Origin: an uncultured delta proteobacterium | GTDB taxonomy: Bacteria; Myxococcota; Myxococcia; Myxococcales; 40CM-4-68-19 | NCBI GenBank assembly: GCA_903911145.1 | Contig: CAIWCD010000002.1 | Coordinates: forward strand, 124,001 to 188,000 | DNA length: 64,000 bases | Direction of reading: 5' to 3' | Shown: piece after piece, positions 1 to 64,000 of the stretch | Layout: every line of letters starts with the position of its first letter | How positions within the stretch are numbered: position 1 is the first letter of the stretch | Position numbers and translations under genes: made by a program | Notes under the pieces: model-generated | Database searches by the model: none | Told to the model about the DNA's origin: nothing | Seen by the model: only the letters and a program-made list of their open reading frames with translations

Positions 1-677
1 GGCGGTGCGCCCTCCTGCAGCACCAGCGCGTCGGGCGAATAGAGACCGGGTTCGCTCTGCAGGCCATCGGCGAGCAGCGCGGCCTGCGCCTCCTCAAGCG
101 TGGCCCTCTTGCGGTTGCGCCGCACCGTCGCGCGCGCCTGCGTTTGATTGGCGCGGCAGAGAGCCTCGGTTTCCTCGAGACCCAACGCGCGACTCCAGCG
201 CTCGACCAGCCAGCGAGGATGCGACGTGATCGCCGCGATGCGCCCGATCGGATCGGTATCCTGAGAGGGCGGCGGCGGCGAAACGCGAACCTCGGAAAGA
301 CGACGCAGGATCGCGTTGACGAATCCCGCAGCGTTCGGCGCGCGCAGCTCCTTGCAGAGCTCGACCGCCTGGTGAACCACCGCGCGCGCGGGCACGGTCG
401 GATGGTGCAACAGCTCGAACGCACCGAGCCGCAGCACCGCGCGCACCGGTCCGTCCATCTGCGCAAGCGGGCGTGCACTGTGGGCCTCGATCGCGCGATC
501 GAGCTCCTGCTGCCAGCGCACCGTCCCGTAACTCAGCTCCGTGGTGAGCGCGGCCTCGCGCGGCTCGATCGCGCCCGCGGAGCGCAGCGCGCCGTCGAGC
601 GCGAGATTGAGAAACGCGCCCCCCTGCTCCACGCGCTGGATCACTTCGATGGCAAGTCGTCGCGCGGTCGAGGGCAC
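1..677 (-). CDS. rsmB: 16S rRNA m5C967 methyltransferase RsmB (5' part)
   Basis: The reading frame stays open to the window edge, so the C-terminal methyltransferase domain lies outside. The visible 225 residues are the NusB-like RNA-binding domain (about residues 5-130, with AIEVIQRVEQGGAFLN and ELSYGTVRWQQELDRAIE) followed by the linker into the catalytic part (ITSHPRWLVERW). RsmB/Sun proteins methylate cytosine 967 of 16S rRNA. The GTG start at 677 is chosen because AGGAG lies 9 bases upstream and the next residues (PSTARRLAIEVI) match the usual family N-terminus. The gene is transcribed divergently from trpE with about 97 bases between the two starts. The family call is firm; the exact methylated base is inferred from the family. 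Confidence 0.9.
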   Translation of the reverse strand, partial: MPSTARRLAIEVIQRVEQGGAFLNLALDGALRSAGAIEPREAALTTELSYGTVRWQQELDRAIEAHSARPLAQMDGPVRAVLRLGAFELLHHPTVPARAVVHQAVELCKELRAPNAAGFVNAILRRLSEVRVSPPPPSQDTDPIGRIAAITSHPRWLVERWSRALGLEETEALCRANQTQARATVRRNRKRATLEEAQAALLADGLQSEPGLYSPDALVLQEGAP

Positions 678-726
678 AGGAGTGCGCTCCTATCACGCCG
701 CGCCGCTCCAGAGTGGATCCGGCGAT

Positions 727-749
727 GATCGTTTGCGCCGCGAACGATC
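727..749. promoter_or_regulatory. operator-like palindrome between rsmB and trpE
   Basis: The arms GATCGTT and AACGATC are perfectly paired, and the pairing continues through a T-G wobble and GC/GC to a GCC centre, giving a 23-bp near-perfect palindrome. It lies 25 bases upstream of the trpE ATG in the divergent spacer. It could be a repressor site or an RNA hairpin in the trpE leader. I see no Trp-codon-rich leader peptide and no terminator/antiterminator pair, so classical attenuation is not supported. Confidence 0.35.
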
Positions 750-774
750 TCGACTAGCGTGCCGCGCATGCGCA

Positions 775-2337
775 ATGCATCGATTTCCCGGAGTCGTCTT
801 TGGGGCCCGCGTTCACGCGGTTGAGCTTCCTGGCGATCTGCTGACGCCGTTCGGCGTCTTCTGTCTCCTCGATCAACAGCAGGCACCCGGCAGCGACGCC
901 TTCCTCTTCGAGGGCGCGCTCGGTCGCTACAGCTACGTCGGCGTCGCGGACAACTCCCGCGCGAAGAGCGGCCGTTTCATCGTGCGCAACGGCCGCGTCG
1001 TCGAAGATGGTTTGCACTCAAACCATCCTCTCGAGGCGCTGCGCGAAAAGCTCGCGTCGATCGCCACTCCGCGCGCGCCTGGCCTGCCTCCGTTCTGCGG
1101 CGGCCTCGCCGGGTATCTCGGATGGGCCGCCGCGAGATGGAGCGAATCGCTCCCGCAGAGGCTGGGCGCAGATACGCTCTTTCCCGACGCCGATCTTCTG
1201 CACGTGCGCGAGCTCGTCTCGTTCGATCATCGGTCGGGTCGAGCGTGGGCTGTCGCAAGTGGCGATGGCCGCGGCAAGGACTCCCCTGAAGCGTGCGCAG
1301 AGCGCCTTGCCGAACGGGTCCTGGGAGTGTTCCGGGCCGCGCCCAGAGCGGTCCGCAGCGATCGAGCAACGTCTCGTGCAGCTTCGCGCGCGGCTTCGCG
1401 TCGCGGCCACGGAGGGTTCCCTCCGGAGCTGCTTCGCGCCGCAGCTCCCCCGATGATCGCCGATGGGTCACGCCTCGAATCGCTGCTCTCGCCTCTCGGC
1501 GGCGGCGAGAAGGAGTTCCTGCGCAAGGCCCGCCGCGCGCTCGACTACATCCGTGCTGGCGACGTCTTCCAGGTCGTCCTCTCGCAGCGCTTCGAACTGC
1601 CCGACTGTGACGGCTTCTCGCTCTACCGCACGCTGCGCGCGGCTTCGCCTGCGCCGTACCATTTCTATCTGCGACTCGGTGGACGCGAGCTGTTTGGCGC
1701 CTCTCCTGAGTTGCTCGTGCAGGTCGAAGAGGGCGCGGTCGCGGTGCGGCCCATCGCCGGCACGCGCAGACGGGGCGCGACGTTCGCGGAAGACCAGGCG
1801 CTCGAGGCCGAGCTGCGCGCGGATCCGAAAGAGAAGGCCGAGCACGTGATGCTGGTCGATCTCGGCCGCAACGACATCGGCCGCGTCGCGAACATCGGCT
1901 CGGTGCGCGTCCCTCGCCTGCTGGAGATCGAGCGCTTCAGCCACGTCATGCACCTGGTCTCCGAGGTGACTGGCCAGCTGCGACCCGAGCTCACCGCAGT
2001 CGATGCCTTCGCCGCCGCATTCCCTGCTGGCACGCTCTCGGGCGCGCCAAAGATTCGCGCGCTGGAGATCATCGATGAGCTCGAAGAGGTTTCGCGCGGC
2101 CCCTACGGCGGCGCGGTCGGCTGGTTCTCCGGAAGCGGCGACGCGCAGCTCGCGATCGCCATCCGCACGCTCCTGCGCTCCGAAGGCCGCCTCTTCGCAC
2201 ACGCGGGGGCCGGCATCGTCGCCGACAGCGATCCTCGCGCGGAGTGGCGCGAGATCCAGGCGAAGGTCCGCGCATCCGTGCTGGCAGCGAGCGGCGCACG
2301 CGCGTACGAGCGACCCGACGAGGGAGCGCTGCGATGA
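775..2337 (+). CDS. trpE: anthranilate synthase component I (TrpE)
   Basis: 520 residues. TrpE converts chorismate and ammonia (supplied by TrpG) to anthranilate, the first committed step to tryptophan. The chorismate-binding domain covers about residues 240-505, with LFGASPELLVQVEEG (306-320), PIAGTRRRG (326-334), VDLGRNDIGRVANIG (361-375) and AGTLSGAPKIRALEII (418-433). The N-terminal domain carries FLFEGALGRYS at 43-53, where most family members have a longer LLES-type segment. The ATG at 775 is the first in-frame Met that matches the family; no strong Shine-Dalgarno precedes it. The stop overlaps trpG by ATGA. Residues 79-86 are encoded by a perfect AT-rich palindrome listed separately. 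The call is firm. Confidence 0.96.
   Translation: MHRFPGVVFGARVHAVELPGDLLTPFGVFCLLDQQQAPGSDAFLFEGALGRYSYVGVADNSRAKSGRFIVRNGRVVEDGLHSNHPLEALREKLASIATPRAPGLPPFCGGLAGYLGWAAARWSESLPQRLGADTLFPDADLLHVRELVSFDHRSGRAWAVASGDGRGKDSPEACAERLAERVLGVFRAAPRAVRSDRATSRAASRAASRRGHGGFPPELLRAAAPPMIADGSRLESLLSPLGGGEKEFLRKARRALDYIRAGDVFQVVLSQRFELPDCDGFSLYRTLRAASPAPYHFYLRLGGRELFGASPELLVQVEEGAVAVRPIAGTRRRGATFAEDQALEAELRADPKEKAEHVMLVDLGRNDIGRVANIGSVRVPRLLEIERFSHVMHLVSEVTGQLRPELTAVDAFAAAFPAGTLSGAPKIRALEIIDELEEVSRGPYGGAVGWFSGSGDAQLAIAIRTLLRSEGRLFAHAGAGIVADSDPRAEWREIQAKVRASVLAASGARAYERPDEGALR
1007..1026. repeat. AT-rich palindrome inside trpE (repeat R1)
   Basis: ATGGTTTG and CAAACCAT form a perfect 8-bp stem around CACT. 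It is AT-rich in a GC-rich gene and uses codons unlike its neighbours. The GGTTTG-ACTCAAA core is shared with the repeat at 34111-34173. The trpE frame is kept (DGLHSNHP). Confidence 0.45.
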
Positions 2338-3038
2338 GCCGCGCCCAGCAAGGGCGAGAGAGCGCACGGCGCGTTCTGCTCATCGATAACTACGACTCGT
2401 TCACCTTCAATCTGGTGCAGCGCCTCGGCGAGCTCGGCGCCGAGGTCGAGGTGATTCGCAACGACGCGTGCAGCGTGGACGAGCTCCTCGCGCGCAATCC
2501 CGAGCGCATCGTCCTCTCGCCTGGACCCTGCACGCCGCTCGAGGCGGGCATCTGTGTTCCGCTGGTACGCCGACTCGCCGGACTCGACGGGGCGCAGCCG
2601 CGCGCGATCCCGCTGCTCGGCGTCTGCCTCGGCCACCAGAGCCTCGGCGCGGCATTCGGAGCGCGCGTCATCCGTGCACCGACGCCCGTGCATGGCAAGG
2701 CTGACGAGATGATTCACGACGGCCGCGCGCTCTTTCTGGGCGCGCCCCGCCCGCTGCAGGCGGCCCGCTATCACTCTCTGATCGTCGAGGAGTCGTCCCT
2801 TCCCGACTCCCTTGTCATCGCCGCGAGAAATCGTGACCGTCTGGTCATGTCGTTGCGGCACCGCAAGCTGCCCCTCTTCGGCCTGCAGTTCCACCCCGAG
2901 TCGATCCTCACGCCGGACGGCCAGACGCTGCTGTGCAACTTTCTCTCGCTCGCGCCCGGAACGCCGTTATCGAAATTGCCGAAAGTACAAAACGGATTTC
3001 TATCGAATCGCCCCACGCGCGCACGGAAGGCACGCTGA
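2334..3038 (+). CDS. trpG: anthranilate synthase glutaminase subunit (TrpG)
   Basis: 234 residues. It is a class I glutamine amidotransferase that delivers ammonia to TrpE. Visible motifs are LLIDNYDSFTFNLVQ (near 15-29), VLSPGPCTP, the nucleophile elbow LLGVCLGHQSLG with the catalytic Cys, and FGLQFHPESILT with the catalytic His and Glu. The start overlaps the trpE stop (ATGA) and the stop overlaps the trpD start (TGATG), which implies translational coupling. After the usual C-terminus (LLCNFLSLAPG) there are about 24 extra residues of unlike composition, encoded by an AT-rich island near 2965-3012. Close relatives also serve PabA; the operon position fixes this one as TrpG. Confidence 0.95.
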   Translation: MSRAQQGRESARRVLLIDNYDSFTFNLVQRLGELGAEVEVIRNDACSVDELLARNPERIVLSPGPCTPLEAGICVPLVRRLAGLDGAQPRAIPLLGVCLGHQSLGAAFGARVIRAPTPVHGKADEMIHDGRALFLGAPRPLQAARYHSLIVEESSLPDSLVIAARNRDRLVMSLRHRKLPLFGLQFHPESILTPDGQTLLCNFLSLAPGTPLSKLPKVQNGFLSNRPTRARKAR

Positions 3039-4099
3039 TGCTGCGCCCGGCTCTGCAGAAGGCCGCGGCGGGCAGTCACCTCTCTCGAGAAGAGGCGGCG
3101 CACGCGATCGCGGTCATGCTCTCTGGCGACGCCGTGCCCGCGCAGATGGCGGCCCTGCTCATCGCGCTGCGGATGAAGGGCGAGACGCCGGATGAGATCG
3201 TCGGAGCCGCGCTGGCCCTGCGTCGGCGCGCGCTTGCCGTCGATGTGCCCGACGCGCTTCGCGCGCATCTCGTCGACACCTGCGGCACCGGCGGAGACGG
3301 CGCGCACACGTTCAACATCTCGACCGCGGCGGCGTTCGTCGCAGCCGCTGCGGGGGCCACGGTGGCCAAGCACGGCAACCGCGCAGTCTCGTCGAACTGC
3401 GGCAGCGCCGATGTCCTCGCGGCTCTCGGTGTCGAGCTCGAGTTGTCCCCGCGCGCTCTCTCCGCCTGTCTTGAGCAGTGCGGGATGGCATTTCTCTTCG
3501 CCCCGCGACATCACGCGGCGATGCGCCACGTCGCGCCCGTGCGCAAGGAGCTTGGGCTGCGCACGCTCTTCAATCTTCTCGGGCCGCTGGCAAATCCGGC
3601 CGGAGCGCAGCGGCAGTTGCTCGGCGTCTATGCGCCCGAGCTTCTTCCCGTGATCGCGCGCGCGCTCGCTGAACTCGGCTGCGTGCACGCCATCGTGGTG
3701 CACGGCGCGGGCGGGCTCGACGAGATCTCGACTGAGGGAGAGTCGCGCATCGCTGAGCTTCGGGGCGGCGTGGTGCGCGAGTGGTCGATGCACCCCGAGA
3801 GCGTCGGGGTTGAAGCAGCACCGCGAAGTGAGCTGCGTGGAGGAGACGCGCAGGAGAACGCGGCGCTCCTGCGCGCAGTGCTCGAAGGAGAAGTGTCGGC
3901 GCGGAGGACGGCCGTGTTGCTCAATGCCGGCGCGGCGCTCTGCGCGGCGGGGATCTGCGAAACGATCGGAGAAGGGGTTGAGCGCGCGAAAGCGTCGATC
4001 GATTCCGGCGCAGCTCGTGAACGGTTGGCGCGCCTTGTCCGCGTTTCGCACGAAGAGATGGCGCGCGATCAGGGCGCGTCCGGGAGCAGCACGCCATGA
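3038..4099 (+). CDS. trpD: anthranilate phosphoribosyltransferase (TrpD)
   Basis: 353 residues. It joins anthranilate to phosphoribosyl pyrophosphate. The helical N-terminal domain (LSREEAAHAIAVMLSG) is followed by the PRPP-binding loop CGTGGDGAHTFNIST, the anthranilate/PRPP segment KHGNRAVSSNCGSADVLA, and LRTLFNLLGPLANP. The ATG at 3038 sits in a TGATG overlap with trpG and matches the usual N-terminus; upstream in-frame Met codons lie inside trpG. The stop overlaps trpC by ATGA. Length and motifs are normal. Confidence 0.96.
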   Translation: MLRPALQKAAAGSHLSREEAAHAIAVMLSGDAVPAQMAALLIALRMKGETPDEIVGAALALRRRALAVDVPDALRAHLVDTCGTGGDGAHTFNISTAAAFVAAAAGATVAKHGNRAVSSNCGSADVLAALGVELELSPRALSACLEQCGMAFLFAPRHHAAMRHVAPVRKELGLRTLFNLLGPLANPAGAQRQLLGVYAPELLPVIARALAELGCVHAIVVHGAGGLDEISTEGESRIAELRGGVVREWSMHPESVGVEAAPRSELRGGDAQENAALLRAVLEGEVSARRTAVLLNAGAALCAAGICETIGEGVERAKASIDSGAARERLARLVRVSHEEMARDQGASGSSTP

Positions 4100-4920
4100 G
4101 CAAGTCGCGACTCGATGAGTTGGTCTCCGCCGCGCTGCAGATGCTCGCGATCCGCGCCACCGATGTGCCGCTCGCCGAGATACGCGCGCGCGCTGAGGCG
4201 TCACCTCCGCCGCGCGATTTCAAGGCGGGCCTGACGCGCGCGAGGGAGCGCGGGGCCTCGCTGATCGCGGAGATCAAGCGCGCCTCGCCGAGCAAGGGAG
4301 CGATCGCACCCGATCTCGATCCGGCACTTCTGGCGCAGCAGTACGCACGCGGTGGCGCGGCCTGCCTCTCCGTGCTCACCGATCGCACCCACTTCGGCGG
4401 CTCGCTCGCCGATCTTTCTGCTGCGCGCGCGGCATGCTCGCTGCCCGTGCTGCGCAAGGATTTTCTCGTCACGCCGTACCAGCTCTACGAAGCGCGCGCG
4501 CACGGCGCCGATGCGGTGCTGCTCATCGCAGCCGCGCTCAAGCCGACGCGGCTCTTCGAACTGCGTGCGCTCGCCCGCGCGCTGTCACTGTGCGTGCTCG
4601 TTGAGATCCACGAGGAGAGTGAGCTCGAGGCGGCGTCGGCCTGCGCGCCCGATCTTCTCGGCATCAACGCGCGCAGCTTGAAGACGCTCGACGTCGACTC
4701 GAACACATTCGCGCGTCTCGCGCCCTATGCGCGCGGAGTCGCGCCGCTGGTCGCCGAGAGCGGTGTGCGGACACCTGAGCACGTTCGCCAACTCGCGAGC
4801 GCGGGAGCGTCGGCGTTTCTCATCGGTGAGGCATTGGCGACCGCGGCCGATCCAGAAGCCGCCACGCGCGCGCTCGTCGAAGGCATCCCGCCCGCAGCCC
4901 GGCTGGTGGAGCGCTCGTGA
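4096..4920 (+). CDS. trpC: indole-3-glycerol phosphate synthase (TrpC)
   Basis: 274 residues, a single (beta/alpha)8 barrel that closes the indole ring by decarboxylating CdRP. Motifs in order are [15 protein letters not shown] (with the catalytic Lys), [57 protein letters not shown] and [13 protein letters not shown]. It overlaps trpD (ATGA) and the fused trpF-trpB gene (GTGA). It is separate from TrpF, unlike the enterobacterial TrpC-TrpF fusion. Confidence 0.96.
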
Positions 4921-6857
4921 GCAGACCTCTGCGCATCAAGCTGTGCGGGATCCGCACGGTCGAAGATGCGCGGCTCTGCGCCGCAGCGGGCGCGGACGAA
5001 CTCGGCGTCGTCTTCGCGCCGAGGAGCAAGCGGCGCGTCTCGATCGCAGAAGCGCGCGCGATCCGCGAATCTCTCCCGCCCGCTCTGGGCGTGATCGGCG
5101 TGTTCCAGGACGCAGTTTTCGACGGCCCCGAAGGCATCTTCGCGACCGCGCGGGAAGTCGGTCTCTCGGCTGTTCAATTGCACGGCGCGATTCCGCCAGA
5201 TCTGTTCTCGTCCGCTCTGGGCGCGGGTTTCCCGCTTCCGATCTACATCGCGTTGCAGCTCACGGACCGCGCGTCGCTCCCCGATCTCTCCTCGCTGCGT
5301 GGCTGCGCGAGGGTCCTGCTCGACGGCCCGCGTGGCGGCTCGGGTGAGTCATTTCCCTGGGCGCTCGCTCGCGAAGCGCGCGCGCATTTTCGCGGTGCGA
5401 TCTTCGTCGCCGGCGGCTTGAACCCAGACAACGTGGCGGCCGCTGTTCTCGATGCGCAGCCCGACGGCGTCGATGTTGCGTCGGGGATCGAGAATGCAAG
5501 CGGCAGAAAAGATCCCGCGCTGGTGCGCGCCTTCGTCCACGCCGCGAAAGCTGCCGCACAAGATCTGCCCCGCGAGATCTCTCGCGCATCGGCCCACGAC
5601 CAGGAGTCCGCGATGTCGACGCGAGAGTTGCCAGAGTTGTTCACTTCCGATCCCGGCCCGCTCCCCGACGCACGCGGACGCTTCGGTGCGTTCGGCGGAC
5701 GCTTCGTCCCCGAGACGCTGATCCCTGCGCTCGATGAACTCGAGAGCGCCTTTCGCGAAGCGCGCGCGGATCCCGCCTATCGCGAAGCGCTCGCTCGGCT
5801 GCTCTGCGATTACGCGGGAAGGCCGACGCCTCTGTTTCGCGCGAATCGGCTCCAGACCGCTCTGGGCGCGGCCGCGCGCATCTATCTCAAGCGCGAAGAT
5901 CTGCTGCACACGGGCGCACACAAGCTCAACAACACGCTCGGGCAGGGACTGCTTGCCAAGCGGATGGGCAAGCAGCGCTTCATCGCCGAGACGGGTGCGG
6001 GGCAGCACGGCGTCGCGTCGGCCACGGTGGCGGCGCTCCTGGGCCTCGACTGCGTCGTCTACATGGGTGCGGAGGATGTCCGCCGCCAGGCGCCCAACGT
6101 GGCCCGCATGAAGCTGCTCGGAGCCGAGGTGCGTCCCGTCGAAGCGGGCGCGCGCACGCTCAAGGACGCGATGAACGAGGCGCTGCGCGATTGGGTGACG
6201 AACGTGCGCGGGACCTACTACTGCATCGGGAGCGCAGCAGGTCCGCACCCGTATCCGCTGCTCGTGCGCGAGCTGCAGAAGATCATCGGCGAGGAGATCG
6301 CGCAGCAGTCGCTCGCGCACGAAGGGCGCCTGCCGGATGCGGTGCTCGCCTGCGTCGGTGGCGGCTCCAACGCGATCGGCGCGTTCCATCGCTTCATCGC
6401 AGAGAGTTCGGTGCAACTCTTCGGCGTCGAGGCGGCGGGCCACGGACTCGGCAGTGGCAAGCACGGCGCGTCGATGGCGCGTGGCAAGCCCGGCATCCTC
6501 CACGGCTCGCTCTCGTATCTGCTGCAGGATGACGACGGGCAGGTTGCGGAGGCCCACTCGATCAGCGCCGGGCTCGACTATCCCGGCGTCGGCCCCGAGC
6601 TCTCGCACCTCTGCGCGACCGGTCGCTTGCAGACCCTCTCGGCGACCGACGACGAAGCGCTCGCCGCCGTCACGCTGCTCGCCCGCCACGAGGGAATTCT
6701 CTGCGCGCTCGAGTCGGCGCACGCGATCGCCGCGCTTCGGAAATTGCCGCGCGCGCTGCTCGACGATCCTCGCTCCGTCGTGGTGGTGAATCTGAGCGGG
6801 CGCGGCGACAAAGATCTCGGCACGCTCATCTCGGCGCTCGGCGGAGGTGCACCGTGA
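4917..6857 (+). CDS. trpFB: TrpF-TrpB fusion: phosphoribosylanthranilate isomerase and tryptophan synthase beta
   Basis: One uninterrupted frame of 646 codons. Residues 1 to about 210 are TrpF ([12 protein letters not shown] with the catalytic Cys, [20 protein letters not shown] with the catalytic Asp, [14 protein letters not shown]). From Met233 (base 5613) the protein is a complete TrpB: LYS-type PLP site [12 protein letters not shown] with Lys336 of the fusion, [21 protein letters not shown], and the C-terminal NLSGRGDKD. The two parts are joined by about 25 residues without a stop. The trpB Met is preceded by AGGAG at 5602-5606 with 6-base spacing, a good ribosome-binding site, so free TrpB could also be made. 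The GTG start at 4917 overlaps the trpC stop. A lost stop codon through sequencing error cannot be excluded. Confidence 0.93.
5602..5615 (+). promoter_or_regulatory. internal ribosome-binding site and ATG for free TrpB
   Basis: AGGAG, six bases (tccgcg), then ATG inside the fused frame, exactly where a stand-alone TrpB would begin ([10 protein letters not shown]). This suggests internal initiation that yields TrpB without TrpF. Confidence 0.6.
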
Positions 6858-7633
6858 GCGCGCTTGCGACAGCATTCGCAGACGCGCGTGCCCAGAAGCG
6901 TGCAGCGCTCGTCTGCTACGCGATGGGTGGCGATCCATCGATCGCCGCCACAGAGGAGTTGCTCCTCGCACTCGATGCGGCAGGCGCCGACGTGCTCGAG
7001 TTGGGCGTTCCATTTTCCGATCCGATCGCCGACGGGCCTGTGCTGCAGGCCGCCGCGCTGCGAGCGCTCTCTGGCGGCACGACGCTGCACGCACTGCTCG
7101 CGATGGCGACGCGCCTGAAGGGCAAGCTGCGCGCGCCGCTGGTGCTGATGGGCTACGCCAATCCCTTCTTTCGATTCGGCGTCGAGGCGTTTGCAACTGC
7201 TGCCGCGGCCGCCGGGATCGCCGGAGCGATCGTGCCCGATCTTCCGCTCGAGGAGGCCGACTGGCTGCGCACACCGCTCGACGCGCAGGGCCTCGACCTC
7301 GTGCTGCTCTGCGCGCCGACGACCGGACGTGCGCGCATGGAGGCGATCGCCAACGCCTCGCGCGGATTTCTCTACGCGGTCAGCCTGACCGGCGTGACCG
7401 GCGCGCGCACGGAGTTGCCGCCCGACGTGACGGACTATCTCGCCTCGCTGCGCGCCTGCTCGCCTGTGCCGGTCGCGGTCGGATTCGGCATCGCGCGCCC
7501 CGAGCAGGCGGCGGCGATGGGCAAGCTCGCCGATGGCGTCGTCGTCGGCTCCGCACTGGTCAACGCGCATCGCGAGCAGGGCGCGCAAGGGGCTGCAGCT
7601 CTCTGCGCAGCGATCCGCGCGGCTCTCGGCTGA
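6854..7633 (+). CDS. trpA: tryptophan synthase alpha subunit (TrpA)
   Basis: 259 residues. It cleaves indole-3-glycerol phosphate and passes indole to TrpB through the alpha2-beta2 complex. The catalytic Glu is in [16 protein letters not shown] (about 48-63) and the catalytic Asp in the same segment. Further marks are [35 protein letters not shown] and [10 protein letters not shown]. The GTG start overlaps the preceding TGA and has GGAGG 7 bases upstream. It is the last gene of the operon; its stop is 59 bases from the end of convergent aroQ, and I see no convincing terminator between them. Confidence 0.96.
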
Positions 7634-7692
7634 CTCAAAAGCAGAGCGTCGGGTCGTCATTCACGCGGAGCACGCCCCGCGCACGCTTGCTC

Positions 7693-8133
7693 TCAGCGCG
7701 TCGCCGCATCCTTCGTGAGCCACTCGAGCGCTTCGAGATAGCCAGCCACGCCCTTGCCCTGGATGCGATGCGCGACAACATCCGCAAGCACGCTCACCTG
7801 CCGCCACGGCTCGCGCTTTGTCAGATCGCTCAAGTGCACCTCGACCACGCGCACTTGCGGCATCGCCGCGATCGCGTCGCGCAGGGCGTAGCTCGTGTGC
7901 GTGTACGCGCCCGGATTGAAGATGCAGCCCGTCGCCCACTTTCGCCACTCGTGCAGCCGATCGATCAGCACACCTTCGTGGTTGCTCTGGTAGGCGCGGA
8001 TCTTCGCGCCCACCTCCTCGGCGCTGGTGACCACGAGCTGCTCGAGTTGCGCGAGCGTCGTCGTCCCATAGAGCGCCGGTTCGCGCTCACCGAGGAGATT
8101 CAGGTTGGGACCGTTGAGGAGAAGAATATTCAT
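7693..8133 (-). CDS. aroQ: type II 3-dehydroquinate dehydratase (AroQ)
   Basis: 146 residues. It dehydrates 3-dehydroquinate, step 3 of the shikimate pathway. Type II features are LLLNGPNLNLLGEREPALYG (with the catalytic Tyr), YQSNHEGVLID, FNPGAYTHTSYALRDAI (catalytic His region), VEVHLSDLTKREPWR and the C-terminal GYLEALEWL. The ATG at 8133 is preferred over a GTG four codons upstream because GAGG lies 8 bases before it and MNILLLNGPN is the usual family start. It is the last gene of the aro operon, 21 bases after slyX. Confidence 0.95.
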   Translation of the reverse strand: MNILLLNGPNLNLLGEREPALYGTTTLAQLEQLVVTSAEEVGAKIRAYQSNHEGVLIDRLHEWRKWATGCIFNPGAYTHTSYALRDAIAAMPQVRVVEVHLSDLTKREPWRQVSVLADVVAHRIQGKGVAGYLEALEWLTKDAATR

Positions 8134-8154
8134 CGCGCGCCTCACGCTTTGACT

Positions 8155-8355
8155 TCAGTAGTGCGGCGGCTTGTCCGCGCTGGGCGCGGCCTGGCGCGAT
8201 TCGTTCTGCTCCAGACGACCCGTCAACCGGCGCAACTCTTCGCGCAGCGCGTGCAGCTCCCGCTGCTGTTCGTGCAGCACGCCGGAGAGATCATCGAGCA
8301 GCGCCTCCTGCTGCGCGGCGTGCATCTCGAGAGCGACAATGCGGTCTTCGTTCAT
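8155..8355 (-). CDS. slyX: SlyX family protein
   Basis: 66 residues, almost entirely a predicted coiled coil of heptad Leu/Ala (about 5-50) ending in KPPHY, the hallmark C-terminus of SlyX. The molecular role of SlyX is not known. It starts in an ATGA overlap with aroB and is followed by aroQ, so it is embedded in the shikimate operon. This linkage may reflect only co-transcription. Confidence 0.85.
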   Translation of the reverse strand: MNEDRIVALEMHAAQQEALLDDLSGVLHEQQRELHALREELRRLTGRLEQNESRQAAPSADKPPHY

Positions 8356-9590
8356 GGCGTGAAGGTACTCCCATTGCGTGGCGACAACGTGAGCGCAGCA
8401 TCGAGTGCGTACGCGGCCTCGTCGGCAGAGACGGCCTGCAGTTGAGGCGCGCCGAGGCCCGCGAGCAGGACGAATCGAACCGCGCCGTCGCGCACCTTCT
8501 TGTCGCGCGCGAGCGCTCCCAGCGCGGCCGCGCGCTCTTCTCCCGTCAGCCCGCGTGGTGCATCGATCGCAATCCGCGACACGAGCGCCACGGCCCGCGC
8601 GGTCTCGTCTGCATCGAGCAGGCCTCGTTTCTGCGAGAGCAGCAGCGCGCCGCGCAGGCCCAGCGCCACCGCTTCTCCGTGTGTAAAGCGCGTGTATCCG
8701 GTGGCCGATTCGAGCGCGTGTCCGACCGTGTGCCCGAGATTGAGAAACGCGCGCAGCCTTGCTGGGCGCGGAGTTGCGGACCCGGACTCGCCTTCTCGCT
8801 CATCGGTCGCGACGATCTCGGCCTTCAATCGCAGCGCCGCAGCGATGAGCGGCGCGAGCGTTGCGGCATCACCCGAGGCCGCGCGGTCGAGCGTGCGCTC
8901 GCATCGGTCAAGGAACGGTTCGCCGTCTGCATCGCGTGCCGGATCGAGCAGCGCGCACTTGACGATTTCGGCGAGGCCGCTGAAGCGCTCGCGCAGAGAG
9001 AGCGTCGCGAGCACTGCAGGATCGCACACGACCAACCGCGGCTGGTGGAACGCGCCGACGAGATTCTTCCCCGCGCGCAGATTCGCGCCGGTCTTCCCTC
9101 CGAGCCCAGCGTCGACCTGGGACAACAGCGTCGTCGGTGCAGCGATCCAGGGAACGCCGCGCTGGTAGAGCGCCGCAGCAAGTCCCGCGAGATCGGTGAG
9201 CACGCCTCCGCCGAGCGCAACGACGAAGCCATCGCGAGACAGGCCGCGTGCCGAGAGCACCTCAGCCATCGCTTCCACCTCGGCGAGCGACTTGCGATCT
9301 TCGCGCACGGGGCGGGCGAGCGTGCCACCGAGCTGTTTTCCGAGTGACTCAACCAGCGCGCGCTGCACGAAGACGAGCCGCGCGTCGCAGAGAAAGCCGC
9401 TCGTTCCGGTGAGACCGACCTCGGCCGCGAGAGCGGGAAGATGTCCAAGCGCGCCTGCGCCCGTGACGCAGCGGGTGCGCACGCCCGACGCGAACTGCAC
9501 GTCGAATCCAGCGAGCCCGTCGCGGCGCGCTGGCAGCGTTTGCACACCGGCGACGCTTGCGCTCGCCGGCGCTGCATCAGGCGTGGACAC
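8352..9590 (-). CDS. aroB: 3-dehydroquinate synthase (AroB)
   Basis: 412 residues. It forms 3-dehydroquinate from DAHP using NAD and a divalent metal. Motifs are VVALGGGVLTDLAGLAAALYQRG, TTLLSQVDAGLGGKTGAN, KNLVGAFHQP, LAEIVKCALL, and the metal-ligand segment FLNLGHTVGHALE followed by HGEAVALGL. The GTG at 9590 is chosen because GGAGG lies 6 bases upstream; the longer frame upstream is inside aroK. It overlaps the aroCK stop by 14 bases and slyX by ATGA. It is slightly longer than usual (350-370) because of an Ala-rich N-terminus and a short insert near the middle. Confidence 0.94.
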   Translation of the reverse strand: MSTPDAAPASASVAGVQTLPARRDGLAGFDVQFASGVRTRCVTGAGALGHLPALAAEVGLTGTSGFLCDARLVFVQRALVESLGKQLGGTLARPVREDRKSLAEVEAMAEVLSARGLSRDGFVVALGGGVLTDLAGLAAALYQRGVPWIAAPTTLLSQVDAGLGGKTGANLRAGKNLVGAFHQPRLVVCDPAVLATLSLRERFSGLAEIVKCALLDPARDADGEPFLDRCERTLDRAASGDAATLAPLIAAALRLKAEIVATDEREGESGSATPRPARLRAFLNLGHTVGHALESATGYTRFTHGEAVALGLRGALLLSQKRGLLDADETARAVALVSRIAIDAPRGLTGEERAAALGALARDKKVRDGAVRFVLLAGLGAPQLQAVSADEAAYALDAALTLSPRNGSTFTP

Positions 9591-11319
9591 GCTCAGCCTC
9601 CAGGGCCAGCACGGCCGCACACGCTTGCGCTGCGACGACATCGGGCGCTGCGTTCGCATCGAGACGAACATCGGCGAGGCGTGCGTAGTGCGGATCGCGA
9701 GACTCGGCGAGCGCGCGCAGACGGCCCGCGACATCTCCCGCGAGCAGCGGCCGCGTCGCAGAATCGGAGGCCACGCGAGCAGCGCAGAGATCCGCGCCCA
9801 GAGCGAGCCAGAGGAGATGTCCGCTTCGGCGCACCGCGAGACGCACAGGCCGCGACGTGAGCGCGCCGCCGCCCAATGCGATCACGCAGCGCGATCCGAT
9901 CGCCAGCTCGCGCACGACTGCCGCTTCGCGCGAACGAAAGCCCGATTCTCCCTCGCGCGAAAAGATCTCCGCGATCGTCGCCCCGCTCGTCCGCTCGATC
10001 TCTGCGTCGACATCGGTGAACGGAAGATCAAGCTGGGCGGCCACGCGCGGCCCGAGCGTAGATTTTCCCGCGCCCGGAAGTCCGCAGAGAAAGACGTGCC
10101 CGGGCAGGAGCCGCGAACGACGCCACGCGCGCCGCAGCGCCGCATGCAGCTCGCTCATCGAATCGCCGCCGAGCTTTCCGAGCACCGCATCAGCGAGCGC
10201 GAGCGCCACCACGGCTTCACCCACCACGGCCGCCGCCGGCACCGCGCAGGTGTCGCTGCGCTCGACGTGAGCGCGGTCGCTTTCACCAGTGCGCAGGTCG
10301 ATCGAGCCGAGCGAAGCCGGCACCGTCGCGATCGGCTTCATCGCCGCGCGCAGCACCAGCGGCTCGCCGTTGCTCACGCCACCCTCGAGCCCACCCGCGT
10401 GGTTGCTCGATCGCGCAAACCCGCCACCAGCGCGGCCAATCGGATCATGCACCTGCGAGCCAAAGCTGGAACCCGCCTCCCAGCCGTCGCCGAGTTCGAC
10501 CGCCTTGATCGCGGGGATCGAGCAGAGCGCGCGAGAGAGAATTCCGTCGAGACGCAGATCGCTCTGCGCATAGCTGCCGAGGCCCGGCGGAACTCCGGTG
10601 ACGCGCACTTCGAAGTGACCGCCAATCGTGTCGCGCTTCGCCCGCGCGGCGTCGATCTGGCCCGCGAGGTTTTCCTGCGCCAGTGGGTCGAGGCAGCGAA
10701 CCTCGCTCTCATCGGCGCGCTCGCCGAGGGCCTGCGCATCTTCGCGCGCAAGCAGCGCGAGTTCGGCAGCGAGCGGCGCATCGAGCAGAGAGAGATCACG
10801 CGCACGCGCCGCGCCGATCGAGACCACATGCGAGCCGATGCGGACATCAAACTCGTCGAGCAGACGCCGCGCGACCGCGCCCAGAGCCACTCGCATCGCT
10901 GTCTCGCGCGCAGAGGCACGCTCGAGCGAGTTGCGCAGATCGCGATGGCCGAACTTGATCGCGCCCGAGAGATCGGCATGGCCGGGCCGCGGCAGCATGA
11001 CCTCCTTGCCTCTCGCCGACTCGTCTTCAACAGGCGCGATCGCCATCCGCGTACTCCACGCGCGTCCGTGATCAACGTTCTCGATCAGCAGCGCGAGCGG
11101 GCTCCCGAGCGTCTTTCCGTGCCGCACGCCCGAGAGGATCTTCGGCTCCTCGGGCTCGATCGCCATCCGGCCGCCGCGTCCGTAGCCGAGCTTGCGCCGC
11201 TGCAGATCGCGCGCGATCGCCTGGACGAGCAGCGCAAGGCCCGCGGGCAGTCCGTCGAGAATGCCCACCAGCGCAGGTCCGTGCGACTCGCCCGCGGTGA
11301 GAAAACGCAGCCCACTCAT
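9577..11319 (-). CDS. aroCK: AroC-AroK fusion: chorismate synthase and shikimate kinase
   Basis: 580 residues in one frame. Residues 1 to about 395 are chorismate synthase: GESHG (10-14), RASARET (134-140), RSDTCAVPAA (354-363), and the C-terminal GKLGGDSMSEL. After only a few residues (RRAWRRSRLLPG) a complete shikimate kinase follows: P-loop GLPGAGKST (413-421), the Asp-rich FTDVDAEIE, FRSREAAVV (461-469), ALGGGA (481-486) and the lid arginine in SATRPLLAG. It therefore carries steps 5 and 7 of the pathway, with step 6 (AroA) encoded two genes upstream. I see no Met between the domains that would free AroK. The ATG has GGAGG 5 bases upstream and abuts the aroE TAG. Confidence 0.94.
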   Translation of the reverse strand: MSGLRFLTAGESHGPALVGILDGLPAGLALLVQAIARDLQRRKLGYGRGGRMAIEPEEPKILSGVRHGKTLGSPLALLIENVDHGRAWSTRMAIAPVEDESARGKEVMLPRPGHADLSGAIKFGHRDLRNSLERASARETAMRVALGAVARRLLDEFDVRIGSHVVSIGAARARDLSLLDAPLAAELALLAREDAQALGERADESEVRCLDPLAQENLAGQIDAARAKRDTIGGHFEVRVTGVPPGLGSYAQSDLRLDGILSRALCSIPAIKAVELGDGWEAGSSFGSQVHDPIGRAGGGFARSSNHAGGLEGGVSNGEPLVLRAAMKPIATVPASLGSIDLRTGESDRAHVERSDTCAVPAAAVVGEAVVALALADAVLGKLGGDSMSELHAALRRAWRRSRLLPGHVFLCGLPGAGKSTLGPRVAAQLDLPFTDVDAEIERTSGATIAEIFSREGESGFRSREAAVVRELAIGSRCVIALGGGALTSRPVRLAVRRSGHLLWLALGADLCAARVASDSATRPLLAGDVAGRLRALAESRDPHYARLADVRLDANAAPDVVAAQACAAVLALEAERVHA

Positions 11320-12186
11320 CTAGACCTCCGCATGCGGCGTGGCCGCGAGCGCAGCGGCGCGCAGTTCGGGGAAGAGCGACGAGAGAGAATCGCGGCGCAG
11401 CCAGATCGCGAGGCTCGCGAGCGCCTGGTGCACGAGCACGTCGATGCCGTCGATCACGACGAGACCACGAGCCCGCCCGCCCGCCACCAGAGCGGTCTCG
11501 CCGGGTTTCGTCCCGGCCGCTCCGGCGTAGACGAGGTCGACGACGGAACATGAAGCACCGAGCTGCGCGACGTCGATCAGCGCCTCGCTGCTGTTCATTC
11601 CGATGGTGGTGCAGTGGACGACGAGCTGCGCTCGCGAGAGGAGATCGCGCGAGGCGTCGGTATTGGGCGCTGCGCTTTCGGAGCGCGTGCCCGCAGCGCG
11701 AAGCTGCAGCGAGAGCGTGCGCGCTTTGCTCGCGTCGCGGTTGATCACGCTCACCTCGAAGGCTCGCCCGGCGAGCGCCATCGCCGCAGCCCGTGCGCTC
11801 CCACCCGCGCCCAGCACGACCGCGCGCACGCCATCGACGTTCACGCCGCGATCATGCAGCGCACGCAGGAGCCCGGTTCCGTCCGTGTTGTGCCCGACGA
11901 GTTGCCCATCCTCGTTCACCACGCAGTTCACCGCGCCGGCCAATTCCGCCTCGCGGGCCAGCCGATCGCAGAGCGCCGCGACGTTCGCCTTGTGCGGCAC
12001 CGTCACGTTGAATCCGGCCGCCGAGAGCGCGCGCAGCCCCGCGACCGCATCCTTCAGCTGGGCCGGCAGCACGCGGCACGGCGCATAGACCGCATCGACC
12101 GAGAGCAACTCGAACGCACGCGTGTGGATCGCGGGAGAGCGCGAGTGCGCGATCGGATCGCCGATCACGCAGAACAGTTTCTTCAC
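11320..12186 (-). CDS. aroE: shikimate dehydrogenase (AroE)
   Basis: 288 residues. It reduces 3-dehydroshikimate with NADPH. Marks are VIGDPIAHSRSPAIH, GFNVTVPHKANV (catalytic Lys), AGAVNCVV, GHNTDGTGLLRAL (catalytic Asp), the Rossmann loop VLGAGGSARAAA, VINRDASKA (NADP-type Arg) and VIDGIDVLVHQA. The GTG at 12186 overlaps the aroA stop (GTGA) and starts the usual VKKLFCVIGDP segment; the upstream extension in frame is inside aroA. The TAG stop is directly followed by the ATG of aroCK. Confidence 0.95.
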   Translation of the reverse strand: MKKLFCVIGDPIAHSRSPAIHTRAFELLSVDAVYAPCRVLPAQLKDAVAGLRALSAAGFNVTVPHKANVAALCDRLAREAELAGAVNCVVNEDGQLVGHNTDGTGLLRALHDRGVNVDGVRAVVLGAGGSARAAAMALAGRAFEVSVINRDASKARTLSLQLRAAGTRSESAAPNTDASRDLLSRAQLVVHCTTIGMNSSEALIDVAQLGASCSVVDLVYAGAAGTKPGETALVAGGRARGLVVIDGIDVLVHQALASLAIWLRRDSLSSLFPELRAAALAATPHAEV

Positions 12187-13685
12187 GGCAGCTGTTCCAC
12201 GCGCGCGCCGAGTTCGCCGAGCAGCGTGAAGAATCCCGGGAAGCTGACGTCGGCCCACTCTGCGCCGGAGATGATCGTCGGGCTGTCGGCGGCGAGCGCG
12301 GCCACCGAGAAGGCGAGCGCGATGCGGTGATCGTGAGCAGAGTCGATCTCCGCGCCGTGCAGCTTCTGGCCCTTCGCAAGACCCGCGAGGGCAAGACCGT
12401 CGGGCAGCTCTTGCACGTCGGTGCCCATCGCGCGCAGACCCGCGGCCATCTGCGCGAGCCGATCCGACTCCTTCACGCGCAGCTCCTGCGCGCCTCGAAT
12501 GACGGTCGGCCCTTGGGAGAGCGCACCGAGCACCGCGAGGATCGGGACCTCATCGATCGCGCGCAGCACCAGCGAGGCGTCGAGATCTGCGCCACGCAGC
12601 GGCTGCGACGAGATCGACAGCCGCGCGGTCGGCTCGCGAGCGTCGCCGAAGTTGCCCACGCCCGGCGCAGCGATCGGCGTCTTGCCGTCGTTGCTCGAGA
12701 GCGTCACGCGCGCACCGAAGCAGGCCAGCGCGTCGAGAAACCCTGCGCGCGTCGGGTTCACGCCGACGTGTTCGAGCGCGATCGCGCTGCCGTGCGGTCC
12801 AACGAGTGCGGCCGCGAGCAGGAACGCCGCCGTCGAGAGATCTCCCGGAACGTCGAGTGCGAATCGCTCGAGTCGCGCCGGCCCCCGCACCGTTGCAGTC
12901 GAGCCGCTCTGCCGCACCGGGACGCCGCAGGCACGCAGCATCCGCTCGGTGTGATCGCGGCTTCTCTCCGGCTCGGTGAACGACGTCTCGCCCTCGAGAA
13001 ACAGGCCAGCGAGCAGCACGGCACTCTTCACCTGCGCACTGGCGATCTGCGACTTCACCGCGCCCGCGCGCATCGAGGATGAGTCGCGCACAAGAAGTGG
13101 AGGCCGGCCGTCGGTGCTCGTCTCCACCTGCGCACCAAGCTCGCGCAGCGGACGCGCCACGCGCTCCATCGGGCGGCGAGAGAGCGACGCATCACCGATC
13201 AGCGACGCAGGAATTCGCGCGCCCGCGAGCAGACCCGCAAGCAGCCGCATCGTCGTGCCGGAGTTGCCGCAGTCGAGCGGACGCACCGGCGAAAGCAGCC
13301 CCGCGAGCCCGCCGCCGAGGACAATGGCGTCGTCCGGCCCCATGTCGAAATCGCGCGGAGGAAGATCGCGCGCGCCCCGCGGACGCGCGGGCCCGGAGAA
13401 GGTGACCTGCTCGTCGATCGACTCCAGCTCCCCGCCATCGTCGACGTTTCCCAGCGGCAGCCACGGTGTCCCATCGCCACGCAGCAGCGGCACACCGAGC
13501 TGCGCCAGGCAGCTGGTCGTCGAGCGCACGTCGTGTCCGCGCGCGAGCCCCGCGATCCGGCTCTCGCCCTCCGCGATGGCCGCGAGAATCAGCGCCCGGT
13601 GCGAAATGCTCTTGTCGCCGGGAACACGCAGCCCGCTCCCAGCATGGGTGAGCGGCTTCTTCAGCGGATGGATGCGGACGCGCAT
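12183..13685 (-). CDS. aroA: EPSP synthase (AroA)
   Basis: 500 residues, about 60-70 more than usual. It joins PEP to shikimate-3-phosphate. Motifs are LRVPGDKSISHRALI, LDCGNSGTTMRLLAGLL, VKSAVLLAGLF, RDHTERML, DVPGDLSTAAF, RGAQELRVKESDRL and SAHDHRIALAFSV. The active-site GNSGTTMR segment is of the kind seen in Gram-positive enzymes. The extra length is mostly an insert at about residues 70-118 (with FSGPARPRGARDLPP) between two conserved strands. The start ATG lacks a clear Shine-Dalgarno and follows an AT-rich stretch at 13698-13740. It overlaps aroE by GTGA. Confidence 0.94.
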   Translation of the reverse strand: MRVRIHPLKKPLTHAGSGLRVPGDKSISHRALILAAIAEGESRIAGLARGHDVRSTTSCLAQLGVPLLRGDGTPWLPLGNVDDGGELESIDEQVTFSGPARPRGARDLPPRDFDMGPDDAIVLGGGLAGLLSPVRPLDCGNSGTTMRLLAGLLAGARIPASLIGDASLSRRPMERVARPLRELGAQVETSTDGRPPLLVRDSSSMRAGAVKSQIASAQVKSAVLLAGLFLEGETSFTEPERSRDHTERMLRACGVPVRQSGSTATVRGPARLERFALDVPGDLSTAAFLLAAALVGPHGSAIALEHVGVNPTRAGFLDALACFGARVTLSSNDGKTPIAAPGVGNFGDAREPTARLSISSQPLRGADLDASLVLRAIDEVPILAVLGALSQGPTVIRGAQELRVKESDRLAQMAAGLRAMGTDVQELPDGLALAGLAKGQKLHGAEIDSAHDHRIALAFSVAALAADSPTIISGAEWADVSFPGFFTLLGELGARVEQLP

Positions 13686-13755
13686 GGTGTGGCCGTTTCG
13701 GTAATCGAGATTTGCGAAATTCGATAAAATCGATAACCCAGCAAGCAGTCGTTCT
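13686..13755. other. AT-rich spacer between aroF and aroA
   Basis: 70 bases without a gene. On the minus strand it contains two ATCGA-type direct units (TTATCGAT and TTATCGAA) and ACCGAAACGG. The low GC contrasts sharply with both flanks. A similar TTATCGAAATTGCCGAAA stretch lies at the trpG/trpD junction (2965-3010). I cannot say whether it is a promoter for aroA or a repeat. Confidence 0.3.
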
Positions 13756-14790
13756 TCAGCGCGGCACGGGCCCCGGCAGCATCGAGCGACCCATCGCCTC
13801 CGCGATGCGGGAGACCTCGCGCATCAGCTCGTGGAACATCGGGAGCGTCAGCGACTGCATGCCATCGGAGAGCGCGCGATCGGGATCGGGATGGACCTCG
13901 ATGATGAGCCCATCCGCGCCCGCCGCGATCGCCGCCCGCGCCATTGGGAGCACGCCCGAGCGGATGCCGATGCCGTGCGAGGGATCGACGACGACCGGCA
14001 GGTGCGAGTGCGACTTGAGCATCGGGATCGCATTGAGATCGAGCGTATTGCGCGTCATCGTCTCGAAGGTGCGGATGCCGCGCTCGCAGAGGATGATCTG
14101 CTGGTTGCCGCGCGAGGCGATGTACTCGGCCGCCATCAGGAGCTCCTTGATGGTGGCGCTCATCCCGCGCTTGAGCAGCACGGGCTGGCGCAGATCGCCA
14201 ACCGCCTCGAGCAGCGAAAAGTTCTGCATGTTGCGCGCACCGATCTGAATCAGATCCGCGCTCGCGGCGACGGCCGGGAGAGTCTCGGTGTCCTTCACTT
14301 CGGTGACGACCTTGAGGCCCGTCTCCGCGCGCGCCAGCGAGAGCAGCTCGAGCCCCTTCTCCTTCATTCCCTGAAAGTCGTACGGCGAGGTGCGCGGCTT
14401 GTACGCGCCGCCTCTCAGAATGTTCGCGCCGCTCGCCGCGACACCGCGCGCGCACGAGAGGATCTGCTGCTCGCTCTCTACCGCGCAGGGGCCGGCCATG
14501 ACGATCAGTTCGCGGCCGCCGACAGCGACGCCCGCGACATTGACGATCGTGTCCTGGTGGCGCACCTCGCGCGAGACGAGCTTGTAGGGAACCGTGACGG
14601 GGATGCAGTCGGAGACGCCCTCGAGGAGCCGGAAGTTGCCCGGATCGATCGCGCCCTTGTTGCCGGTGATGCCGATGGCGGTTCGCCCCGCGCCCTCGAT
14701 GGCATGCGGCGTGAAGCCGAGCTCCCGCACTCGCGCAAGCACCCGCTCCTGCGCTTCCTTCGACACGTCCTGCTGCAGAACAATCAGCAT
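13756..14790 (-). CDS. aroF: 3-deoxy-7-phosphoheptulonate synthase (DAHP synthase, type I-beta)
   Basis: 344 residues. It condenses PEP and erythrose-4-phosphate, the entry to the shikimate pathway. The first 80 residues ([27 protein letters not shown]) form a ferredoxin-like regulatory domain of the kind that gives Tyr/Phe feedback in Thermotoga-type enzymes. The barrel follows with [60 protein letters not shown] and [12 protein letters not shown]. The ATG at 14790 has GGGAG 5 bases upstream. It is the first gene of the shikimate operon; aroA follows after 70 bases. Feedback by aromatic amino acids is inferred from the domain, not shown. Confidence 0.95.
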
Positions 14791-14893
14791 GCAACTCCCT
14801 TGAGCGTTTTGAAGCGCGAGGCGATTCGGACCCGCCACTATCGCAAGATGCGGTCGCTGCGGCGAGTCCTACGAGAGCGAGCGCGCGCGGACG

Positions 14894-14918
14894 ATCGTTT
14901 GAACACCAATCATTTCAT
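14894..14918. repeat. AT-rich repeat at the fmt stop codon (R2)
   Basis: The plus strand reads ATCGTTTGAACACCAAT followed by CATTTCATC; it overlaps the fmt TGA and lies in the aroF upstream region. It shares the GAT..TTTGA..-CCAAT core with the repeats at 21282 and 34111. It is AT-rich against a GC-rich background. Confidence 0.4.
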
Positions 14919-15871
14919 CCCAGACGCACACCCGGTTTGAGCGGCCGGCCCGCGAGAAACGCCGCCGCCGCCATCCTCTTCTTCCCTTCCGGCTGCAGCT
15001 CGGTGATGCGCAACAGCGAGCCTTCGCCGCACGCGACATCGATTCCGTCTTTCGATGCACGAACGATCTCGCCCGCGCCAGGAGCGGCCCCGATGCTCGC
15101 CGCGGGATCTTGCGAGGAGTCGACAACCGCGCTCGCGTGAACTTTGAGTTGCTTGCCTTCGAGCAGCGTGAACGCGCCCGGCCAGGGCGTAAATCCACGC
15201 CGCCGCGCATCGATCTCTCTCGCGCTCCGCGTCCAGTCGATCTGCCCATCCTCGCGCGCGAGGATCGGCGCGAGCGTCGAACGCGCGTGGTCCTGCGGCG
15301 TGCGCGACAGCGTTCCCGCCTCGAGTTGCGCAAGGCCCTCGGCCAGAAGATCCGCCCCGAGCGCGCCCAGCCTGGTCAAGATCGATTCGCCGGTTTCATC
15401 GGGCGCAATCAGAAGCTCGCGCTGCAGCAGGATATCGCCGGTGTCGAGCCCTTCATCCATCTGCATCAGCGTCACGCCCGTCACGGGAAACTGCCGCGCG
15501 ATCGCCCACTGCGCCGGGGCCGCGCCGCGCAAGAGCGGCAAGAGCGATGCGTGCACGTTCAGGCAGCCGAGGCGCGGCGTCGAAAGCGCATCGAGCGGCA
15601 GGATGCGCCCATAGGCCGCGACGATCGCGACGTCGGGCTTGTGCTCGGCCAGCGCTGCAGCGAGCGCGCCGTTCTTTACTTTCAGCGGCTGCAAGACCGG
15701 AATCGCGTGCGCGAGTGCCCACTGCTTGCTCGGCGGCGGCTGCGGCTCGCCGGACCGCCCCACTGGCCGATCCGGCTGTGCGACGACGCAGACCAGCTCG
15801 CCCACGCGGGCACAGGTCTCGAGCAGCGGCAGTGTGAAATCAGGGGTGCCGAGAAACGCGATCCGCAGCAT
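14915..15871 (-). CDS. fmt: methionyl-tRNA formyltransferase
   Basis: 318 residues. It formylates initiator Met-tRNA using 10-formyl-THF. The catalytic domain shows LRIAFLGTPDFTLPLLE, VVAQPDRPVGRSG, the SLLPLLRGAAPAQWAI loop and GVTLMQMDEGLDTGDIL (catalytic Asp region). The C-terminal tRNA-binding domain contains RGFTPWPGAFTLLEGKQLKV. The ATG at 15871 has GGAG 8 bases upstream. It precedes aroF on the same strand by 124 bases. No def (deformylase) gene is adjacent, which is the common partner elsewhere. Confidence 0.95.
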   Translation of the reverse strand: MLRIAFLGTPDFTLPLLETCARVGELVCVVAQPDRPVGRSGEPQPPPSKQWALAHAIPVLQPLKVKNGALAAALAEHKPDVAIVAAYGRILPLDALSTPRLGCLNVHASLLPLLRGAAPAQWAIARQFPVTGVTLMQMDEGLDTGDILLQRELLIAPDETGESILTRLGALGADLLAEGLAQLEAGTLSRTPQDHARSTLAPILAREDGQIDWTRSAREIDARRRGFTPWPGAFTLLEGKQLKVHASAVVDSSQDPAASIGAAPGAGEIVRASKDGIDVACGEGSLLRITELQPEGKKRMAAAAFLAGRPLKPGVRLG

Positions 15872-15884
15872 GGGTGTCTCCTTC

Positions 15885-15913
15885 TTGACAACGCCGTTTT
15901 GCTTCTCTACACG
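15885..15913 (+). promoter_or_regulatory. predicted promoter of cspA
   Basis: TTGACA at 15885-15890, exactly 17 bases, then TACACG at 15908-15913. This would place transcription start near 15920 and leave an untranslated leader of about 70 bases before cspA, in line with cold-shock genes. Confidence 0.55.
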
Positions 15914-15991
15914 GGTCGGCGCTCCGCATCCGAGAGGTCGGCGCCGGGCGGCTGTTAGGGGTCCGTCCGTACACGAAGAAAGAAGCACAAC

Positions 15992-16198
15992 ATGGCAACT
16001 GGCACTGTGAAGTGGTTCAACGATGCGAAGGGGTTCGGCTTCATCACGCAGGATGGCGGCGGCGAGGATGTCTTCTGCCACCACTCTGCGATCCAGGCCG
16101 ATGGGTTTCGCTCGCTGGCCGAGGGGCAGAAGGTTGAGTTCGACGTGACGAAGGGCCCCAAGGGCCTCTCGGCGGCGAACGTCCGCAAGTCTGCTTAA
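15992..16198 (+). CDS. cspA: cold-shock domain protein
   Basis: 68 residues, a single OB-fold cold-shock domain: [15 protein letters not shown] (RNP1 KGFGFI), DVFCHHSAI (RNP2) and [18 protein letters not shown]. Such proteins bind single-stranded RNA/DNA and melt RNA secondary structure. GAAAGAAG precedes the ATG. It is monocistronic, between divergent fmt and convergent ftsK. Whether it is cold-induced cannot be told from sequence. Confidence 0.95.
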
Positions 16199-16228
16199 GA
16201 GGGCTTCTGCACCAACTCTTCCAATCGG

Positions 16229-16256
16229 GCCCCTGGTTCCTCGCGGAGCCGGGGGC
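16229..16256. terminator. bidirectional hairpin between cspA and ftsK
   Basis: GCCCCTGGTTCC pairs with GGAGCCGGGGGC over 12 positions (three G-U wobbles on the plus strand) around a TCGC tetraloop. It lies between the convergent ends of cspA and ftsK. No T-run follows on either side, so it is a probable but not classical terminator. Confidence 0.5.
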
Positions 16257-16272
16257 TCGACTGCTTCGGGGT

Positions 16273-19200
16273 CTACGCGCCCGCGCCCGGCATCTCGCCG
16301 AGCGCGCGAATGAGCACCTCGCGCGGCTTGGCTCCATCTGCGGGTCCGACGATCCCGTCGCGCTCCATCCGCTCGATCATCCGGGCCGCGCGGTTGTATC
16401 CCACGCGCAGCTTGCGCTGGAGCAGCGAGATGGAGATGAAGCGCATGTCGGAGAGCGCCGCGAGCGCCTGGTCGTAGAGCTCGTCGGGCGCCTCGTCCTC
16501 CATCGCCTCGCCGCCTTCGCCGTCCTCGGCGCGCGGCTTGAGAATGTTCGGATCGTAGACGGGCGCGCCCTGCGCCTTCCAATGTTCCACGACGGCGTGG
16601 ATCTCTTTTTCGTCGACGTACGGACCATGCACGCGCGTGAGCAGCGAGGTGCCCGGCGGCACGATCAGCATGTCGCCCATGCCGAGCAGATTCTCCGCGC
16701 CCTGCTGGTTGATGATCGTCGACGAGTCGTGGCGGCTCGCCACCTGGAACGAGATGCGCGTCGGGAAGTTCGCCTTGATGACGCCCGTGACGACGTCGGT
16801 CGAGGGCCGCTGCGTCGCGACCATCAAGTGGATGCCGGCCGCGCGCGCCATCTGCGCCAGACGCGCGATGTACGTCTCCACCTCGCGCGAGGCGACCATC
16901 ATCAAGTCCGCGAGCTCGTCGATGATGATGACGATGAAGGGCAGCTTGCGCAGCGGCTCGGGGACGATCTCGGCGCCGATGTCGCGGCCACCGCCAGTGC
17001 CTTGCGCCTCCATCTCGTTGCGCAGCCACTCGGCCGTCGTCTGCGCCATCGCGCCCGCGCCGTTCGCCGCCGCGCCGCGCGAATCTTTTCCGCCGTGCAA
17101 CGCGCCCGGTCCATCCGCGAGGAAGGAGTTGCGCGCGGACGCACTGGACGTGGTCGGGCGCAAGCCGATCGAGTTGTCCTGCGCCGTCACTTCCCCGTTC
17201 GCGATGGCCGCCTGCATCTCGTGCACATCGAGCGACGGATCGGTCAGATCGATCACGCGCTTCTCTTTCGGCGGCTTCACCGGACGGCGCGCGTCCTCGC
17301 CCTCCTTCTCGACCTTCTTGTTGTAGCTCGTGATGTTGCGCACGCCGCACTCGGCGAGCAGCTGGTAGCGCCGCTCCATCTCCTCGACGGCCCATCGCAA
17401 GGCCATCGCGGCCTTCTTCGAATCGGTCACGACCGGCAGGAGCAGATGCGGAATTCCCTCGTAGACCGAGAGCTCGAGCATCTTCGGATCGACCATCAGG
17501 AAGCGCACTTCCTCGGGCGTCGCGCGCAACAGCATCGAGACGATCATCGAGTTGACCGCGACGCTCTTGCCCGAGCCGGTGGTGCCGGCGATCAGCACGT
17601 GCGGCATCTTCGCGAGGTCGACGATGTACGGCATTCCCTCGACGTCTTTGCCGAGGCACATGGCGAGCTTGCTCGGCGACTTCTGGAACGCGTCCTGCTC
17701 GACGAGCTCCTTCAAGACGACCGTCTGCCGCTTCTCGTTGGGGATCTCGATGCCGACGACGCCCTTGCCGGGGATGGGCGCGATGATGCGCACGCGCAGC
17801 GCCTTCATACCCATCGCGAGATCGTCAGAGAGCGACGAGATGCGCGAGACCTTCACGCCGGCCGCGGGGAGGAACTCGAACATCGTCACGACCGGACCGG
17901 GCCGGATCTGCGTGACCTGACCTTGAATGCCGTGCGAGGCGAGCGTCGCACGCAGCTTCTCGGCCGTGGCGGTGAGCGCGTCGCGATCGATCTGGATCGG
18001 CCCCTGCGCCTCGCCCGTGAGGATGTCGATGGGCGGCGCAGTGAACGCCGAGCGTCCGCCGAAGAGCGTGAACTCGCGCTTTGCCTCGACTTTGGGTTCG
18101 CCGGGAGCTGCCTTCGGACGCATCGGCAGATCGATCGTTGCTATGCCAATATTTGGTGTACCAACCTTTTTCTCGTCGAGCTTGGCGGCCGCACTGGGCG
18201 CGGTCGCGGCGGGCTTCGGCGGCGGACGCGGCTCGACGATGGTCGGCACCGACGCGCTGCCAAGCTCCTCGACCAGATCGATCGGCTTGCTGGTCGCAGC
18301 GGCCGCTTCCTTCACCGGGACGCTCTTGGCTGCGAGCTCCTTGGCTGCGCTCGGTGCTGTCGCCGAATCGCTCCCACCCGCGCCCAGCGCGGCCTTCTTC
18401 TTCTTCGCGATGGGCTCGACAATCGTCGGCGCGATCGGCAGCCGTGGATCCTGGGGGGCCTCGGCAGAGGCTGCCCGCTGGAGAATCGCCGCCTTCTCCT
18501 CGACTGCGCGCGAAGCCTTGCGCGACTTCTTCTCGTCGCCTGCGCCGTCCGCATCGCTCTCGGGCGCATCGTCGGAATCGCTCTCGGATTCGTCGTCGGC
18601 CGACTCGTCATCCCCATCGTCTGCAGCCGCAAGCGCCTCAGCCTCGGCATTCCGCGCTGCCCGTTCGCGCGCCAGATCGACCGCGCGGACAGCGCCTCGC
18701 ATCGCCATCGCACCACCCGCGATCGACATCCGACCCGCTACAGCCGCGGCCCGCAGCGCCCAGAGATCGGTCGCGACCACCAGCGCCGCCGCGGTCGCGG
18801 AGAAGAGCAAGAGCGTCGCGCCCACGGTGGAGAGCGAGCTGCGTAAGCTTGCCGCAAGCAGCGCACCGAGCACGCCGCCGGGCAGATGTCCCTGCAGATG
18901 CGAGCGCAAGAGCAGCGCGGCGAGAGACATCGTCCCGAACGCCACCGTGCCCCACGCAAGCGTCTTGGCGAGCGAGAGCCGCGGCCGCTCGGCCACAAGC
19001 GCGACCGCGCAGAGAAGGAGAAATCCAGCCGCTGCATAGGCTCCGACGCCGAGCGTCTCGAGCAACGTCGCCGAGAGGCCGTGACCGACCGGCCCCGCCC
19101 AGTTGCCCTCCATCGCGTGCGGCCGATAACTGACGAGCCCCGCGAGCACCAGCAGCGCGGTCCCTCCGAGGAGGATTCCCGAAACCGGCTTGAGCAGCCC

Positions 19201-19287
19201 TGGCTTGCCGCTCGGCGCTGGCCCCCGCTTCTCGCCCGCGGATTTGCCTGCACCCTTGCTCTTGCTCTTCGCGCGCGGCTTCGCCAT
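16273..19287 (-). CDS. ftsK: FtsK/SpoIIIE-type DNA translocase
   Basis: 1004 residues. It pumps chromosomal DNA through the closing septum. The N-terminus is basic, followed by four membrane segments (about residues 32-190), an acidic Ala/Pro-rich linker (about 215-420), the motor and a C-terminal winged-helix gamma domain (ALSDMRFISISLLQRKLRVGYNRAA). Walker A is GTTGSGKSVAVNS and Walker B FIVIIIDELADLMM. Between them the family usually has some 35 residues, but here there are roughly 115, rich in Ser/Gly/Ala (bases about 16955-17310). The ATG at 19287 has GGAG 7 bases upstream and begins MAKPRAKSKSK. Linker codons at 18141-18165 lie in an AT-rich palindromic stretch. Confidence 0.95.
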   Translation of the reverse strand: MAKPRAKSKSKGAGKSAGEKRGPAPSGKPGLLKPVSGILLGGTALLVLAGLVSYRPHAMEGNWAGPVGHGLSATLLETLGVGAYAAAGFLLLCAVALVAERPRLSLAKTLAWGTVAFGTMSLAALLLRSHLQGHLPGGVLGALLAASLRSSLSTVGATLLLFSATAAALVVATDLWALRAAAVAGRMSIAGGAMAMRGAVRAVDLARERAARNAEAEALAAADDGDDESADDESESDSDDAPESDADGAGDEKKSRKASRAVEEKAAILQRAASAEAPQDPRLPIAPTIVEPIAKKKKAALGAGGSDSATAPSAAKELAAKSVPVKEAAAATSKPIDLVEELGSASVPTIVEPRPPPKPAATAPSAAAKLDEKKVGTPNIGIATIDLPMRPKAAPGEPKVEAKREFTLFGGRSAFTAPPIDILTGEAQGPIQIDRDALTATAEKLRATLASHGIQGQVTQIRPGPVVTMFEFLPAAGVKVSRISSLSDDLAMGMKALRVRIIAPIPGKGVVGIEIPNEKRQTVVLKELVEQDAFQKSPSKLAMCLGKDVEGMPYIVDLAKMPHVLIAGTTGSGKSVAVNSMIVSMLLRATPEEVRFLMVDPKMLELSVYEGIPHLLLPVVTDSKKAAMALRWAVEEMERRYQLLAECGVRNITSYNKKVEKEGEDARRPVKPPKEKRVIDLTDPSLDVHEMQAAIANGEVTAQDNSIGLRPTTSSASARNSFLADGPGALHGGKDSRGAAANGAGAMAQTTAEWLRNEMEAQGTGGGRDIGAEIVPEPLRKLPFIVIIIDELADLMMVASREVETYIARLAQMARAAGIHLMVATQRPSTDVVTGVIKANFPTRISFQVASRHDSSTIINQQGAENLLGMGDMLIVPPGTSLLTRVHGPYVDEKEIHAVVEHWKAQGAPVYDPNILKPRAEDGEGGEAMEDEAPDELYDQALAALSDMRFISISLLQRKLRVGYNRAARMIERMERDGIVGPADGAKPREVLIRALGEMPGAGA
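18141..18166. repeat. AT-rich palindromic stretch in the ftsK linker (R4)
   Basis: GCCAATATTTGG followed by TGTACCAACC, with the palindromic core CCAATATTTGG shared with the repeat at 21286-21310. It falls in the non-conserved linker of FtsK and keeps the frame (VGTPNIGIA). Confidence 0.3.
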
Positions 19288-19394
19288 CTCTTGTCTCCGC
19301 GAGTGCGAATGGGCAGCGCAAGGCTGTGCACAGCCGGTTCGCTCTCGGAGCGTCGACTGTAGGGCCGCTCCCGACGGGGTCAATTTTTCGCCCG

Positions 19395-19432
19395 GGAAAG
19401 TGCGCGCAGCTTTCCTTTACACGTCTGCGCGC
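19395..19432 (+). other. two mutually exclusive hairpins upstream of the zinc-ribbon gene
   Basis: GGAAAG (19395-19400) can pair with CTTTCC (19410-19415), while the enclosed GCGCGCAG (19402-19409) can instead pair with CTGCGCGC (19425-19432). Alternative pairing is the shape of a leader switch, but no terminator T-run follows. It lies 77 bases before the ATG at 19509. Confidence 0.25.
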
Positions 19433-19508
19433 GCGCCCTATTGTTCCGCGCCTTTTTCCAGTTGCTGCACGAGAGCGCTGCTGTTCTGCGCCCGACCGGG
19501 GAGTTCGC

Positions 19509-21236
19509 ATGGACGTCCGCTGCGACAAGTGCCAGGCCCGCTACCGCATCGACGACGCGCGTGTGGGTCCCAACGGACTCACGATGCGCTGCGGAAAGTG
19601 CGGCAACACCTTCAAGGTCTCGAAGGACAGCGCCGCGTCTGCGAACGTCTCGAAGCCCGCGCCAGCCGCGGCTCCCGAGGAGGTTCCTGGCTCGACGATG
19701 ATGTTCAAGGCCCCAAGCGCCGCGCCCAAGACCGCTCCCGCCGCTCCCGCGAAGCCGTCCGCGCCGCCCGCTGTTCCGGAGGAGGTTCCCGGCTCGACCA
19801 TGATGTTCAAGGCCCCGAGCGTCGCGCCCAAGTCTGCTCCCGCGCCGGCACCCGCCGCACCCGCCGCACCCGCGAAGCCTCTCGCTGTTCCGGAGGAGGT
19901 CCCCGGCTCGACGATGATGTTCAAGGCTCCGAACGTCGCGGCAAAGTCTGCTCCCGCGACTGCGCCCGGAGCAAAGATCTCCGATCCGGGCTCAACGATG
20001 ATGTTCGGCTCCGCGAAGGTTGCGCCGATCAAACTGCCGCCCGCGCCCGAGACGAGCGAGAGCCCGGATCAGATCCCGACAGCCGCCTCCACTCCGCGGG
20101 TCCCGCCCGCAGCCCCGCCGGCACCGGCCGCGCGCGCTGCTCCCGCAATCCCCGAAGAAGAGTCGGTGACGTCGAACGGCGAAGAGGCCCCGGCAGACGA
20201 GCCGACGCAATCCGACGAACCGGAGCAGCCGGCAGCACCGCAAGAGGCGCCTCAAGAAGAGCCAGCGCAGGAAGAATCGGCGCAGCAAGAGGAGACGGCG
20301 CAAGAGGAGACGGCATCCTCTGTTGGTGACGAAGGCGTCGATGAGCATGCAATGACCGGCGAGGCCCCGGCGCCTGGTGCGGACGATCTGCCGCATCCGC
20401 CTGCTCGCAAGCAGCCGATGTCGCAGGGAGCGAAGCTCGGGATCGCTGGCATCAGCGCGGTCGTGGCGCTCGGTCTGGTCGGTGGCGTCTACAAGCTGAA
20501 GTTCGCCGCGCAGCCTCCTCCTGCGGCGGCAATCGAGGCGCTCAACGAGAGCCGCAAGCTCCTCGACAAGGACTCGCTCTCCCTCTTCGCGCAGGCGCTC
20601 GAGACAGAAGAAGCGGCCCGCGCTTCGGCTCCACGCAGCGAGTTCGGCGAGGCCCACGCGCTGCACGCGCAGATCGAACTGGCATGGAGCGATGCGCTCT
20701 CCGACCAGTCGCTCCTGCTTGCCGACAAGGCCTCGAAGCTCGACGACGAGAAGAAGAAGACCGAAGCCGACGCCGCCGCGAAGAAGGCCGAATCCGAATC
20801 GGCGATCCACCGCAAGGCCGCGCTGGCCGCGGCTTCGCTCGGCACCAAGAGCGCGCCGCTCTCGGCAGAGATCCACCTCGCGCTCGCCGATTACTACCGG
20901 GCGGGCAAGAGCCAGACGAACTACGATCGCGAGATGAAGAAGGCGATCGCCGGCAAGCTCGACGAGGGTGAACTCGCGGCAGTCGATGGCGCGTGGCTGC
21001 TCATCCAGGAGGATGGCGAGAAGGCGCTCGCCAAGCTCAAGACCGCGCTGGCGGCCGATCCGCAGAACGCTCGCATCCAGTACCGAATCGCGCAGGCGCA
21101 GGCGCTCCTCAAGAACGACGCGGAGGAGAAGAAGGCGCTCGAGGCGACGCTCAAGATCTCGCCGACGCACGAGCGGGCCAAGCTGCTGCTCGAGTCGCTC
21201 AAAGCGGCCGAGGCTCCCGCGCAAGGCGGCCAGTAG
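19509..21236 (+). CDS. zinc-ribbon, repeat and TPR-like membrane protein
   Basis: 575 residues. The N-terminus is a zinc ribbon (CDKCQARYRI ... MRCGKCGNTF, residues 5-35) of the MJ0042 type common in deltaproteobacteria. A Pro/Ala-rich region follows that contains three near-identical units EEVPGSTMMFKAP (starting near residues 57, 88 and 125) and a fourth, DPGSTMMFGSA. An acidic Glu/Gln-rich stretch leads to one membrane helix (LGIAGISAVVALGLVGGVYKL, near 365-385). The C-terminal half is alpha-helical with TPR-like repeats (LAKLKTALAADPQNARIQYRIAQAQ). The ATG at 19509 is the first that begins at the ribbon. Function is unknown; an adaptor role in the envelope or in regulation is inference. 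Confidence 0.8.
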   Translation: MDVRCDKCQARYRIDDARVGPNGLTMRCGKCGNTFKVSKDSAASANVSKPAPAAAPEEVPGSTMMFKAPSAAPKTAPAAPAKPSAPPAVPEEVPGSTMMFKAPSVAPKSAPAPAPAAPAAPAKPLAVPEEVPGSTMMFKAPNVAAKSAPATAPGAKISDPGSTMMFGSAKVAPIKLPPAPETSESPDQIPTAASTPRVPPAAPPAPAARAAPAIPEEESVTSNGEEAPADEPTQSDEPEQPAAPQEAPQEEPAQEESAQQEETAQEETASSVGDEGVDEHAMTGEAPAPGADDLPHPPARKQPMSQGAKLGIAGISAVVALGLVGGVYKLKFAAQPPPAAAIEALNESRKLLDKDSLSLFAQALETEEAARASAPRSEFGEAHALHAQIELAWSDALSDQSLLLADKASKLDDEKKKTEADAAAKKAESESAIHRKAALAAASLGTKSAPLSAEIHLALADYYRAGKSQTNYDREMKKAIAGKLDEGELAAVDGAWLLIQEDGEKALAKLKTALAADPQNARIQYRIAQAQALLKNDAEEKKALEATLKISPTHERAKLLLESLKAAEAPAQGGQ

Positions 21237-21281
21237 CCGCTGCGCGCACGCTCGCCGACGTCACCGGAGCGCACGCGCAGA

Positions 21282-21318
21282 TGTGTTGAGTACCAATATT
21301 TGGCACTCAAATTATTTT
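21282..21318. repeat. AT-rich palindromic repeat upstream of gatC (R3)
   Basis: TTGAGTACCAA (21286-21296) and TTGGCACTCAA (21300-21310) form an inverted repeat of 11 bp with one mismatch around TAT, followed by ATTATTTTGC. The tail ACTCAAA-ATTTTGC is shared with the repeat at 34111-34173. It lies 53 bases before the gatC start and may serve as operator, hairpin or dispersed repeat. Confidence 0.55.
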
Positions 21319-21362
21319 GCGGTTCGCGCCCCCGAGACACGGGGCGCGCAAAGGAGAACAAC

Positions 21363-21665
21363 GTGGCCATCGATCGTGCGCAGGTCCGGCATGTGGCGCA
21401 CCTCGCGCGCTTGAGTCTCTCGGCCGCCGAGGAGGAGAAGTTCGCCATCCAGCTCTCGCAGGTGCTCGGCTACATCGAGAAGTTGAACGCCGTCGACGTG
21501 ACGGGCATCGAGCCGCTCGCATTCGCGGGCGATCAGGATCCGTCGCAGGCGAAGGCCGCCCTGCGCGACGATCGCGCGCTCCCTGGCCTGCCGCGTGAAG
21601 AGGCGCTCTCGGGCGCTCCGCAGCGCGATGCACAGGCCTTCCTCGTTCCCCGGATCATTGAGTGA
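21363..21665 (+). CDS. gatC: Asp/Glu-tRNA amidotransferase subunit C
   Basis: 100 residues. GatC stabilises the GatA-GatB amidotransferase. Family marks are [40 protein letters not shown] and a C-terminal FLVPRIIE. The GTG at 21363 has AGGAG 7 bases upstream; the upstream in-frame extension would run into the AT-rich repeat. It overlaps gatA by GTGA. The GatCAB set implies that Gln-tRNA and/or Asn-tRNA are made by transamidation. Confidence 0.93.
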
Positions 21666-23140
21666 CCGCGATGGATCCCTCCAGCTTGTCCCTCGGCGCT
21701 CTCTCCGATGCGCTCGCGCGCGGCGAGACCAGCGCCTCGAGCGCCCTCGACGCATCTCTCTCCCGCATCCGCGCGCATGACGGAGAGGTGAAAGCATTCC
21801 TCCGCCTCGACGAAGCTGGCGCGCGCAAAGCCGCACTGGGCGCGGACGAGCGGCGTTCCAGGAAAGCGCCGCTCTCGCCGCTCGACGGCGTCCCGGTCGG
21901 CCTCAAGGACATCTTCTGCCAGCGCGGGATCGAGACGACGTGCGGCTCGAAGATCCTCTCCGGCTGGAAGGCACCGTACTCGGCCACGGTCGTCGAGCGC
22001 CTCGAGCGCGCGGGCGCCGTGCTCGTCGGCAAGCTCAACATGGACGAGTTCGCGATGGGCTCCTCGACGGAGAACAGCGCGTTCGGCACCACGCACAATC
22101 CGTGGGATCTCACGCGCACACCCGGCGGCTCCTCGGGCGGCTCGGCCGCGGCTGTGGCGGCCCGGCTCGTTCCCGGCACGCTCGGCACCGACACGGGCGG
22201 CTCGATCCGCCAGCCTGCGTCCCTCGTCGGCTGCGTCGGAATGAAGCCGACGTACGGCCGCGTCTCCCGCTTCGGCGTCATCGCGTTCGCGAGCTCTCTC
22301 GATCAGGTCGGGCCGTTCGCTCAAGACGTGCGCGGCTGCGCGATGCTGCTCTCGGCCATCTCCGGCCGCGACGAGCGCGACCAGACCTCCTCTGCTCGCG
22401 CGGTCCCCGACTTCACGTCGTCATGCGCGCGCGACGTGCGCGGCCTGCGCATCGGTGTGCCGCAGGAGTTCTTCGGCGAGGGCCTCGATCCCGAGGTCGA
22501 GAAGGCCGTGCGCGCGACGATGGCGCGCTTCGAATCGCTCGGCTGCACGATGAAGCCGATCTCGCTCCCGACCGCGCCCCATGCGATCGCGACGTACTAC
22601 ATCGTCGCCACTGCCGAGGCCTCCTCGAACCTCGCGCGCTACGACGGCGTGCGCTTCGGGCACCGCACGAAAGACGTCGGCTCGCTCGTTGAGATGTACG
22701 GCAAGACGCGCGACGAGGGGTTCGGCGCCGAGGTCAAACGCCGCATCATGCTCGGCACCTATGCGCTCTCGGCCGGCTACTACGACGCCTATTACATCCG
22801 CGCCCAGAAGGTTCGCGCGCTCATCCAGCGGGACTTTCTGCGCGCGTTCGCAGAGGTGGACGCGGTGATCTCGCCGACCTCGCCGACCGCCGCGTTCAAG
22901 CTCGGCGAGAAGCTCGACGATCCGCTCGCGATGTATCTCAACGACATCTACACGGTGCCCGCGAACCTTGCCGGCCTGCCCGGCCTCTCTGCGCCGGCGG
23001 GTTTCACCTCGAGCGGCTTGCCGATCGGCTACCAGCTCGTCGGCCGCCCCTGGGACGAGGAGACGCTCTTCGCGCTCGCCGCCGCCCACGAGCGCACGAC
23101 CGACTTTCACACCCGCGCACCTGCGCTGGGGAAGGCCTAA
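21662..23140 (+). CDS. gatA: Asp/Glu-tRNA amidotransferase subunit A
   Basis: 492 residues, an amidase-signature enzyme that releases ammonia from glutamine for transamidation. The Lys-Ser-Ser triad is visible: Lys82 in VPVGLKDIF, the cis-Ser in [15 protein letters not shown] (about 157-158), and the nucleophile Ser181 in [12 protein letters not shown]. The Gln-binding region and [20 protein letters not shown] follow. The GTG at 21662 overlaps the gatC stop; an ATG three codons on (21671) is an equally possible start. Confidence 0.96.
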
Positions 23141-23143
23141 GCC

Positions 23144-24589
23144 ATGCCCGTCGCCGATTTCGAGCCGGTCATCGGACTGGAAGTCCACGCGCAGCTGCTC
23201 ACCGAGAGCAAGATCTTCTGCGGCTGCTCCACTGCGTTCGGCGCGCCGCCCAATACGCAGGTCTGCCCCGTCTGCCTCGCGCTGCCGGGCAGCCTGCCCG
23301 CGCTCAACCGCAAGGTCGTCGAAATGGCGATCAAGGCCGGCAAGGCGCTCGGCTGCAAGATCGCGGAGCGCTCGGTCTTCGCGCGCAAGAACTACTTCTA
23401 TCCGGACCTGCCCAAGGGCTACCAGATCAGCCAGTACGAGCTGCCGATCTGCCTGGGCGGAACCGTGCACGTGGCGCAGCCCGATGGCTCGCTGCGCGGC
23501 TTTGGCCTCACGCGCATCCACATCGAAGAGGACGCCGGCAAGAACATCCACGGCGACGCGGCGAGCGAGGTCGACTTGAACCGCGCGGGCACGCCGCTGA
23601 TCGAGATCGTCGGCGAGCCTGAGCTGCGCTCGGCGGACGAGGCGACCGAGTATTTGAAGTCGCTGCGCCTGACGCTCGTCTACCTCGGCATCAACGACGG
23701 CAACCTCGAAGAAGGCAGCTTCCGCTGCGACGCGAACGTCTCCGTGCGCCGCAAGGGGACCGAGAAGTTCGGCACGCGCGTCGAGCTCAAGAACATCAAC
23801 TCGTATCGCTTCATCCGGCAGGCGATCGAGTTCGAGATCGAGCGCCAGGTCGAGCTGATCGAGAGCGGAGGGACTGTGCGGCTCGAGACGCGGCTCTTCG
23901 ATCACGAGAAGGGAGTGACGCGCTCGATGCGCAGCAAAGAGGAGGCGAACGACTATCGCTACTTCCCCGAGCCCGACCTGCCGCCGCTGCTCGTCTCGAA
24001 GGAGTGGATTGATTCGGTCCAACTGCCCGCGCGCCTGCCGAACCAGGCATTCTCCGAGCTGGCGGCGAGCGGGATCCCCGCCACCGACGCGCGCACGATC
24101 ATCGCGGATGCCCGCCTCGTCACGCTCTACTTCGATGTGCTCGCGGCGCTGCCGGCGATCACCGACGAGGGGCGCAAATGGACGGCGAACACCCTCTGCG
24201 GCGAGCTCTCTCGCGCGCTCAACGACGGCACCGCGGATCTCGCGGCGCTCAAGTGCACGCCCGCGCAGATCGCACGCGTCTTCGCGCTCCAGACGGGCGG
24301 GACCATCTCCTCGACGGCCGGCCGCACCGTGCTCGCCGAGCTGTTCGCGACCGGCAGCGAGCCCGACGCGATCGTCACCGCGAAGGGTCTCGCGCAGGTG
24401 AGCGACACGGGCGCACTCGAAGCGATCGTCGACGCCGTGCTCGCCAAGAGCCCCGGCGAGGTCGAGAAGTACAAGGCTGGCAAGAAGAACCTGCTCGGGT
24501 TCTTCGTCGGCGCGGCGATGAAGGAGCTCAAGGGCAAGGGCAACCCGGGCGAGCTCAACAAGATCTTCAAGAGCAAGCTCGGCGATTAG
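23144..24589 (+). CDS. gatB: Asp/Glu-tRNA amidotransferase subunit B
   Basis: 481 residues. GatB binds the misacylated tRNA and carries out the kinase/transamidase step. Marks are VIGLEVHAQLLTESKIFCGC, QVCPVCLALPGSLPALN (zinc Cys pairs), KNYFYPDLPKGYQISQYELP, IHIEEDAGK, SLRLTLVYLGINDGNLEEGS, and the C-terminal YqeY-like tail domain (KSPGEVEKYKAGKKNLLGFF). It starts 3 bases after gatA. Length and motifs are normal. Confidence 0.96.
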   Translation: MPVADFEPVIGLEVHAQLLTESKIFCGCSTAFGAPPNTQVCPVCLALPGSLPALNRKVVEMAIKAGKALGCKIAERSVFARKNYFYPDLPKGYQISQYELPICLGGTVHVAQPDGSLRGFGLTRIHIEEDAGKNIHGDAASEVDLNRAGTPLIEIVGEPELRSADEATEYLKSLRLTLVYLGINDGNLEEGSFRCDANVSVRRKGTEKFGTRVELKNINSYRFIRQAIEFEIERQVELIESGGTVRLETRLFDHEKGVTRSMRSKEEANDYRYFPEPDLPPLLVSKEWIDSVQLPARLPNQAFSELAASGIPATDARTIIADARLVTLYFDVLAALPAITDEGRKWTANTLCGELSRALNDGTADLAALKCTPAQIARVFALQTGGTISSTAGRTVLAELFATGSEPDAIVTAKGLAQVSDTGALEAIVDAVLAKSPGEVEKYKAGKKNLLGFFVGAAMKELKGKGNPGELNKIFKSKLGD

Positions 24590-24605
24590 GTCGGCCCCCG
24601 CGGAG

Positions 24606-24654
24606 TCGCGCACGATCCGCGCGCAAAATGGGCGGTCGCGCTAATCGTGCGCGA
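24606..24654. repeat. inverted repeat downstream of gatB
   Basis: TCGCGCACGAT (24606-24616) and ATCGTGCGCGA (24644-24654) are perfect 11-bp arms separated by 27 bases. It lies 17 bases after the gatB stop and about 90 bases before the next start, so it may be a terminator without a T-run or an operator for the small-gene cluster. Confidence 0.4.
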
Positions 24655-24745
24655 ATCGCGCCTGAAACGGTCGTCGATCCCTCCTCTTTCGTGGCACGGC
24701 CCGTGCTCGCCCTACGTCCAGGCACCGCCCAGGTGGGGAGTCCAC

Positions 24746-25018
24746 ATGCACATCGCGCTCAGCGCCATCAATGTTCTCATCGGTCTCGGGATCGTCTTCG
24801 GCGCGAATCTCACCGCCAAGCGATTGCGCGGCAGCACGATGTTCTGGGTCGCGGCCGTCTTCCTCTTCACGGGCCTCACTGTCGTCGCGCACGGACTCGC
24901 GGAGATCCTGAATCTCGGAGCCGGAACGAGCGCTGTCAGCTCCTACGTCGCGACGATCCTGCTCTTCTTCGCCGTGGTGATCGTCGATCTCTCCACCAAG
25001 GTTCTGGGGGTGAAGTGA
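24746..25018 (+). CDS. small membrane protein of unknown function
   Basis: 90 residues with three hydrophobic segments (IALSAINVLIGLGIVFGANL, MFWVAAVFLFTGLTVVAHGL, VATILLFFAVVIVDLST). The ATG at 24746 has GGGGAG 5 bases upstream; an earlier in-frame ATG at 24647 would add a polar stretch without family character. The stop overlaps the next gene by TGATG, so the two are probably translated together. I do not recognise the family. Confidence 0.7.
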   Translation: MHIALSAINVLIGLGIVFGANLTAKRLRGSTMFWVAAVFLFTGLTVVAHGLAEILNLGAGTSAVSSYVATILLFFAVVIVDLSTKVLGVK

Positions 25019-25308
25019 TGGGACCGCTCTCAGAAGCGCAGCTCACTCTCGCCTGCTACGGCACTGCGATCGTCCTCAATCTGATCATCACCGTCTATGG
25101 ATTCATCGTCGCAAAGCATCTCGGTGGCGAGGGCGTGTTCGCCAAGACGGCGAGCTTCACCTCCTGGGCTGCACTCGCGTTCGCCGTCTACAACGGAGCC
25201 GCGGCGATGCTCCCGCCCGAGTCGCTGGCAACGGCGGGGATCGAAATCGTCGGCACCGGGCTGCTCGCTGCAGCGACCTACCAGCTCTACACCTTGGTGA
25301 AAGGCTAG
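25018..25308 (+). CDS. small membrane protein of unknown function, partner of the preceding gene
   Basis: 96 residues with three hydrophobic segments (LACYGTAIVLNLIITVYGFI, SWAALAFAVYNGAAAML, IEIVGTGLLAAATYQLYTLV). It is coupled to the upstream gene by TGATG. The matching size and topology suggest a two-component membrane complex, but this is inference. No family is recognised. Confidence 0.68.
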   Translation: MGPLSEAQLTLACYGTAIVLNLIITVYGFIVAKHLGGEGVFAKTASFTSWAALAFAVYNGAAAMLPPESLATAGIEIVGTGLLAAATYQLYTLVKG

Positions 25309-25314
25309 CCCCCC

Positions 25315-25539
25315 ATGCCAAGCCCTCTCGCAGCAAAGGCGATCGAGCTGCTTTCACCAACCGTGGGAGATTTCGTAGCCAAGGCGAAGGTCAGCGCCGC
25401 CTGCAAGCTTGCCAAGGTTGATCTCGAAACGCTGGAGCGAAAGGATCTCGAACTGTTCGCCGACAAGCTGTCGATGACGTGCGAGCCGCTCGGTCATGCC
25501 GTCGCGGCGCAGGTCAAAAAGCACGCGTTGGCTCTGTAA
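25315..25539 (+). CDS. small soluble protein of unknown function
   Basis: 74 residues, without signal or membrane segment, predicted mostly helical (DFVAKAKVSAACKLAKVDLE, LERKDLELFADKLSMTCEPL). Two Cys and several Lys are present. It follows the two membrane genes by 6 bases and ends the cluster. The name of any family is unknown to me. Confidence 0.6.
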   Translation: MPSPLAAKAIELLSPTVGDFVAKAKVSAACKLAKVDLETLERKDLELFADKLSMTCEPLGHAVAAQVKKHALAL

Positions 25540-25542
25540 CTC

Positions 25543-25559
25543 CCCTTCCAGCGGGAGGG
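25543..25559 (+). terminator. possible weak terminator after the small-gene cluster
   Basis: CCCTTCC and GGGAGGG pair over 7 positions (one G-U) around AGC, four bases after the stop codon. There is no clear T-run. Confidence 0.25.
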
Positions 25560-25613
25560 ATTGCAGTTTCGCGTCGAACCGCGTCCCGAGCAGCGCGCCG
25601 GATCGCGTCTTCG

Positions 25614-26393
25614 CTACGGGCAGGAGAGCACGATCTCCGTCGTCACACCGGCAGACACGGGATAGCTCGTGACTTGGGGCGCGAACGTATCGATGCAGCC
25701 GCTGTCCGGTGCTCCGAGGTTGATGCCGAGCGGCCCGGGAGCGAGATTGTAGAAGTAGACGGAGTCGCCGCGAACGACACGACCTGCGTCGGGGCCTGCT
25801 CCGACGAGCGCAGCACCGGCGCCCGCATCGCCTGATCCAGGAAAGCGAATCACCACCTCTCCGTGCGAGAAGTTATTGATCACGGCCGAGCCCAACTCAT
25901 CCTCCAGGCCGACCCAGGCGTCGATGTCCAGGTTGTGCAGATCGACCCGCAGGCCTTGCGGTGGCACGACAACAACTCTCTGCACGGGAACCTCGCCCTC
26001 GAGATTCGCCAGCAGCAGCAGTTGCTGGTTGGCCGGGACCAGCAGTGCGTATCCGCCATCCCCGTCGGTCAGAGACGAGCCGCCGTCGACGATGCCGATG
26101 GGGGTCACGTCTGCCGGGACGTTCGGTGTGCCGTTGAACGAATCGTAGATGACCAGCCCGCTCAACGATGCCGTCGATGCAGTCACCGAGCCGGCATCTC
26201 CCCCGTCCGATCCGCCGTCGGGAGTCGTGCCCGCGTCGCCGTCACCGGCGTCGCCATTCCCCGCGTCGCCCCCGCCTGCATCGGCCGGCCCGGCGTCGGC
26301 AGCCGGCGCAGCGGATTGAGAGCAGGCCACCGAGCAAGCGACAAACGCGACCACCGCGAATCTCCAGGCAGTGCCGACTCGAGCGATGTGCAT
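25614..26393 (-). CDS. lipoprotein with Asp/Ala/Gly-rich linker
   Basis: 259 residues. A signal peptide (ARVGTAWRFAVVAFVACSVAC) ends in a lipobox-like ACSVAC followed by S, and then a low-complexity DAG/GDAG stretch (about residues 30-70), a linker type typical of myxobacterial surface lipoproteins. The remainder (about 75-259) looks like one or two beta-sandwich domains with a carboxypeptidase-regulatory-like start (SLSGLVIYDSFNGTPNVPADVTPIGI). The ATG at 26393 is chosen because it begins the signal peptide. It lies 85 bases after ptsH on the same strand. Function unknown. Confidence 0.7.
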   Translation of the reverse strand: MHIARVGTAWRFAVVAFVACSVACSQSAAPAADAGPADAGGGDAGNGDAGDGDAGTTPDGGSDGGDAGSVTASTASLSGLVIYDSFNGTPNVPADVTPIGIVDGGSSLTDGDGGYALLVPANQQLLLLANLEGEVPVQRVVVVPPQGLRVDLHNLDIDAWVGLEDELGSAVINNFSHGEVVIRFPGSGDAGAGAALVGAGPDAGRVVRGDSVYFYNLAPGPLGINLGAPDSGCIDTFAPQVTSYPVSAGVTTEIVLSCP

Positions 26394-26478
26394 CCTGCGA
26401 CTCTGGTCGTCGCATCCCCCGCAGCCCATCGGTCGGATGACGCGCGCGAGCCACCACCGCGCCCCGGCGCGCCTGTCG

Positions 26479-26760
26479 CTACATCTGCTCGTTGAACCCC
26501 TTCTCGAACAGCGCGGAGATTGCGTCGATGCAGGCCTTCGCGTCGTCTCCCTCTGCGTGCACCTGGATGCTCGAGCCCTGGGATGCCGCCAGCATCAGCA
26601 CCCCCATGATGCTCTTGCCGTTGACGTCCTGCCCATCCTTCGAGAGCGTCACCTCGCAAGCGTAGCGATTCGCCGTCTGGACCACCTGCGCGGCCGGGCG
26701 CGCATGCAGACCCATCTTGTTGCGGACGATGCACTCTTTGTCGATCGACTCGTCGGACAC
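26479..26760 (-). CDS. ptsH: phosphocarrier protein HPr
   Basis: 93 residues. HPr passes phosphate from enzyme I to PTS IIA proteins. The phosphorylated His19 is in MGLHARPAAQVVQTA, and the regulatory Ser50 is in GKSIMGVLMLAASQG, which keeps the site used by HPr kinase in bacteria that have it. The GTG at 26760 has AAAGGA 7 bases upstream. It follows the IID gene by 42 bases. No ptsI (enzyme I) is visible in the window. Confidence 0.95.
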   Translation of the reverse strand: MSDESIDKECIVRNKMGLHARPAAQVVQTANRYACEVTLSKDGQDVNGKSIMGVLMLAASQGSSIQVHAEGDDAKACIDAISALFEKGFNEQM

Positions 26761-26802
26761 TCACGTTCCTTTCGCGCCCCACTTCGGGCGCGCACCACAT
26801 AG

Positions 26803-27618
26803 CTAGAAGAAGCGGCTCGACGCTGCAAGGCCCGCAACGAGCGCGAGATAGAGCACGACCAGAGGACGGGCGCGCGGCAAGAGCAGCGTCGCAACGACGA
26901 TCCCGGTGCCGACGATCAGCGCATGGATCGGGCGGTCGGAGAGCGCGGCAAAGAGTACGGCGTGGCCCGCGAGCGCACCCGCCATCACCGCGGCGGCAGC
27001 CTTGAGCAGACCCGTGCCGGTCGGGATCTTTGCGTGGGCGACGACCTCGATCACGCCCGGCCCACGGCGCAGGCCAGCGACGAAGAGGATGGCGCGACCG
27101 CTCAGGTGGAGCGCGTTGTAGAGCACGAGGAAGACGCCGATGCTGCCGAGGCCGAGCGCTGGAACGGTGAGCGCTGCGACGAGTGCGCAGGCGGGGCGCA
27201 GCGCGAGCCAGTAGAAGCCGTCGCCGAGCGCTGCGAACGGTGGACCAAGCGCGCGCTTGAGTTGTGAGGGAGCCTCCGGCGGAAGCTCGCCGCGGGCGAC
27301 GCGCTCCTCTTGATGAATCGCTGCGCCGAGAATTCCTGCAGCCAGATACGGGTGGCAGTTGAAGAACTCGAGGTGCCGCTCGAGTGCGCGGCGACGAGCC
27401 GGCTCGTGTGTGTAGATGGCCGTCAGCGCGGGGGTGATCGCGTAGCAGAAGCCGAGGTTCTGCATCCCTTCCGGGTTCCATCCGGCCTGGAGGAAGAACG
27501 AGCGGAAGAAGACGCGAAAGAGCGTGAAGCGCGAGGGGCGGCCGGGTGCCGGCCTCGGCTTCCCCGGTGCGCTGGGCGTTCGCCAGTCGTGCGACGACGG
27601 TGGAGGGAGCGCGCTCAT
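26803..27618 (-). CDS. PTS mannose-family component IID
   Basis: 271 residues. The family marks are TLFRVFFRSFFLQAGWNPEGMQNLGF, HLEFFNCHPYLAAGILGAAI, and the Gly/Pro-rich GDGFYWLALRP. Several C-terminal hydrophobic segments follow (VALTVPAL to VVLYLALVAGLAA). IID works with IIC as the membrane channel of mannose-type PTS. It overlaps IIC by ATGA. In deltaproteobacteria this system is often regulatory rather than a known sugar importer; which applies here cannot be seen. Confidence 0.9.
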   Translation of the reverse strand: MSALPPPSSHDWRTPSAPGKPRPAPGRPSRFTLFRVFFRSFFLQAGWNPEGMQNLGFCYAITPALTAIYTHEPARRRALERHLEFFNCHPYLAAGILGAAIHQEERVARGELPPEAPSQLKRALGPPFAALGDGFYWLALRPACALVAALTVPALGLGSIGVFLVLYNALHLSGRAILFVAGLRRGPGVIEVVAHAKIPTGTGLLKAAAAVMAGALAGHAVLFAALSDRPIHALIVGTGIVVATLLLPRARPLVVLYLALVAGLAASSRFF

Positions 27619-28346
27619 CCGTGCAGCCTCATGATGAGCGCCGCGGCGAAGACGGCCAGTGCAGCTGCGCCCGCAAGAGGGATCGCGCGGCGAGCGCGAA
27701 TCGCTCGGATCGCCGCGGCGATCGAGAGTGCCTGTGCAGCATGCCAGCTGCCCCCCAGGTCAATCTCAAGCCGACCATGAACGTGCATGCGCAGAGCCGC
27801 CAGCAGGGGCGACGCGAGCACCAGCGCCGCGCAGATCGCGGCGGTCGTGAGGAACGGCCAGAGAAGCCCGCGCAGCTGCACCCGCGCAGGATCAGCCTCG
27901 CCCATCGCCACGGCGACGCGCGCCCGCGCCGAGAGCGAGACTGCGTGAAACTCTCCTTGCCGATCGAGCCAGCGACCCAACAGCGCCAGCGGCGCGAGCA
28001 GCACCAGCCCGAGCGCCGCGAGCGATTCGTCGACGCCCGTTCCTGCCGCCAGTCCCGCCGGGATGGCCGCCGAAGCGAGCGCCGCGCAGAGCAGCGTCTC
28101 GTTCTCCGGCACCGAGCCGCCGAGGTTGACGCCACCGAGAAAGAGCAGTTCGAGCGGAACCCCGATGAAGAGCCCGCCAGCCAGATCTCCGAGGAGAAGT
28201 CCGAAGAGCGGCGCGAGCACCAGCGGCCGACTGAGCATCAGCTGAAAGGCACCCTTGCGCTCGATCGACGCGAGACCGCCCAGCAGCGCCGCAGCGCAGG
28301 CAAGCAGCGCGAGATGGAAGAGACCGCCCGCAGGCAGAAGGAGCAC
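27615..28346 (-). CDS. PTS mannose-family component IIC
   Basis: 243 residues, mostly hydrophobic, with the sorbose/mannose IIC segment LSRPLVLAPLFGLLLGDLAGGLFIGVPLELLFLGGVNLGGSVPENE (within residues 40-90). The start is unresolved: the GTG at 28346 begins a hydrophobic helix (LLLPAGGLFHLALLACAAALL), but no Shine-Dalgarno is clear. It lies 31 bases after IIB and overlaps IID by ATGA. It is unusually Ala/Leu-rich near the C-terminus. Confidence 0.85.
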   Translation of the reverse strand: MLLLPAGGLFHLALLACAAALLGGLASIERKGAFQLMLSRPLVLAPLFGLLLGDLAGGLFIGVPLELLFLGGVNLGGSVPENETLLCAALASAAIPAGLAAGTGVDESLAALGLVLLAPLALLGRWLDRQGEFHAVSLSARARVAVAMGEADPARVQLRGLLWPFLTTAAICAALVLASPLLAALRMHVHGRLEIDLGGSWHAAQALSIAAAIRAIRARRAIPLAGAAALAVFAAALIMRLHG

Positions 28347-28377
28347 GCGCGCATCGTACCGCGCCCGCCGCGACGGG

Positions 28378-28875
28378 CTAGAGCTGATCGTGTCGTGCGC
28401 GCAGCGTAGCGAGGGAGAGCGGTGCGTCTGCGGGAACGGCGCGCCACTCGATCTGCGTGCCCGCGCGCGCGAGCGACTCGAGCGACTCGAGCTCAGCGGC
28501 GTCGAGATAGAGCGTCGGTGCGGCCTGTTTGCGGCCGGGGCGGAAGTGGACGTTGCCGAGGTTGAGCCGCGCAATCGGCACGCCGAGCCGGGTCAGCGCG
28601 ACCGCACTCTGCACCTCGCGCAACAGAAGCATCGTGCGCTCGGGCAGGCTGGGCGCGGCTCCGCGCAACTTCTCGGCGGCCTGCGCGAGCGTGAAGATCT
28701 CGAGCTGGAGGTCCGGCCCCATCGCCAGCCCCATCGCCATGCGGGCCAGCGCATCGCCCGCGGCCTCGTCGTCCGCGACCCAGAGATGCGCGAGCTTCAG
28801 CTCGGGAACCCAGGCCTCGAGAACCTGCCCGTGCACGAGCCGGTTGTCGACGCGCACGAGGAGCGGCGCGGTCAC
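28378..28875 (-). CDS. PTS mannose-family component IIB
   Basis: 165 residues. It accepts phosphate from IIA on His15 in VRVDNRLVHGQVLEAWV, the family signature. LKLAHLWVADDEAAGD and VPIARLNLGNVHF also match. The GTG at 28875 overlaps the IIA stop (GTGA) and has AGAAGG close upstream. It is cytoplasmic and associates with IIC-IID. Confidence 0.92.
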   Translation of the reverse strand: MTAPLLVRVDNRLVHGQVLEAWVPELKLAHLWVADDEAAGDALARMAMGLAMGPDLQLEIFTLAQAAEKLRGAAPSLPERTMLLLREVQSAVALTRLGVPIARLNLGNVHFRPGRKQAAPTLYLDAAELESLESLARAGTQIEWRAVPADAPLSLATLRARHDQL

Positions 28876-29273
28876 GCCTTCTTCTCTCGCACCAGATCGC
28901 TCGCATCGACGATCGACTTCTGGCCCGCCAGCGCGAGCGCACGCGCCAATTCGATCGCGCCGTACTCGTTGGCCCGAAGCGCATTGAGCTTGAGCATCAT
29001 CGGAAGATTGACGCCCGTGACCACCTCGACGTTGCGCTCGGCGAGCAGAGAGAGGCAGACGTTGGTGGTCGAGCCGCCGAGCAGGTCCGTCAGCAGCACC
29101 ACGCCCGCACCGCGATCTGCAGCCTTCACGGCAGCGCGCAGCGCATCGTGCATGTCGCAACCGAACGGCACCTCGAGCGCGCACGTTTCAAGCAGCGGGC
29201 CCACCACGCCCTCGGCGGTGCGGATGAGTTCCTGGGCGAGCCGACCATGCGTTGCGACAATGACGCCGATCAT
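28872..29273 (-). CDS. PTS mannose-family component IIA
   Basis: 133 residues. The phosphorylated His9 lies in MIGVIVATHGRLAQELI; VVLLTDLLGGSTTNVCL and VTGVNLPMMLKLNALR are typical of the fold. An in-frame GTG four codons upstream (29285) is an alternative start; MIGVIV is the usual family beginning. It receives phosphate from HPr encoded three genes downstream. The operon order IIA-IIB-IIC-IID-HPr is intact. Confidence 0.92.
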   Translation of the reverse strand: MIGVIVATHGRLAQELIRTAEGVVGPLLETCALEVPFGCDMHDALRAAVKAADRGAGVVLLTDLLGGSTTNVCLSLLAERNVEVVTGVNLPMMLKLNALRANEYGAIELARALALAGQKSIVDASDLVREKKA

Positions 29274-29294
29274 CGGTCGATCCACGTTGCGCCG

Positions 29295-29879
29295 CTATCC
29301 ATGCGGAGAGGGGGCGGCTGCAGGATCTTGAGGTGCAACTGGAGCCGCGGCGATCTCTGCGGGCGCCACTGCGGGCGAAGGAGAGCGGACGCCGAGCTGG
29401 ACCGCCTTGGGCGCGGCCGCGGCGATCACGTTTGTCTGCGCAGGTCCAAGGTTCACGCCCGGAGCCGCGCGCGCGTAGGCCACCACCAGGAAGACGAAGA
29501 GGGTGATGCAGACGATCGCAATCACGCCGAGCGGCCGGGCAGAAAAGCCGAGCACCTCGCCGCGGCTCCAGACGAGCAGCAGCGCGAGCCCGCTCGTGGC
29601 GAGCGACCAGAGCAGCGGCGCGAAACCCGCACGCGCGAGTCGCGGCTCGTGCGCGGTTCGGCGCAGCGAGGCGGCGAGACCGACAAGCCCGGCGCCCGCG
29701 AGCGCGCCAAAGAGCTGCGTCGAGAGCGCGACCGGGCCATGTCCGCCAAGCGAAAGCACGCGCAGGCAGAGCCGCGGCGCGAGCGCGCAGAGAACGCCGC
29801 CGAGCAGGCAGAGCCAGGACAGGAGAGCTGCGAGTCGAGCGAGTTGCCGCTCGGAAGCGGCCAGCGGAGGCACGGTCAT
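29295..29879 (-). CDS. membrane protein of unknown function
   Basis: 194 residues with four predicted membrane helices (about 15-40, 52-75, 88-105, 113-138) and a Pro/Ala-rich soluble tail of about 55 residues. It lies 21 bases upstream of the PTS IIA gene on the same strand, so it is probably co-transcribed with the PTS genes. I recognise no family. Confidence 0.6.
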   Translation of the reverse strand: MTVPPLAASERQLARLAALLSWLCLLGGVLCALAPRLCLRVLSLGGHGPVALSTQLFGALAGAGLVGLAASLRRTAHEPRLARAGFAPLLWSLATSGLALLLVWSRGEVLGFSARPLGVIAIVCITLFVFLVVAYARAAPGVNLGPAQTNVIAAAAPKAVQLGVRSPSPAVAPAEIAAAPVAPQDPAAAPSPHG

Positions 29880-29902
29880 GAGAGCTTTCAGAGCACGCGT
29901 CT

Positions 29903-30436
29903 TTAAGTCAGCGGGCGGATTCGGTGCTTGCGCAGCAGCGCATCGAACGCCTTCGAGCCGACGCGCGCAACGGTCAGTTCGAGATGCAGCTGCTCGCCGC
30001 CCTCGGAAAGCTCGACCGAACGGGTCTCGCCGAGCGCCAGCGTGATGCGGCCCTCGTGCGTGTCGCCCTGGTGCGCAGCTCCGTCATCGAGCGACAGGCG
30101 ATACCCGACACAGAGCGCACCCTCGTGCACCGGCTCAGGCGTGAGATCCAGAGACATCTGCAGCTGCGGCAGCGCATCCTGCGCGACCACTTCGTTCGCG
30201 CTCTGCGGCCCCTGGGACAGCGACACATGCACGCCCGCGTTCGGCTCGCCCACGAGGAGCGGGCTTGCGAGCAGCGCGCCCGCGTGATCGCGCAGCTCGA
30301 GGGAATAGAGCAGCGGTGGTTCCGTGGGCGCACGCAGCTGGCCGAACGTCGCCTCTGTCCCGAGCACGCCGAACACAAAGCCCGCGCTGGCCGTGACGAG
30401 CAGGGCGATCAGGCGGGATGCACGCGGCGTAGCCAA
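29903..30436 (-). CDS. secreted or membrane-anchored protein of unknown function
   Basis: 177 residues. The N-terminus has a signal or anchor segment (RLIALLVTASAGFVFGVLG) and the rest is a predicted beta-rich domain. The start is a TTG at 30436, chosen because GGAGG lies 5 bases upstream and the coding frame begins there; no better ATG or GTG precedes the hydrophobic segment. It is 23 bases before the next gene of the PTS unit. No family recognised. Confidence 0.6.
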   Translation of the reverse strand: MATPRASRLIALLVTASAGFVFGVLGTEATFGQLRAPTEPPLLYSLELRDHAGALLASPLLVGEPNAGVHVSLSQGPQSANEVVAQDALPQLQMSLDLTPEPVHEGALCVGYRLSLDDGAAHQGDTHEGRITLALGETRSVELSEGGEQLHLELTVARVGSKAFDALLRKHRIRPLT

Positions 30437-30527
30437 GAGAGCCTCCGAGGAGAATCGCGCGCAGGGTCGCAGGCACGGCCGCGCGCGTCAAGGGCAGGCG
30501 CCCGGCTAGGCGCAGTTCGCCGCTGGA

Positions 30528-32030
30528 TCAGTAGATGCTCGAAGTGCGCTTGGACGCGGTGTAGTCGAGCCAGACGGTCTTGAGGTGGGTGAAGAAATTC
30601 GCGCCCTCCTCGGCCATCTCCTTTTCTCCCACGCCGGTCGACTTGATCCCGCCGAACGGCAGCTGCGCCTCGCCGCCGACGGTGGGCTGGTTGACGTGCA
30701 CCATCCCCACCTCGGACTTCTCGACGAAGCGCATCGCCTCGAAATAGTCGCGCGTGTAGAGCGAGGCAGAGAGGCCGAACTCGACGTCGTTGGCGAGATG
30801 CAGCGCATGGCCCGGATCTTTCGCGGCCTGGATCGCGAGCACTGGTCCAAAGACCTCCTGGCGCGCGAGGCTCGAGCCCGGCGTGACGTGATCGAAGAGC
30901 GTCGGCGCGACGAAGAAGCCGTGCTCATGCTCCGGGCCTGCGAGCCGCTCGCCGCCCGCGAGCAGCCGGCCTCCGTCGCGCTTCGCAGCCGCGATCGCCT
31001 CGAGATCGACCTTGAGCTGCGAGGCGTCCACCGCAGGTCCCATCTGCATTCCCTGCTTGCGGCCGTCGCCAACCTTGATCGCCCGCACCCGCGCGGTGAG
31101 CGCCTCGGTGAGCTTCTCGAGAATTCCCGGCGTGGCGACGACGCGCGAAGTGGCCGTGCAGCGCTGGCCCGTCGAGCCATATGCGCCCTGGATGATTCCC
31201 TCGACGGCGAGATCGAGATCGGCGTCGTCGAGGACGACGACGGGATTCTTGCCGCCCATCTCTGCAGTGACCTTCACGCCGCGCGCCGCGGCTCGCTGGT
31301 AGAGGCGCAGACCGATCTCGTTCGACCCGGTGAAGCTGATGGCGCGGATGCGCGGATCATCGACGATCACGTCGCCGACCTGCGAGCCAGGACCGGTGAC
31401 GACATTGAGCACTCCTGGCGGCAGACCCGCCTCCTGGAACGCCTCCGCGATGAGATGGGTCGTCAAGGGCGTCAGCGAGGCAGGCTTGAGCACGACGCTG
31501 CAGCCCGCCACCAGCGCGGGCGCGAGCTTCCACACGGGGATCGCGAACGGGAAGTTCCACGGCGTGATCAGCGCGACCGGACCGACAGGCTGGCGCAGCG
31601 TGAAGGTGAGGGTCTGGCGCGACTCGCCCGGCAACGTCTTGCCGTGCTGCCGTAGGCCCTCGCCTGCGTAGAACTCGAGCAGGTTGATTCCTTTCAGCAC
31701 CTCGCCCTTCGCCTCGGCGATCGTCTTGCCCTCCTCGAGACAGAGAGCTTCCGCGAGCAGATCGACCTGGCTCCTGAGGATCGACCAGGCCCGTCCGATC
31801 ACGCGACCGCGCTCGGGGCCCGGCGTCGCCGCCCACGAGGGAAATGCTGCATGCGCCGCGTCGATCGCGGTGACCGCGTCGGCTTTGTTGCTCCTGGGAA
31901 ACTGCCCGATCTGCTCGCGCGTGTCGGCCGGGTTGATGCACGGCTCGTAGAGCCCGCTGCGCGGCGGAACCCACTCGCCGTTGATCAGGTTGTGCCGTCG
32001 CTCGTCGCGTTGCGGGATCTGCAGTGCCAT
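30528..32030 (-). CDS. NAD(P)-dependent aldehyde dehydrogenase
   Basis: 500 residues, full length for the ALDH superfamily. The catalytic Cys291 is in [12 protein letters not shown], the general base Glu257 in [11 protein letters not shown], the nucleotide-binding [14 protein letters not shown] at 155-168, and the C-terminal EVFGPVLAI. The [10 protein letters not shown] context resembles alpha-ketoglutarate-semialdehyde dehydrogenases, so a role in sugar-acid or hydroxyproline catabolism is possible, but no pathway genes are near. The ATG at 32030 has GGAGG 5 bases upstream. It is divergent from mreB. Confidence 0.88.
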
Positions 32031-32065
32031 GCGGCCTCCAGGATGAAAAAAGCGGCGGACGGTAG

Positions 32066-33307
<1,242 letters not shown>

Positions 33308-33311
33308 GGTC

Positions 33312-33443
33312 GCCGCGGAGCACGGCGAGGTGCTGGCCGTGCTCGGACATGCATCCGCGGCTGACGCAGAAAGTGCTCCATTCAGGGAGTCGTGCGGCCG
33401 CTCCTGAACCGCGCGCGGCCAGCACCTCGCCGTGCTCCGCGGC
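33312..33443 (+). repeat. structured inverted-repeat element E1, 3' of mreB
   Basis: A perfect 27-bp inverted repeat: arm 33312-33338 begins GCCGCGGAGCACGG and arm 33417-33443 is its exact reverse complement, with 78 bases between. The loop contains ACATGCATCCGCGGCTG (33347-33363), a small CTCC/GGAG hairpin near 33376-33388, and GTGCGGCCGCT (33392-33402). Element E2 (36504-36631) has nearly the same loop but different, still paired, arms. It starts 4 bases after the mreB stop. It may be a 3'-UTR RNA structure, a terminator-like element or a dispersed palindromic repeat. Confidence 0.85.
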
Positions 33444-33546
33444 TTGGGTGACCGGACAACTGCACATCAAGGCGTTCGGGTGAATCTCTTCGGCGGTGAT
33501 GCATCGGGATTCGCTCACTGTACGGCGCCGCGTTATGGTTCGCGCG

Positions 33547-34104
33547 ATGCTTCCCGCGAAGACCTACGAGTCGCTGCATGCGCTCTATCTCGATGAGATC
33601 GGGCGCGCGCGCAGACGCGTCGAGGAGCTGCGCAGGAAGCATCCCGATGACAATGCGAGCGCGATCTCGCAGCGCCTCATCGAGGCGAAGAAGAACTGGG
33701 CGACCGCTGGCGGCGCGGTCAGCGGGCTCTTTGGATGGATCACGCTGCCGGCCGATCTCGCCTTCGTGCTCGCGCTGCAGCTGTCGCTGATCATGGAGAT
33801 CGCGACGCTGCACAAGGTGAATCTCAAGAGCGAGCGCGCGCGCCACGAAGTGCTCGAGGTGCTGGGATATTCGAACGGCTCGGACAGCGCGCACGTCTCG
33901 ATGCGATCTGCGCCGAAAGTGCTCGCGCAGGTCGCGCGACGGCTCTTCGCCAAGGGTGGATTCGAGACGCTCGGCCGCGCCGTACCTGTTCTCTCCGCGC
34001 CACTCGCCGCGCATCTCAATCGTCGCGACATCGAGCGCGCGGGAGAGGCGGCCGAGAGATTCTACGGGACGATCCGGCAGCTGACGAAGAAGCGGGCGAC
34101 GTAG
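33547..34104 (+). CDS. EcsC family protein
   Basis: About 185 residues. The central stretch GGAVSGLFGWITLPADLAFVLALQLSLIMEIATLH (about 50-90) is the EcsC-family signature; the rest is helical and basic. The biochemical role of EcsC proteins is not established. Two in-frame ATGs (33535 and 33547) are possible starts and neither has a strong ribosome site. It stands alone between element E1 and an AT-rich repeat that starts 6 bases after its stop. Confidence 0.75.
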   Translation: MLPAKTYESLHALYLDEIGRARRRVEELRRKHPDDNASAISQRLIEAKKNWATAGGAVSGLFGWITLPADLAFVLALQLSLIMEIATLHKVNLKSERARHEVLEVLGYSNGSDSAHVSMRSAPKVLAQVARRLFAKGGFETLGRAVPVLSAPLAAHLNRRDIERAGEAAERFYGTIRQLTKKRAT

Positions 34105-34264
34105 CTCGAGATGATTTGAGTGCCAATCAATTTGGTTTGTACTCAAAGCATTTTGCTTTGCATTCAAACCATCCCGCCAGACCATCATTGCGCTCTCTGC
34201 GCAGTTGATCGGTCCGCCCTGATCCGCGCGCAGCGATCTGCGCGGCCTACAAAGATGCTCGCGA
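34105..34264. other. non-coding stretch between the EcsC gene and element E3
   Basis: Holds the AT-rich repeat R5 (34111-34173) and then two small hairpins: TGCGC/GCGCA near 34192-34206, and an imperfect 8-bp stem with arms CCGCGCGCAG and CTGCGCGG near 34224-34245. I see no credible reading frame. Confidence 0.5.
34111..34173. repeat. AT-rich palindromic repeat 3' of the EcsC gene (R5)
   Basis: Longest member of the AT-rich family: ATGATTTGAGTGCCAAT, then TTTGG, then an imperfect hairpin whose arms are GGTTTG-n5-AAAGCA and TGCTTT-n5-CAAACC. The ACTCAAA and ATTTTGC blocks are shared with the repeat before gatC, and GATTTGAGTGCCAAT with the fmt repeat. It lies 6 bases after a stop codon. Confidence 0.6.
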
Positions 34265-34515
34265 GGCGCGTTGCCGGCGGCGGGGCGCGGACTTAGAAAC
34301 ATTTCGCTCAGCCCATCACGCTCAAGTTTCGCCTGGCACGCGCCTCCGGTTTCGCGAGCGCCAAGGTCCGGGACCAAAAGGCGCGCTCGCATGCGGAGAA
34401 GAAGATCTCGCAGGACGTCCACGTCTCCGCATGCTCCACGACTCGACATCCTCACCGCGCCCCGAGACTGCGCAGAGCGTGTTTCTACGCCGCGCCCCGC
34501 CGCCGGCAACGCGCC
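34265..34515 (-). repeat. structured inverted-repeat element E3, 3' of queC
   Basis: Perfect 26-bp arms (34265-34290 and 34490-34515, beginning GGCGCGTTGCCGGCGG), continued inward by TAGAAACA/TGTTTCTA and CGCTC/GAGCG with small bulges, about 39 bp in all. The 170-base interior has a perfect 11-bp hairpin GCATGCGGAGA/TCTCCGCATGC and a second, bulged one (GCGAGCG/CGCTCGC) that closes on GGTCC/GGACC. Read on the minus strand it begins 1 base after the queC TAG. There is no target-site duplication at the ends. The loop is not clearly related to E1/E2. Confidence 0.8.
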
Positions 34516-34516
34516 G

Positions 34517-35218
34517 CTACGTCGTCACACCGCGCGCATACCGCGTCGGATCCACCACCCCGGCATCGCGAAATCCCTGCGCCCGCAACCGGCACGAATC
34601 GCAGTGCCCGCACGCGCCACCGCTGATATCCGGGTCATAGCAACTGTGCGTCAGTTGATATGGCACCGCGAGCTCCGTCCCTCGCTGGATGATCTGCGCT
34701 TTCGTCAAGCTCTGCAGCGGTGCATGAATGCGGAAACGCACGCCCCGCGCGGCTCCGGCAGCCGTCGCGACATTCGCAAGCGACTCGAAAGCGGCGATGA
34801 ATTCGGGCCGGCAGTCGGGATATCCCGAGTAATCGATGGCATTGACGCCGATATAGATATCGGATGCGCCGAGCACCTCGGCGGCGCCGAGTGCGAGCGC
34901 GAGCATCACCGTGTTTCGCGCCGGCACGTAGGTCACGGGAATGCCCGCATCAGCACCGAGCGGGCCGTCCTTCGGCACGTTGATCTCGCTCGTCAGCGCC
35001 GAACCGCCGATCGCGCGCAGATCGATATCGACGATGCGCAAAGGCACGCCCAGAGCGGTCGCGACGCTCTCTGCTGCCTTGAGTTCAAACGCGTGGCGCT
35101 GCCCGTAGCGGACCGCGAGCGCGTGCGGAGAGAAGCCCTCGGCGCGCGCGATCGCAAGGCAGGTGCTCGAATCGAGCCCGCCGGAGAAGAGCACCACCGC
35201 TTTGGATTGTTCGGCCAT
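34517..35218 (-). CDS. queC: 7-cyano-7-deazaguanine synthase (QueC)
   Basis: 233 residues. It makes preQ0 from 7-carboxy-7-deazaguanine, ammonia and ATP, on the queuosine path. The PP-loop [14 protein letters not shown] is at 11-24, and the zinc ligands are in [17 protein letters not shown] near the C-terminus. [22 protein letters not shown] and [17 protein letters not shown] are typical. No queD/E/F is adjacent. It lies 37 bases after a lipoprotein gene on the same strand, and element E3 follows its stop. Confidence 0.95.
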
Positions 35219-35255
35219 ATCCCGCGGATATCAGCGATTCGGCTTGGGGGCGCAG

Positions 35256-35861
35256 CTAATATGCGCTGCCCGTCAGCGAGTATTGCAAGTCGCAGGGAAC
35301 GTTGCAGTTGCACGGCACGCCCGCGTCGTCTCCCGCATCGATCACGTCGATCACCGAGCCGGTGAAAGCGGCGAGCGGCGGCAGACCCGCATCGCCAATG
35401 AGCGCGACCGACGCATCCGGAAGCGATGGAACGAGCCGGCCGCTGATCGTCTCGGTGACGTAGATGTTGCAGGCGCACGAAGTGCCTCCGATGAGTGAGA
35501 CGCTCGAGAAGCTGAACGTCCCGCCGTCGCCGAGCGTGCTCGCGCGCACCAGCGTGGGCAGCGCGAGATAGACAATCGGGCCGCCGTCGACATCGACAGC
35601 CGTGCAGATCACCGAGGAGAAGGTCTGCGGGCGCGAGGCGAGCGAGGCATCCGCTGGGCCGCCGTCGATGGCGTCGCGCGAGATGATGCACTGGTCGGTG
35701 TCGGTCGCGGGCGGCGCGTAGACGAGCGAGGTGTTGAAGACGCCCGCCTGCACGCTTCCTGCGGGACAGAGCCGCGCAAGATTGTCGGGGCAGCCGATCG
35801 TCGTCAACGCGAGCGCAGCGCAAGCAGCCAGCGCGAGCGAGCGGCGCGTCGACGCGTGCAT
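35256..35861 (-). CDS. lipoprotein of unknown function
   Basis: 201 residues. The signal peptide (RRSLALAACAALALTTIGC) ends in a lipobox TIGC followed by PDN. The mature part is predicted beta-rich with Cys pairs (SCACNIYVTE, VPCNCNVPCDLQ) and Asp/Gly motifs. The ATG at 35861 overlaps the preceding stop (TGATG). The neighbour upstream is a PKD lipoprotein. An outer-membrane surface role is inferred only. Confidence 0.65.
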   Translation of the reverse strand: MHASTRRSLALAACAALALTTIGCPDNLARLCPAGSVQAGVFNTSLVYAPPATDTDQCIISRDAIDGGPADASLASRPQTFSSVICTAVDVDGGPIVYLALPTLVRASTLGDGGTFSFSSVSLIGGTSCACNIYVTETISGRLVPSLPDASVALIGDAGLPPLAAFTGSVIDVIDAGDDAGVPCNCNVPCDLQYSLTGSAY

Positions 35862-36409
35862 CACGGAGCCACCGAGCCGATCTCGTCGAAGCAGAGGGAG
35901 CCCTGCGCGCAGACGAGCTGGGTTGCGGTGCAGCCACCGTCGCCGCTGCAGCAATCGACGAGCTGTCCGCACTTCTGCGCGGCGCTGCAGTCGCTGTCCT
36001 GCGTGCACGAGGGAGGATCGGTGCGCACGGTGAGCTGGCCCTGCACGGTCGCGCTCTTGCCGTCGAGATCGACGACCGTCAACTGCACCGCATAGACGCC
36101 CTCCGACGCGTACGCGTGTGTCGCGATCGGCGAGCCCTGATCGAGCGAGGCCGAGCCATCGCCGAAGTCGAACTTGTAGTGCGCAATCGCGCCGCCGGCG
36201 CTTACCGAATCTGTGGCCGTGAACGAGAGCGGATCGGTCGGTGCGCCGAAGTGCGGCAGCCAGAGGCGGGCGAGCGGCGCGTGCGTCGCAGCGGGATCAG
36301 GCAGCGGCGCATTCGAGCCGCCGCAAGCGACGACGCCGCAGAGCAGCAGGGCCGCGGCAACACAGGTGCGAACGAGCGCGTTCGGGATCTGGGCGGGATG
36401 GGTCGTCAT
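35861..36409 (-). CDS. lipoprotein with PKD domain
   Basis: 182 residues. The signal peptide (ALVRTCVAAALLLCGVVAC) ends in VVAC followed by GGSN. A PKD-type beta-sandwich covers about residues 50-130 (YKFDFGDGSASLDQG, THAYASEGVYAVQLTV). A Cys-rich tail (CTQDSDCSAAQKC, DCCSGDGGC, CAQGSLCFDEIG) resembles the small disulfide modules common in myxobacterial surface proteins. It is coupled to the following lipoprotein by TGATG. Function unknown. Confidence 0.7.
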   Translation of the reverse strand: MTTHPAQIPNALVRTCVAAALLLCGVVACGGSNAPLPDPAATHAPLARLWLPHFGAPTDPLSFTATDSVSAGGAIAHYKFDFGDGSASLDQGSPIATHAYASEGVYAVQLTVVDLDGKSATVQGQLTVRTDPPSCTQDSDCSAAQKCGQLVDCCSGDGGCTATQLVCAQGSLCFDEIGSVAP

Positions 36410-36503
36410 CGAGGGCGCGCACTGTAGCAAGAGTCCGCGCGCAGTGTATGTCGGGCGCTGGTCGGCACGCACGGCAGCCGTGGAGGCATTCACCCCGGAT
36501 CAA

Positions 36504-36631
36504 GCCGCGCGGGAGCCGGATGTGGCGGCCGCGCGCAGTTCAGCAGCGGCCGCACCACTCTTCGCAGTGAGCACGGACGCCAGCCGCGGATGCATGTTTG
36601 AGCACGGCCGCCACATCCGGTCCCGCGCGGC
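36504..36631 (-). repeat. structured inverted-repeat element E2, 3' of the LON-domain gene
   Basis: Arms 36504-36530 and 36606-36631 (beginning GCCGCGCGGGA and ending GTGGCGGCC) are complementary except for one extra G, with a 75-base interior. Read on the minus strand the loop has ACATGCATCCGCGGCTG, a small CACT/AGTG hairpin and GTGCGGCCGCT, as in E1. It starts 8 bases after the stop of the LON-domain gene, in the same orientation to its gene as E1 is to mreB. Confidence 0.85.
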
Positions 36632-36638
36632 GGCCACG

Positions 36639-37313
36639 CTAATTGAGCTGCTCTCCGCGCGGCATCGTCCTGGCGAGGATGGCCGTCGCGGCGTCGTAGA
36701 CCCGTTGGAGCCGCCGCGGCACGTTCAGCTCCTCGAGGAGCGCCTGCCTATCGCGCGTCGTATCGAGGATCGCCGCGCCCACCAGATCGGCCAGCTCGCT
36801 CGCGCTCTCGGCCTGCGCTGCATGCTCGAGGAGCGCCTGCGGCCCGCGGCCAGGAAGACTCGTGCAGAACGTGAGCAGCAGCTGCCGCAGCTGCTCGGAC
36901 AAGTGCGCCGCCTGCTCGCTGTCTCCATCTTCGTCCTCGAGCAGTTCGGCACGCACGCGGCGGAACGGCTCGTCGCCCGCGATCTCCGCGCGAATGCGCG
37001 CCCGCGCGATCCCGCGAACCACGATGTTCGAGCGGCCCTCCTCGAGCGGCTCCGACTCGACGATCCGCCCCACGCCGATGATCGGCAACAGGCGCACCGG
37101 CTCGACCAGCTCGCCCGAGAGCAGCGCGACGGGATGAATCTGCGCCAGCGCCAGCGGCTCCTCGTGCGCAAGGCAGCTCGCGATCATCGCCTGGTAGCGC
37201 GGCTCGAAGATGTGCAGAGGGACGAGCTCGTGCGGCAGCAGCACCGCCTCGGGCAGAGGGAAGATCGGGAGGTACGAGAGATCGGAGGGGGAGAGCTCGG
37301 AGTCGTCGCTCAT
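36639..37313 (-). CDS. stand-alone LON substrate-binding (PUA-like) domain protein
   Basis: 224 residues. YLPIFPLPEAVLLPHELVPLHIFEPRYQAMI (about 13-43) and VGRIVESEPLEEGRSNIVVRGIARARI match the N-terminal domain of Lon protease; there is no AAA or protease part. Such small proteins occur widely but their role is not settled. The ATG at 37313 begins the conserved stretch; an in-frame TTG upstream at 37376 would add 21 poorly conserved residues. Element E2 follows the stop. Confidence 0.82.
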   Translation of the reverse strand: MSDDSELSPSDLSYLPIFPLPEAVLLPHELVPLHIFEPRYQAMIASCLAHEEPLALAQIHPVALLSGELVEPVRLLPIIGVGRIVESEPLEEGRSNIVVRGIARARIRAEIAGDEPFRRVRAELLEDEDGDSEQAAHLSEQLRQLLLTFCTSLPGRGPQALLEHAAQAESASELADLVGAAILDTTRDRQALLEELNVPRRLQRVYDAATAILARTMPRGEQLN

Positions 37314-37380
37314 GGACGAGACGATGCTGCGAAACGGCGCGGGCGACAACAAATCGGACTGCGCGCGCCGGCTCAATCCG

Positions 37381-37968
37381 CTACTTCAGCAGGAGGAGAA
37401 CCACGAAGCCGACCGCTGCACGCGCGGCACCGCCAACCGCCAGCGCAGGGCTGTTGAACCTTCCCGAGACAAGCATCGCCGAGAGTCCCGCGATCACGAT
37501 TCCCCACGGAATCGACGTTCGGCGCTTCGCCTTATCCTCGCGGCTGGGCCATCGCTTGCCTGCGAGCCACTCGTTCCACCTCTTGTCGAGAAGCGGCTGC
37601 ACGCGCGCGTACGTCTCCCATGTATTCGGAAGCTCGTACGGCGATGCACATCCAGCGGGGAGCACCGCGTCGAGGTCGGAAAGATACTGCTCGTAATACG
37701 CAGACGCGAAGTCGTTCCCGGCCGCGGAGAGATCTTCGCGGGACAGTCGGCCATCGCAATGGGCGCACAGATAGGCCGGGCCTGTCGTTGAATGCGCGCG
37801 CAGGCGGGCAAGCTCTTCCGGCGACTCCTTCTCGTGTAGCTCGCCGACGAGGCCACGTTCAGCGGCCCAAGCAAAGAAGAGCCCGATGTGCATCGCAGCG
37901 GCCAGCTCGGTGCGATCGCCTTTGAGGTGGTACCCGACGTCGTCGTATTTCGCGGACACCCTCGCCAT
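37381..37968 (-). CDS. conserved protein of unknown function with C-terminal hydrophobic tail
   Basis: 195 residues. The N-terminus (KYDDVGYHLKGDRTELAAAMHIGLFFAWAAERGLVG) resembles a DUF7832-like domain. CAHCDGRLSRED looks like half of a zinc site. Near the C-terminus there is a positively charged stretch and two short hydrophobic segments (IPWGIVIAGLSAMLVSG, GGAARAAVGFVVLLLLK) that may anchor it. Codon use is less GC-rich than in the neighbours. The ATG at 37968 lacks a clear ribosome site. Confidence 0.65.
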   Translation of the reverse strand: MARVSAKYDDVGYHLKGDRTELAAAMHIGLFFAWAAERGLVGELHEKESPEELARLRAHSTTGPAYLCAHCDGRLSREDLSAAGNDFASAYYEQYLSDLDAVLPAGCASPYELPNTWETYARVQPLLDKRWNEWLAGKRWPSREDKAKRRTSIPWGIVIAGLSAMLVSGRFNSPALAVGGAARAAVGFVVLLLLK

Positions 37969-38003
37969 GCAGCCAACGTAGCTCGCGCCGAGGTCGTCGT
38001 CGC

Positions 38004-38043
38004 CAAAAACAAAAGCGCCGCGACCCAATCAGGATCGCGGCGC
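38004..38043 (-). terminator. Rho-independent terminator of hppA
   Basis: On the minus strand, GCGCCGCGA and TCGCGGCGC form a perfect 9-bp stem with an 11-base loop, followed by TTTTGTTTTTGG. It lies 46 bases after the hppA stop, with the palindrome at 38053-38076 in between. Confidence 0.85.
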
Positions 38044-38052
38044 CGTTGTGTC

Positions 38053-38076
38053 GAAAACAGACAGCTGTCTGTTTTC
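38053..38076. repeat. perfect 24-bp palindrome 3' of hppA
   Basis: Half-site GAAAACAGACAG is followed directly by its reverse complement with no spacer. It lies 12 bases after the hppA stop and just before the terminator. A palindrome with zero loop fits a dimeric protein site better than an RNA hairpin, but either is possible. Confidence 0.7.
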
Positions 38077-38088
38077 TGTCGAGAGCCT

Positions 38089-40527
38089 CTACGCCTTCGC
38101 GCTCTTGATGCCCGTCTCGATGCGCATTCCGTAGAACGAGCGCCAGACGAAGACGACGGAGACGGCGAAGAAGATGCCCGCGAGGACGAGCCGCGTGGCC
38201 GTCGGCATCTCGGTCGCGAGCTCGACGGCGAGCAGGCCGAAGAGGGTGGTGAACTTGATGATCGGGTTCATCGCCACCGACGAGGTGTCCTTGAAGGGAT
38301 CGCCGACGGTGTCGCCGACGACCGCGGCCGCGTGCAGCGGCGTGCCCTTCTGCTTCAACTCGACCTCAACGATCTTCTTCGCGTTGTCCCAGGCGCCGCC
38401 CGCGTTGGCCATGAAGATCGCCTGGTAGAGACCGAACACCGCGATCGAGATCAGGTACCCGATGAAGAAGTAGCTCTCGAGGCAGGCGAACGCGAGCGTC
38501 GTGAAGAAGACGACCAGGAAGATGTTGAACATGCCCTTCTGCGCGTACTGCGTGCAGATCTCGACGACCTTCTTCGAGTCGCTGATCGAGGCCTTGGTCG
38601 CGCCCGAGTCGAGCTTGATGTTGGCCTTGATGAACTCGACCGCGCGGTAGGCGCCAGTGGACACGGCCTGCGTCGATGCGCCCGTGAACCAGTAGATGAT
38701 CGCGCCGCCAGCGATGAGGCCGAGCATGAACGGGGGGTGCATGAGCGAGAGGTAGTTGAGCAGCTCGGGCTTGAGGCCCTCGGTGAGCACCATGATGATC
38801 GAGAAGATCATCGTGGTCGCGCCGACGACGGCCGTTCCGATGAGCACCGGCTTCGCGGTGGCCTTGAACGTGTTGCCCGCGCCGTCGTTCTCCTCGAGGA
38901 AGTGCTTGCCCTTCTCGAAGTTGAGGTCGAAGCCGAACTTCTGCTTCACCTCGGCGGCGATGTTCGGGAGCGTCTCGATGACGGAGAGCTCGTAGACCGA
39001 CTGCGCGTTGTCCGTGACCGGACCGTAGCTGTCGACCGCGATGGTGACCGGGCCCATGCCGAGGAAGCCGAACGCGACGAGGCCGAAGGCGAAGACCGCC
39101 GAGGCGTCGGTGTGGCCGACGGTCATGATCGGGCCGAGGCCCATGCCGGCGACGAGGTAAGCAACGCCCATCAGCACGACGAAGATCATGCCGAGCCAGT
39201 AGGCGCTGAAGTTACCCGCCGTGAGTCCCGCGAGAACGTTGAGCGACGCGCCCCCCTCGCGCGAGGCCGTAACGACCTCCTGCACGTGAGCCGACTTCGT
39301 CGAGGTGAACACCTTGACGACCTCGGGGATGATCGCGCCGGCGAGCGTGCCGCAGGTGATGATCGTCGAGAGCTTCCACCAGAGCGTCGGGTCGTTGCCG
39401 AAGTCGGGGAGGAGCAGGTAGCTCACGCCGTACGTCATGATCACCGAGACGATCGAGGTCAGCCACACCAGCAGCGTGAGCGGCTGCTCGAAGTCCATGT
39501 GGTCCGCGTTGGCGTAGCGCGCCTTCGCGATCGCCTCATTGATGAAGTACGAGGCGACGGACGCGATGACCATCATGATGCGCATCGCGAAGATCCAGAC
39601 GAGCAGCTGGACCTGCTGGATGGGCGAGGCGACGGCGAGGAGGATGAAGCTGATGAGCGCGACGCCCGTGACGCCGTAGGTCTCGAAGCCGTCGGCCGAG
39701 GGACCGACCGAGTCGCCCGCGTTGTCGCCCGTGCAGTCGGCGATGACGCCGGGGTTGCGCGCGTCGTCTTCCTTGATGTTGAAGACGATCTTCATGAGGT
39801 CGGAGCCGATGTCGGCGATCTTCGTGAAGATGCCGCCCGCGATGCGCAGCGCCGAGGCGCCGAGCGACTCACCGATCGCAAATCCGATGAAGCACGGTCC
39901 CGCGTAGCTCGAGGGCACAAACAGCAGAATGCAGAGCATGAGGAAGAGCTCGGTCGAGATGAGCATGGTGCCGATGCTCATGCCGGCCTTGAGCGGAATC
40001 GCGTAGGTCGGGAACGGCTTGCCCTTGAGGCTCGCGAAGGCCGTGCGCGAGTTCGCGAACGTGTTCACGCGGATGCCGAACCAGGCGACGCCGTAGCTGC
40101 CGGCGATGCCGACGAGGCTGAAGCCGATGATGACCGCGACCTTCAGCGGCTCGAAGTGCCGGAGGAAGCCGAAGTAGACGATCATGATCGCGCCGATGAA
40201 CAGCTCGAGGATCATGATGAACTTGCCCTGCGTGACGAGATACGTCTTGCACGTCTCGTAGATCAGCTCGCTGACGTCGAGCATGCTCTGGTGGACGTCC
40301 ATCTTCTGCAGCTGCTTGTAGATGATCATGCCGAACGCGAGGCCGGCGACGCAGACGATCAGGCCGAGCATGAGCAACGTGCGCCCGGTCATGCCGAGGA
40401 ACTTGACCATCTCGAGGTCAGGGAGAACCAGCTTCGACTCATCGGCGAAGGCGGCGGGGGCGAGCGCGAAGGAACAGATCGCGGCCGCGGCGGCAAAGGC
40501 GCGCGACTTGAGGGACGTGGTCTGCAT
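38089..40527 (-). CDS. hppA: membrane-bound proton/sodium-translocating pyrophosphatase
   Basis: 812 residues with about 16 membrane helices. It hydrolyses pyrophosphate and pumps H+ and/or Na+. Active-site segments are GGIFTKIADIGSDLMKIVF, DDARNPGVIADCTGDNAGDSVG (Asp cluster), ETYGVTGVALISF and GDTVGDPFKDTSSVAMNPII. The segment GNTFKATAK carries Lys where potassium-dependent enzymes have Ala, which predicts the potassium-independent type. The N-terminus looks like a cleavable signal peptide (AFAAAAAICSFALAPAAFA), which many homologues lack. The ATG at 40527 is followed by this signal; no strong ribosome site is visible. Confidence 0.95.
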   Translation of the reverse strand: MQTTSLKSRAFAAAAAICSFALAPAAFADESKLVLPDLEMVKFLGMTGRTLLMLGLIVCVAGLAFGMIIYKQLQKMDVHQSMLDVSELIYETCKTYLVTQGKFIMILELFIGAIMIVYFGFLRHFEPLKVAVIIGFSLVGIAGSYGVAWFGIRVNTFANSRTAFASLKGKPFPTYAIPLKAGMSIGTMLISTELFLMLCILLFVPSSYAGPCFIGFAIGESLGASALRIAGGIFTKIADIGSDLMKIVFNIKEDDARNPGVIADCTGDNAGDSVGPSADGFETYGVTGVALISFILLAVASPIQQVQLLVWIFAMRIMMVIASVASYFINEAIAKARYANADHMDFEQPLTLLVWLTSIVSVIMTYGVSYLLLPDFGNDPTLWWKLSTIITCGTLAGAIIPEVVKVFTSTKSAHVQEVVTASREGGASLNVLAGLTAGNFSAYWLGMIFVVLMGVAYLVAGMGLGPIMTVGHTDASAVFAFGLVAFGFLGMGPVTIAVDSYGPVTDNAQSVYELSVIETLPNIAAEVKQKFGFDLNFEKGKHFLEENDGAGNTFKATAKPVLIGTAVVGATTMIFSIIMVLTEGLKPELLNYLSLMHPPFMLGLIAGGAIIYWFTGASTQAVSTGAYRAVEFIKANIKLDSGATKASISDSKKVVEICTQYAQKGMFNIFLVVFFTTLAFACLESYFFIGYLISIAVFGLYQAIFMANAGGAWDNAKKIVEVELKQKGTPLHAAAVVGDTVGDPFKDTSSVAMNPIIKFTTLFGLLAVELATEMPTATRLVLAGIFFAVSVVFVWRSFYGMRIETGIKSAKA

Positions 40528-40687
40528 GGAAGATGGATCTCCGCTTTGAGTTGAATGCACCGGGATTTTGGGGCGGCGCAACATAGAGAGATCGTCCCGA
40601 TGTGGCAAGAACTCCGGGCAGGCCGAATGACCGACAGCGCACCGTCAAGCGGCGGCTTGTGCGCGCACGAGGCTCCCCCTAGCGTCG

Positions 40688-42715
40688 ATGGTTCACGCCA
40701 TGGAGGCCGACTTGCTGCCGCAGACCGCCCGTGCTTCGCTTTTCGTTTCGCTCCTCCTCGTGCTCGCGAGCGCGCCCACCCTCGCTGAGCGCGCCGCCCT
40801 GCGCGGGCCGCACCACGCGCCGTCACCTCAGTTGCAAACCGCCTCGACGCCCGTCACGCCGCCGCACCTCACCTACTGCGGCGGCAAGGTCCTCTCGCAG
40901 GCCCAGCTCGTCGCCGTCCTCTGGGGCCCGCCCGATGCGCTCCAGCCGAGCGCCTCCTGCACCAGCGATCTCGCCAGCTGCCTACGCGCCTGGTTTCCCG
41001 CATTCGTCGCGAGTCCCCAGTTCAACTGGCTCGACGAGTACCAGACGACCGTGACCGGCCCTGACGGCAACCCGGGCACGGGCCAGCACATCGGCGCGCC
41101 GAGCTTCGCCGGCGTCTTCCAGATCACGCCGGCGAATACCGCGTCCAAGGTCGGTCAATCGGAGATTGAAGCCGAGCTCGTCGCGCAGATCCAGAACCAC
41201 GTCCTGCCCGCCCCCAATGCGGCCGACGAGACGATCTACGAGGTCTTCTTCCCGCTTACCGTCGACCCGTCGGACAACGGCTTCCAAGCCTGCCAGGACT
41301 TCTGCGCCTACCACGACAGCTGGCACGCGTCCGCGCTCGGCACCAACGGGATCATCGCGATCATGCCGTCAGGCATGCCGCCCGGATATTCGGGAGGCCG
41401 CGACTGCTCGAAGTGCGGAGAGCGCAACGACTGGTTCGCCAACCTGAGCGGCTCGATCGCGCACGAGACGGTTGAAGCGATTACCGACCCCTTCCCTGGC
41501 GGCTCGTGCGGCAGCCCCACCGGTTGGCTCGACACGGCGCAGGCCGATGCGATGAGCAACCATGGCGAGATCGGCGACGCCTGCGAGGGTCTCCCGGACA
41601 CGCACCTCAGCGCGCAGATCACCGAGGTCTCGTTCAGCGATCCAGCAGACGCCGGCTACGTCTACGTCGTGCAGCGCGAGTGGTCGAACCACTACTCTGC
41701 GTGCCTCGGCACCGTCGATGACGCCTTCACCGTCTCGGGGCCCGCGCAAGAGGTCCTCGGCGCGCCGGGCGGCTCGACGGACGTGACGATCACAACCAGC
41801 ACTGCTGTCGACGCCGGCACGCCGCTGATGGTGAAGCTTGCGGCGCACGGGTTGCCCTCGTACGCGACTGCCACGTTCAACCCGGCGACGGTCTCGGCAG
41901 GCCAGACGTCGACGCTCTCGCTGGCTCTGGCTGCGGGCGCGCCGACCTCGGGCTTCAGCTTCGGAATCACGGGCGAGACCGGCTCCTCGCAGGCCCAGAC
42001 CGTCCTTTCCGTCGGCACCGCAGACTTCTCCGCGACGCTCTCTCCACAGACGACGATTGCGTTGACCGCGGGCGGCGCTGCGGCCACGGCGACTCTCTCG
42101 ACACAGCTCCTGAGCGGCAACGCGCGCGGCTTCACGCTGCGGACCACGGGCGCGGCCGGCGTGACGATCTCACCGACCACCGGGCAACTGGGCACGCCGC
42201 TGACACTCTCGCTCTCCGCCGCCGCGGGGGCACCGTCCGCGAGCAGCTCGCTCAGCCTCACCGTGACGTCGGCAGGCGTGACGCACACGACCAGCATTCC
42301 GCTGGAGATCAGCGGGGACGACGCGACGCTGGCGGTCCCGGACGGCCTGACCGTTGCGCAGGGGGGAACGACGAAGTTCACCGTCACCAGCGCGACCAAG
42401 GCCGGCAATCCGCAGGCGCTCACGCTCTCCTCAACCCATCTACCCACAGGAGCCACGGCGACCTTCTCTCCCGCACAGATCACGTCAGGACAGAGCGCGA
42501 CGTTGACGCTCTCGGTGCCGGCGACGCAGCCGCTTGCTCCGTTCACCTTCACGATCGTCGGCACGGGTCCGATTGCACCGATCTCGCTGGCGGCACCCGT
42601 GACGGTCGTTGCGCCGCCGAGCGGCTGCGCGCAGACGGACGCTCTCTCGCTGGCGCTGCTCGGCCTTCTCGTGCTTGGCGTAAGAAAGCGCGCGCGCCCC
42701 CCCAGCGCGGTCTAG
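40688..42715 (+). CDS. secreted protein with HETVEA motif and MYXO-CTERM-like tail
   Basis: 675 residues. Order: signal peptide (about 12-33), a domain of about 300 residues (HLTYCGGKVLSQAQLVAVLWG ... SIAHETVEAITDPFPGG), then three repeated Ser/Thr/Ala-rich beta modules (about 355-640; repeating LTLSLSAAAGAPS-type strands), and a C-terminal tail of Cys, hydrophobic segment and RKRAR (CAQTDALSLALLGLLVLG, then RKR) as in MYXO-CTERM sorted proteins. HETVEAITDP resembles a metal-binding HExxEA motif found in secreted peptidase-like families of actinobacteria and myxobacteria. Proteolytic activity is inference. An ATG at 40700 is an alternative start. Confidence 0.75.
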   Translation: MVHAMEADLLPQTARASLFVSLLLVLASAPTLAERAALRGPHHAPSPQLQTASTPVTPPHLTYCGGKVLSQAQLVAVLWGPPDALQPSASCTSDLASCLRAWFPAFVASPQFNWLDEYQTTVTGPDGNPGTGQHIGAPSFAGVFQITPANTASKVGQSEIEAELVAQIQNHVLPAPNAADETIYEVFFPLTVDPSDNGFQACQDFCAYHDSWHASALGTNGIIAIMPSGMPPGYSGGRDCSKCGERNDWFANLSGSIAHETVEAITDPFPGGSCGSPTGWLDTAQADAMSNHGEIGDACEGLPDTHLSAQITEVSFSDPADAGYVYVVQREWSNHYSACLGTVDDAFTVSGPAQEVLGAPGGSTDVTITTSTAVDAGTPLMVKLAAHGLPSYATATFNPATVSAGQTSTLSLALAAGAPTSGFSFGITGETGSSQAQTVLSVGTADFSATLSPQTTIALTAGGAAATATLSTQLLSGNARGFTLRTTGAAGVTISPTTGQLGTPLTLSLSAAAGAPSASSSLSLTVTSAGVTHTTSIPLEISGDDATLAVPDGLTVAQGGTTKFTVTSATKAGNPQALTLSSTHLPTGATATFSPAQITSGQSATLTLSVPATQPLAPFTFTIVGTGPIAPISLAAPVTVVAPPSGCAQTDALSLALLGLLVLGVRKRARPPSAV

Positions 42716-43000
42716 CGCGCGATCGGGAACACCACTGCTCGCCGAGTTGCTGTTGGGGAAGGTCAAGCTCACTGAAACGCTTTCCCTCTTCCACGAGCAG
42801 AGGCGGCCCAAGGTGGTCGGCACGCTCAGGCGAGTTCTTCGTTGTTCCGCGCGGTGTCGAGCACAAAACCGTGGCCTCGAGTGGCGAAGCGAGTGCACAG
42901 CGCTTCGAGCCAGCCGAGACGCGCAACACCGGCAACGTCTTCGACGAGACCTTCCCCGCCCCGCAGGGAGTCGCGACCTGGCTGCGGCCGCGCCTCTCAG
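42716..43000. other. non-coding stretch between convergent genes
   Basis: About 285 bases between the MYXO-CTERM protein gene and the terminator of the TolR genes. Short frames exist on both strands (for example MASSGEASAQRFEPAET on the plus strand) but none has a ribosome site, length or composition that I would defend. It may contain a decayed gene remnant. Confidence 0.4.
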
Positions 43001-43038
43001 GAAACGAAAACGGGCGCGACCCCGAAGGACCGCGCCCG
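43001..43038 (-). terminator. Rho-independent terminator of the tolQRR operon
   Basis: On the minus strand CGGGCGCGGTCC pairs with GGGTCGCGCCCG (12 positions, two G-U) around a TTCG tetraloop, followed by TTTTCGTTTC. It lies 27 bases after the last TolR-like stop. Confidence 0.9.
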
Positions 43039-43064
43039 CTTCGCTGCTTGAGGATCTCTCGAGA

Positions 43065-43637
43065 CTAATTGACCGGAGCCGCCGCAGCGTCCTTGTTCGC
43101 GCCCTTCGCCAGCGCCGCGAACGTGATGTTGCCGAAGCCGCTCTGGTTGCAGGCGAACATCACCTTCTTGATCACCTTGAAGGCGATCTTCTTGTCGGCC
43201 TGCACGTTCACGAGGCCGCGGAACGGATGCTCGGGATCGTTTGCGTGGATCTGGTCGTAGACGCGCTTCTGCTCGCGCAGTGCATCTTCGAGCTCGGGAA
43301 CGTTGAGCACGTCGCTCTTGGTCAGATCCTCGGTCTGCGCGATCTGCTTGCCATCGAGCGTGACCGCGTCCGCGGAAACCGAGACGACCGGCGCCCGCTC
43401 AAGCTGCGCACCGTGCACCGCGTACGGAAGCTTGATGTCCTTCGACATGTAGAGAACGTCGCCGCTCGCGGAGAAGTTCTGGATGAGGAAGATGACGATG
43501 ATGGTGAACATGTCGACGAGCGACGTGAGCATCAGCTCGGCGTAGCCGCCCTTCTTGCCGCGAGCGAACTTCGCGCCGAACACCTTGCTCTTCGCGATGC
43601 GCGCGCACGGCCGCTTTCCTGGAGTGACGATGGCCAT
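43065..43637 (-). CDS. TolR/ExbD-like protein 2
   Basis: 190 residues. It has one membrane helix near the N-terminus (LTSLVDMFTIIVIFLIQNF) with the Asp of the ion path in SLVDMFT, then a periplasmic domain (LNVPELEDALREQ, VNVQADKKIAFKVIKKVMF). It is 8 bases downstream of the first TolR-like gene and ends the operon at a strong terminator. One TolQ-like with two TolR-like subunits is the arrangement of the AglR-AglQ-AglS gliding motor of Myxococcus. A TonB-like or Tol-Pal role is the alternative. Confidence 0.87.
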   Translation of the reverse strand: MAIVTPGKRPCARIAKSKVFGAKFARGKKGGYAELMLTSLVDMFTIIVIFLIQNFSASGDVLYMSKDIKLPYAVHGAQLERAPVVSVSADAVTLDGKQIAQTEDLTKSDVLNVPELEDALREQKRVYDQIHANDPEHPFRGLVNVQADKKIAFKVIKKVMFACNQSGFGNITFAALAKGANKDAAAAPVN

Positions 43638-43645
43638 GGCGTGTC

Positions 43646-44119
43646 CTAGTTGAGCGGCGCGACGGTGACGGCGTGGAGCTGCTCGCCGAGGCAGGAGTCG
43701 ACCGCGTTCACGAGGTCGTCGTATGCGACGGCGTCCTCGGGCTGCACGGTGATCGCCTGCTGGTCCGGCAGCGTCGCCTTCAAGGTCTTGAGCTTGTCGG
43801 CGAGGGTCTTGCGATCGAACGTGAGCCCCGCCTCCTTGTCCTGGACCTTGGGGATGTCGATCGAAGAGCCGGCGATGTTGAGCGCGTAGCCCTTGTCGGT
43901 GAGGAGCAGTTTGACGTCGATCGTCTCCTGCTTCTTCTCTTCATTGGGCGGACCGCCGCTCGAGGCGACCTGCAGGCCCGCGATCTGCGTCCACACTGCC
44001 GTGATCAGCAGGAAGCTGATGCAGCAGGAGAGCAGATCGATGAACGGGACAAGGTTCAAGGAGGCGTCGAGCGCCTTCTTTTTGCCTTTCCCGGATTCTA
44101 CTGGTGCTGCACCGGCCAT
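43646..44119 (-). CDS. TolR/ExbD-like protein 1
   Basis: 157 residues. The N-terminal helix LVPFIDLLSCCISFLLITAVWTQ holds the conserved Asp. The periplasmic part (IAGSSIDIPKVQDKEAGL, VQPEDAVAYDDLVNAVDSC) is shorter than in the partner. It lies 30 bases after the TolQ-like gene and 8 bases before the second TolR-like gene. Confidence 0.87.
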   Translation of the reverse strand: MAGAAPVESGKGKKKALDASLNLVPFIDLLSCCISFLLITAVWTQIAGLQVASSGGPPNEEKKQETIDVKLLLTDKGYALNIAGSSIDIPKVQDKEAGLTFDRKTLADKLKTLKATLPDQQAITVQPEDAVAYDDLVNAVDSCLGEQLHAVTVAPLN

Positions 44120-44149
44120 GAGTGGCTCCTTTCTTCAGCAGAAAAAGAG

Positions 44150-44812
44150 CTACTCGCCTGCCGGCATCTTCATCTTTTCGCGATTCGCAACGATCAGGTT
44201 GAGCACGCCGACCGACGTCTCGTTGATGTCGTCGACCATGTGCTGCGTGCGGCCCTGGAGCAGCGAGAAGGCCACCAGCGCCGGGATCGCGACGATCAGA
44301 CCGAAGGCGGTGCAGTTCATGGCTTCCGCGATACCGTCCGAGAGGACGCGCGCCTTTTCGGATGCATCGACGCCGGCGACTGCCGCGAAGCACTGGATCA
44401 GACCGCCGATGGTGCCGAGGAGTCCGACGAGCGTGGCGACGTTGCCGATCATCGCGAGGTAACCCGTGCGCTTCTCGATGCGGGGCAGCTCGCGGAGGCT
44501 CGCCTCGTCCATCGCCGCCTGAACTTCATCCTCGCCCTTGGGGACGTTGATGAGGCCGGCCTTGACGACGGCAGTGAGCGGCGTCGGCTTCTGACCGGCG
44601 GTGTAGCTGATCGCCTTGTCGAGATCGCCGTTGAAGATGTGCGCCTTGAGGCCGCGGACGAACTGGTCCTTGTCGATGGCCGCCTGGAAGAAGAGCACCA
44701 GGATGCGGTCCACCATGATGGCGATCGCAAAAATTCCGCAGAGCGCGATCGGCCACATGCCCTTGCCGCCGCCATGCCAGTGAAGCGCTACCTGCTCGAG
44801 AAACTCGCCCAT
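44150..44812 (-). CDS. TolQ/ExbB/MotA-family proton channel protein
   Basis: 220 residues with three membrane helices (about 17-40, 120-142, 165-185). The family segment is GYLAMIGNVATLVGLLGTIGGLIQCFAAV and AEAMNCTAFGLIVAIPALVAFSLL. It forms the channel with the two TolR-like proteins encoded downstream, using the proton gradient to do mechanical work at the envelope. It is divergent from the gene at 44986. Confidence 0.92.
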   Translation of the reverse strand: MGEFLEQVALHWHGGGKGMWPIALCGIFAIAIMVDRILVLFFQAAIDKDQFVRGLKAHIFNGDLDKAISYTAGQKPTPLTAVVKAGLINVPKGEDEVQAAMDEASLRELPRIEKRTGYLAMIGNVATLVGLLGTIGGLIQCFAAVAGVDASEKARVLSDGIAEAMNCTAFGLIVAIPALVAFSLLQGRTQHMVDDINETSVGVLNLIVANREKMKMPAGE

Positions 44813-44985
44813 GATGGACCTCGTATTGGTGAAGAACCCGCGGAAGTTAGATCGGTTGGACGGAAATCAACCATCCACAGATCGTCCGACCCTCGCACCG
44901 ATCCCTCATCCTGAAAGAAAGAGGCGCGCACTGTGGACTCCCGCCTCGCGCGCGTCAACGAAACTGCGCTAGGTTCCCGCACGCC

Positions 44986-46722
44986 ATGACGACAGCCTTC
45001 CCCCGCGCACGACACATCGAGCTCTCGCTGGCGGGTGCTGACGAGGCGATTTCCGCAGAGACGCGTGCGCGCGCAGAAGGCTCGGCGGCGCTCCTGATCG
45101 ACGCAGCGAATCTGTCTGCACCGCTGGTCGCGCAGGTGCCGGGCACAGCGGCAAAGATCGAGTCGGGCGCGGTGGTGCCGCTCGCGCACGCCGCGATGAT
45201 CGAGGTCTGGCGCGCGCGCGATGGTGCCGAGGCGTGTCTCGATGAAGACGGTTCGCGCACCGGTGGAATCGTGCCCCTGCTCTGCCCGAGTTCGCCGCGC
45301 GGTCGACTGGAGTTGGCGCGCGCAACGGCCGAGGCGGCGCAGCGCGGCGATGCGATTGTGCTCGATGGGATCGATCGCTGGTACGCGCAGGAGCCCAGCG
45401 CAGCCGGTCACTGTCCTCATTGCGAACGCGCGCTCGTCGAGGCGCTGCGCGTGAGTTACGGAGAGCAGCTGCAGCCCTTCTCTGCATTCGAGTTGTCGCG
45501 GCGCGCGGGTGGGCCTGCGCACGAGCGCCCCTTTGCTGGCATGCGTCTTTCGACGCGCCTTGCTGAGCCGCTTGCCGCCGTGCGCGCGGCAGTCCTGGCT
45601 GCGCGAGATTCGGCGCGCAAGTCGCGCGGCGCCGAGATCGCTGTCTTCGCGCGCACAGGCCCGCTCTCGGCGCTGGCGCTCGCGTCGGCGCGGCACCTCG
45701 ATGGACTCATCTTTGCGCTCCCGTCGACCGATCCACAGGAGGCACTGTTGCCGCTGCTCTCGGCGCGTGCAGCCCTCGGTGAGCGCGCGGCGATCGCGGA
45801 GCTTCCTGCTGGTGCGCGCCCTGACGAGGTCCGGCTGCTCGCCGCTCTCGCGACCGCTTGCGACGTCGATGTCCTGCTTCCTCCCGCGGCGTCGGACGAC
45901 GCGCGAGCCGCGCTGCTGGCCCACCGGCGCTTCGCGGCGCTGCTGCGCGAGAGGTACCGCCCGACCGCGCCAGTCGCGGACGTCGAGCTCATCATCTCTC
46001 CTGCAAGCGACCACCTGAGCGCGGGGACCCACCTGCGCGCATCGAGCGCGGCGGTCTCTGCGATCGCACGGGCGCAGCTCCAGCTCTCGGTCCGCCTCGA
46101 CACACAAGCGCCCGGTCGCGATGGCCCGCGCCTGCTGCTGCTCGCGGGCGCGCAGGCGCTCCCCGATTCGCTCGCGCCTGCGCTGCGCCGCCACGTCGAG
46201 AGCGGCGGAGATCTCCTCCTCATCGGCCAGTGCGATCGCGTCGACGAGGAGAACCGCGTGCTCGGCCCGCTCTTCCCGAGCGCGAAGCCGGGCCTCGAGC
46301 GAATCGGTGAAGGTCGCGTCTTCTCTCTCGCAGGTCCGGCCGATCCGTTCGTCGCGCAGAGCTTCACGCAGCTCGACGGTGCGATCCAGCGAGCCCTGCG
46401 TGAGTTGCTCGGCCGCACGCAGCGCACGCTCTCGATCTCCGGGCGCGGCAACCTCTGGACGCGCGCCTATCTCGACTCCGAGCGCAAGCTCGACGTGCAT
46501 CTGGTGAACCTCGAGCTGCGCGAAGGAGGATTCATCCCCGCGCAAGGCATGCTGCTGCAGATCGCGGGCGCGGCCGCAGGCGCGGGGCGCACTGGCTACT
46601 GGTTCTCTCCCGAGCGCGGAGGAAAAGACGGCGAGAAGATCGCGCTCAACCCGAGCGGCTTCTCGGTGAGCACGGTGCTGCCCACGGTCAGCGCGTCGGC
46701 GCTCCTGTCGATCCCACGATAG
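44986..46722 (+). CDS. large protein of unknown function, possibly glycosidase-like
   Basis: 578 residues, no signal peptide. An N-terminal region includes VLDGIDRWYAQEP and a CPHCERALVEALR motif (near 140-155) of the kind found in glycoside-hydrolase-like barrels. Alternating alpha/beta sequence continues to about 330 (VFARTGPLSALALASARHLDGLIFALP). Then comes a flavodoxin/GATase-like part (LLLLAGAQALPDSLAPALRRHVESGGDLLLIG) as in beta-galactosidase trimerisation domains, and a C-terminal beta segment. The coding strand is chosen because its composition and predicted structure are protein-like, while the long opposite frame is Arg-rich throughout. Function is uncertain. Confidence 0.6.
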   Translation: MTTAFPRARHIELSLAGADEAISAETRARAEGSAALLIDAANLSAPLVAQVPGTAAKIESGAVVPLAHAAMIEVWRARDGAEACLDEDGSRTGGIVPLLCPSSPRGRLELARATAEAAQRGDAIVLDGIDRWYAQEPSAAGHCPHCERALVEALRVSYGEQLQPFSAFELSRRAGGPAHERPFAGMRLSTRLAEPLAAVRAAVLAARDSARKSRGAEIAVFARTGPLSALALASARHLDGLIFALPSTDPQEALLPLLSARAALGERAAIAELPAGARPDEVRLLAALATACDVDVLLPPAASDDARAALLAHRRFAALLRERYRPTAPVADVELIISPASDHLSAGTHLRASSAAVSAIARAQLQLSVRLDTQAPGRDGPRLLLLAGAQALPDSLAPALRRHVESGGDLLLIGQCDRVDEENRVLGPLFPSAKPGLERIGEGRVFSLAGPADPFVAQSFTQLDGAIQRALRELLGRTQRTLSISGRGNLWTRAYLDSERKLDVHLVNLELREGGFIPAQGMLLQIAGAAAGAGRTGYWFSPERGGKDGEKIALNPSGFSVSTVLPTVSASALLSIPR

Positions 46723-46758
46723 CGCAAAGCCGCGCCCCGTGCGGTCGGGAGTCGATCC

Positions 46759-48048
46759 TCAGCGACCGAACGCAAGCATCGCTGCAGCCTGCACATCCTT
46801 CACCGATACGCCGTGCGTGCGCGCCGCCTCGAGGCAATCCTCGAACTCCGGCGCGGACTGGATGATCGCGCCGCCCTGCTTGCCGAGCTTGATGCGGACG
46901 AGTCCGAATTGCGTCTGCACCGAGGCCCACTCTCTCTCGAGCGCGCGCCGCTCGACGCGAAATGCGCGCACGCCCAGCGAGCTTGTCTCGCGGAAGAAGA
47001 TCTGCTCGCAGGCCTCGCGCACGCTCTCCGCGCAGAGCGCCGCAAGCAGGTGTCCGGGGCGTCCCTTCTTCATCACCAGCGGCGCGATCCATGCGTCCTT
47101 CGCGCCGGCCGCTAGCAGCGACGAGAGCGCCACCGCAAGCAGCTGCGGAGAGAGATCATCGAGGTTTGCCTCGAGTTGCCAGAGCAGCTCCGGCTCAAGC
47201 TGGGCGCGGGTGCCCGCTCCCTGCACCGATTCACCGAGCACGACGCGGAGCAGATTCGGCGCGTCCTCCCAGCGCTTGCTGCCTGCGCCGTAGCCAGTCG
47301 CGAGCACGGTCAGGTCGGGCAGCTGCGGCAGCGGCTCGGCGAGCGAAACCGCGAGTGCAGCGCCCGTCGGCGTGGTCCGTTCTCCCGGGCCCGAGGAGCG
47401 CAGAGCCCGCCCGCGCAGGAGCTCGAGCGTCGCCGGCGCGGGCAACGGAATCAATCCGTGCGCGCTGCGCGTGGTCCCGCCGCCCGAGGGCAGCGGCAGG
47501 CAGACGACCCGCGCGGGAGCGAGAGCCTCGAGGAGGATGGCGGTTCCGGTCACGTCGACGATGGCATCGAGGGCGCCCACCTCGTGGAACTCGACCAACT
47601 CGGGCGCAATGCCGTGAACGCGCCCTTCCGCCTCGGCGAGCGCCGCAAACGTGCGCAGCGCCCGCGTGCGCGCACCATCTGGGAGCTGCGCCCGACCGAG
47701 CAGATCTCGGATGTCACGCCAGGGCCGATGATGCGGCTCGCGCGCGGCAACCGCGTCAGGCAGCAGAACGTCGACGTGAAGCGCCCGGATGCCGTTCACT
47801 TCGACGAGCGTCTCGCGCAATTCGACGGAGGCCAGATCGATCCCGGTCGCGCCCGCCGCATCTGCCAACGCGCGCAGGCCCGCGCCCAGAGCGGCCCGCA
47901 GCGCATCCCCTCGCCCGAGCTGATCACCGAGGTGAAGCAGCGCAGCGAGACACATGTCTCCCGCGATGCCGCCGATCGGATCGATGGCAAGCAGTGTGGA
48001 GCTGCGTAGCGATTGCGGCTCGGTCAACGGCGTTCTCTCTCGCGTCAC
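46759..48048 (-). CDS. larC: nickel-pincer cofactor biosynthesis protein LarC
   Basis: 429 residues. LarC inserts nickel into the pyridinium dithiocarboxylate mononucleotide cofactor. Family segments are LLAIDPIGGIAGDMCLAALL (near 18-37), FHEVGALDAIVDVTGTA, PLPSGGGTTRSAHGLIPLPAPA, and LEANLDDLSPQLLAVAL. The GTG at 48048 overlaps the larB stop (GTGA). LarE and a LarA-type enzyme are not in the window. Confidence 0.93.
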   Translation of the reverse strand: MTRERTPLTEPQSLRSSTLLAIDPIGGIAGDMCLAALLHLGDQLGRGDALRAALGAGLRALADAAGATGIDLASVELRETLVEVNGIRALHVDVLLPDAVAAREPHHRPWRDIRDLLGRAQLPDGARTRALRTFAALAEAEGRVHGIAPELVEFHEVGALDAIVDVTGTAILLEALAPARVVCLPLPSGGGTTRSAHGLIPLPAPATLELLRGRALRSSGPGERTTPTGAALAVSLAEPLPQLPDLTVLATGYGAGSKRWEDAPNLLRVVLGESVQGAGTRAQLEPELLWQLEANLDDLSPQLLAVALSSLLAAGAKDAWIAPLVMKKGRPGHLLAALCAESVREACEQIFFRETSSLGVRAFRVERRALEREWASVQTQFGLVRIKLGKQGGAIIQSAPEFEDCLEAARTHGVSVKDVQAAAMLAFGR

Positions 48049-48809
48049 GTACGCGCGCTCTGGCGGGCGATCAGCGCGGCCGTGTAGCCGGCGGAGAAGC
48101 CGTTGTCGATGTTGACCGCGGAGACGTTGGCCGCGCAGGAGTTGAGCATCGTCAGGAGCGCCGCGAGTCCGCCGAGGCTCAGGCCGTAGCCGACGCTGGT
48201 GGGGACCGCGAAGACTGGACGCGGGATGAGGCCGGCAACGACCGAGGGAAGCGCGCCCTCCATGCCCGCGCAAACGACCACCGCGTCGCTGTCGCGCAGC
48301 TCCTCCGCGCGGCGAAGCAGTCGATGCAGACCGGAGACGCCGACGTCGTAGATCCGCCGCACATTGGCGCCGACGAAGAGCGCGGCCTGGCAAGCCTCCT
48401 CGGCGACAGGAATGTCGGTGGTGCCTGCGCAGACGACGCTGACCATCCCGCGAAGCGCACGCGCCTCGCCGCGAGCCGGAGCAGAGAAGGTGCGCGAGAC
48501 GGGATCGTGCTTGCCCAGCGGCGCGCTCGCCAGAGCAGACTGGGCGGCCTCGGGAGCGATTCGCGTGACCAGCACGGCCTGGCCCAGCTCGACCAGGCGG
48601 GCGACGAGAAGGCCGATCTGCTCGGGCGTCTTGCGCTCGCCGAAGATCACCTCGGACGCGCCCGCGCGCAGCGCCCGTTCGCCGTCGAGTTGCGCGAAAG
48701 CACCGATCGCCTGCACCGGCAGCGCCGCGATCTGCGCCTCGGCCGCCGCGGGCGAAAGCTCTCCGCGCTGCACACGCGCAAGAAGTTCACGAAGACCCTG
48801 TGCGTCCAT
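48045..48809 (-). CDS. larB: pyridinium-3,5-biscarboxylic acid mononucleotide synthase LarB
   Basis: 254 residues. LarB carboxylates nicotinic acid adenine dinucleotide in the first step of the nickel-pincer cofactor. Visible segments are GASEVIFGERKTPEQI, VVCAGTTDIPVAEEA, YDVGVSGLHRLL, VVCAGMEGALPSVVAGL and the AIR-carboxylase-like SVGYGLSLGGLAALLTMLNSCA with SAVNIDNGFSAGY. It overlaps cheC by TGATG and has GAGGAG upstream, so it is translated from the chemotaxis message. Confidence 0.94.
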   Translation of the reverse strand: MDAQGLRELLARVQRGELSPAAAEAQIAALPVQAIGAFAQLDGERALRAGASEVIFGERKTPEQIGLLVARLVELGQAVLVTRIAPEAAQSALASAPLGKHDPVSRTFSAPARGEARALRGMVSVVCAGTTDIPVAEEACQAALFVGANVRRIYDVGVSGLHRLLRRAEELRDSDAVVVCAGMEGALPSVVAGLIPRPVFAVPTSVGYGLSLGGLAALLTMLNSCAANVSAVNIDNGFSAGYTAALIARQSART

Positions 48810-49441
48810 CAGCGGCTCCTCGCAGACAGAAGCAGATCGCGCACGCCGCCCTCTTCGATCGCCGTGACGATGCGACCCGCCGCGCGCACGCCAGGCAGGC
48901 GCAGATCGGTCACCAGCAGAACCACCTCGTCCATCTCGGCGAAGGCGGTTCGCGTCGCGCCCTCGAGCGGCCCTTCGATGACGTGCGGCACCGAGCAGAC
49001 GAGCTTGCGGCCCACTGCGGCACCGACGCCATTGAGATACGCGGAGATGATCACGTTGCCGGCCTCGGCGAGCGAACTGACGTAGACGCTGCTGCGCGGA
49101 TCAAACGGCGTCTGCACCGTCTTGCCCGCCGCGAGGAGCAGGCCCGCCATGAGCGTCGCGCCTGTCTTGGTGAAGTGGATCAACTGGCGGATCCCGGCGG
49201 CGCCTTCGATCTCGAAGTGGGTCGCGAACGTCTCTTCGTTGCCGACCGCGAGCACCTTGTGAATGAGGCCGCGCGGCGCCACGTGCGCGCGGGGATGCGT
49301 GCCCTCGACCTGCGCGCCGAGAAGCGCCGAGAGCGTGCGGACCGATTCGCTCGTCCCGTGCGCCGCGAGCCCACGCAACGCATCGAGCTGTTCGCCCGAG
49401 AGAAGAGACGGCTTGGACGGGAGCGCTTTCGGCGTCGCCAT
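48809..49441 (-). CDS. cheC: CheC-like chemotaxis phosphatase
   Basis: 210 residues. A CheC/CheX-type domain includes LAEAGNVIISAYLNGVGAAVG, with the Glu and Asn expected of the CheY-P phosphatase site, and a second, weaker copy earlier. The N-terminal 50 residues are not typical. It overlaps cheA (TGATG) and larB (TGATG). It is predicted to dephosphorylate CheY-P. There is no cheD beside it. Confidence 0.78.
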   Translation of the reverse strand: MATPKALPSKPSLLSGEQLDALRGLAAHGTSESVRTLSALLGAQVEGTHPRAHVAPRGLIHKVLAVGNEETFATHFEIEGAAGIRQLIHFTKTGATLMAGLLLAAGKTVQTPFDPRSSVYVSSLAEAGNVIISAYLNGVGAAVGRKLVCSVPHVIEGPLEGATRTAFAEMDEVVLLVTDLRLPGVRAAGRIVTAIEEGGVRDLLLSARSR

Positions 49442-51570
49442 CAGGCCGCACCCTTCTTGTGCAGAACGCTCTTCTCGATACCGGGCACGCCCGCGAGCTC
49501 CGCCAGCCCGCGCGGATCAAGGACGAGCAGCGGTCGACCGCTCGCGAGCACGCACGTTCCTGCGAGTCCCGGCATCCGATCGAGCGGCGCAAAGAGTGGC
49601 CGCACCACCGCCTCCTCCTGCCCGACGAGGCGATCGACTGCGAGCGCGAATGTCGTCTTGTCCACGTCGAGCACCACGAACGGACGCGGCCCCGGAGGCG
49701 CGAGCGAGGGCAGCCCGAAGAGTTGCGCGAGAGGATAGGAGCGGACCCACTCGCCCGCGACGACCACCGAACGCGACGCAAACCCCTCGCCGCCGCGCGC
49801 AGAGAGATCGCTCTCGATCGTGACCAGCACGCGCACGAGAGGGATTCCGAACAGCTCGCCGCCCACCTGGATGAGCAGCAGATTCGCCATCGCGACCGAG
49901 CGCGGCAGCTCGAGCGTGAAGGTCGAGCCGTGGCCGACGACGCTCGAGGCCGAGAGCTGCCCCCCGAGCGTTTCGACCGCGCGCATCACCGCATCGAGTC
50001 CAACGCCGCGCCCCGACACCTCGGTGGCCGCGTCGCGCGTCGAGAGGCCAGGCAGGAACGCGAGCTCAAGCGCCTGTGCATCGGAGAGCGCCGCGGCCGC
50101 GTCAGCCGTGATCGCGCCGCTCTCGACAGCTTTCCTGCGCACGGCCGCGACGTCGACGCCGCGCCCATCGTCGATCACGTCCACCATCACGCGATCCCGC
50201 TCTCTCCGGGCGCGCAGCGAGAGCTTGCCCAGTGCAGGCTTGCCTGCCGAGGCGCGCTCTTCGGGCGATTCGAGTCCGTGATCGATGGCGTTGCGCACGA
50301 GGTGCGTCAGCGGATTTCCCATCGCGTCGATGATCGCGCGATCGAGTTCGACATCGGCCCCGCGCACCTCAAGTTCGACCTCCTTGCCAAGCCGCCGCGA
50401 CAGATCGCGGACCGCGCGAGGGAGCCGTTCAGTGAGGGTCGAGAAGGGCGTGAGGCGCGCGCTCACCACTTTGCCGTGCAGTTCGCGCACCATCCGGCGC
50501 AGGCGATCGATCTCGGCCTCGAACGCGGGCGCGTGCGTCTCGGGCAGGCTGCGGGCCGACTCGCGCAGACGCAACACGCCGCCAAGCACCTCGCCTGCTG
50601 CATCGAGCAGCTGATCGAGCGCCGCCGCACGCACGCGCACGGTCGCTTCCGGCGTGGGCTCGCTCCCCTTCAAGAACCCGGCGAAGGCAGGAGGAGGAGC
50701 GCTGTCGCTGGCGGGAGTCGGCGGTGTGCTGTCGGGCGCAAGAGTCGGCGCCGCCTGCGCGGGCACGGCCTCAGACGGGTCACCAAGTCCCGCGCGGAGT
50801 TCTACGCTCTCGACTTCCGGCAGCTTCAGACAGCTCTGGCGAATCGTCTCGGGATCGACCGTGCTCGCGACGCGAGCGTGGATGACCAGAGGCGTGCGCG
50901 ACTGCGCCTGCTGCGCGGGGGCCGGATCCTGTGAGAGCAGCGTCCCGACCGCGCCCAGCTTGCGCTGGACGATCATCGCGCGCGCACCGGGAGCAGCGCA
51001 GCGCGCACCAAGTTGGATGCGCAGCGTATAGCGTGGCACCTCGGGCGGCGGCGGGACGATGCTCCCGTCCGCGCCCAGTGCGGTCGCGGCCCGTTCATCG
51101 ACGGCCTGAATCGGGATGCGCGGATCCTTCGCGTGCAGGCCTGCAGACATCTTCGCCAGTCTTGCGACGACTCCCTCGACGTCTGCTTCCGCGATCGGCG
51201 CCGCCTGCCGATCGGCGGCCAGCGCGCTCGCGTGCTCGCTCGCGGCAGAGGGCGTGAGGGCCTGTCGGAGCAGCTTCGAGAGCAGATCACACGCCTCGAG
51301 AAGCAGGTCGACGACGTCGCGTCCGAGCGGCTGCGACCGCTGGCGCGCGATCAGCTCCTCCGCTGCGTGCGCCACCCCGACGAGCAGAGAGAGCTCGAGC
51401 GTCGCAGCGCCTCCCTTGATCGAATGCACGCGCCGGAAGATCGAATCCCACAGGTCGGCCGGAACCGCCTCACGTGCCGCTTCCAACTCGACGAGCTCGC
51501 TGCCAAGCCGCTCGAGCTGATCGGTCGATTCGGCGACGAAGAGCGCCAGGTAGTTGCGTTCGGCCACCAT
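49441..51570 (-). CDS. cheA: chemotaxis histidine kinase CheA
   Basis: 709 residues. Domain order is HPt with His49 in RRVHSIKGGAATLEL (47-61), a Pro/Ala linker with a P2-like segment (about 180-290), a dimerisation region (about 325-390), the HATPase (ITHLVRNAIDHGLE-type N box as LTHLVRNAIDHGLESPEE, DDGRGVDVAAV, GRGVGLDAV) and a CheW-like P5 domain (LLLIQVGGELFGIPLVRVL to C-terminus). The N-terminal ATG at 51570 is 9 bases after cheY. It receives signals from the MCP through CheW and phosphorylates CheY. Confidence 0.95.
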   Translation of the reverse strand: MVAERNYLALFVAESTDQLERLGSELVELEAAREAVPADLWDSIFRRVHSIKGGAATLELSLLVGVAHAAEELIARQRSQPLGRDVVDLLLEACDLLSKLLRQALTPSAASEHASALAADRQAAPIAEADVEGVVARLAKMSAGLHAKDPRIPIQAVDERAATALGADGSIVPPPPEVPRYTLRIQLGARCAAPGARAMIVQRKLGAVGTLLSQDPAPAQQAQSRTPLVIHARVASTVDPETIRQSCLKLPEVESVELRAGLGDPSEAVPAQAAPTLAPDSTPPTPASDSAPPPAFAGFLKGSEPTPEATVRVRAAALDQLLDAAGEVLGGVLRLRESARSLPETHAPAFEAEIDRLRRMVRELHGKVVSARLTPFSTLTERLPRAVRDLSRRLGKEVELEVRGADVELDRAIIDAMGNPLTHLVRNAIDHGLESPEERASAGKPALGKLSLRARRERDRVMVDVIDDGRGVDVAAVRRKAVESGAITADAAAALSDAQALELAFLPGLSTRDAATEVSGRGVGLDAVMRAVETLGGQLSASSVVGHGSTFTLELPRSVAMANLLLIQVGGELFGIPLVRVLVTIESDLSARGGEGFASRSVVVAGEWVRSYPLAQLFGLPSLAPPGPRPFVVLDVDKTTFALAVDRLVGQEEAVVRPLFAPLDRMPGLAGTCVLASGRPLLVLDPRGLAELAGVPGIEKSVLHKKGAA

Positions 51571-51579
51571 GCGCGGGAG

Positions 51580-51948
51580 CTACGCTCCCAATACCTTGCG
51601 CATCACGGCGAGGACTTCGTCGGCGCGGAACGGCTTGATGATGAAGTCCGTCGCACCCGCCGAGATCGCCTCCATCACCAGCGACTCCTGGCCGAGCGCC
51701 GAGCACATCACCACCACCGCGGCCGGGTCGAAACGGACGATCTCGCGCGTCGCCTCGATCCCGCTCTTGAGCGGCATGACGATGTCCATCGTCACGAGAT
51801 CTGGCTTGAGCTCGCTGTAGAGCGCAACCGCCTTGAGGCCGTCGTCCGCCTCACCGACCACGGTGAAGCCGCCCGAGACAAAGACGTCGCGCAGGGTGTT
51901 GCGCATGAAGAGCTGGTCGTCGACGATGAGCACTCGCTTGCCGGACAT
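51580..51948 (-). CDS. cheY: response regulator CheY
   Basis: 122 residues, a receiver domain alone. The acidic pocket is VDDQ (9-12), the phosphorylated Asp in LVTMDIVMPLKSG, with CSALGQE (Ser of the switch) and IIKPF (Lys). It lies 3 bases after cheW. It is the output of the pathway; the target (flagellar, gliding or other) is not shown. Confidence 0.95.
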   Translation of the reverse strand: MSGKRVLIVDDQLFMRNTLRDVFVSGGFTVVGEADDGLKAVALYSELKPDLVTMDIVMPLKSGIEATREIVRFDPAAVVVMCSALGQESLVMEAISAGATDFIIKPFRADEVLAVMRKVLGA

Positions 51949-51951
51949 CGT

Positions 51952-52371
51952 TCAAGCCTCCACAAGATTGTCGATCGCCAGAGAGAGCAGCCCGGGATCG
52001 ACGAGCTTCACGGGTCCATTCCTGTGCTCGAGCTGCGCGACCGCCGCGCCCTCGGGCACCGCGAGCAGCTGCACTTCATCGGACAGCTCTTCGATGCCCT
52101 GCACGTCGGTCACATACAATCCTAGATCACCCGCGGTCCGGTGGAGCATCACGATCCGTCCGTTCGGCCTTGCAGGACGCGCGCGCTGGCCAACGAGCGC
52201 GCCGAGATCGACGATGCAGGCGACCCGTCCCGCGTGATTCATCACGCCGAGCATGCCCGGCGGAGCGCGCGGGACGCGGGCGAGCGCGCTGACCTCGGTG
52301 ACCTGGCGGACGGCCGAGAGAGGGAGCGCGAAGCGCGCGCCGCCGTGAACGCAGATGACGTGGCGGGACAT
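51952..52371 (-). CDS. cheW: chemotaxis coupling protein CheW
   Basis: 139 residues. It is a single CheW domain ([43 protein letters not shown] region, residues 14-57). It links the MCP to CheA. It lies 7 bases after the MCP gene. It is short, and the C-terminal part ([19 protein letters not shown]) shows the expected closing strand. Confidence 0.9.
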
Positions 52372-52378
52372 GCGCGCC

Positions 52379-53815
52379 TCACTCCAGCTTGAAGCGCGAA
52401 ACGATGCTGCGCAGCTCGGCGGCGAGGTTGCCGAGCTCCTGCGAGAGCGAGGTCATCTGCGTGGTGCTGCCGGTCTGCTCGCGCACGGCCCGCTCGATCT
52501 CCTCGGTGCTGCGCGCGTTGCCACGAGCGACGCCGCTGATCTCCTGGATGCCCTGCACCATCGCTGCCGAACCCGCGAGCTGCTCTCTGGCCGCGACCGA
52601 GATCGCCTGGACGCGCTCGCTTCCCGTCTGCGTGGCCTGCACGATTTCATCGAGCGAGACGGTGATCTGCGCGAGATCCTCGCGCCCCTGGCCAAGCTCG
52701 TCGATGCCCTCCTTCATCGCCGCGACTGCGTGCTGGCTGCGCTGGCTGATCTCCTGCGCGAGCCGGCTGATCTGCTCGGCGGAGCGGCCCGCGCTCTCGG
52801 CGAGCTTGCGCACTTCGTCCGCGACGACCGCAAAGCCGCGCCCATACTCGCCCGCGCGCGCTGCCTCGATGGCCGCGTTGAGCGCAAGCAGGTTCGTCTG
52901 CTGAGCGACTCCGGTAATGGCGACGACGATCTTCGAGATCTCCTGCGTCTTCTCGCCGAACGCGAAGACCGTCTCGCTCGCCGCCTCGATCTCGGCGAAC
53001 ACCTTCTTGATCTTCTCGGTCGCAAGTTGCGCGGCTGCGCCACCGGCCTGCGCGGCGCTGCTCGTCGCCGTCGCCGTCTCTGCGGCAGCTTGAGCCGTAC
53101 CGGCCGAGCGCTCGATCGAAGCTGCGATCTGCGCCATCCGCCCGCTCGCCTGCTCGACGAGCTCGAGCTGCAGCTCTGCACCGCGTCGAATCGGGGCCAT
53201 GCTGCGCGTGATGTTGGAGCTGCCGGCCGAGACGTTCGCCGCCTGGTCCTGCATCCGATCGGCTCGATCAGAGACCTCGCTCGAGGTGCGCTGGATGTGC
53301 CGCACGAGCTCGCGCAGATTCTCCTGCATGCGCGCGATCGCGCTCGTCAGCTCGTCGACCTCGTCGCGGCCGAGGAAGACCTTGCGCTCGATGGAGAGCT
53401 TCTTCGAGAGATCGCCGCGGCTGATCTCCTCCGCGCTGCGGTTGAGCCGTTCGATCCGATCGGCCACCTGCTTGAGCACCAGCGCGATCGCGACCGCGAG
53501 CACCAGCCCGATCAGAGCGCCGCCGAGCGCCGAATTGCCGACCATCTGCTGGCGCACCACCTCGTACGCGAGCACGCCCGAGAGCACGCCCCAGAGGATC
53601 AGATCGCCGGCGAGGATCTTGCGGAACAGGCCGAAGCGGCGACCGGGGATGATGCGCGGGATCGGCTGCGTGCGCGGGCGCTGCATCCCGGGTTGCGACG
53701 ACGTGCCAATCGGGGGCGGCCGTGGAGCACGCGCCAGAGGCTCGCGCGCAGGCGAGCCCTCGCTTGCGTGCGCTGGCGATTCGGGGGGCAGCAGCTCGGG
53801 AGCAGCGTTCGCCAT
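52379..53815 (-). CDS. methyl-accepting chemotaxis protein without a periplasmic sensor domain
   Basis: 478 residues. Two membrane helices ([16 protein letters not shown] and [18 protein letters not shown]) are separated by only about 10 residues, so there is no periplasmic ligand domain. A HAMP segment ([23 protein letters not shown]) and a long coiled-coil follow, with the signalling tip [39 protein letters not shown]. The N-terminal 60 residues are Pro-rich and cytoplasmic. The ATG at 53815 is preferred for its MANAAPELL start; an in-frame ATG at 53839 is possible. It heads the che operon. Confidence 0.93.
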
Positions 53816-53931
53816 GGGACCGAACACTCTAGCCTGCATGCTGATTCGAGCAAGATCGCGGCCTCCTGGCGCGCTGCGGGCAGGTGGTCGATTGCGCGCC
53901 GGACGCGCCTCGAGAGAGAATGCGCGCCGCG

Positions 53932-55020
53932 ATGTCGACTCCGCAGACCAAGCTGGCAGCCAATCTGGGCGCGCTCGACGAGCGGGCGCGGCGCGTGCTC
54001 GCGGCCATCGTCGGGGATCACATCGAAGTGGGTGAGCCGGTCGGGTCGCTGGCGGTGCAGCGTCGCGCCGAGCTCGACGTCAGCGCGGCCACAGTGCGCA
54101 GCGTGATGGCCGACCTCGAGGCGCTTGGCTATCTCGAGAAGCCGCACACCTCCGCAGGCCGCATCCCGACCGCGCTCGGCTACCGGTACTACGTCGATGC
54201 GCTGCTGCGTGTGCAGACTCCGTCCCTCGAGGAGCGGCAGCTGATCGAGCGCAGCACGCTCGAGGCCGCGGTCGACGTCGAGGGGCTGCTCGCGGGAACC
54301 TCGCGCCTGCTGCGCGGTCTGACCCACCATGCGGCCGTGGTCGCTGCGCCGCGCGCACAGGGGCAGCGGCTGCAGCGCATCGAGCTGGTGTCGTTGCGCG
54401 AGGGGCGCGTGCTGGCAGTGCTGATGACCCGCACGGGCACCGTGCAGAACCGCCTGCTGGAGACTCCGCCGGGCGAGAAGCCGATGACGCCCGCACAGCT
54501 CGACGAGAGCGCAAACTATCTCAACGCGCTGCTCGCCGATCTCACGCTCGAGGAGGCCCGCCTGCGCCTGTCGAGCGAGCTTGTGCGCGATCGAACGCTT
54601 CTTGAGGAGACCCGCGCCCGCGCGCTGGCGATGGGCGCGCAGGCGATGGCGCTGGCGCCGGGAACCGCCGAGCTGCGCACCGACCTGCTCATTGAAGGGC
54701 AGAGCTCGTTCCTCGAGGAGCCGATCTGGGCCCAGGACGTCGCCAAGGTGCGCGAACTGTTCCGCGCGCTCGAGGAGAAGGAGCGCGTGCTGGGCGTGCT
54801 CGATCGGGCCACGCAGGCGCGCGAGCTGTGCATCTTCATCGGCGCCGAGAGCGGGCTCGCCCCGCGCGATCTCGCCATTGTCGCGGCGCCATACCGCGCC
54901 GCCGAAGGCATCCTCGGCACCGTCGGCGTGATCGGCCCGGCGCGCATGGACTACGCGCGCGTCATCCCTCTGGTGGAATTGACCGCGCGCAGCCTGGGCG
55001 CGGCGATCGGCGAATCTTAA
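53932..55020 (+). CDS. hrcA: heat-shock repressor HrcA
   Basis: 362 residues. Winged-helix DNA-binding domain ([40 protein letters not shown]) and then the dimerisation/GAF-like domain ([54 protein letters not shown]). HrcA represses groE and dnaK operons through CIRCE elements. I see no canonical CIRCE (TTAGCACTC) in this window. Starts at 53920 or 53932 are both plausible. grpE and dnaK follow in the same direction. Confidence 0.93.
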
Positions 55021-55070
55021 CTCCGCGACGTGCACCGCTGCGCAGAGTGGTTACAGTGGCCTCGCCGTTC

Positions 55071-55105
55071 GTGCGATCGGCCCTTGCCGGCAACGCCGAT
55101 CGCAC
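55071..55105. promoter_or_regulatory. inverted repeat between hrcA and grpE
   Basis: GTGCGATCGGC and GCCGATCGCAC are perfect 11-bp arms around 13 bases. It lies 41 bases before the grpE start. The GC-rich arms do not match CIRCE, but size and position fit an operator or a leader hairpin for grpE-dnaK. Confidence 0.5.
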
Positions 55106-55146
55106 TCTAAAGAAGCCGTCAACAAGCCAGCGTGGAGAGTTCCAAC

Positions 55147-55785
55147 GTGTCCGACAACAACCAGACCGCAGCGCCTTCCGAATCCACCGCGACCGATGCA
55201 GCCGCGCAGGCCGCGACCTTCGCCAACGATGATCGCGAGACGCTCGTCGCCAAGCTCACCGCGACCCACGCGCAGCTCGAGGATTCCACCGCCCGCGCTC
55301 GCGAGACCTCCGCCCGCCTCACCGAAGAGCATGAGCGCCTGCTGCGTCTCGCGGCCGAGTTCGAGAACTTCAAGAAGCGCGCTCTCAAGGAGAAGGACGA
55401 CGTGCGCAAGTACGGCGCGGAGTCGCTGCTCAAGGACTTCTTTCCCGTCGCCGACAACCTCGAGCGCGCCCTCGATCACGCCGAGCAGCACGATCCCAAG
55501 CAGGTGATCGACGGCGTCCGGCTGGTGCAGAAGATGTTCGAGAGCGCGTTTGCCAAGCACGGCATCACCATCTTCTCCGCGCTCGGCCAGCCGTTCGATC
55601 CGTCGCTGCACGAGGCGATGATGCAGGCCGACAGCGACAAACCCGCTGGCACGGTGATTCAGGAGATGGCGCGCGGCTACAAGCTGCATGAGCGCCTGGT
55701 GCGGCCCGCCGCTGTCGTCGTCGCGCGCGCGAAGGAAGCCGCCGCGCCCGAGGCCAGCGCGAGCGAAGCTGCCCCGCTGAACTAG
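55147..55785 (+). CDS. grpE: nucleotide exchange factor GrpE
   Basis: 212 residues. The N-terminal coiled coil (about 40-100; [22 protein letters not shown]) and the C-terminal beta-wing ([44 protein letters not shown]) are complete. The GTG at 55147 has GGAG 9 bases upstream; the earlier in-frame GTG (55132) has no ribosome site. It resets DnaK by ADP release. Confidence 0.94.
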
Positions 55786-55847
55786 AAATCGCTGCTAGGT
55801 TTCCAAACTCGACGGTCCGACGAACGGCGCGGCCGCGCGGGGTATTC

Positions 55848-57713
<1,866 letters not shown>

Positions 57714-57779
57714 CTGAATATTGCGTGCTCCCGTGCGTCTTTCCAAGAAGACCAACGGAGCGCGGACAGCGTCCACCGA

Positions 57780-58433
57780 ATGAAGCCGACTGTGCCCGAC
57801 CGTGAGCCGGATGATCGCGGGCTGGTGCTCCTGGCGCAGCAGGGCGACGCGCAGGCGTTCCGGAAACTGGTCGAGCGGTACCAGCGGCGGATCGTGCAGC
57901 TCGCTCTCTCGATGGTGAAGGATCCGGACGAGGCCATGGACATCGCGCAGGAGACATTCGTGCGGGTCCATCGCTACCTGCCGTCGTTCAAGGGGGACTC
58001 GTCGTTCTTCACCTGGACGTTCCGCATCGCGACGAACCTCTGCGTCGATGCGGCCCGCAAGAAGGCACGCAGCGGCCGCGTCGGGCTGCCGGTTGCGCAC
58101 GACGAGGAGCTCGAGACGGAGCTGGCGGCAGGGATGGATCCGCTCTCGGCCGCGCTGGTCGGGCCTTTGCGCGCCGCGGAGAATCGGGAGCTCCGCGAGA
58201 GATTGGGCGCGGCCCTCGAACAGCTCTCCGAAGATCATCGCGCGATCGTGCTGCTGCGCGAGGTGGACGGGCTCTCGTACGAAGAGCTGTCCGCGGTGCT
58301 CGGCATCCCCAAGGGCACCGTGATGAGCCGGCTCTTTCATGCCCGCATGCGGCTGCAGGCGATGTTGCGCGACGAGGCCACAGACGGCGGCGATCGTGCG
58401 GCGGCGCGCACGACCGCAGAGGCGGACGCGTGA
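57780..58433 (+). CDS. ECF-type RNA polymerase sigma factor
   Basis: 217 residues. Region 2 is FRKLVERYQRRIVQLALSMV ... AMDIAQETFVRVHRYL and FFTWTFRIATNLCVDAARK; region 4 is LEQLSEDHRAIVLLREVDGLSYEELSAVLGIPKGTVMSRLFHAR. The RpoE-like arrangement is followed at once by its zinc anti-sigma gene (GTGA overlap). The promoter it reads is not identified. Confidence 0.93.
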   Translation: MKPTVPDREPDDRGLVLLAQQGDAQAFRKLVERYQRRIVQLALSMVKDPDEAMDIAQETFVRVHRYLPSFKGDSSFFTWTFRIATNLCVDAARKKARSGRVGLPVAHDEELETELAAGMDPLSAALVGPLRAAENRELRERLGAALEQLSEDHRAIVLLREVDGLSYEELSAVLGIPKGTVMSRLFHARMRLQAMLRDEATDGGDRAAARTTAEADA

Positions 58434-58990
58434 GCCACGACTGCAGCGCCTTCATCGAGCAGCTCTCCTGTCGCCTCGACGCTGAGCTCGACAGTGCGAC
58501 CTCCGTGCGCCTCGAGGAGCATCTTGCGGGCTGTGCGTCGTGCCGCGCGCGCGAGCTGTCTCTCCTGGCGCAAGGCGCGGCGATGCGCGCGCAGGCGGCG
58601 AGCCGCCTTGCAGCGCATGAAGCGTGCGGTGAGATCGACTTGACGGGATTCTCCGCGCGCGTGCTCCGCGCCACCGAGCGGGCGGCCCATCGTCCGTCGC
58701 TCGCGCAGCGCCTGGCTGTCGCGTTGCGCGAGCGTTGGGAGCACCAGCGACTCTTCGTCTCGACCGGGTTCGGGCTCTCGCTGGCGGCCTGCGCGGGGCT
58801 GCTGCTGTTCGAGGCAGCTCCTTCGTGGCGCACGGCACAGAGAGGCAGCCAGCTTCTCGCGGCCCAGCTCTCACCCTCGACGCAGGCCGCAATCGACACG
58901 CTCGAACTGCTCAGCGGAGCGAACGGCGCAGTCTTCGAACAGCCCGGCGAGACGACGGTGATCTGGGTCACCGAGGAGGCGGCCGAATGA
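58430..58990 (+). CDS. zinc-containing anti-sigma factor (ZAS type)
   Basis: 186 residues. The cytoplasmic part has a HxxxCxxC site (EEHLAGCASCRAREL, about 28-42), the anti-sigma zinc finger. One membrane helix (LFVSTGFGLSLAACAGLLLFEAAP) is at about 108-130 and the rest is periplasmic. It overlaps the sigma gene (GTGA) and the next gene (ATGA). It should hold the sigma factor at the membrane until a signal releases it. Confidence 0.9.
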   Translation: MSHDCSAFIEQLSCRLDAELDSATSVRLEEHLAGCASCRARELSLLAQGAAMRAQAASRLAAHEACGEIDLTGFSARVLRATERAAHRPSLAQRLAVALRERWEHQRLFVSTGFGLSLAACAGLLLFEAAPSWRTAQRGSQLLAAQLSPSTQAAIDTLELLSGANGAVFEQPGETTVIWVTEEAAE

Positions 58991-59745
58991 GCGCCGCGCG
59001 CAGCTTGGCCGCATTGGCGCTGCTCTCTCTCTCTGTCGCGCACGCGGCGGCGGCCCAGTCTCGCGCAGTGGCGCATCCGTCCAGCGGAGCGCCGCCACCG
59101 ATCTTCCACCCACACAGCTCCGTCACCCATCGCGCGCAGCCAGCCGCGGGAGCTGCTCCCGCCGCGAATCAGCTCGTGCGCGCAACGAACGGCTCGCCCG
59201 CGCCAGGAGCGGGCGGGAGCGCGCTCGTCGGTCCGCAGGGCGCGCCGATCGGAGCCACGACAACAGAGAGCAATCACGCGCTGCTCGTGCCGTCACCGCA
59301 GCAGCCGCTCGGCGACGCACTGCTGGCGAACCCGACCGTGCGCATCACCATCCGGACCATCGCCGCGCAGCGCATCGGCGAGGCGCTCGACATCGACGGA
59401 CGGCTCTCCCTGATCGACCGCGACCTGCGCTCGTTCGCGGCCCAGTTCAGCTACCGGAACTATCGTCTCCTCGAGGCGCAGACCTTCGAGCTCGACTTCC
59501 GCTCGATCGCGCAACTCGAGCTCCCTGGCGGTCGGGCGCTCGCGGTCGAACCGCGCGAACTCGGGCCAGATGGCCGCGTCAAGGTGCACCTCGAGCTGCT
59601 CGGTCTGCACCCCGAACACGCGCCGCGCATGCGCACCGACTACAGCATCCCGCGCGGACGGACTCTGCTGGTGGGTGGCTCCCGCATCGACCCGGCGGTT
59701 CCCGAGAGCGGAACGCTCCTGATCGCGATCACGCAGGGCGACTAG
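58987..59745 (+). CDS. secreted protein of unknown function in the sigma operon
   Basis: 252 residues. Signal peptide (SLAALALLSLSVAHAAAAQ), a Pro/Ala/His-rich low-complexity part to about residue 110, then a beta-rich domain (VRITIRTIAAQRIGEALDIDGRLSLIDRDLRSFAAQFSYRNYRLLE within about 120-165; LELPGGRALAVEPREL; RGRTLLVGGSRIDP; LLIAITQGD). It is co-translated with the anti-sigma factor (ATGA). It may be sensor or output of the envelope response; that is inference. Confidence 0.75.
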   Translation: MSAARSLAALALLSLSVAHAAAAQSRAVAHPSSGAPPPIFHPHSSVTHRAQPAAGAAPAANQLVRATNGSPAPGAGGSALVGPQGAPIGATTTESNHALLVPSPQQPLGDALLANPTVRITIRTIAAQRIGEALDIDGRLSLIDRDLRSFAAQFSYRNYRLLEAQTFELDFRSIAQLELPGGRALAVEPRELGPDGRVKVHLELLGLHPEHAPRMRTDYSIPRGRTLLVGGSRIDPAVPESGTLLIAITQGD

Positions 59746-59872
59746 CGATTGTCCAGTCTGTCCGCGGCAAGACGCGCCCGCGCAAGTCGTGAGAGAATGC
59801 GCGCCCTCTTCGCGGCCCGACAGCGCCGCCCGCTCACTCAAGAACCTCGTGGAACAAGGATCAACGACCCTC

Positions 59873-60553
59873 ATGAACCAGCGCTTCGCCTTTGCCCTCA
59901 CGCTTCTGCTCGCCACTCCGCTCGCCGCCCGCGCCCAGGCGCTCAAGACGGATGACGACAAGACCCTCTACGCGCTCGGCTCGATCCTCGGCGGGAACGT
60001 CAAGTCGCTCGGCCTCACCAAGGACGAGTTCGCCAGGGTGCGCGCCGGATTCGAGGACGCCGCTCTCGGCAAGAAGTCGCAGATCGACATGCAGACGTTC
60101 GGGCCCAAGGTCTCCGACTTTGCCAAGAAGAAGCAGGACGCCGAGACGGCGAAGGACTCGATCAAGCAGAAGGAGGCCGCCAAGTCGTTCGTCGAGAAGG
60201 CCGCGAAGGAGGCGGGTGCGCAGAGCTTCCCGTCTGGGCTCATCTACAAGAAGCTGCACGACGGCACCGGCGGCTCGCCCGGCCCCACCAGCAAGGTCAC
60301 CGTGAACTACGAGGGCAAGCTCCTCGACGGCACCGTCTTCGACAGTTCCTACGCGCGCAACCAGCCCGCGAGCTTCCCTCTCAACGGCGTGATCGCCTGC
60401 TGGACCGAGGGCGTGCAGAAGATGAAGATCGGCGAGAAGGCGCAGCTCATCTGCCCCTCCGCGATCGCGTACGGCGACCACGGACACCCGCCGACCATCC
60501 CCGGCGGCGCGATGCTCATCTTCACGGTCGAGCTGATCTCGATCGATCAGTAG
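59873..60553 (+). CDS. periplasmic FKBP-type peptidyl-prolyl isomerase
   Basis: 226 residues. Signal peptide (RFAFALTLLLATPLAARAQA), an FkpA/Mip-like helical dimerisation domain (about 25-125; LYALGSILGGNVKSLGL, KDSIKQKEAAKSFVEKAAKE), then the FKBP domain (VTVNYEGKLLDGTVFDSSYAR, VIACWTEGVQKMKIGEKAQLICPS, AYGDHGHPPTIPGGAMLIFTVEL). It helps fold exported proteins. A strong terminator follows 27 bases after the stop. Confidence 0.92.
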   Translation: MNQRFAFALTLLLATPLAARAQALKTDDDKTLYALGSILGGNVKSLGLTKDEFARVRAGFEDAALGKKSQIDMQTFGPKVSDFAKKKQDAETAKDSIKQKEAAKSFVEKAAKEAGAQSFPSGLIYKKLHDGTGGSPGPTSKVTVNYEGKLLDGTVFDSSYARNQPASFPLNGVIACWTEGVQKMKIGEKAQLICPSAIAYGDHGHPPTIPGGAMLIFTVELISIDQ

Positions 60554-60580
60554 ACGCGCCGCAAGTCTGCGCCCAGCAAG

Positions 60581-60621
60581 GACGAGCGGCGTTTTCACCA
60601 ACGCGCCGCTCGTCTTTTTTT
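60581..60621 (+). terminator. Rho-independent terminator of the FKBP gene
   Basis: GACGAGCGGCG and CGCCGCTCGTC form a perfect 11-bp stem with an 11- to 12-base loop, followed by TTTTTTT. Confidence 0.95.
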
Positions 60622-60662
60622 GCCCGCCTGTCCGCGCGTATGACAACGCGTATGACAGTGAG

Positions 60663-61319
60663 CTACTGCGGCCGACCGCCCGGGCCGCCCATCATCGGGC
60701 CGAACCCCTTCGACATATCCGTGAAGTCGGCCGGCGCCGCGAACAGCGCATCGTCGAGGCTCGTCTCCTTGAAGTCGAGCACATCGAGCGTCGTCGTCCG
60801 AGAGGCCGACTTGCTCACCTGCTTGACCATCGCGAACCCCTTCACGCCCTGCGGAATCCAGAGCGTCTCGTGGACCTTCCCGCTCTGCGGCTCATCGCGA
60901 TCGGCCTCCCACTTGTCGCTCTTCGTCCCATTCACCGTCTCGGCGCCGCTCTTCTTGAAGCCCTGCTTCGTCAAGCAGTCGGCCACGTCGAGCGTCTCGC
61001 ACCTGACGTGAATGGGCGCCGAGTGACCGCCCATCATCGGCTGCGTCATGTCCATCGTCATGAACGAGTGCCGCGCGGCCATGATCATCGTCATCTTCTG
61101 CTCCTTGAGATCGATGACCATCGCCATCTTCCCCATCTTTCCCTGCTCCATCTCCATGCGCAGTTTGCCCGCCTTGCCGGAGATCTTGCCCTGCTGATCA
61201 CCGGGCCCCTCGGCGGGCTCCGTGTGCATTTTCATCGTGCCTGTCCAGTCGGCGCGCGCCGGCCGTGCCGCACAGAGAGCGAGTGCCGCAAGCGCCGCGA
61301 GACGGAATGTCGGAGTCAT
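60663..61319 (-). CDS. secreted DUF4412-like protein
   Basis: 218 residues. Signal peptide (FRLAALAALALCAARPARADW), then a beta-rich mature part with many Met and Lys (GKLRMEMEQGKMGKMAMVID, KMTMIMAARHSFMTMDM), a Cys pair (CETLDVADC), and a Gly-rich tail. The pattern (MVIDLKEQKMTMIM) fits the DUF4412 family of exported proteins. It converges with the FKBP gene and is divergent from recA. Function unknown. Confidence 0.75.
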   Translation of the reverse strand: MTPTFRLAALAALALCAARPARADWTGTMKMHTEPAEGPGDQQGKISGKAGKLRMEMEQGKMGKMAMVIDLKEQKMTMIMAARHSFMTMDMTQPMMGGHSAPIHVRCETLDVADCLTKQGFKKSGAETVNGTKSDKWEADRDEPQSGKVHETLWIPQGVKGFAMVKQVSKSASRTTTLDVLDFKETSLDDALFAAPADFTDMSKGFGPMMGGPGGRPQ

Positions 61320-61380
61320 GTGGTTTCCTACGCGTGAAGGTTGTCGAAGACGAGAAACGGCTGCTCTGGATTTAGATCCC

Positions 61381-61401
61381 AAAGTCCAAAGTCCAAAGTC
61401 C
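61381..61401. repeat. tandem heptamer repeat upstream of recA
   Basis: Three perfect AAAGTCC units, then AAAGCC and AAAAAGTC degenerate copies to 61415. It lies in the divergent spacer between the DUF4412-like gene and recA. Slippage-prone short repeats of this kind can vary between strains. Confidence 0.7.
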
Positions 61402-61444
61402 AAAGCCAAAAAGTCTTCTTCCAATTGTCAATGTCGGACGGGTG

Positions 61445-61460
61445 CTGTACAAGGGTTCAG
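61445..61460 (+). promoter_or_regulatory. predicted LexA box of recA
   Basis: CTGTACAAGGGTTCAG has the CTG-N10-CAG form and ends in GTTCAG, as recalled for the LexA site of Myxococcus xanthus. It lies 41 bases upstream of the recA ATG. Confidence 0.6.
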
Positions 61461-61501
61461 TCATCGATTTCCAACCCGCGCGAACCCCACTGGGGCGGCG
61501 C

Positions 61502-62605
<1,104 letters not shown>

Positions 62606-62684
62606 CGCGACAGAGAGTCGCTCTCTGTCGGATCTCCGGCGCGCGCGGGAACACCCCGCGTCGTCGCCGGAGGGCAGCGCCTGC

Positions 62685-62690
62685 TACAAT
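62685..62690 (+). promoter_or_regulatory. possible -10 box of the last gene
   Basis: TACAAT, 80 bases after the recA stop; no good -35 at 16-18 bases upstream. Confidence 0.25.
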
Positions 62691-62768
62691 CGGACCCGGG
62701 CAGGCGCGCCCGCGGGAGATGTTCGCATCGAAAGTCTTCTCTACCAGGGCCAGCAGGCAGCGCTTGAG

Positions 62769-64000
62769 GTGGGCTCGCGCGACTGGCTCCTTGCGGTGAT
62801 CGGGGCGGTCGCGGCGGATCTTCCCCCGGCAGCGCCGCACCCGCCTCTCTCTCGACCGCAACGACGCGAAGCGCTCGAGGAGTTCCTGCGCGTGCGCGGG
62901 CTCGCCTATGGCACGAGCGGATCCGATCCGGCCGTCCACCCCGACGCCTCCGCGAGCCCCGGTGCACAGGCTTTTTCCGCTCTCATCGCGGGCCTTGTGC
63001 GGACCTGCGCGCGCGCCGCCGTTCTCATTGGTGCCAATCACTTCGTTCGCGGAACACTCTCTGGGGATTCGCCGCAGATTCGCCGGACGCAGCTGCTCGC
63101 CCTCCTCGCGGCGAGCGGCGAGGAGAGCGCGAGCGCATCGGTGCTCTTCAATCGACCGCACGAAGCGGACGCCGCCAAGATCCAGCGCGTCGCAACGAAG
63201 GTCGCCGCGCGTCTCTCGAAGCGCTATTTCGCGGAAGGGGGTCCCGTCGCGGGCCTGCCTTTGCACAATGGGCTCTGCGCAATCGAGGTGCGCAACTGCG
63301 CGACGCTGGCGCTCGCATCGTTCAATCGCGGTCGACTTTCACCTGCAGGATGCCGCCTCGCGGCGCAAGCATCGCTGGCCTGGCGCGCCGTGCTCGTCGA
63401 ACTGCTCTCCGGTCTCTCGCGCACGCAGGAGCACGGCGAGGAGGCGCGGCGCGGATTCGATCAGGTCCTGCGCGCACAGAAGCTGCCTGCACGGGAGGCG
63501 CGACTTCTGCGACGAGCCCTCTCCGATCCGAGACCGCCCGAGCAGGTCGGCGCAGCGCTGGGAAGTCGGACACTGCGGACGTTCGCGCTCACGCACGCGC
63601 TGCTCGCGGCGCTCAGCGATCGCCACGTCGAGGCGGGAGAGGTCGCGTTCATCGAGCGGCTCGCGACCGCGCTGGGAATCGACGCGGGCGAGGCGGCCGC
63701 CCTCGAGCTCGCGGTCGACGATGTTCATCGGCAGAGCAAGGATGCGCGCGCCGCTCTGCGCCGCGCCGAGGTTCCGGAGGGGTTGCCGCGCGCGTTCGGC
63801 AGCCGCATCCAGGCCGCCGTGACCGACAACCTCGACCGGCTGATGCAAGAGATCCGCGAGACGGGTGAGCTGGCCGAGTTGCTCGCCAAGTCGGCCGGCG
63901 GCGCGACGCTCAACGCCGAGGAAAAGGCGAAGGTGCGCGAACAACTCATCGACCTCGCCAAGAGCATCCCGGCGCTCGCGGTGTTCGCCGTCCCGATGGG
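62769..64000 (+). CDS. TerB/LETM1-like protein (3' end outside the window)
   Basis: The frame stays open to the end of the window (at least 410 residues). The visible part is helical: WLLAVIGAVAADLPPAA, a segment with GLPLHNGLCAIEVRNCATLALASFNRG, a TerB-like region (TLRTFALTHALLAALSDRHVEAGEVAFIERLATALGID, within about 275-315), and at the very end a LETM1-like stretch (LNAEEKAKVREQLIDLAKSIPALAVFAVP). The start is unresolved: no ATG occurs in this frame; the GTG at 62769 is the best candidate, but the protein-like sequence extends upstream to about 62724 (RIESLLYQGQQAALE). Function is unknown; TerB and LETM1 parts suggest a membrane or ribosome-linked role. Confidence 0.65.
   Translation, partial: MGSRDWLLAVIGAVAADLPPAAPHPPLSRPQRREALEEFLRVRGLAYGTSGSDPAVHPDASASPGAQAFSALIAGLVRTCARAAVLIGANHFVRGTLSGDSPQIRRTQLLALLAASGEESASASVLFNRPHEADAAKIQRVATKVAARLSKRYFAEGGPVAGLPLHNGLCAIEVRNCATLALASFNRGRLSPAGCRLAAQASLAWRAVLVELLSGLSRTQEHGEEARRGFDQVLRAQKLPAREARLLRRALSDPRPPEQVGAALGSRTLRTFALTHALLAALSDRHVEAGEVAFIERLATALGIDAGEAAALELAVDDVHRQSKDARAALRRAEVPEGLPRAFGSRIQAAVTDNLDRLMQEIRETGELAELLAKSAGGATLNAEEKAKVREQLIDLAKSIPALAVFAVPM

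Follow-up and report, generated by a model that had tools for sequence, protein, structure and literature searches.

E3, a dispersed intergenic repeat with a conserved folded core and a private closing stem

We show that the inverted-repeat element behind queC, here called E3, belongs to a family of 32 copies dispersed over its own 5.3-Mb genome. All full copies share a folded core with extensive covariation, and each is closed by a long stem of near-fixed length whose two arms match one another almost perfectly while its sequence is private to the copy. A second family, E1, with an unrelated core, is built in the same way. The initial annotation had not foreseen this dispersal. With 32 copies, some of them in tail-to-tail pairs away from stop codons, E3 is not an element special to queC.

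Results

Structure of the element behind queC

The window analysed is a stretch of 64,000 nucleotides, and positions without a locus label refer to it. The features of E3 and its surroundings are as follows.

34265..34515, minus strand: whole E3 element, a core between the two arms of its closing stem; sense strand assigned from core wobble pairs and the position behind same-strand stops
34490..34515, minus strand: E3 closing stem, 5' arm in sense orientation, 26 bp perfect, copy-specific sequence
34265..34290, minus strand: E3 closing stem, 3' arm in sense orientation, 26 bp perfect
34299..34482, minus strand: E3 conserved core ACACGCTCTG...GAGCGAAATGT, 184 nt, common to all full copies, with covariation
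34389..34434, minus strand: E3 core hairpin A, formed by GCATGCGGAGA and TCTCCGCATGC, in which compensatory changes on both sides are frequent
34358..34384, minus strand: E3 core hairpin B, sense GCGCC-UUUU-GGUC-CCG-GACC-UU-GGCGC, helices 4 and 5, tip UCCCGGA nearly invariant
34201..34214, minus strand: E3 trailing motif, 50 nt past E3, reading GACCGATCAACTGC in sense (consensus of the family GACCGRNCAARAGC) and enriched behind E3 and E1
34517..35218, minus strand: queC, whose stop codon precedes E3 (Pfam PF06508, E 5.8e-72)

The two arms (34265-34290 and 34490-34515) are 100% complementary over 26 nt and enclose 199 nt. The stem continues inward through TAGAAACA (34294-34301), which pairs with TGTTTCTA (34480-34487), and further through CGCTC (34305-34309), which pairs with GAGCG (34475-34479). 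Inside it, GCATGCGGAGA (34389-34399) pairs with TCTCCGCATGC (34424-34434), and a second hairpin, GCGCC-AA-GGTCCGGGACC-AAAA-GGCGC, occupies 34358-34384. The perfect 26-bp stem with its inward extension and two inner hairpins, as initially described, is thus present at 34265-34515. The second hairpin exists as claimed, but its description as a bulged GCGAGCG stem was incomplete, the structure being a GGUC-CCG-GACC hairpin on a GCGC stem. On the minus strand the queC stop codon occupies 34519-34517, and the stem, with its first base at 34515, follows one base later, which agrees with the earlier reading; Pfam identifies the protein as QueC. Folding of both strands had been proposed as a check, and each strand folds far better than its dinucleotide shuffles (z -7.1 for the minus and -8.4 for the plus strand), with 0/200 shuffles as good. 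Between the EcsC-family gene and E3, in otherwise GC-rich surroundings, the window also holds a T-rich imperfect hairpin (TTTGAGTGCCAATC...ATTCAAAC) at 34118-34172.

E3 is a repeat found in one genome

A covariance model built from 17 copies of the own genome (53 contigs of one genome, with home-made gene calls) retrieved the 32 copies at E <= 0.1, of which 30 reached E 5e-21 or better and the weakest E 5e-6, and a DNA search of the same genome gave about 20 clear copies. Beyond the own genome the search was made by DNA similarity and patterns. E3 was absent from the one other genome of the genus that was examined (88% complete), and a search across the order (145 genomes including the own) gave, outside the own genome, a single weak and short match in G093 (34 nt, E 4e-4), which we took as chance. 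Pattern matches in relatives stayed near the level of the reversed-pattern control, with one, in G001, at the start of a coding region. The relatives' queC loci carry no E3; L046 has the same convergent EcsC-queC pair and no element between. The exact core pattern was not found in GTDB or IMG/VR, where the records of the own genome were possibly left out, and no E3 was found in phages or plasmids. Rfam gave no match at the gathering score and chance-level matches only at relaxed thresholds (E up to 10), and E3 shows no sequence homology to YPAL/ERIC or to any RNA family described in Rfam. The search for homologues that the initial annotation had suggested therefore did turn up copies at other loci, all of them in the own genome and none in the relatives examined. 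E3 is intergenic and dispersed and, judged by covariation, folds as RNA, like repeats of the YPAL/ERIC type. It has been found so far in one genome only.

The core is conserved as a fold on the queC strand

All full copies share, on the sense strand, the stem-closed core of about 184 nt, ACACGCTCTG...GAGCGAAATGT, at an identity of about 70% between copies. Among 31 distinct copies, aligned by fitting the core to its own model, 95.9% of cells in the consensus structure are paired, and 22 of the 37 pairs show two-sided changes. The covariation score was 0.389 versus 0.132 in shuffles (0/500 as high), and slid controls were far lower. Support is good for two hairpins, GCAUGCGGAG/CUCCGCAUGC and the GGUC-CCG-GACC hairpin on its GCGC stem. 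In hairpin A (helix 3) both sides change in 7/8 pairs and 96.6% of cells are paired; in hairpin B (helices 4 and 5) every cell is paired (100%), with two-sided changes in 4/9 pairs.

The core also reports its strand. Read on the sense strand, its non-Watson-Crick cells are G.U in 52 cases and A.C in 10. A conserved bulge misaligns in the outermost stem of the core, and without that stem 28 versus 6 remain. This sense-strand excess of G.U indicates that a single folded strand, that of queC, is under selection. Covariation and wobble bias together support the multi-helix RNA that had been proposed for the minus strand. RNA would be the simplest reading of the folded strand; folded single-stranded DNA would give a similar bias.

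E3 copies lie between genes, often directly behind a stop codon

Gene positions were taken from a codon-usage gene caller trained on the window, and 29 E3 copies were examined. All 29 are intergenic, and in 15 of them a same-strand stop codon stands 1-23 nt before the start of E3. Genes preceding copies include clpX, tig, smc and a sigma-70 family gene (Pfam). Among the others are copies that form the inverted second member of a tail-to-tail pair and copies in gaps between divergent genes. By position there are eight pairs, all tail-to-tail and never head-to-head (among them L077/L101, L079/L092, L085/L076, L090/L102, L098/L087, L091/L093 and L099/L089, in gaps that include clpX-lon and tig-clpP), and their second members precede the next gene in antisense orientation. 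At L090, downstream of the tail-to-tail partner, a tandem duplication of about 70 bp includes one stem arm of that partner, L102. The idea that the element carries the stop codon itself was rejected, as copies away from genes, inspected by eye, have no TAG.

A short motif trails the element. GACCGRNCAARAGC occurs 6-78 nt downstream of E3 and, allowing at most 3 mismatches, is present in 17/29 downstream stretches, 0/29 upstream stretches and 9% of random 100-mers. The same motif stands behind the E1 family in 12/28 cases, again with at most 3 mismatches. Exact copies number 13 in the genome (L031-L043), mostly adjoining E3 or E1; at least two, L032 and L036, are found away from both and could be signs of a third family.

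E1 and E2 belong to a second family of the same design

Two further elements of the window, E1 and E2, had been noted for their similar position.

33312..33443, plus strand: E1, a member of the second family; the mreB stop lies 4 nt before it
36504..36631, minus strand: E2, which also belongs to the E1 family; a gene with a LON substrate-binding domain has its stop 6 nt before it

They represent a family of about 34 copies (L114-L143) whose core, GTGCTCRRACATGCATCCGCGGC..., is unrelated to that of E3. The shared gene-end placement is supported: a same-strand stop precedes 22/28 E1 copies at -4 to 8 nt, next to the 15/29 for E3. TAG is the stop codon in 17/22 cases versus 30/59 in the window, a preference too weak to build on. 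Wobble pairs in the E1 core favour the sense strand by 100 to 14, versus 12 to 16 in the E1 stem. E1 and E2 are thus a second family of the same design: a conserved core, a private stem and the trailing motif.

Stem length and pairing are kept, stem sequence is not

Stems measure 28-33 bp in E3 (mode 31) and 24-30 bp in E1 (mode 26), and both families have a conserved C before the stem and a T after it. Within a copy, aligned arm positions are Watson-Crick paired in 97% of cases in E3 and 95% in E1, and the residual G.U-type mismatches show no sense-strand excess (5 vs 8 in E3, 8 vs 14 in E1). The difference in wobble between stem and core has p = 0.0002 for the pooled families and 0.01 for E3 alone, in a test that rests on few mismatches.

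Over the outer 17 nt of the E3 arm, identity is 0.92 within a copy, 0.64 between copies and 0.58 when shuffled, and it is no higher for pairs of copies whose cores are 83-90% identical. The rank correlation of stem with core similarity is 0.02 in E3 (p 0.71) and -0.03 in E1 (p 0.52), calculated over pairs that are not independent. A copy's stem is therefore not inherited with its core, though its two arms agree. The outermost bases do keep a family flavour, GGCGC in E3 (about five outer bases shared) and GCCGCGG in E1, indicating that the whole stem belongs to the element while its middle is free. Ordinary mobile-element copying does not explain stems that are unrelated between copies yet perfectly self-matching.

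We searched 862 kb of the own genome for inverted repeats of at least 18 bp with a spacer of up to about 300 and found 21, of which 14 are E3, 5 are E1 and 2 are others; 220 kb of a relative contained none. As 19 of the 21 are E3 or E1, there is no stock of empty hairpins for insertion. One perfect 21-bp inverted repeat outside both families (TAGAGCACATCTCATAACCTC), with a 76-nt interior, lies at L283 (11887-12004). At L094 (about 1363-1704) two truncated E3 copies are fused in inverted orientation with an overlap of about 50 nt, the outcome expected of a template switch.

No target-site duplication, Y1 transposase or nearby reverse transcriptase was found

The initial annotation saw no target-site duplication at E3, and this extends to the family: 25 E3 and 27 E1 copies did not differ from controls with swapped flanks. 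The Y1_Tnp domain (RAYT, PF01797) was not found in the own genome, and control genomes with Y1 gave matches. Three reverse-transcriptase genes are present; no E1 or E3 element lies near any of them, weak R1 scores there being ignored, and spread by reverse transcriptase was set aside on this ground. At L230 (about 1290-2360, plus strand) a reverse transcriptase with IGNQTSQ and YVDD motifs suggests a diversity-generating retroelement. Minus-strand ORFs at L231 and L232 encode reverse-transcriptase-like proteins that are related to one another, both with a large membrane-protein-like ORF next to them; they are possibly a defence or an unknown RT group.

Discussion

The reading that we favour, tentatively and at somewhat under an even chance, is that E3 is a non-autonomous, non-coding RNA repeat of 3' UTRs, whose long stem shapes mRNA ends and is rewritten copy by copy. 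Transcription of queC and the other host genes would run through the element. The element starts within the ribosome footprint of the stop codon, so it would fold only after termination: once the terminating ribosome leaves, the core would fold and the stem of about 31 bp would close directly behind the stop. The mRNA end could then be set by this long double-stranded barrier, which would either halt 3'-5' exonucleases or be cut by an enzyme of the RNase III type. Both need length and pairing and hardly any sequence, which fits the stem statistics. Template switching is known to create and maintain perfect stems (PMC8794818), and switching of DNA synthesis between the arms may repeatedly copy one arm onto the other, so that stem sequence turns over while pairing survives. 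The inverted fusion of two copies at L094 shows that such rearrangements may occur here. It counts against the 3'-UTR reading that roughly half of the E3 copies have no stop codon just before them; counted against template switching is its prediction of an occasional inversion of the interior. Re-making of the stem at each insertion and concerted evolution of cores with free stems are possible alternatives.

The same stems can be read as a product of insertion. E3 and E1 might represent a new design of mobile element, a conserved folded core that every copy re-clamps with a self-complementary stem of fixed length, one newly made by fold-back synthesis at or soon after insertion behind stop codons and recognised by shape and length rather than sequence; we regard this as unlikely. 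A closely related proposal, to which we give an equally small probability, is an element recognised as folded single-stranded DNA, like integron attC or HUH elements, with a stem made anew by fold-back copying at each insertion. The near-fixed stem length, the strict Watson-Crick pairing free of sense wobble bias and the private sequence uncoupled from the core all suit it, as do the conserved C/T feet of both families, the lack of target duplication and the gene-end position; G.T is the best tolerated mismatch in DNA too, so the wobble bias of the core is compatible with folded DNA. Yet the Y1 search was empty and no recombinase or HUH enzyme is tied to E3, orientation follows transcription in many copies, and the family-typical ends (GGCGC, GCCGCGG) lie outside the variable block, which means that the stem is not simply target sequence. 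A MITE, the remnant of a DNA transposon moved in trans by a transposase that recognises terminal inverted repeats, is somewhat less probable again. The initial annotation had held that homologous copies with terminal inverted repeats, target duplications and an autonomous transposase partner would make E3 a MITE. Dispersed intergenic copies with terminal inverted repeats do exist, and relatives have queC loci without E3, including L046 with its EcsC-queC pair. However, the repeats differ from copy to copy and are common only over about five outer bases (0.64 vs 0.58 shuffled over the outer 17 nt), there are no target duplications, no partner emerged among the Y1 transposases and reverse transcriptases searched, and the core shows RNA covariation.

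Two further readings were considered. That the copies are independent genes for trans-acting small RNAs, placed between genes for convenience, would account for the conserved, sequence-specific loops UCCCGGA and GCGAAA within a strongly folded core and for copies in divergent intergenic regions, but some 32 divergent copies at about 70% core identity, tightly coupled to stop codons, make it very improbable. Least credible, in spite of hairpins behind stop codons and some convergent gene pairs, is that the elements are plain intrinsic terminators or that cores were inserted into terminator hairpins already in place. No T-run follows the element in the downstream sequences, while the normal terminators of genes in the window show their T-runs some 25 nt past the stop, and stem lengths and ends are family-specific. 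The near absence of empty long hairpins (19/21 being E3 or E1) largely refutes the reading and led us to reject insertion into existing terminator hairpins.

Copying repeats should carry their own ends with them; in these two unrelated families the core is retained and every memory of the stem is gone, while pairing and stem length hardly vary. They thereby offer about 60 natural replicates, in one genome, of how perfect stems arise and persist, by template switching or by stepwise compensation. They also allow asking whether stem length alone can set mRNA ends. E3 adds a folded-RNA repeat linked to stop codons to a lineage for which Rfam has no such family.

Comparison with known systems

Integron attC sites lie behind stop codons, are recognised by their fold and vary in stem sequence from site to site. 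They keep their end boxes and vary inside, whereas E3 keeps its core and varies in its stem. The R''/R' boxes of attC (RYYYAAC/GTTRRRY) were not found at the ends of E3 stems, the nearest candidate, GGGCAAC/GTTGCCC, being replaced in the window copy by TAGAAAC/GTTTCTA; the window shows no cassette array. REP/REPIN are palindromic repeats at gene ends that spread in trans and have short, conserved stems. In E3, by contrast, it is the core and not the stem that is conserved, and the genome has no Y1 (RAYT) gene. REP/REPIN and RAYT are the subject of PMC3733652.

Closer in architecture are the NEMIS/Correia elements of Neisseria, which have terminal inverted repeats of about 24 bp around a conserved core (PMC2229807, PMC2649163). 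Neisserial Correia repeat RNA is there reported to be bound by RNase III, and cut or not (PMC2649163), a precedent for the processing suggested for E3. NEMIS elements share their terminal repeat sequence, have TA ends and make target duplications, and E3 differs in all three. YPAL/RU-2 and ERIC/RU-1 are short, non-coding, folding intergenic repeats of enterobacteria that are co-transcribed with upstream genes and have been proposed to affect the stability of upstream mRNA, YPAL having its targets near dyad symmetries (PMC2229807). E3 is likewise a short, non-coding, folding intergenic repeat, and they are precedents for its proposed effect on upstream mRNA. YPAL/ERIC elements are flanked by target duplications and end in short (7 bp) repeats of family sequence, whereas E3 makes no duplication and is closed by a private stem of about 31 bp.
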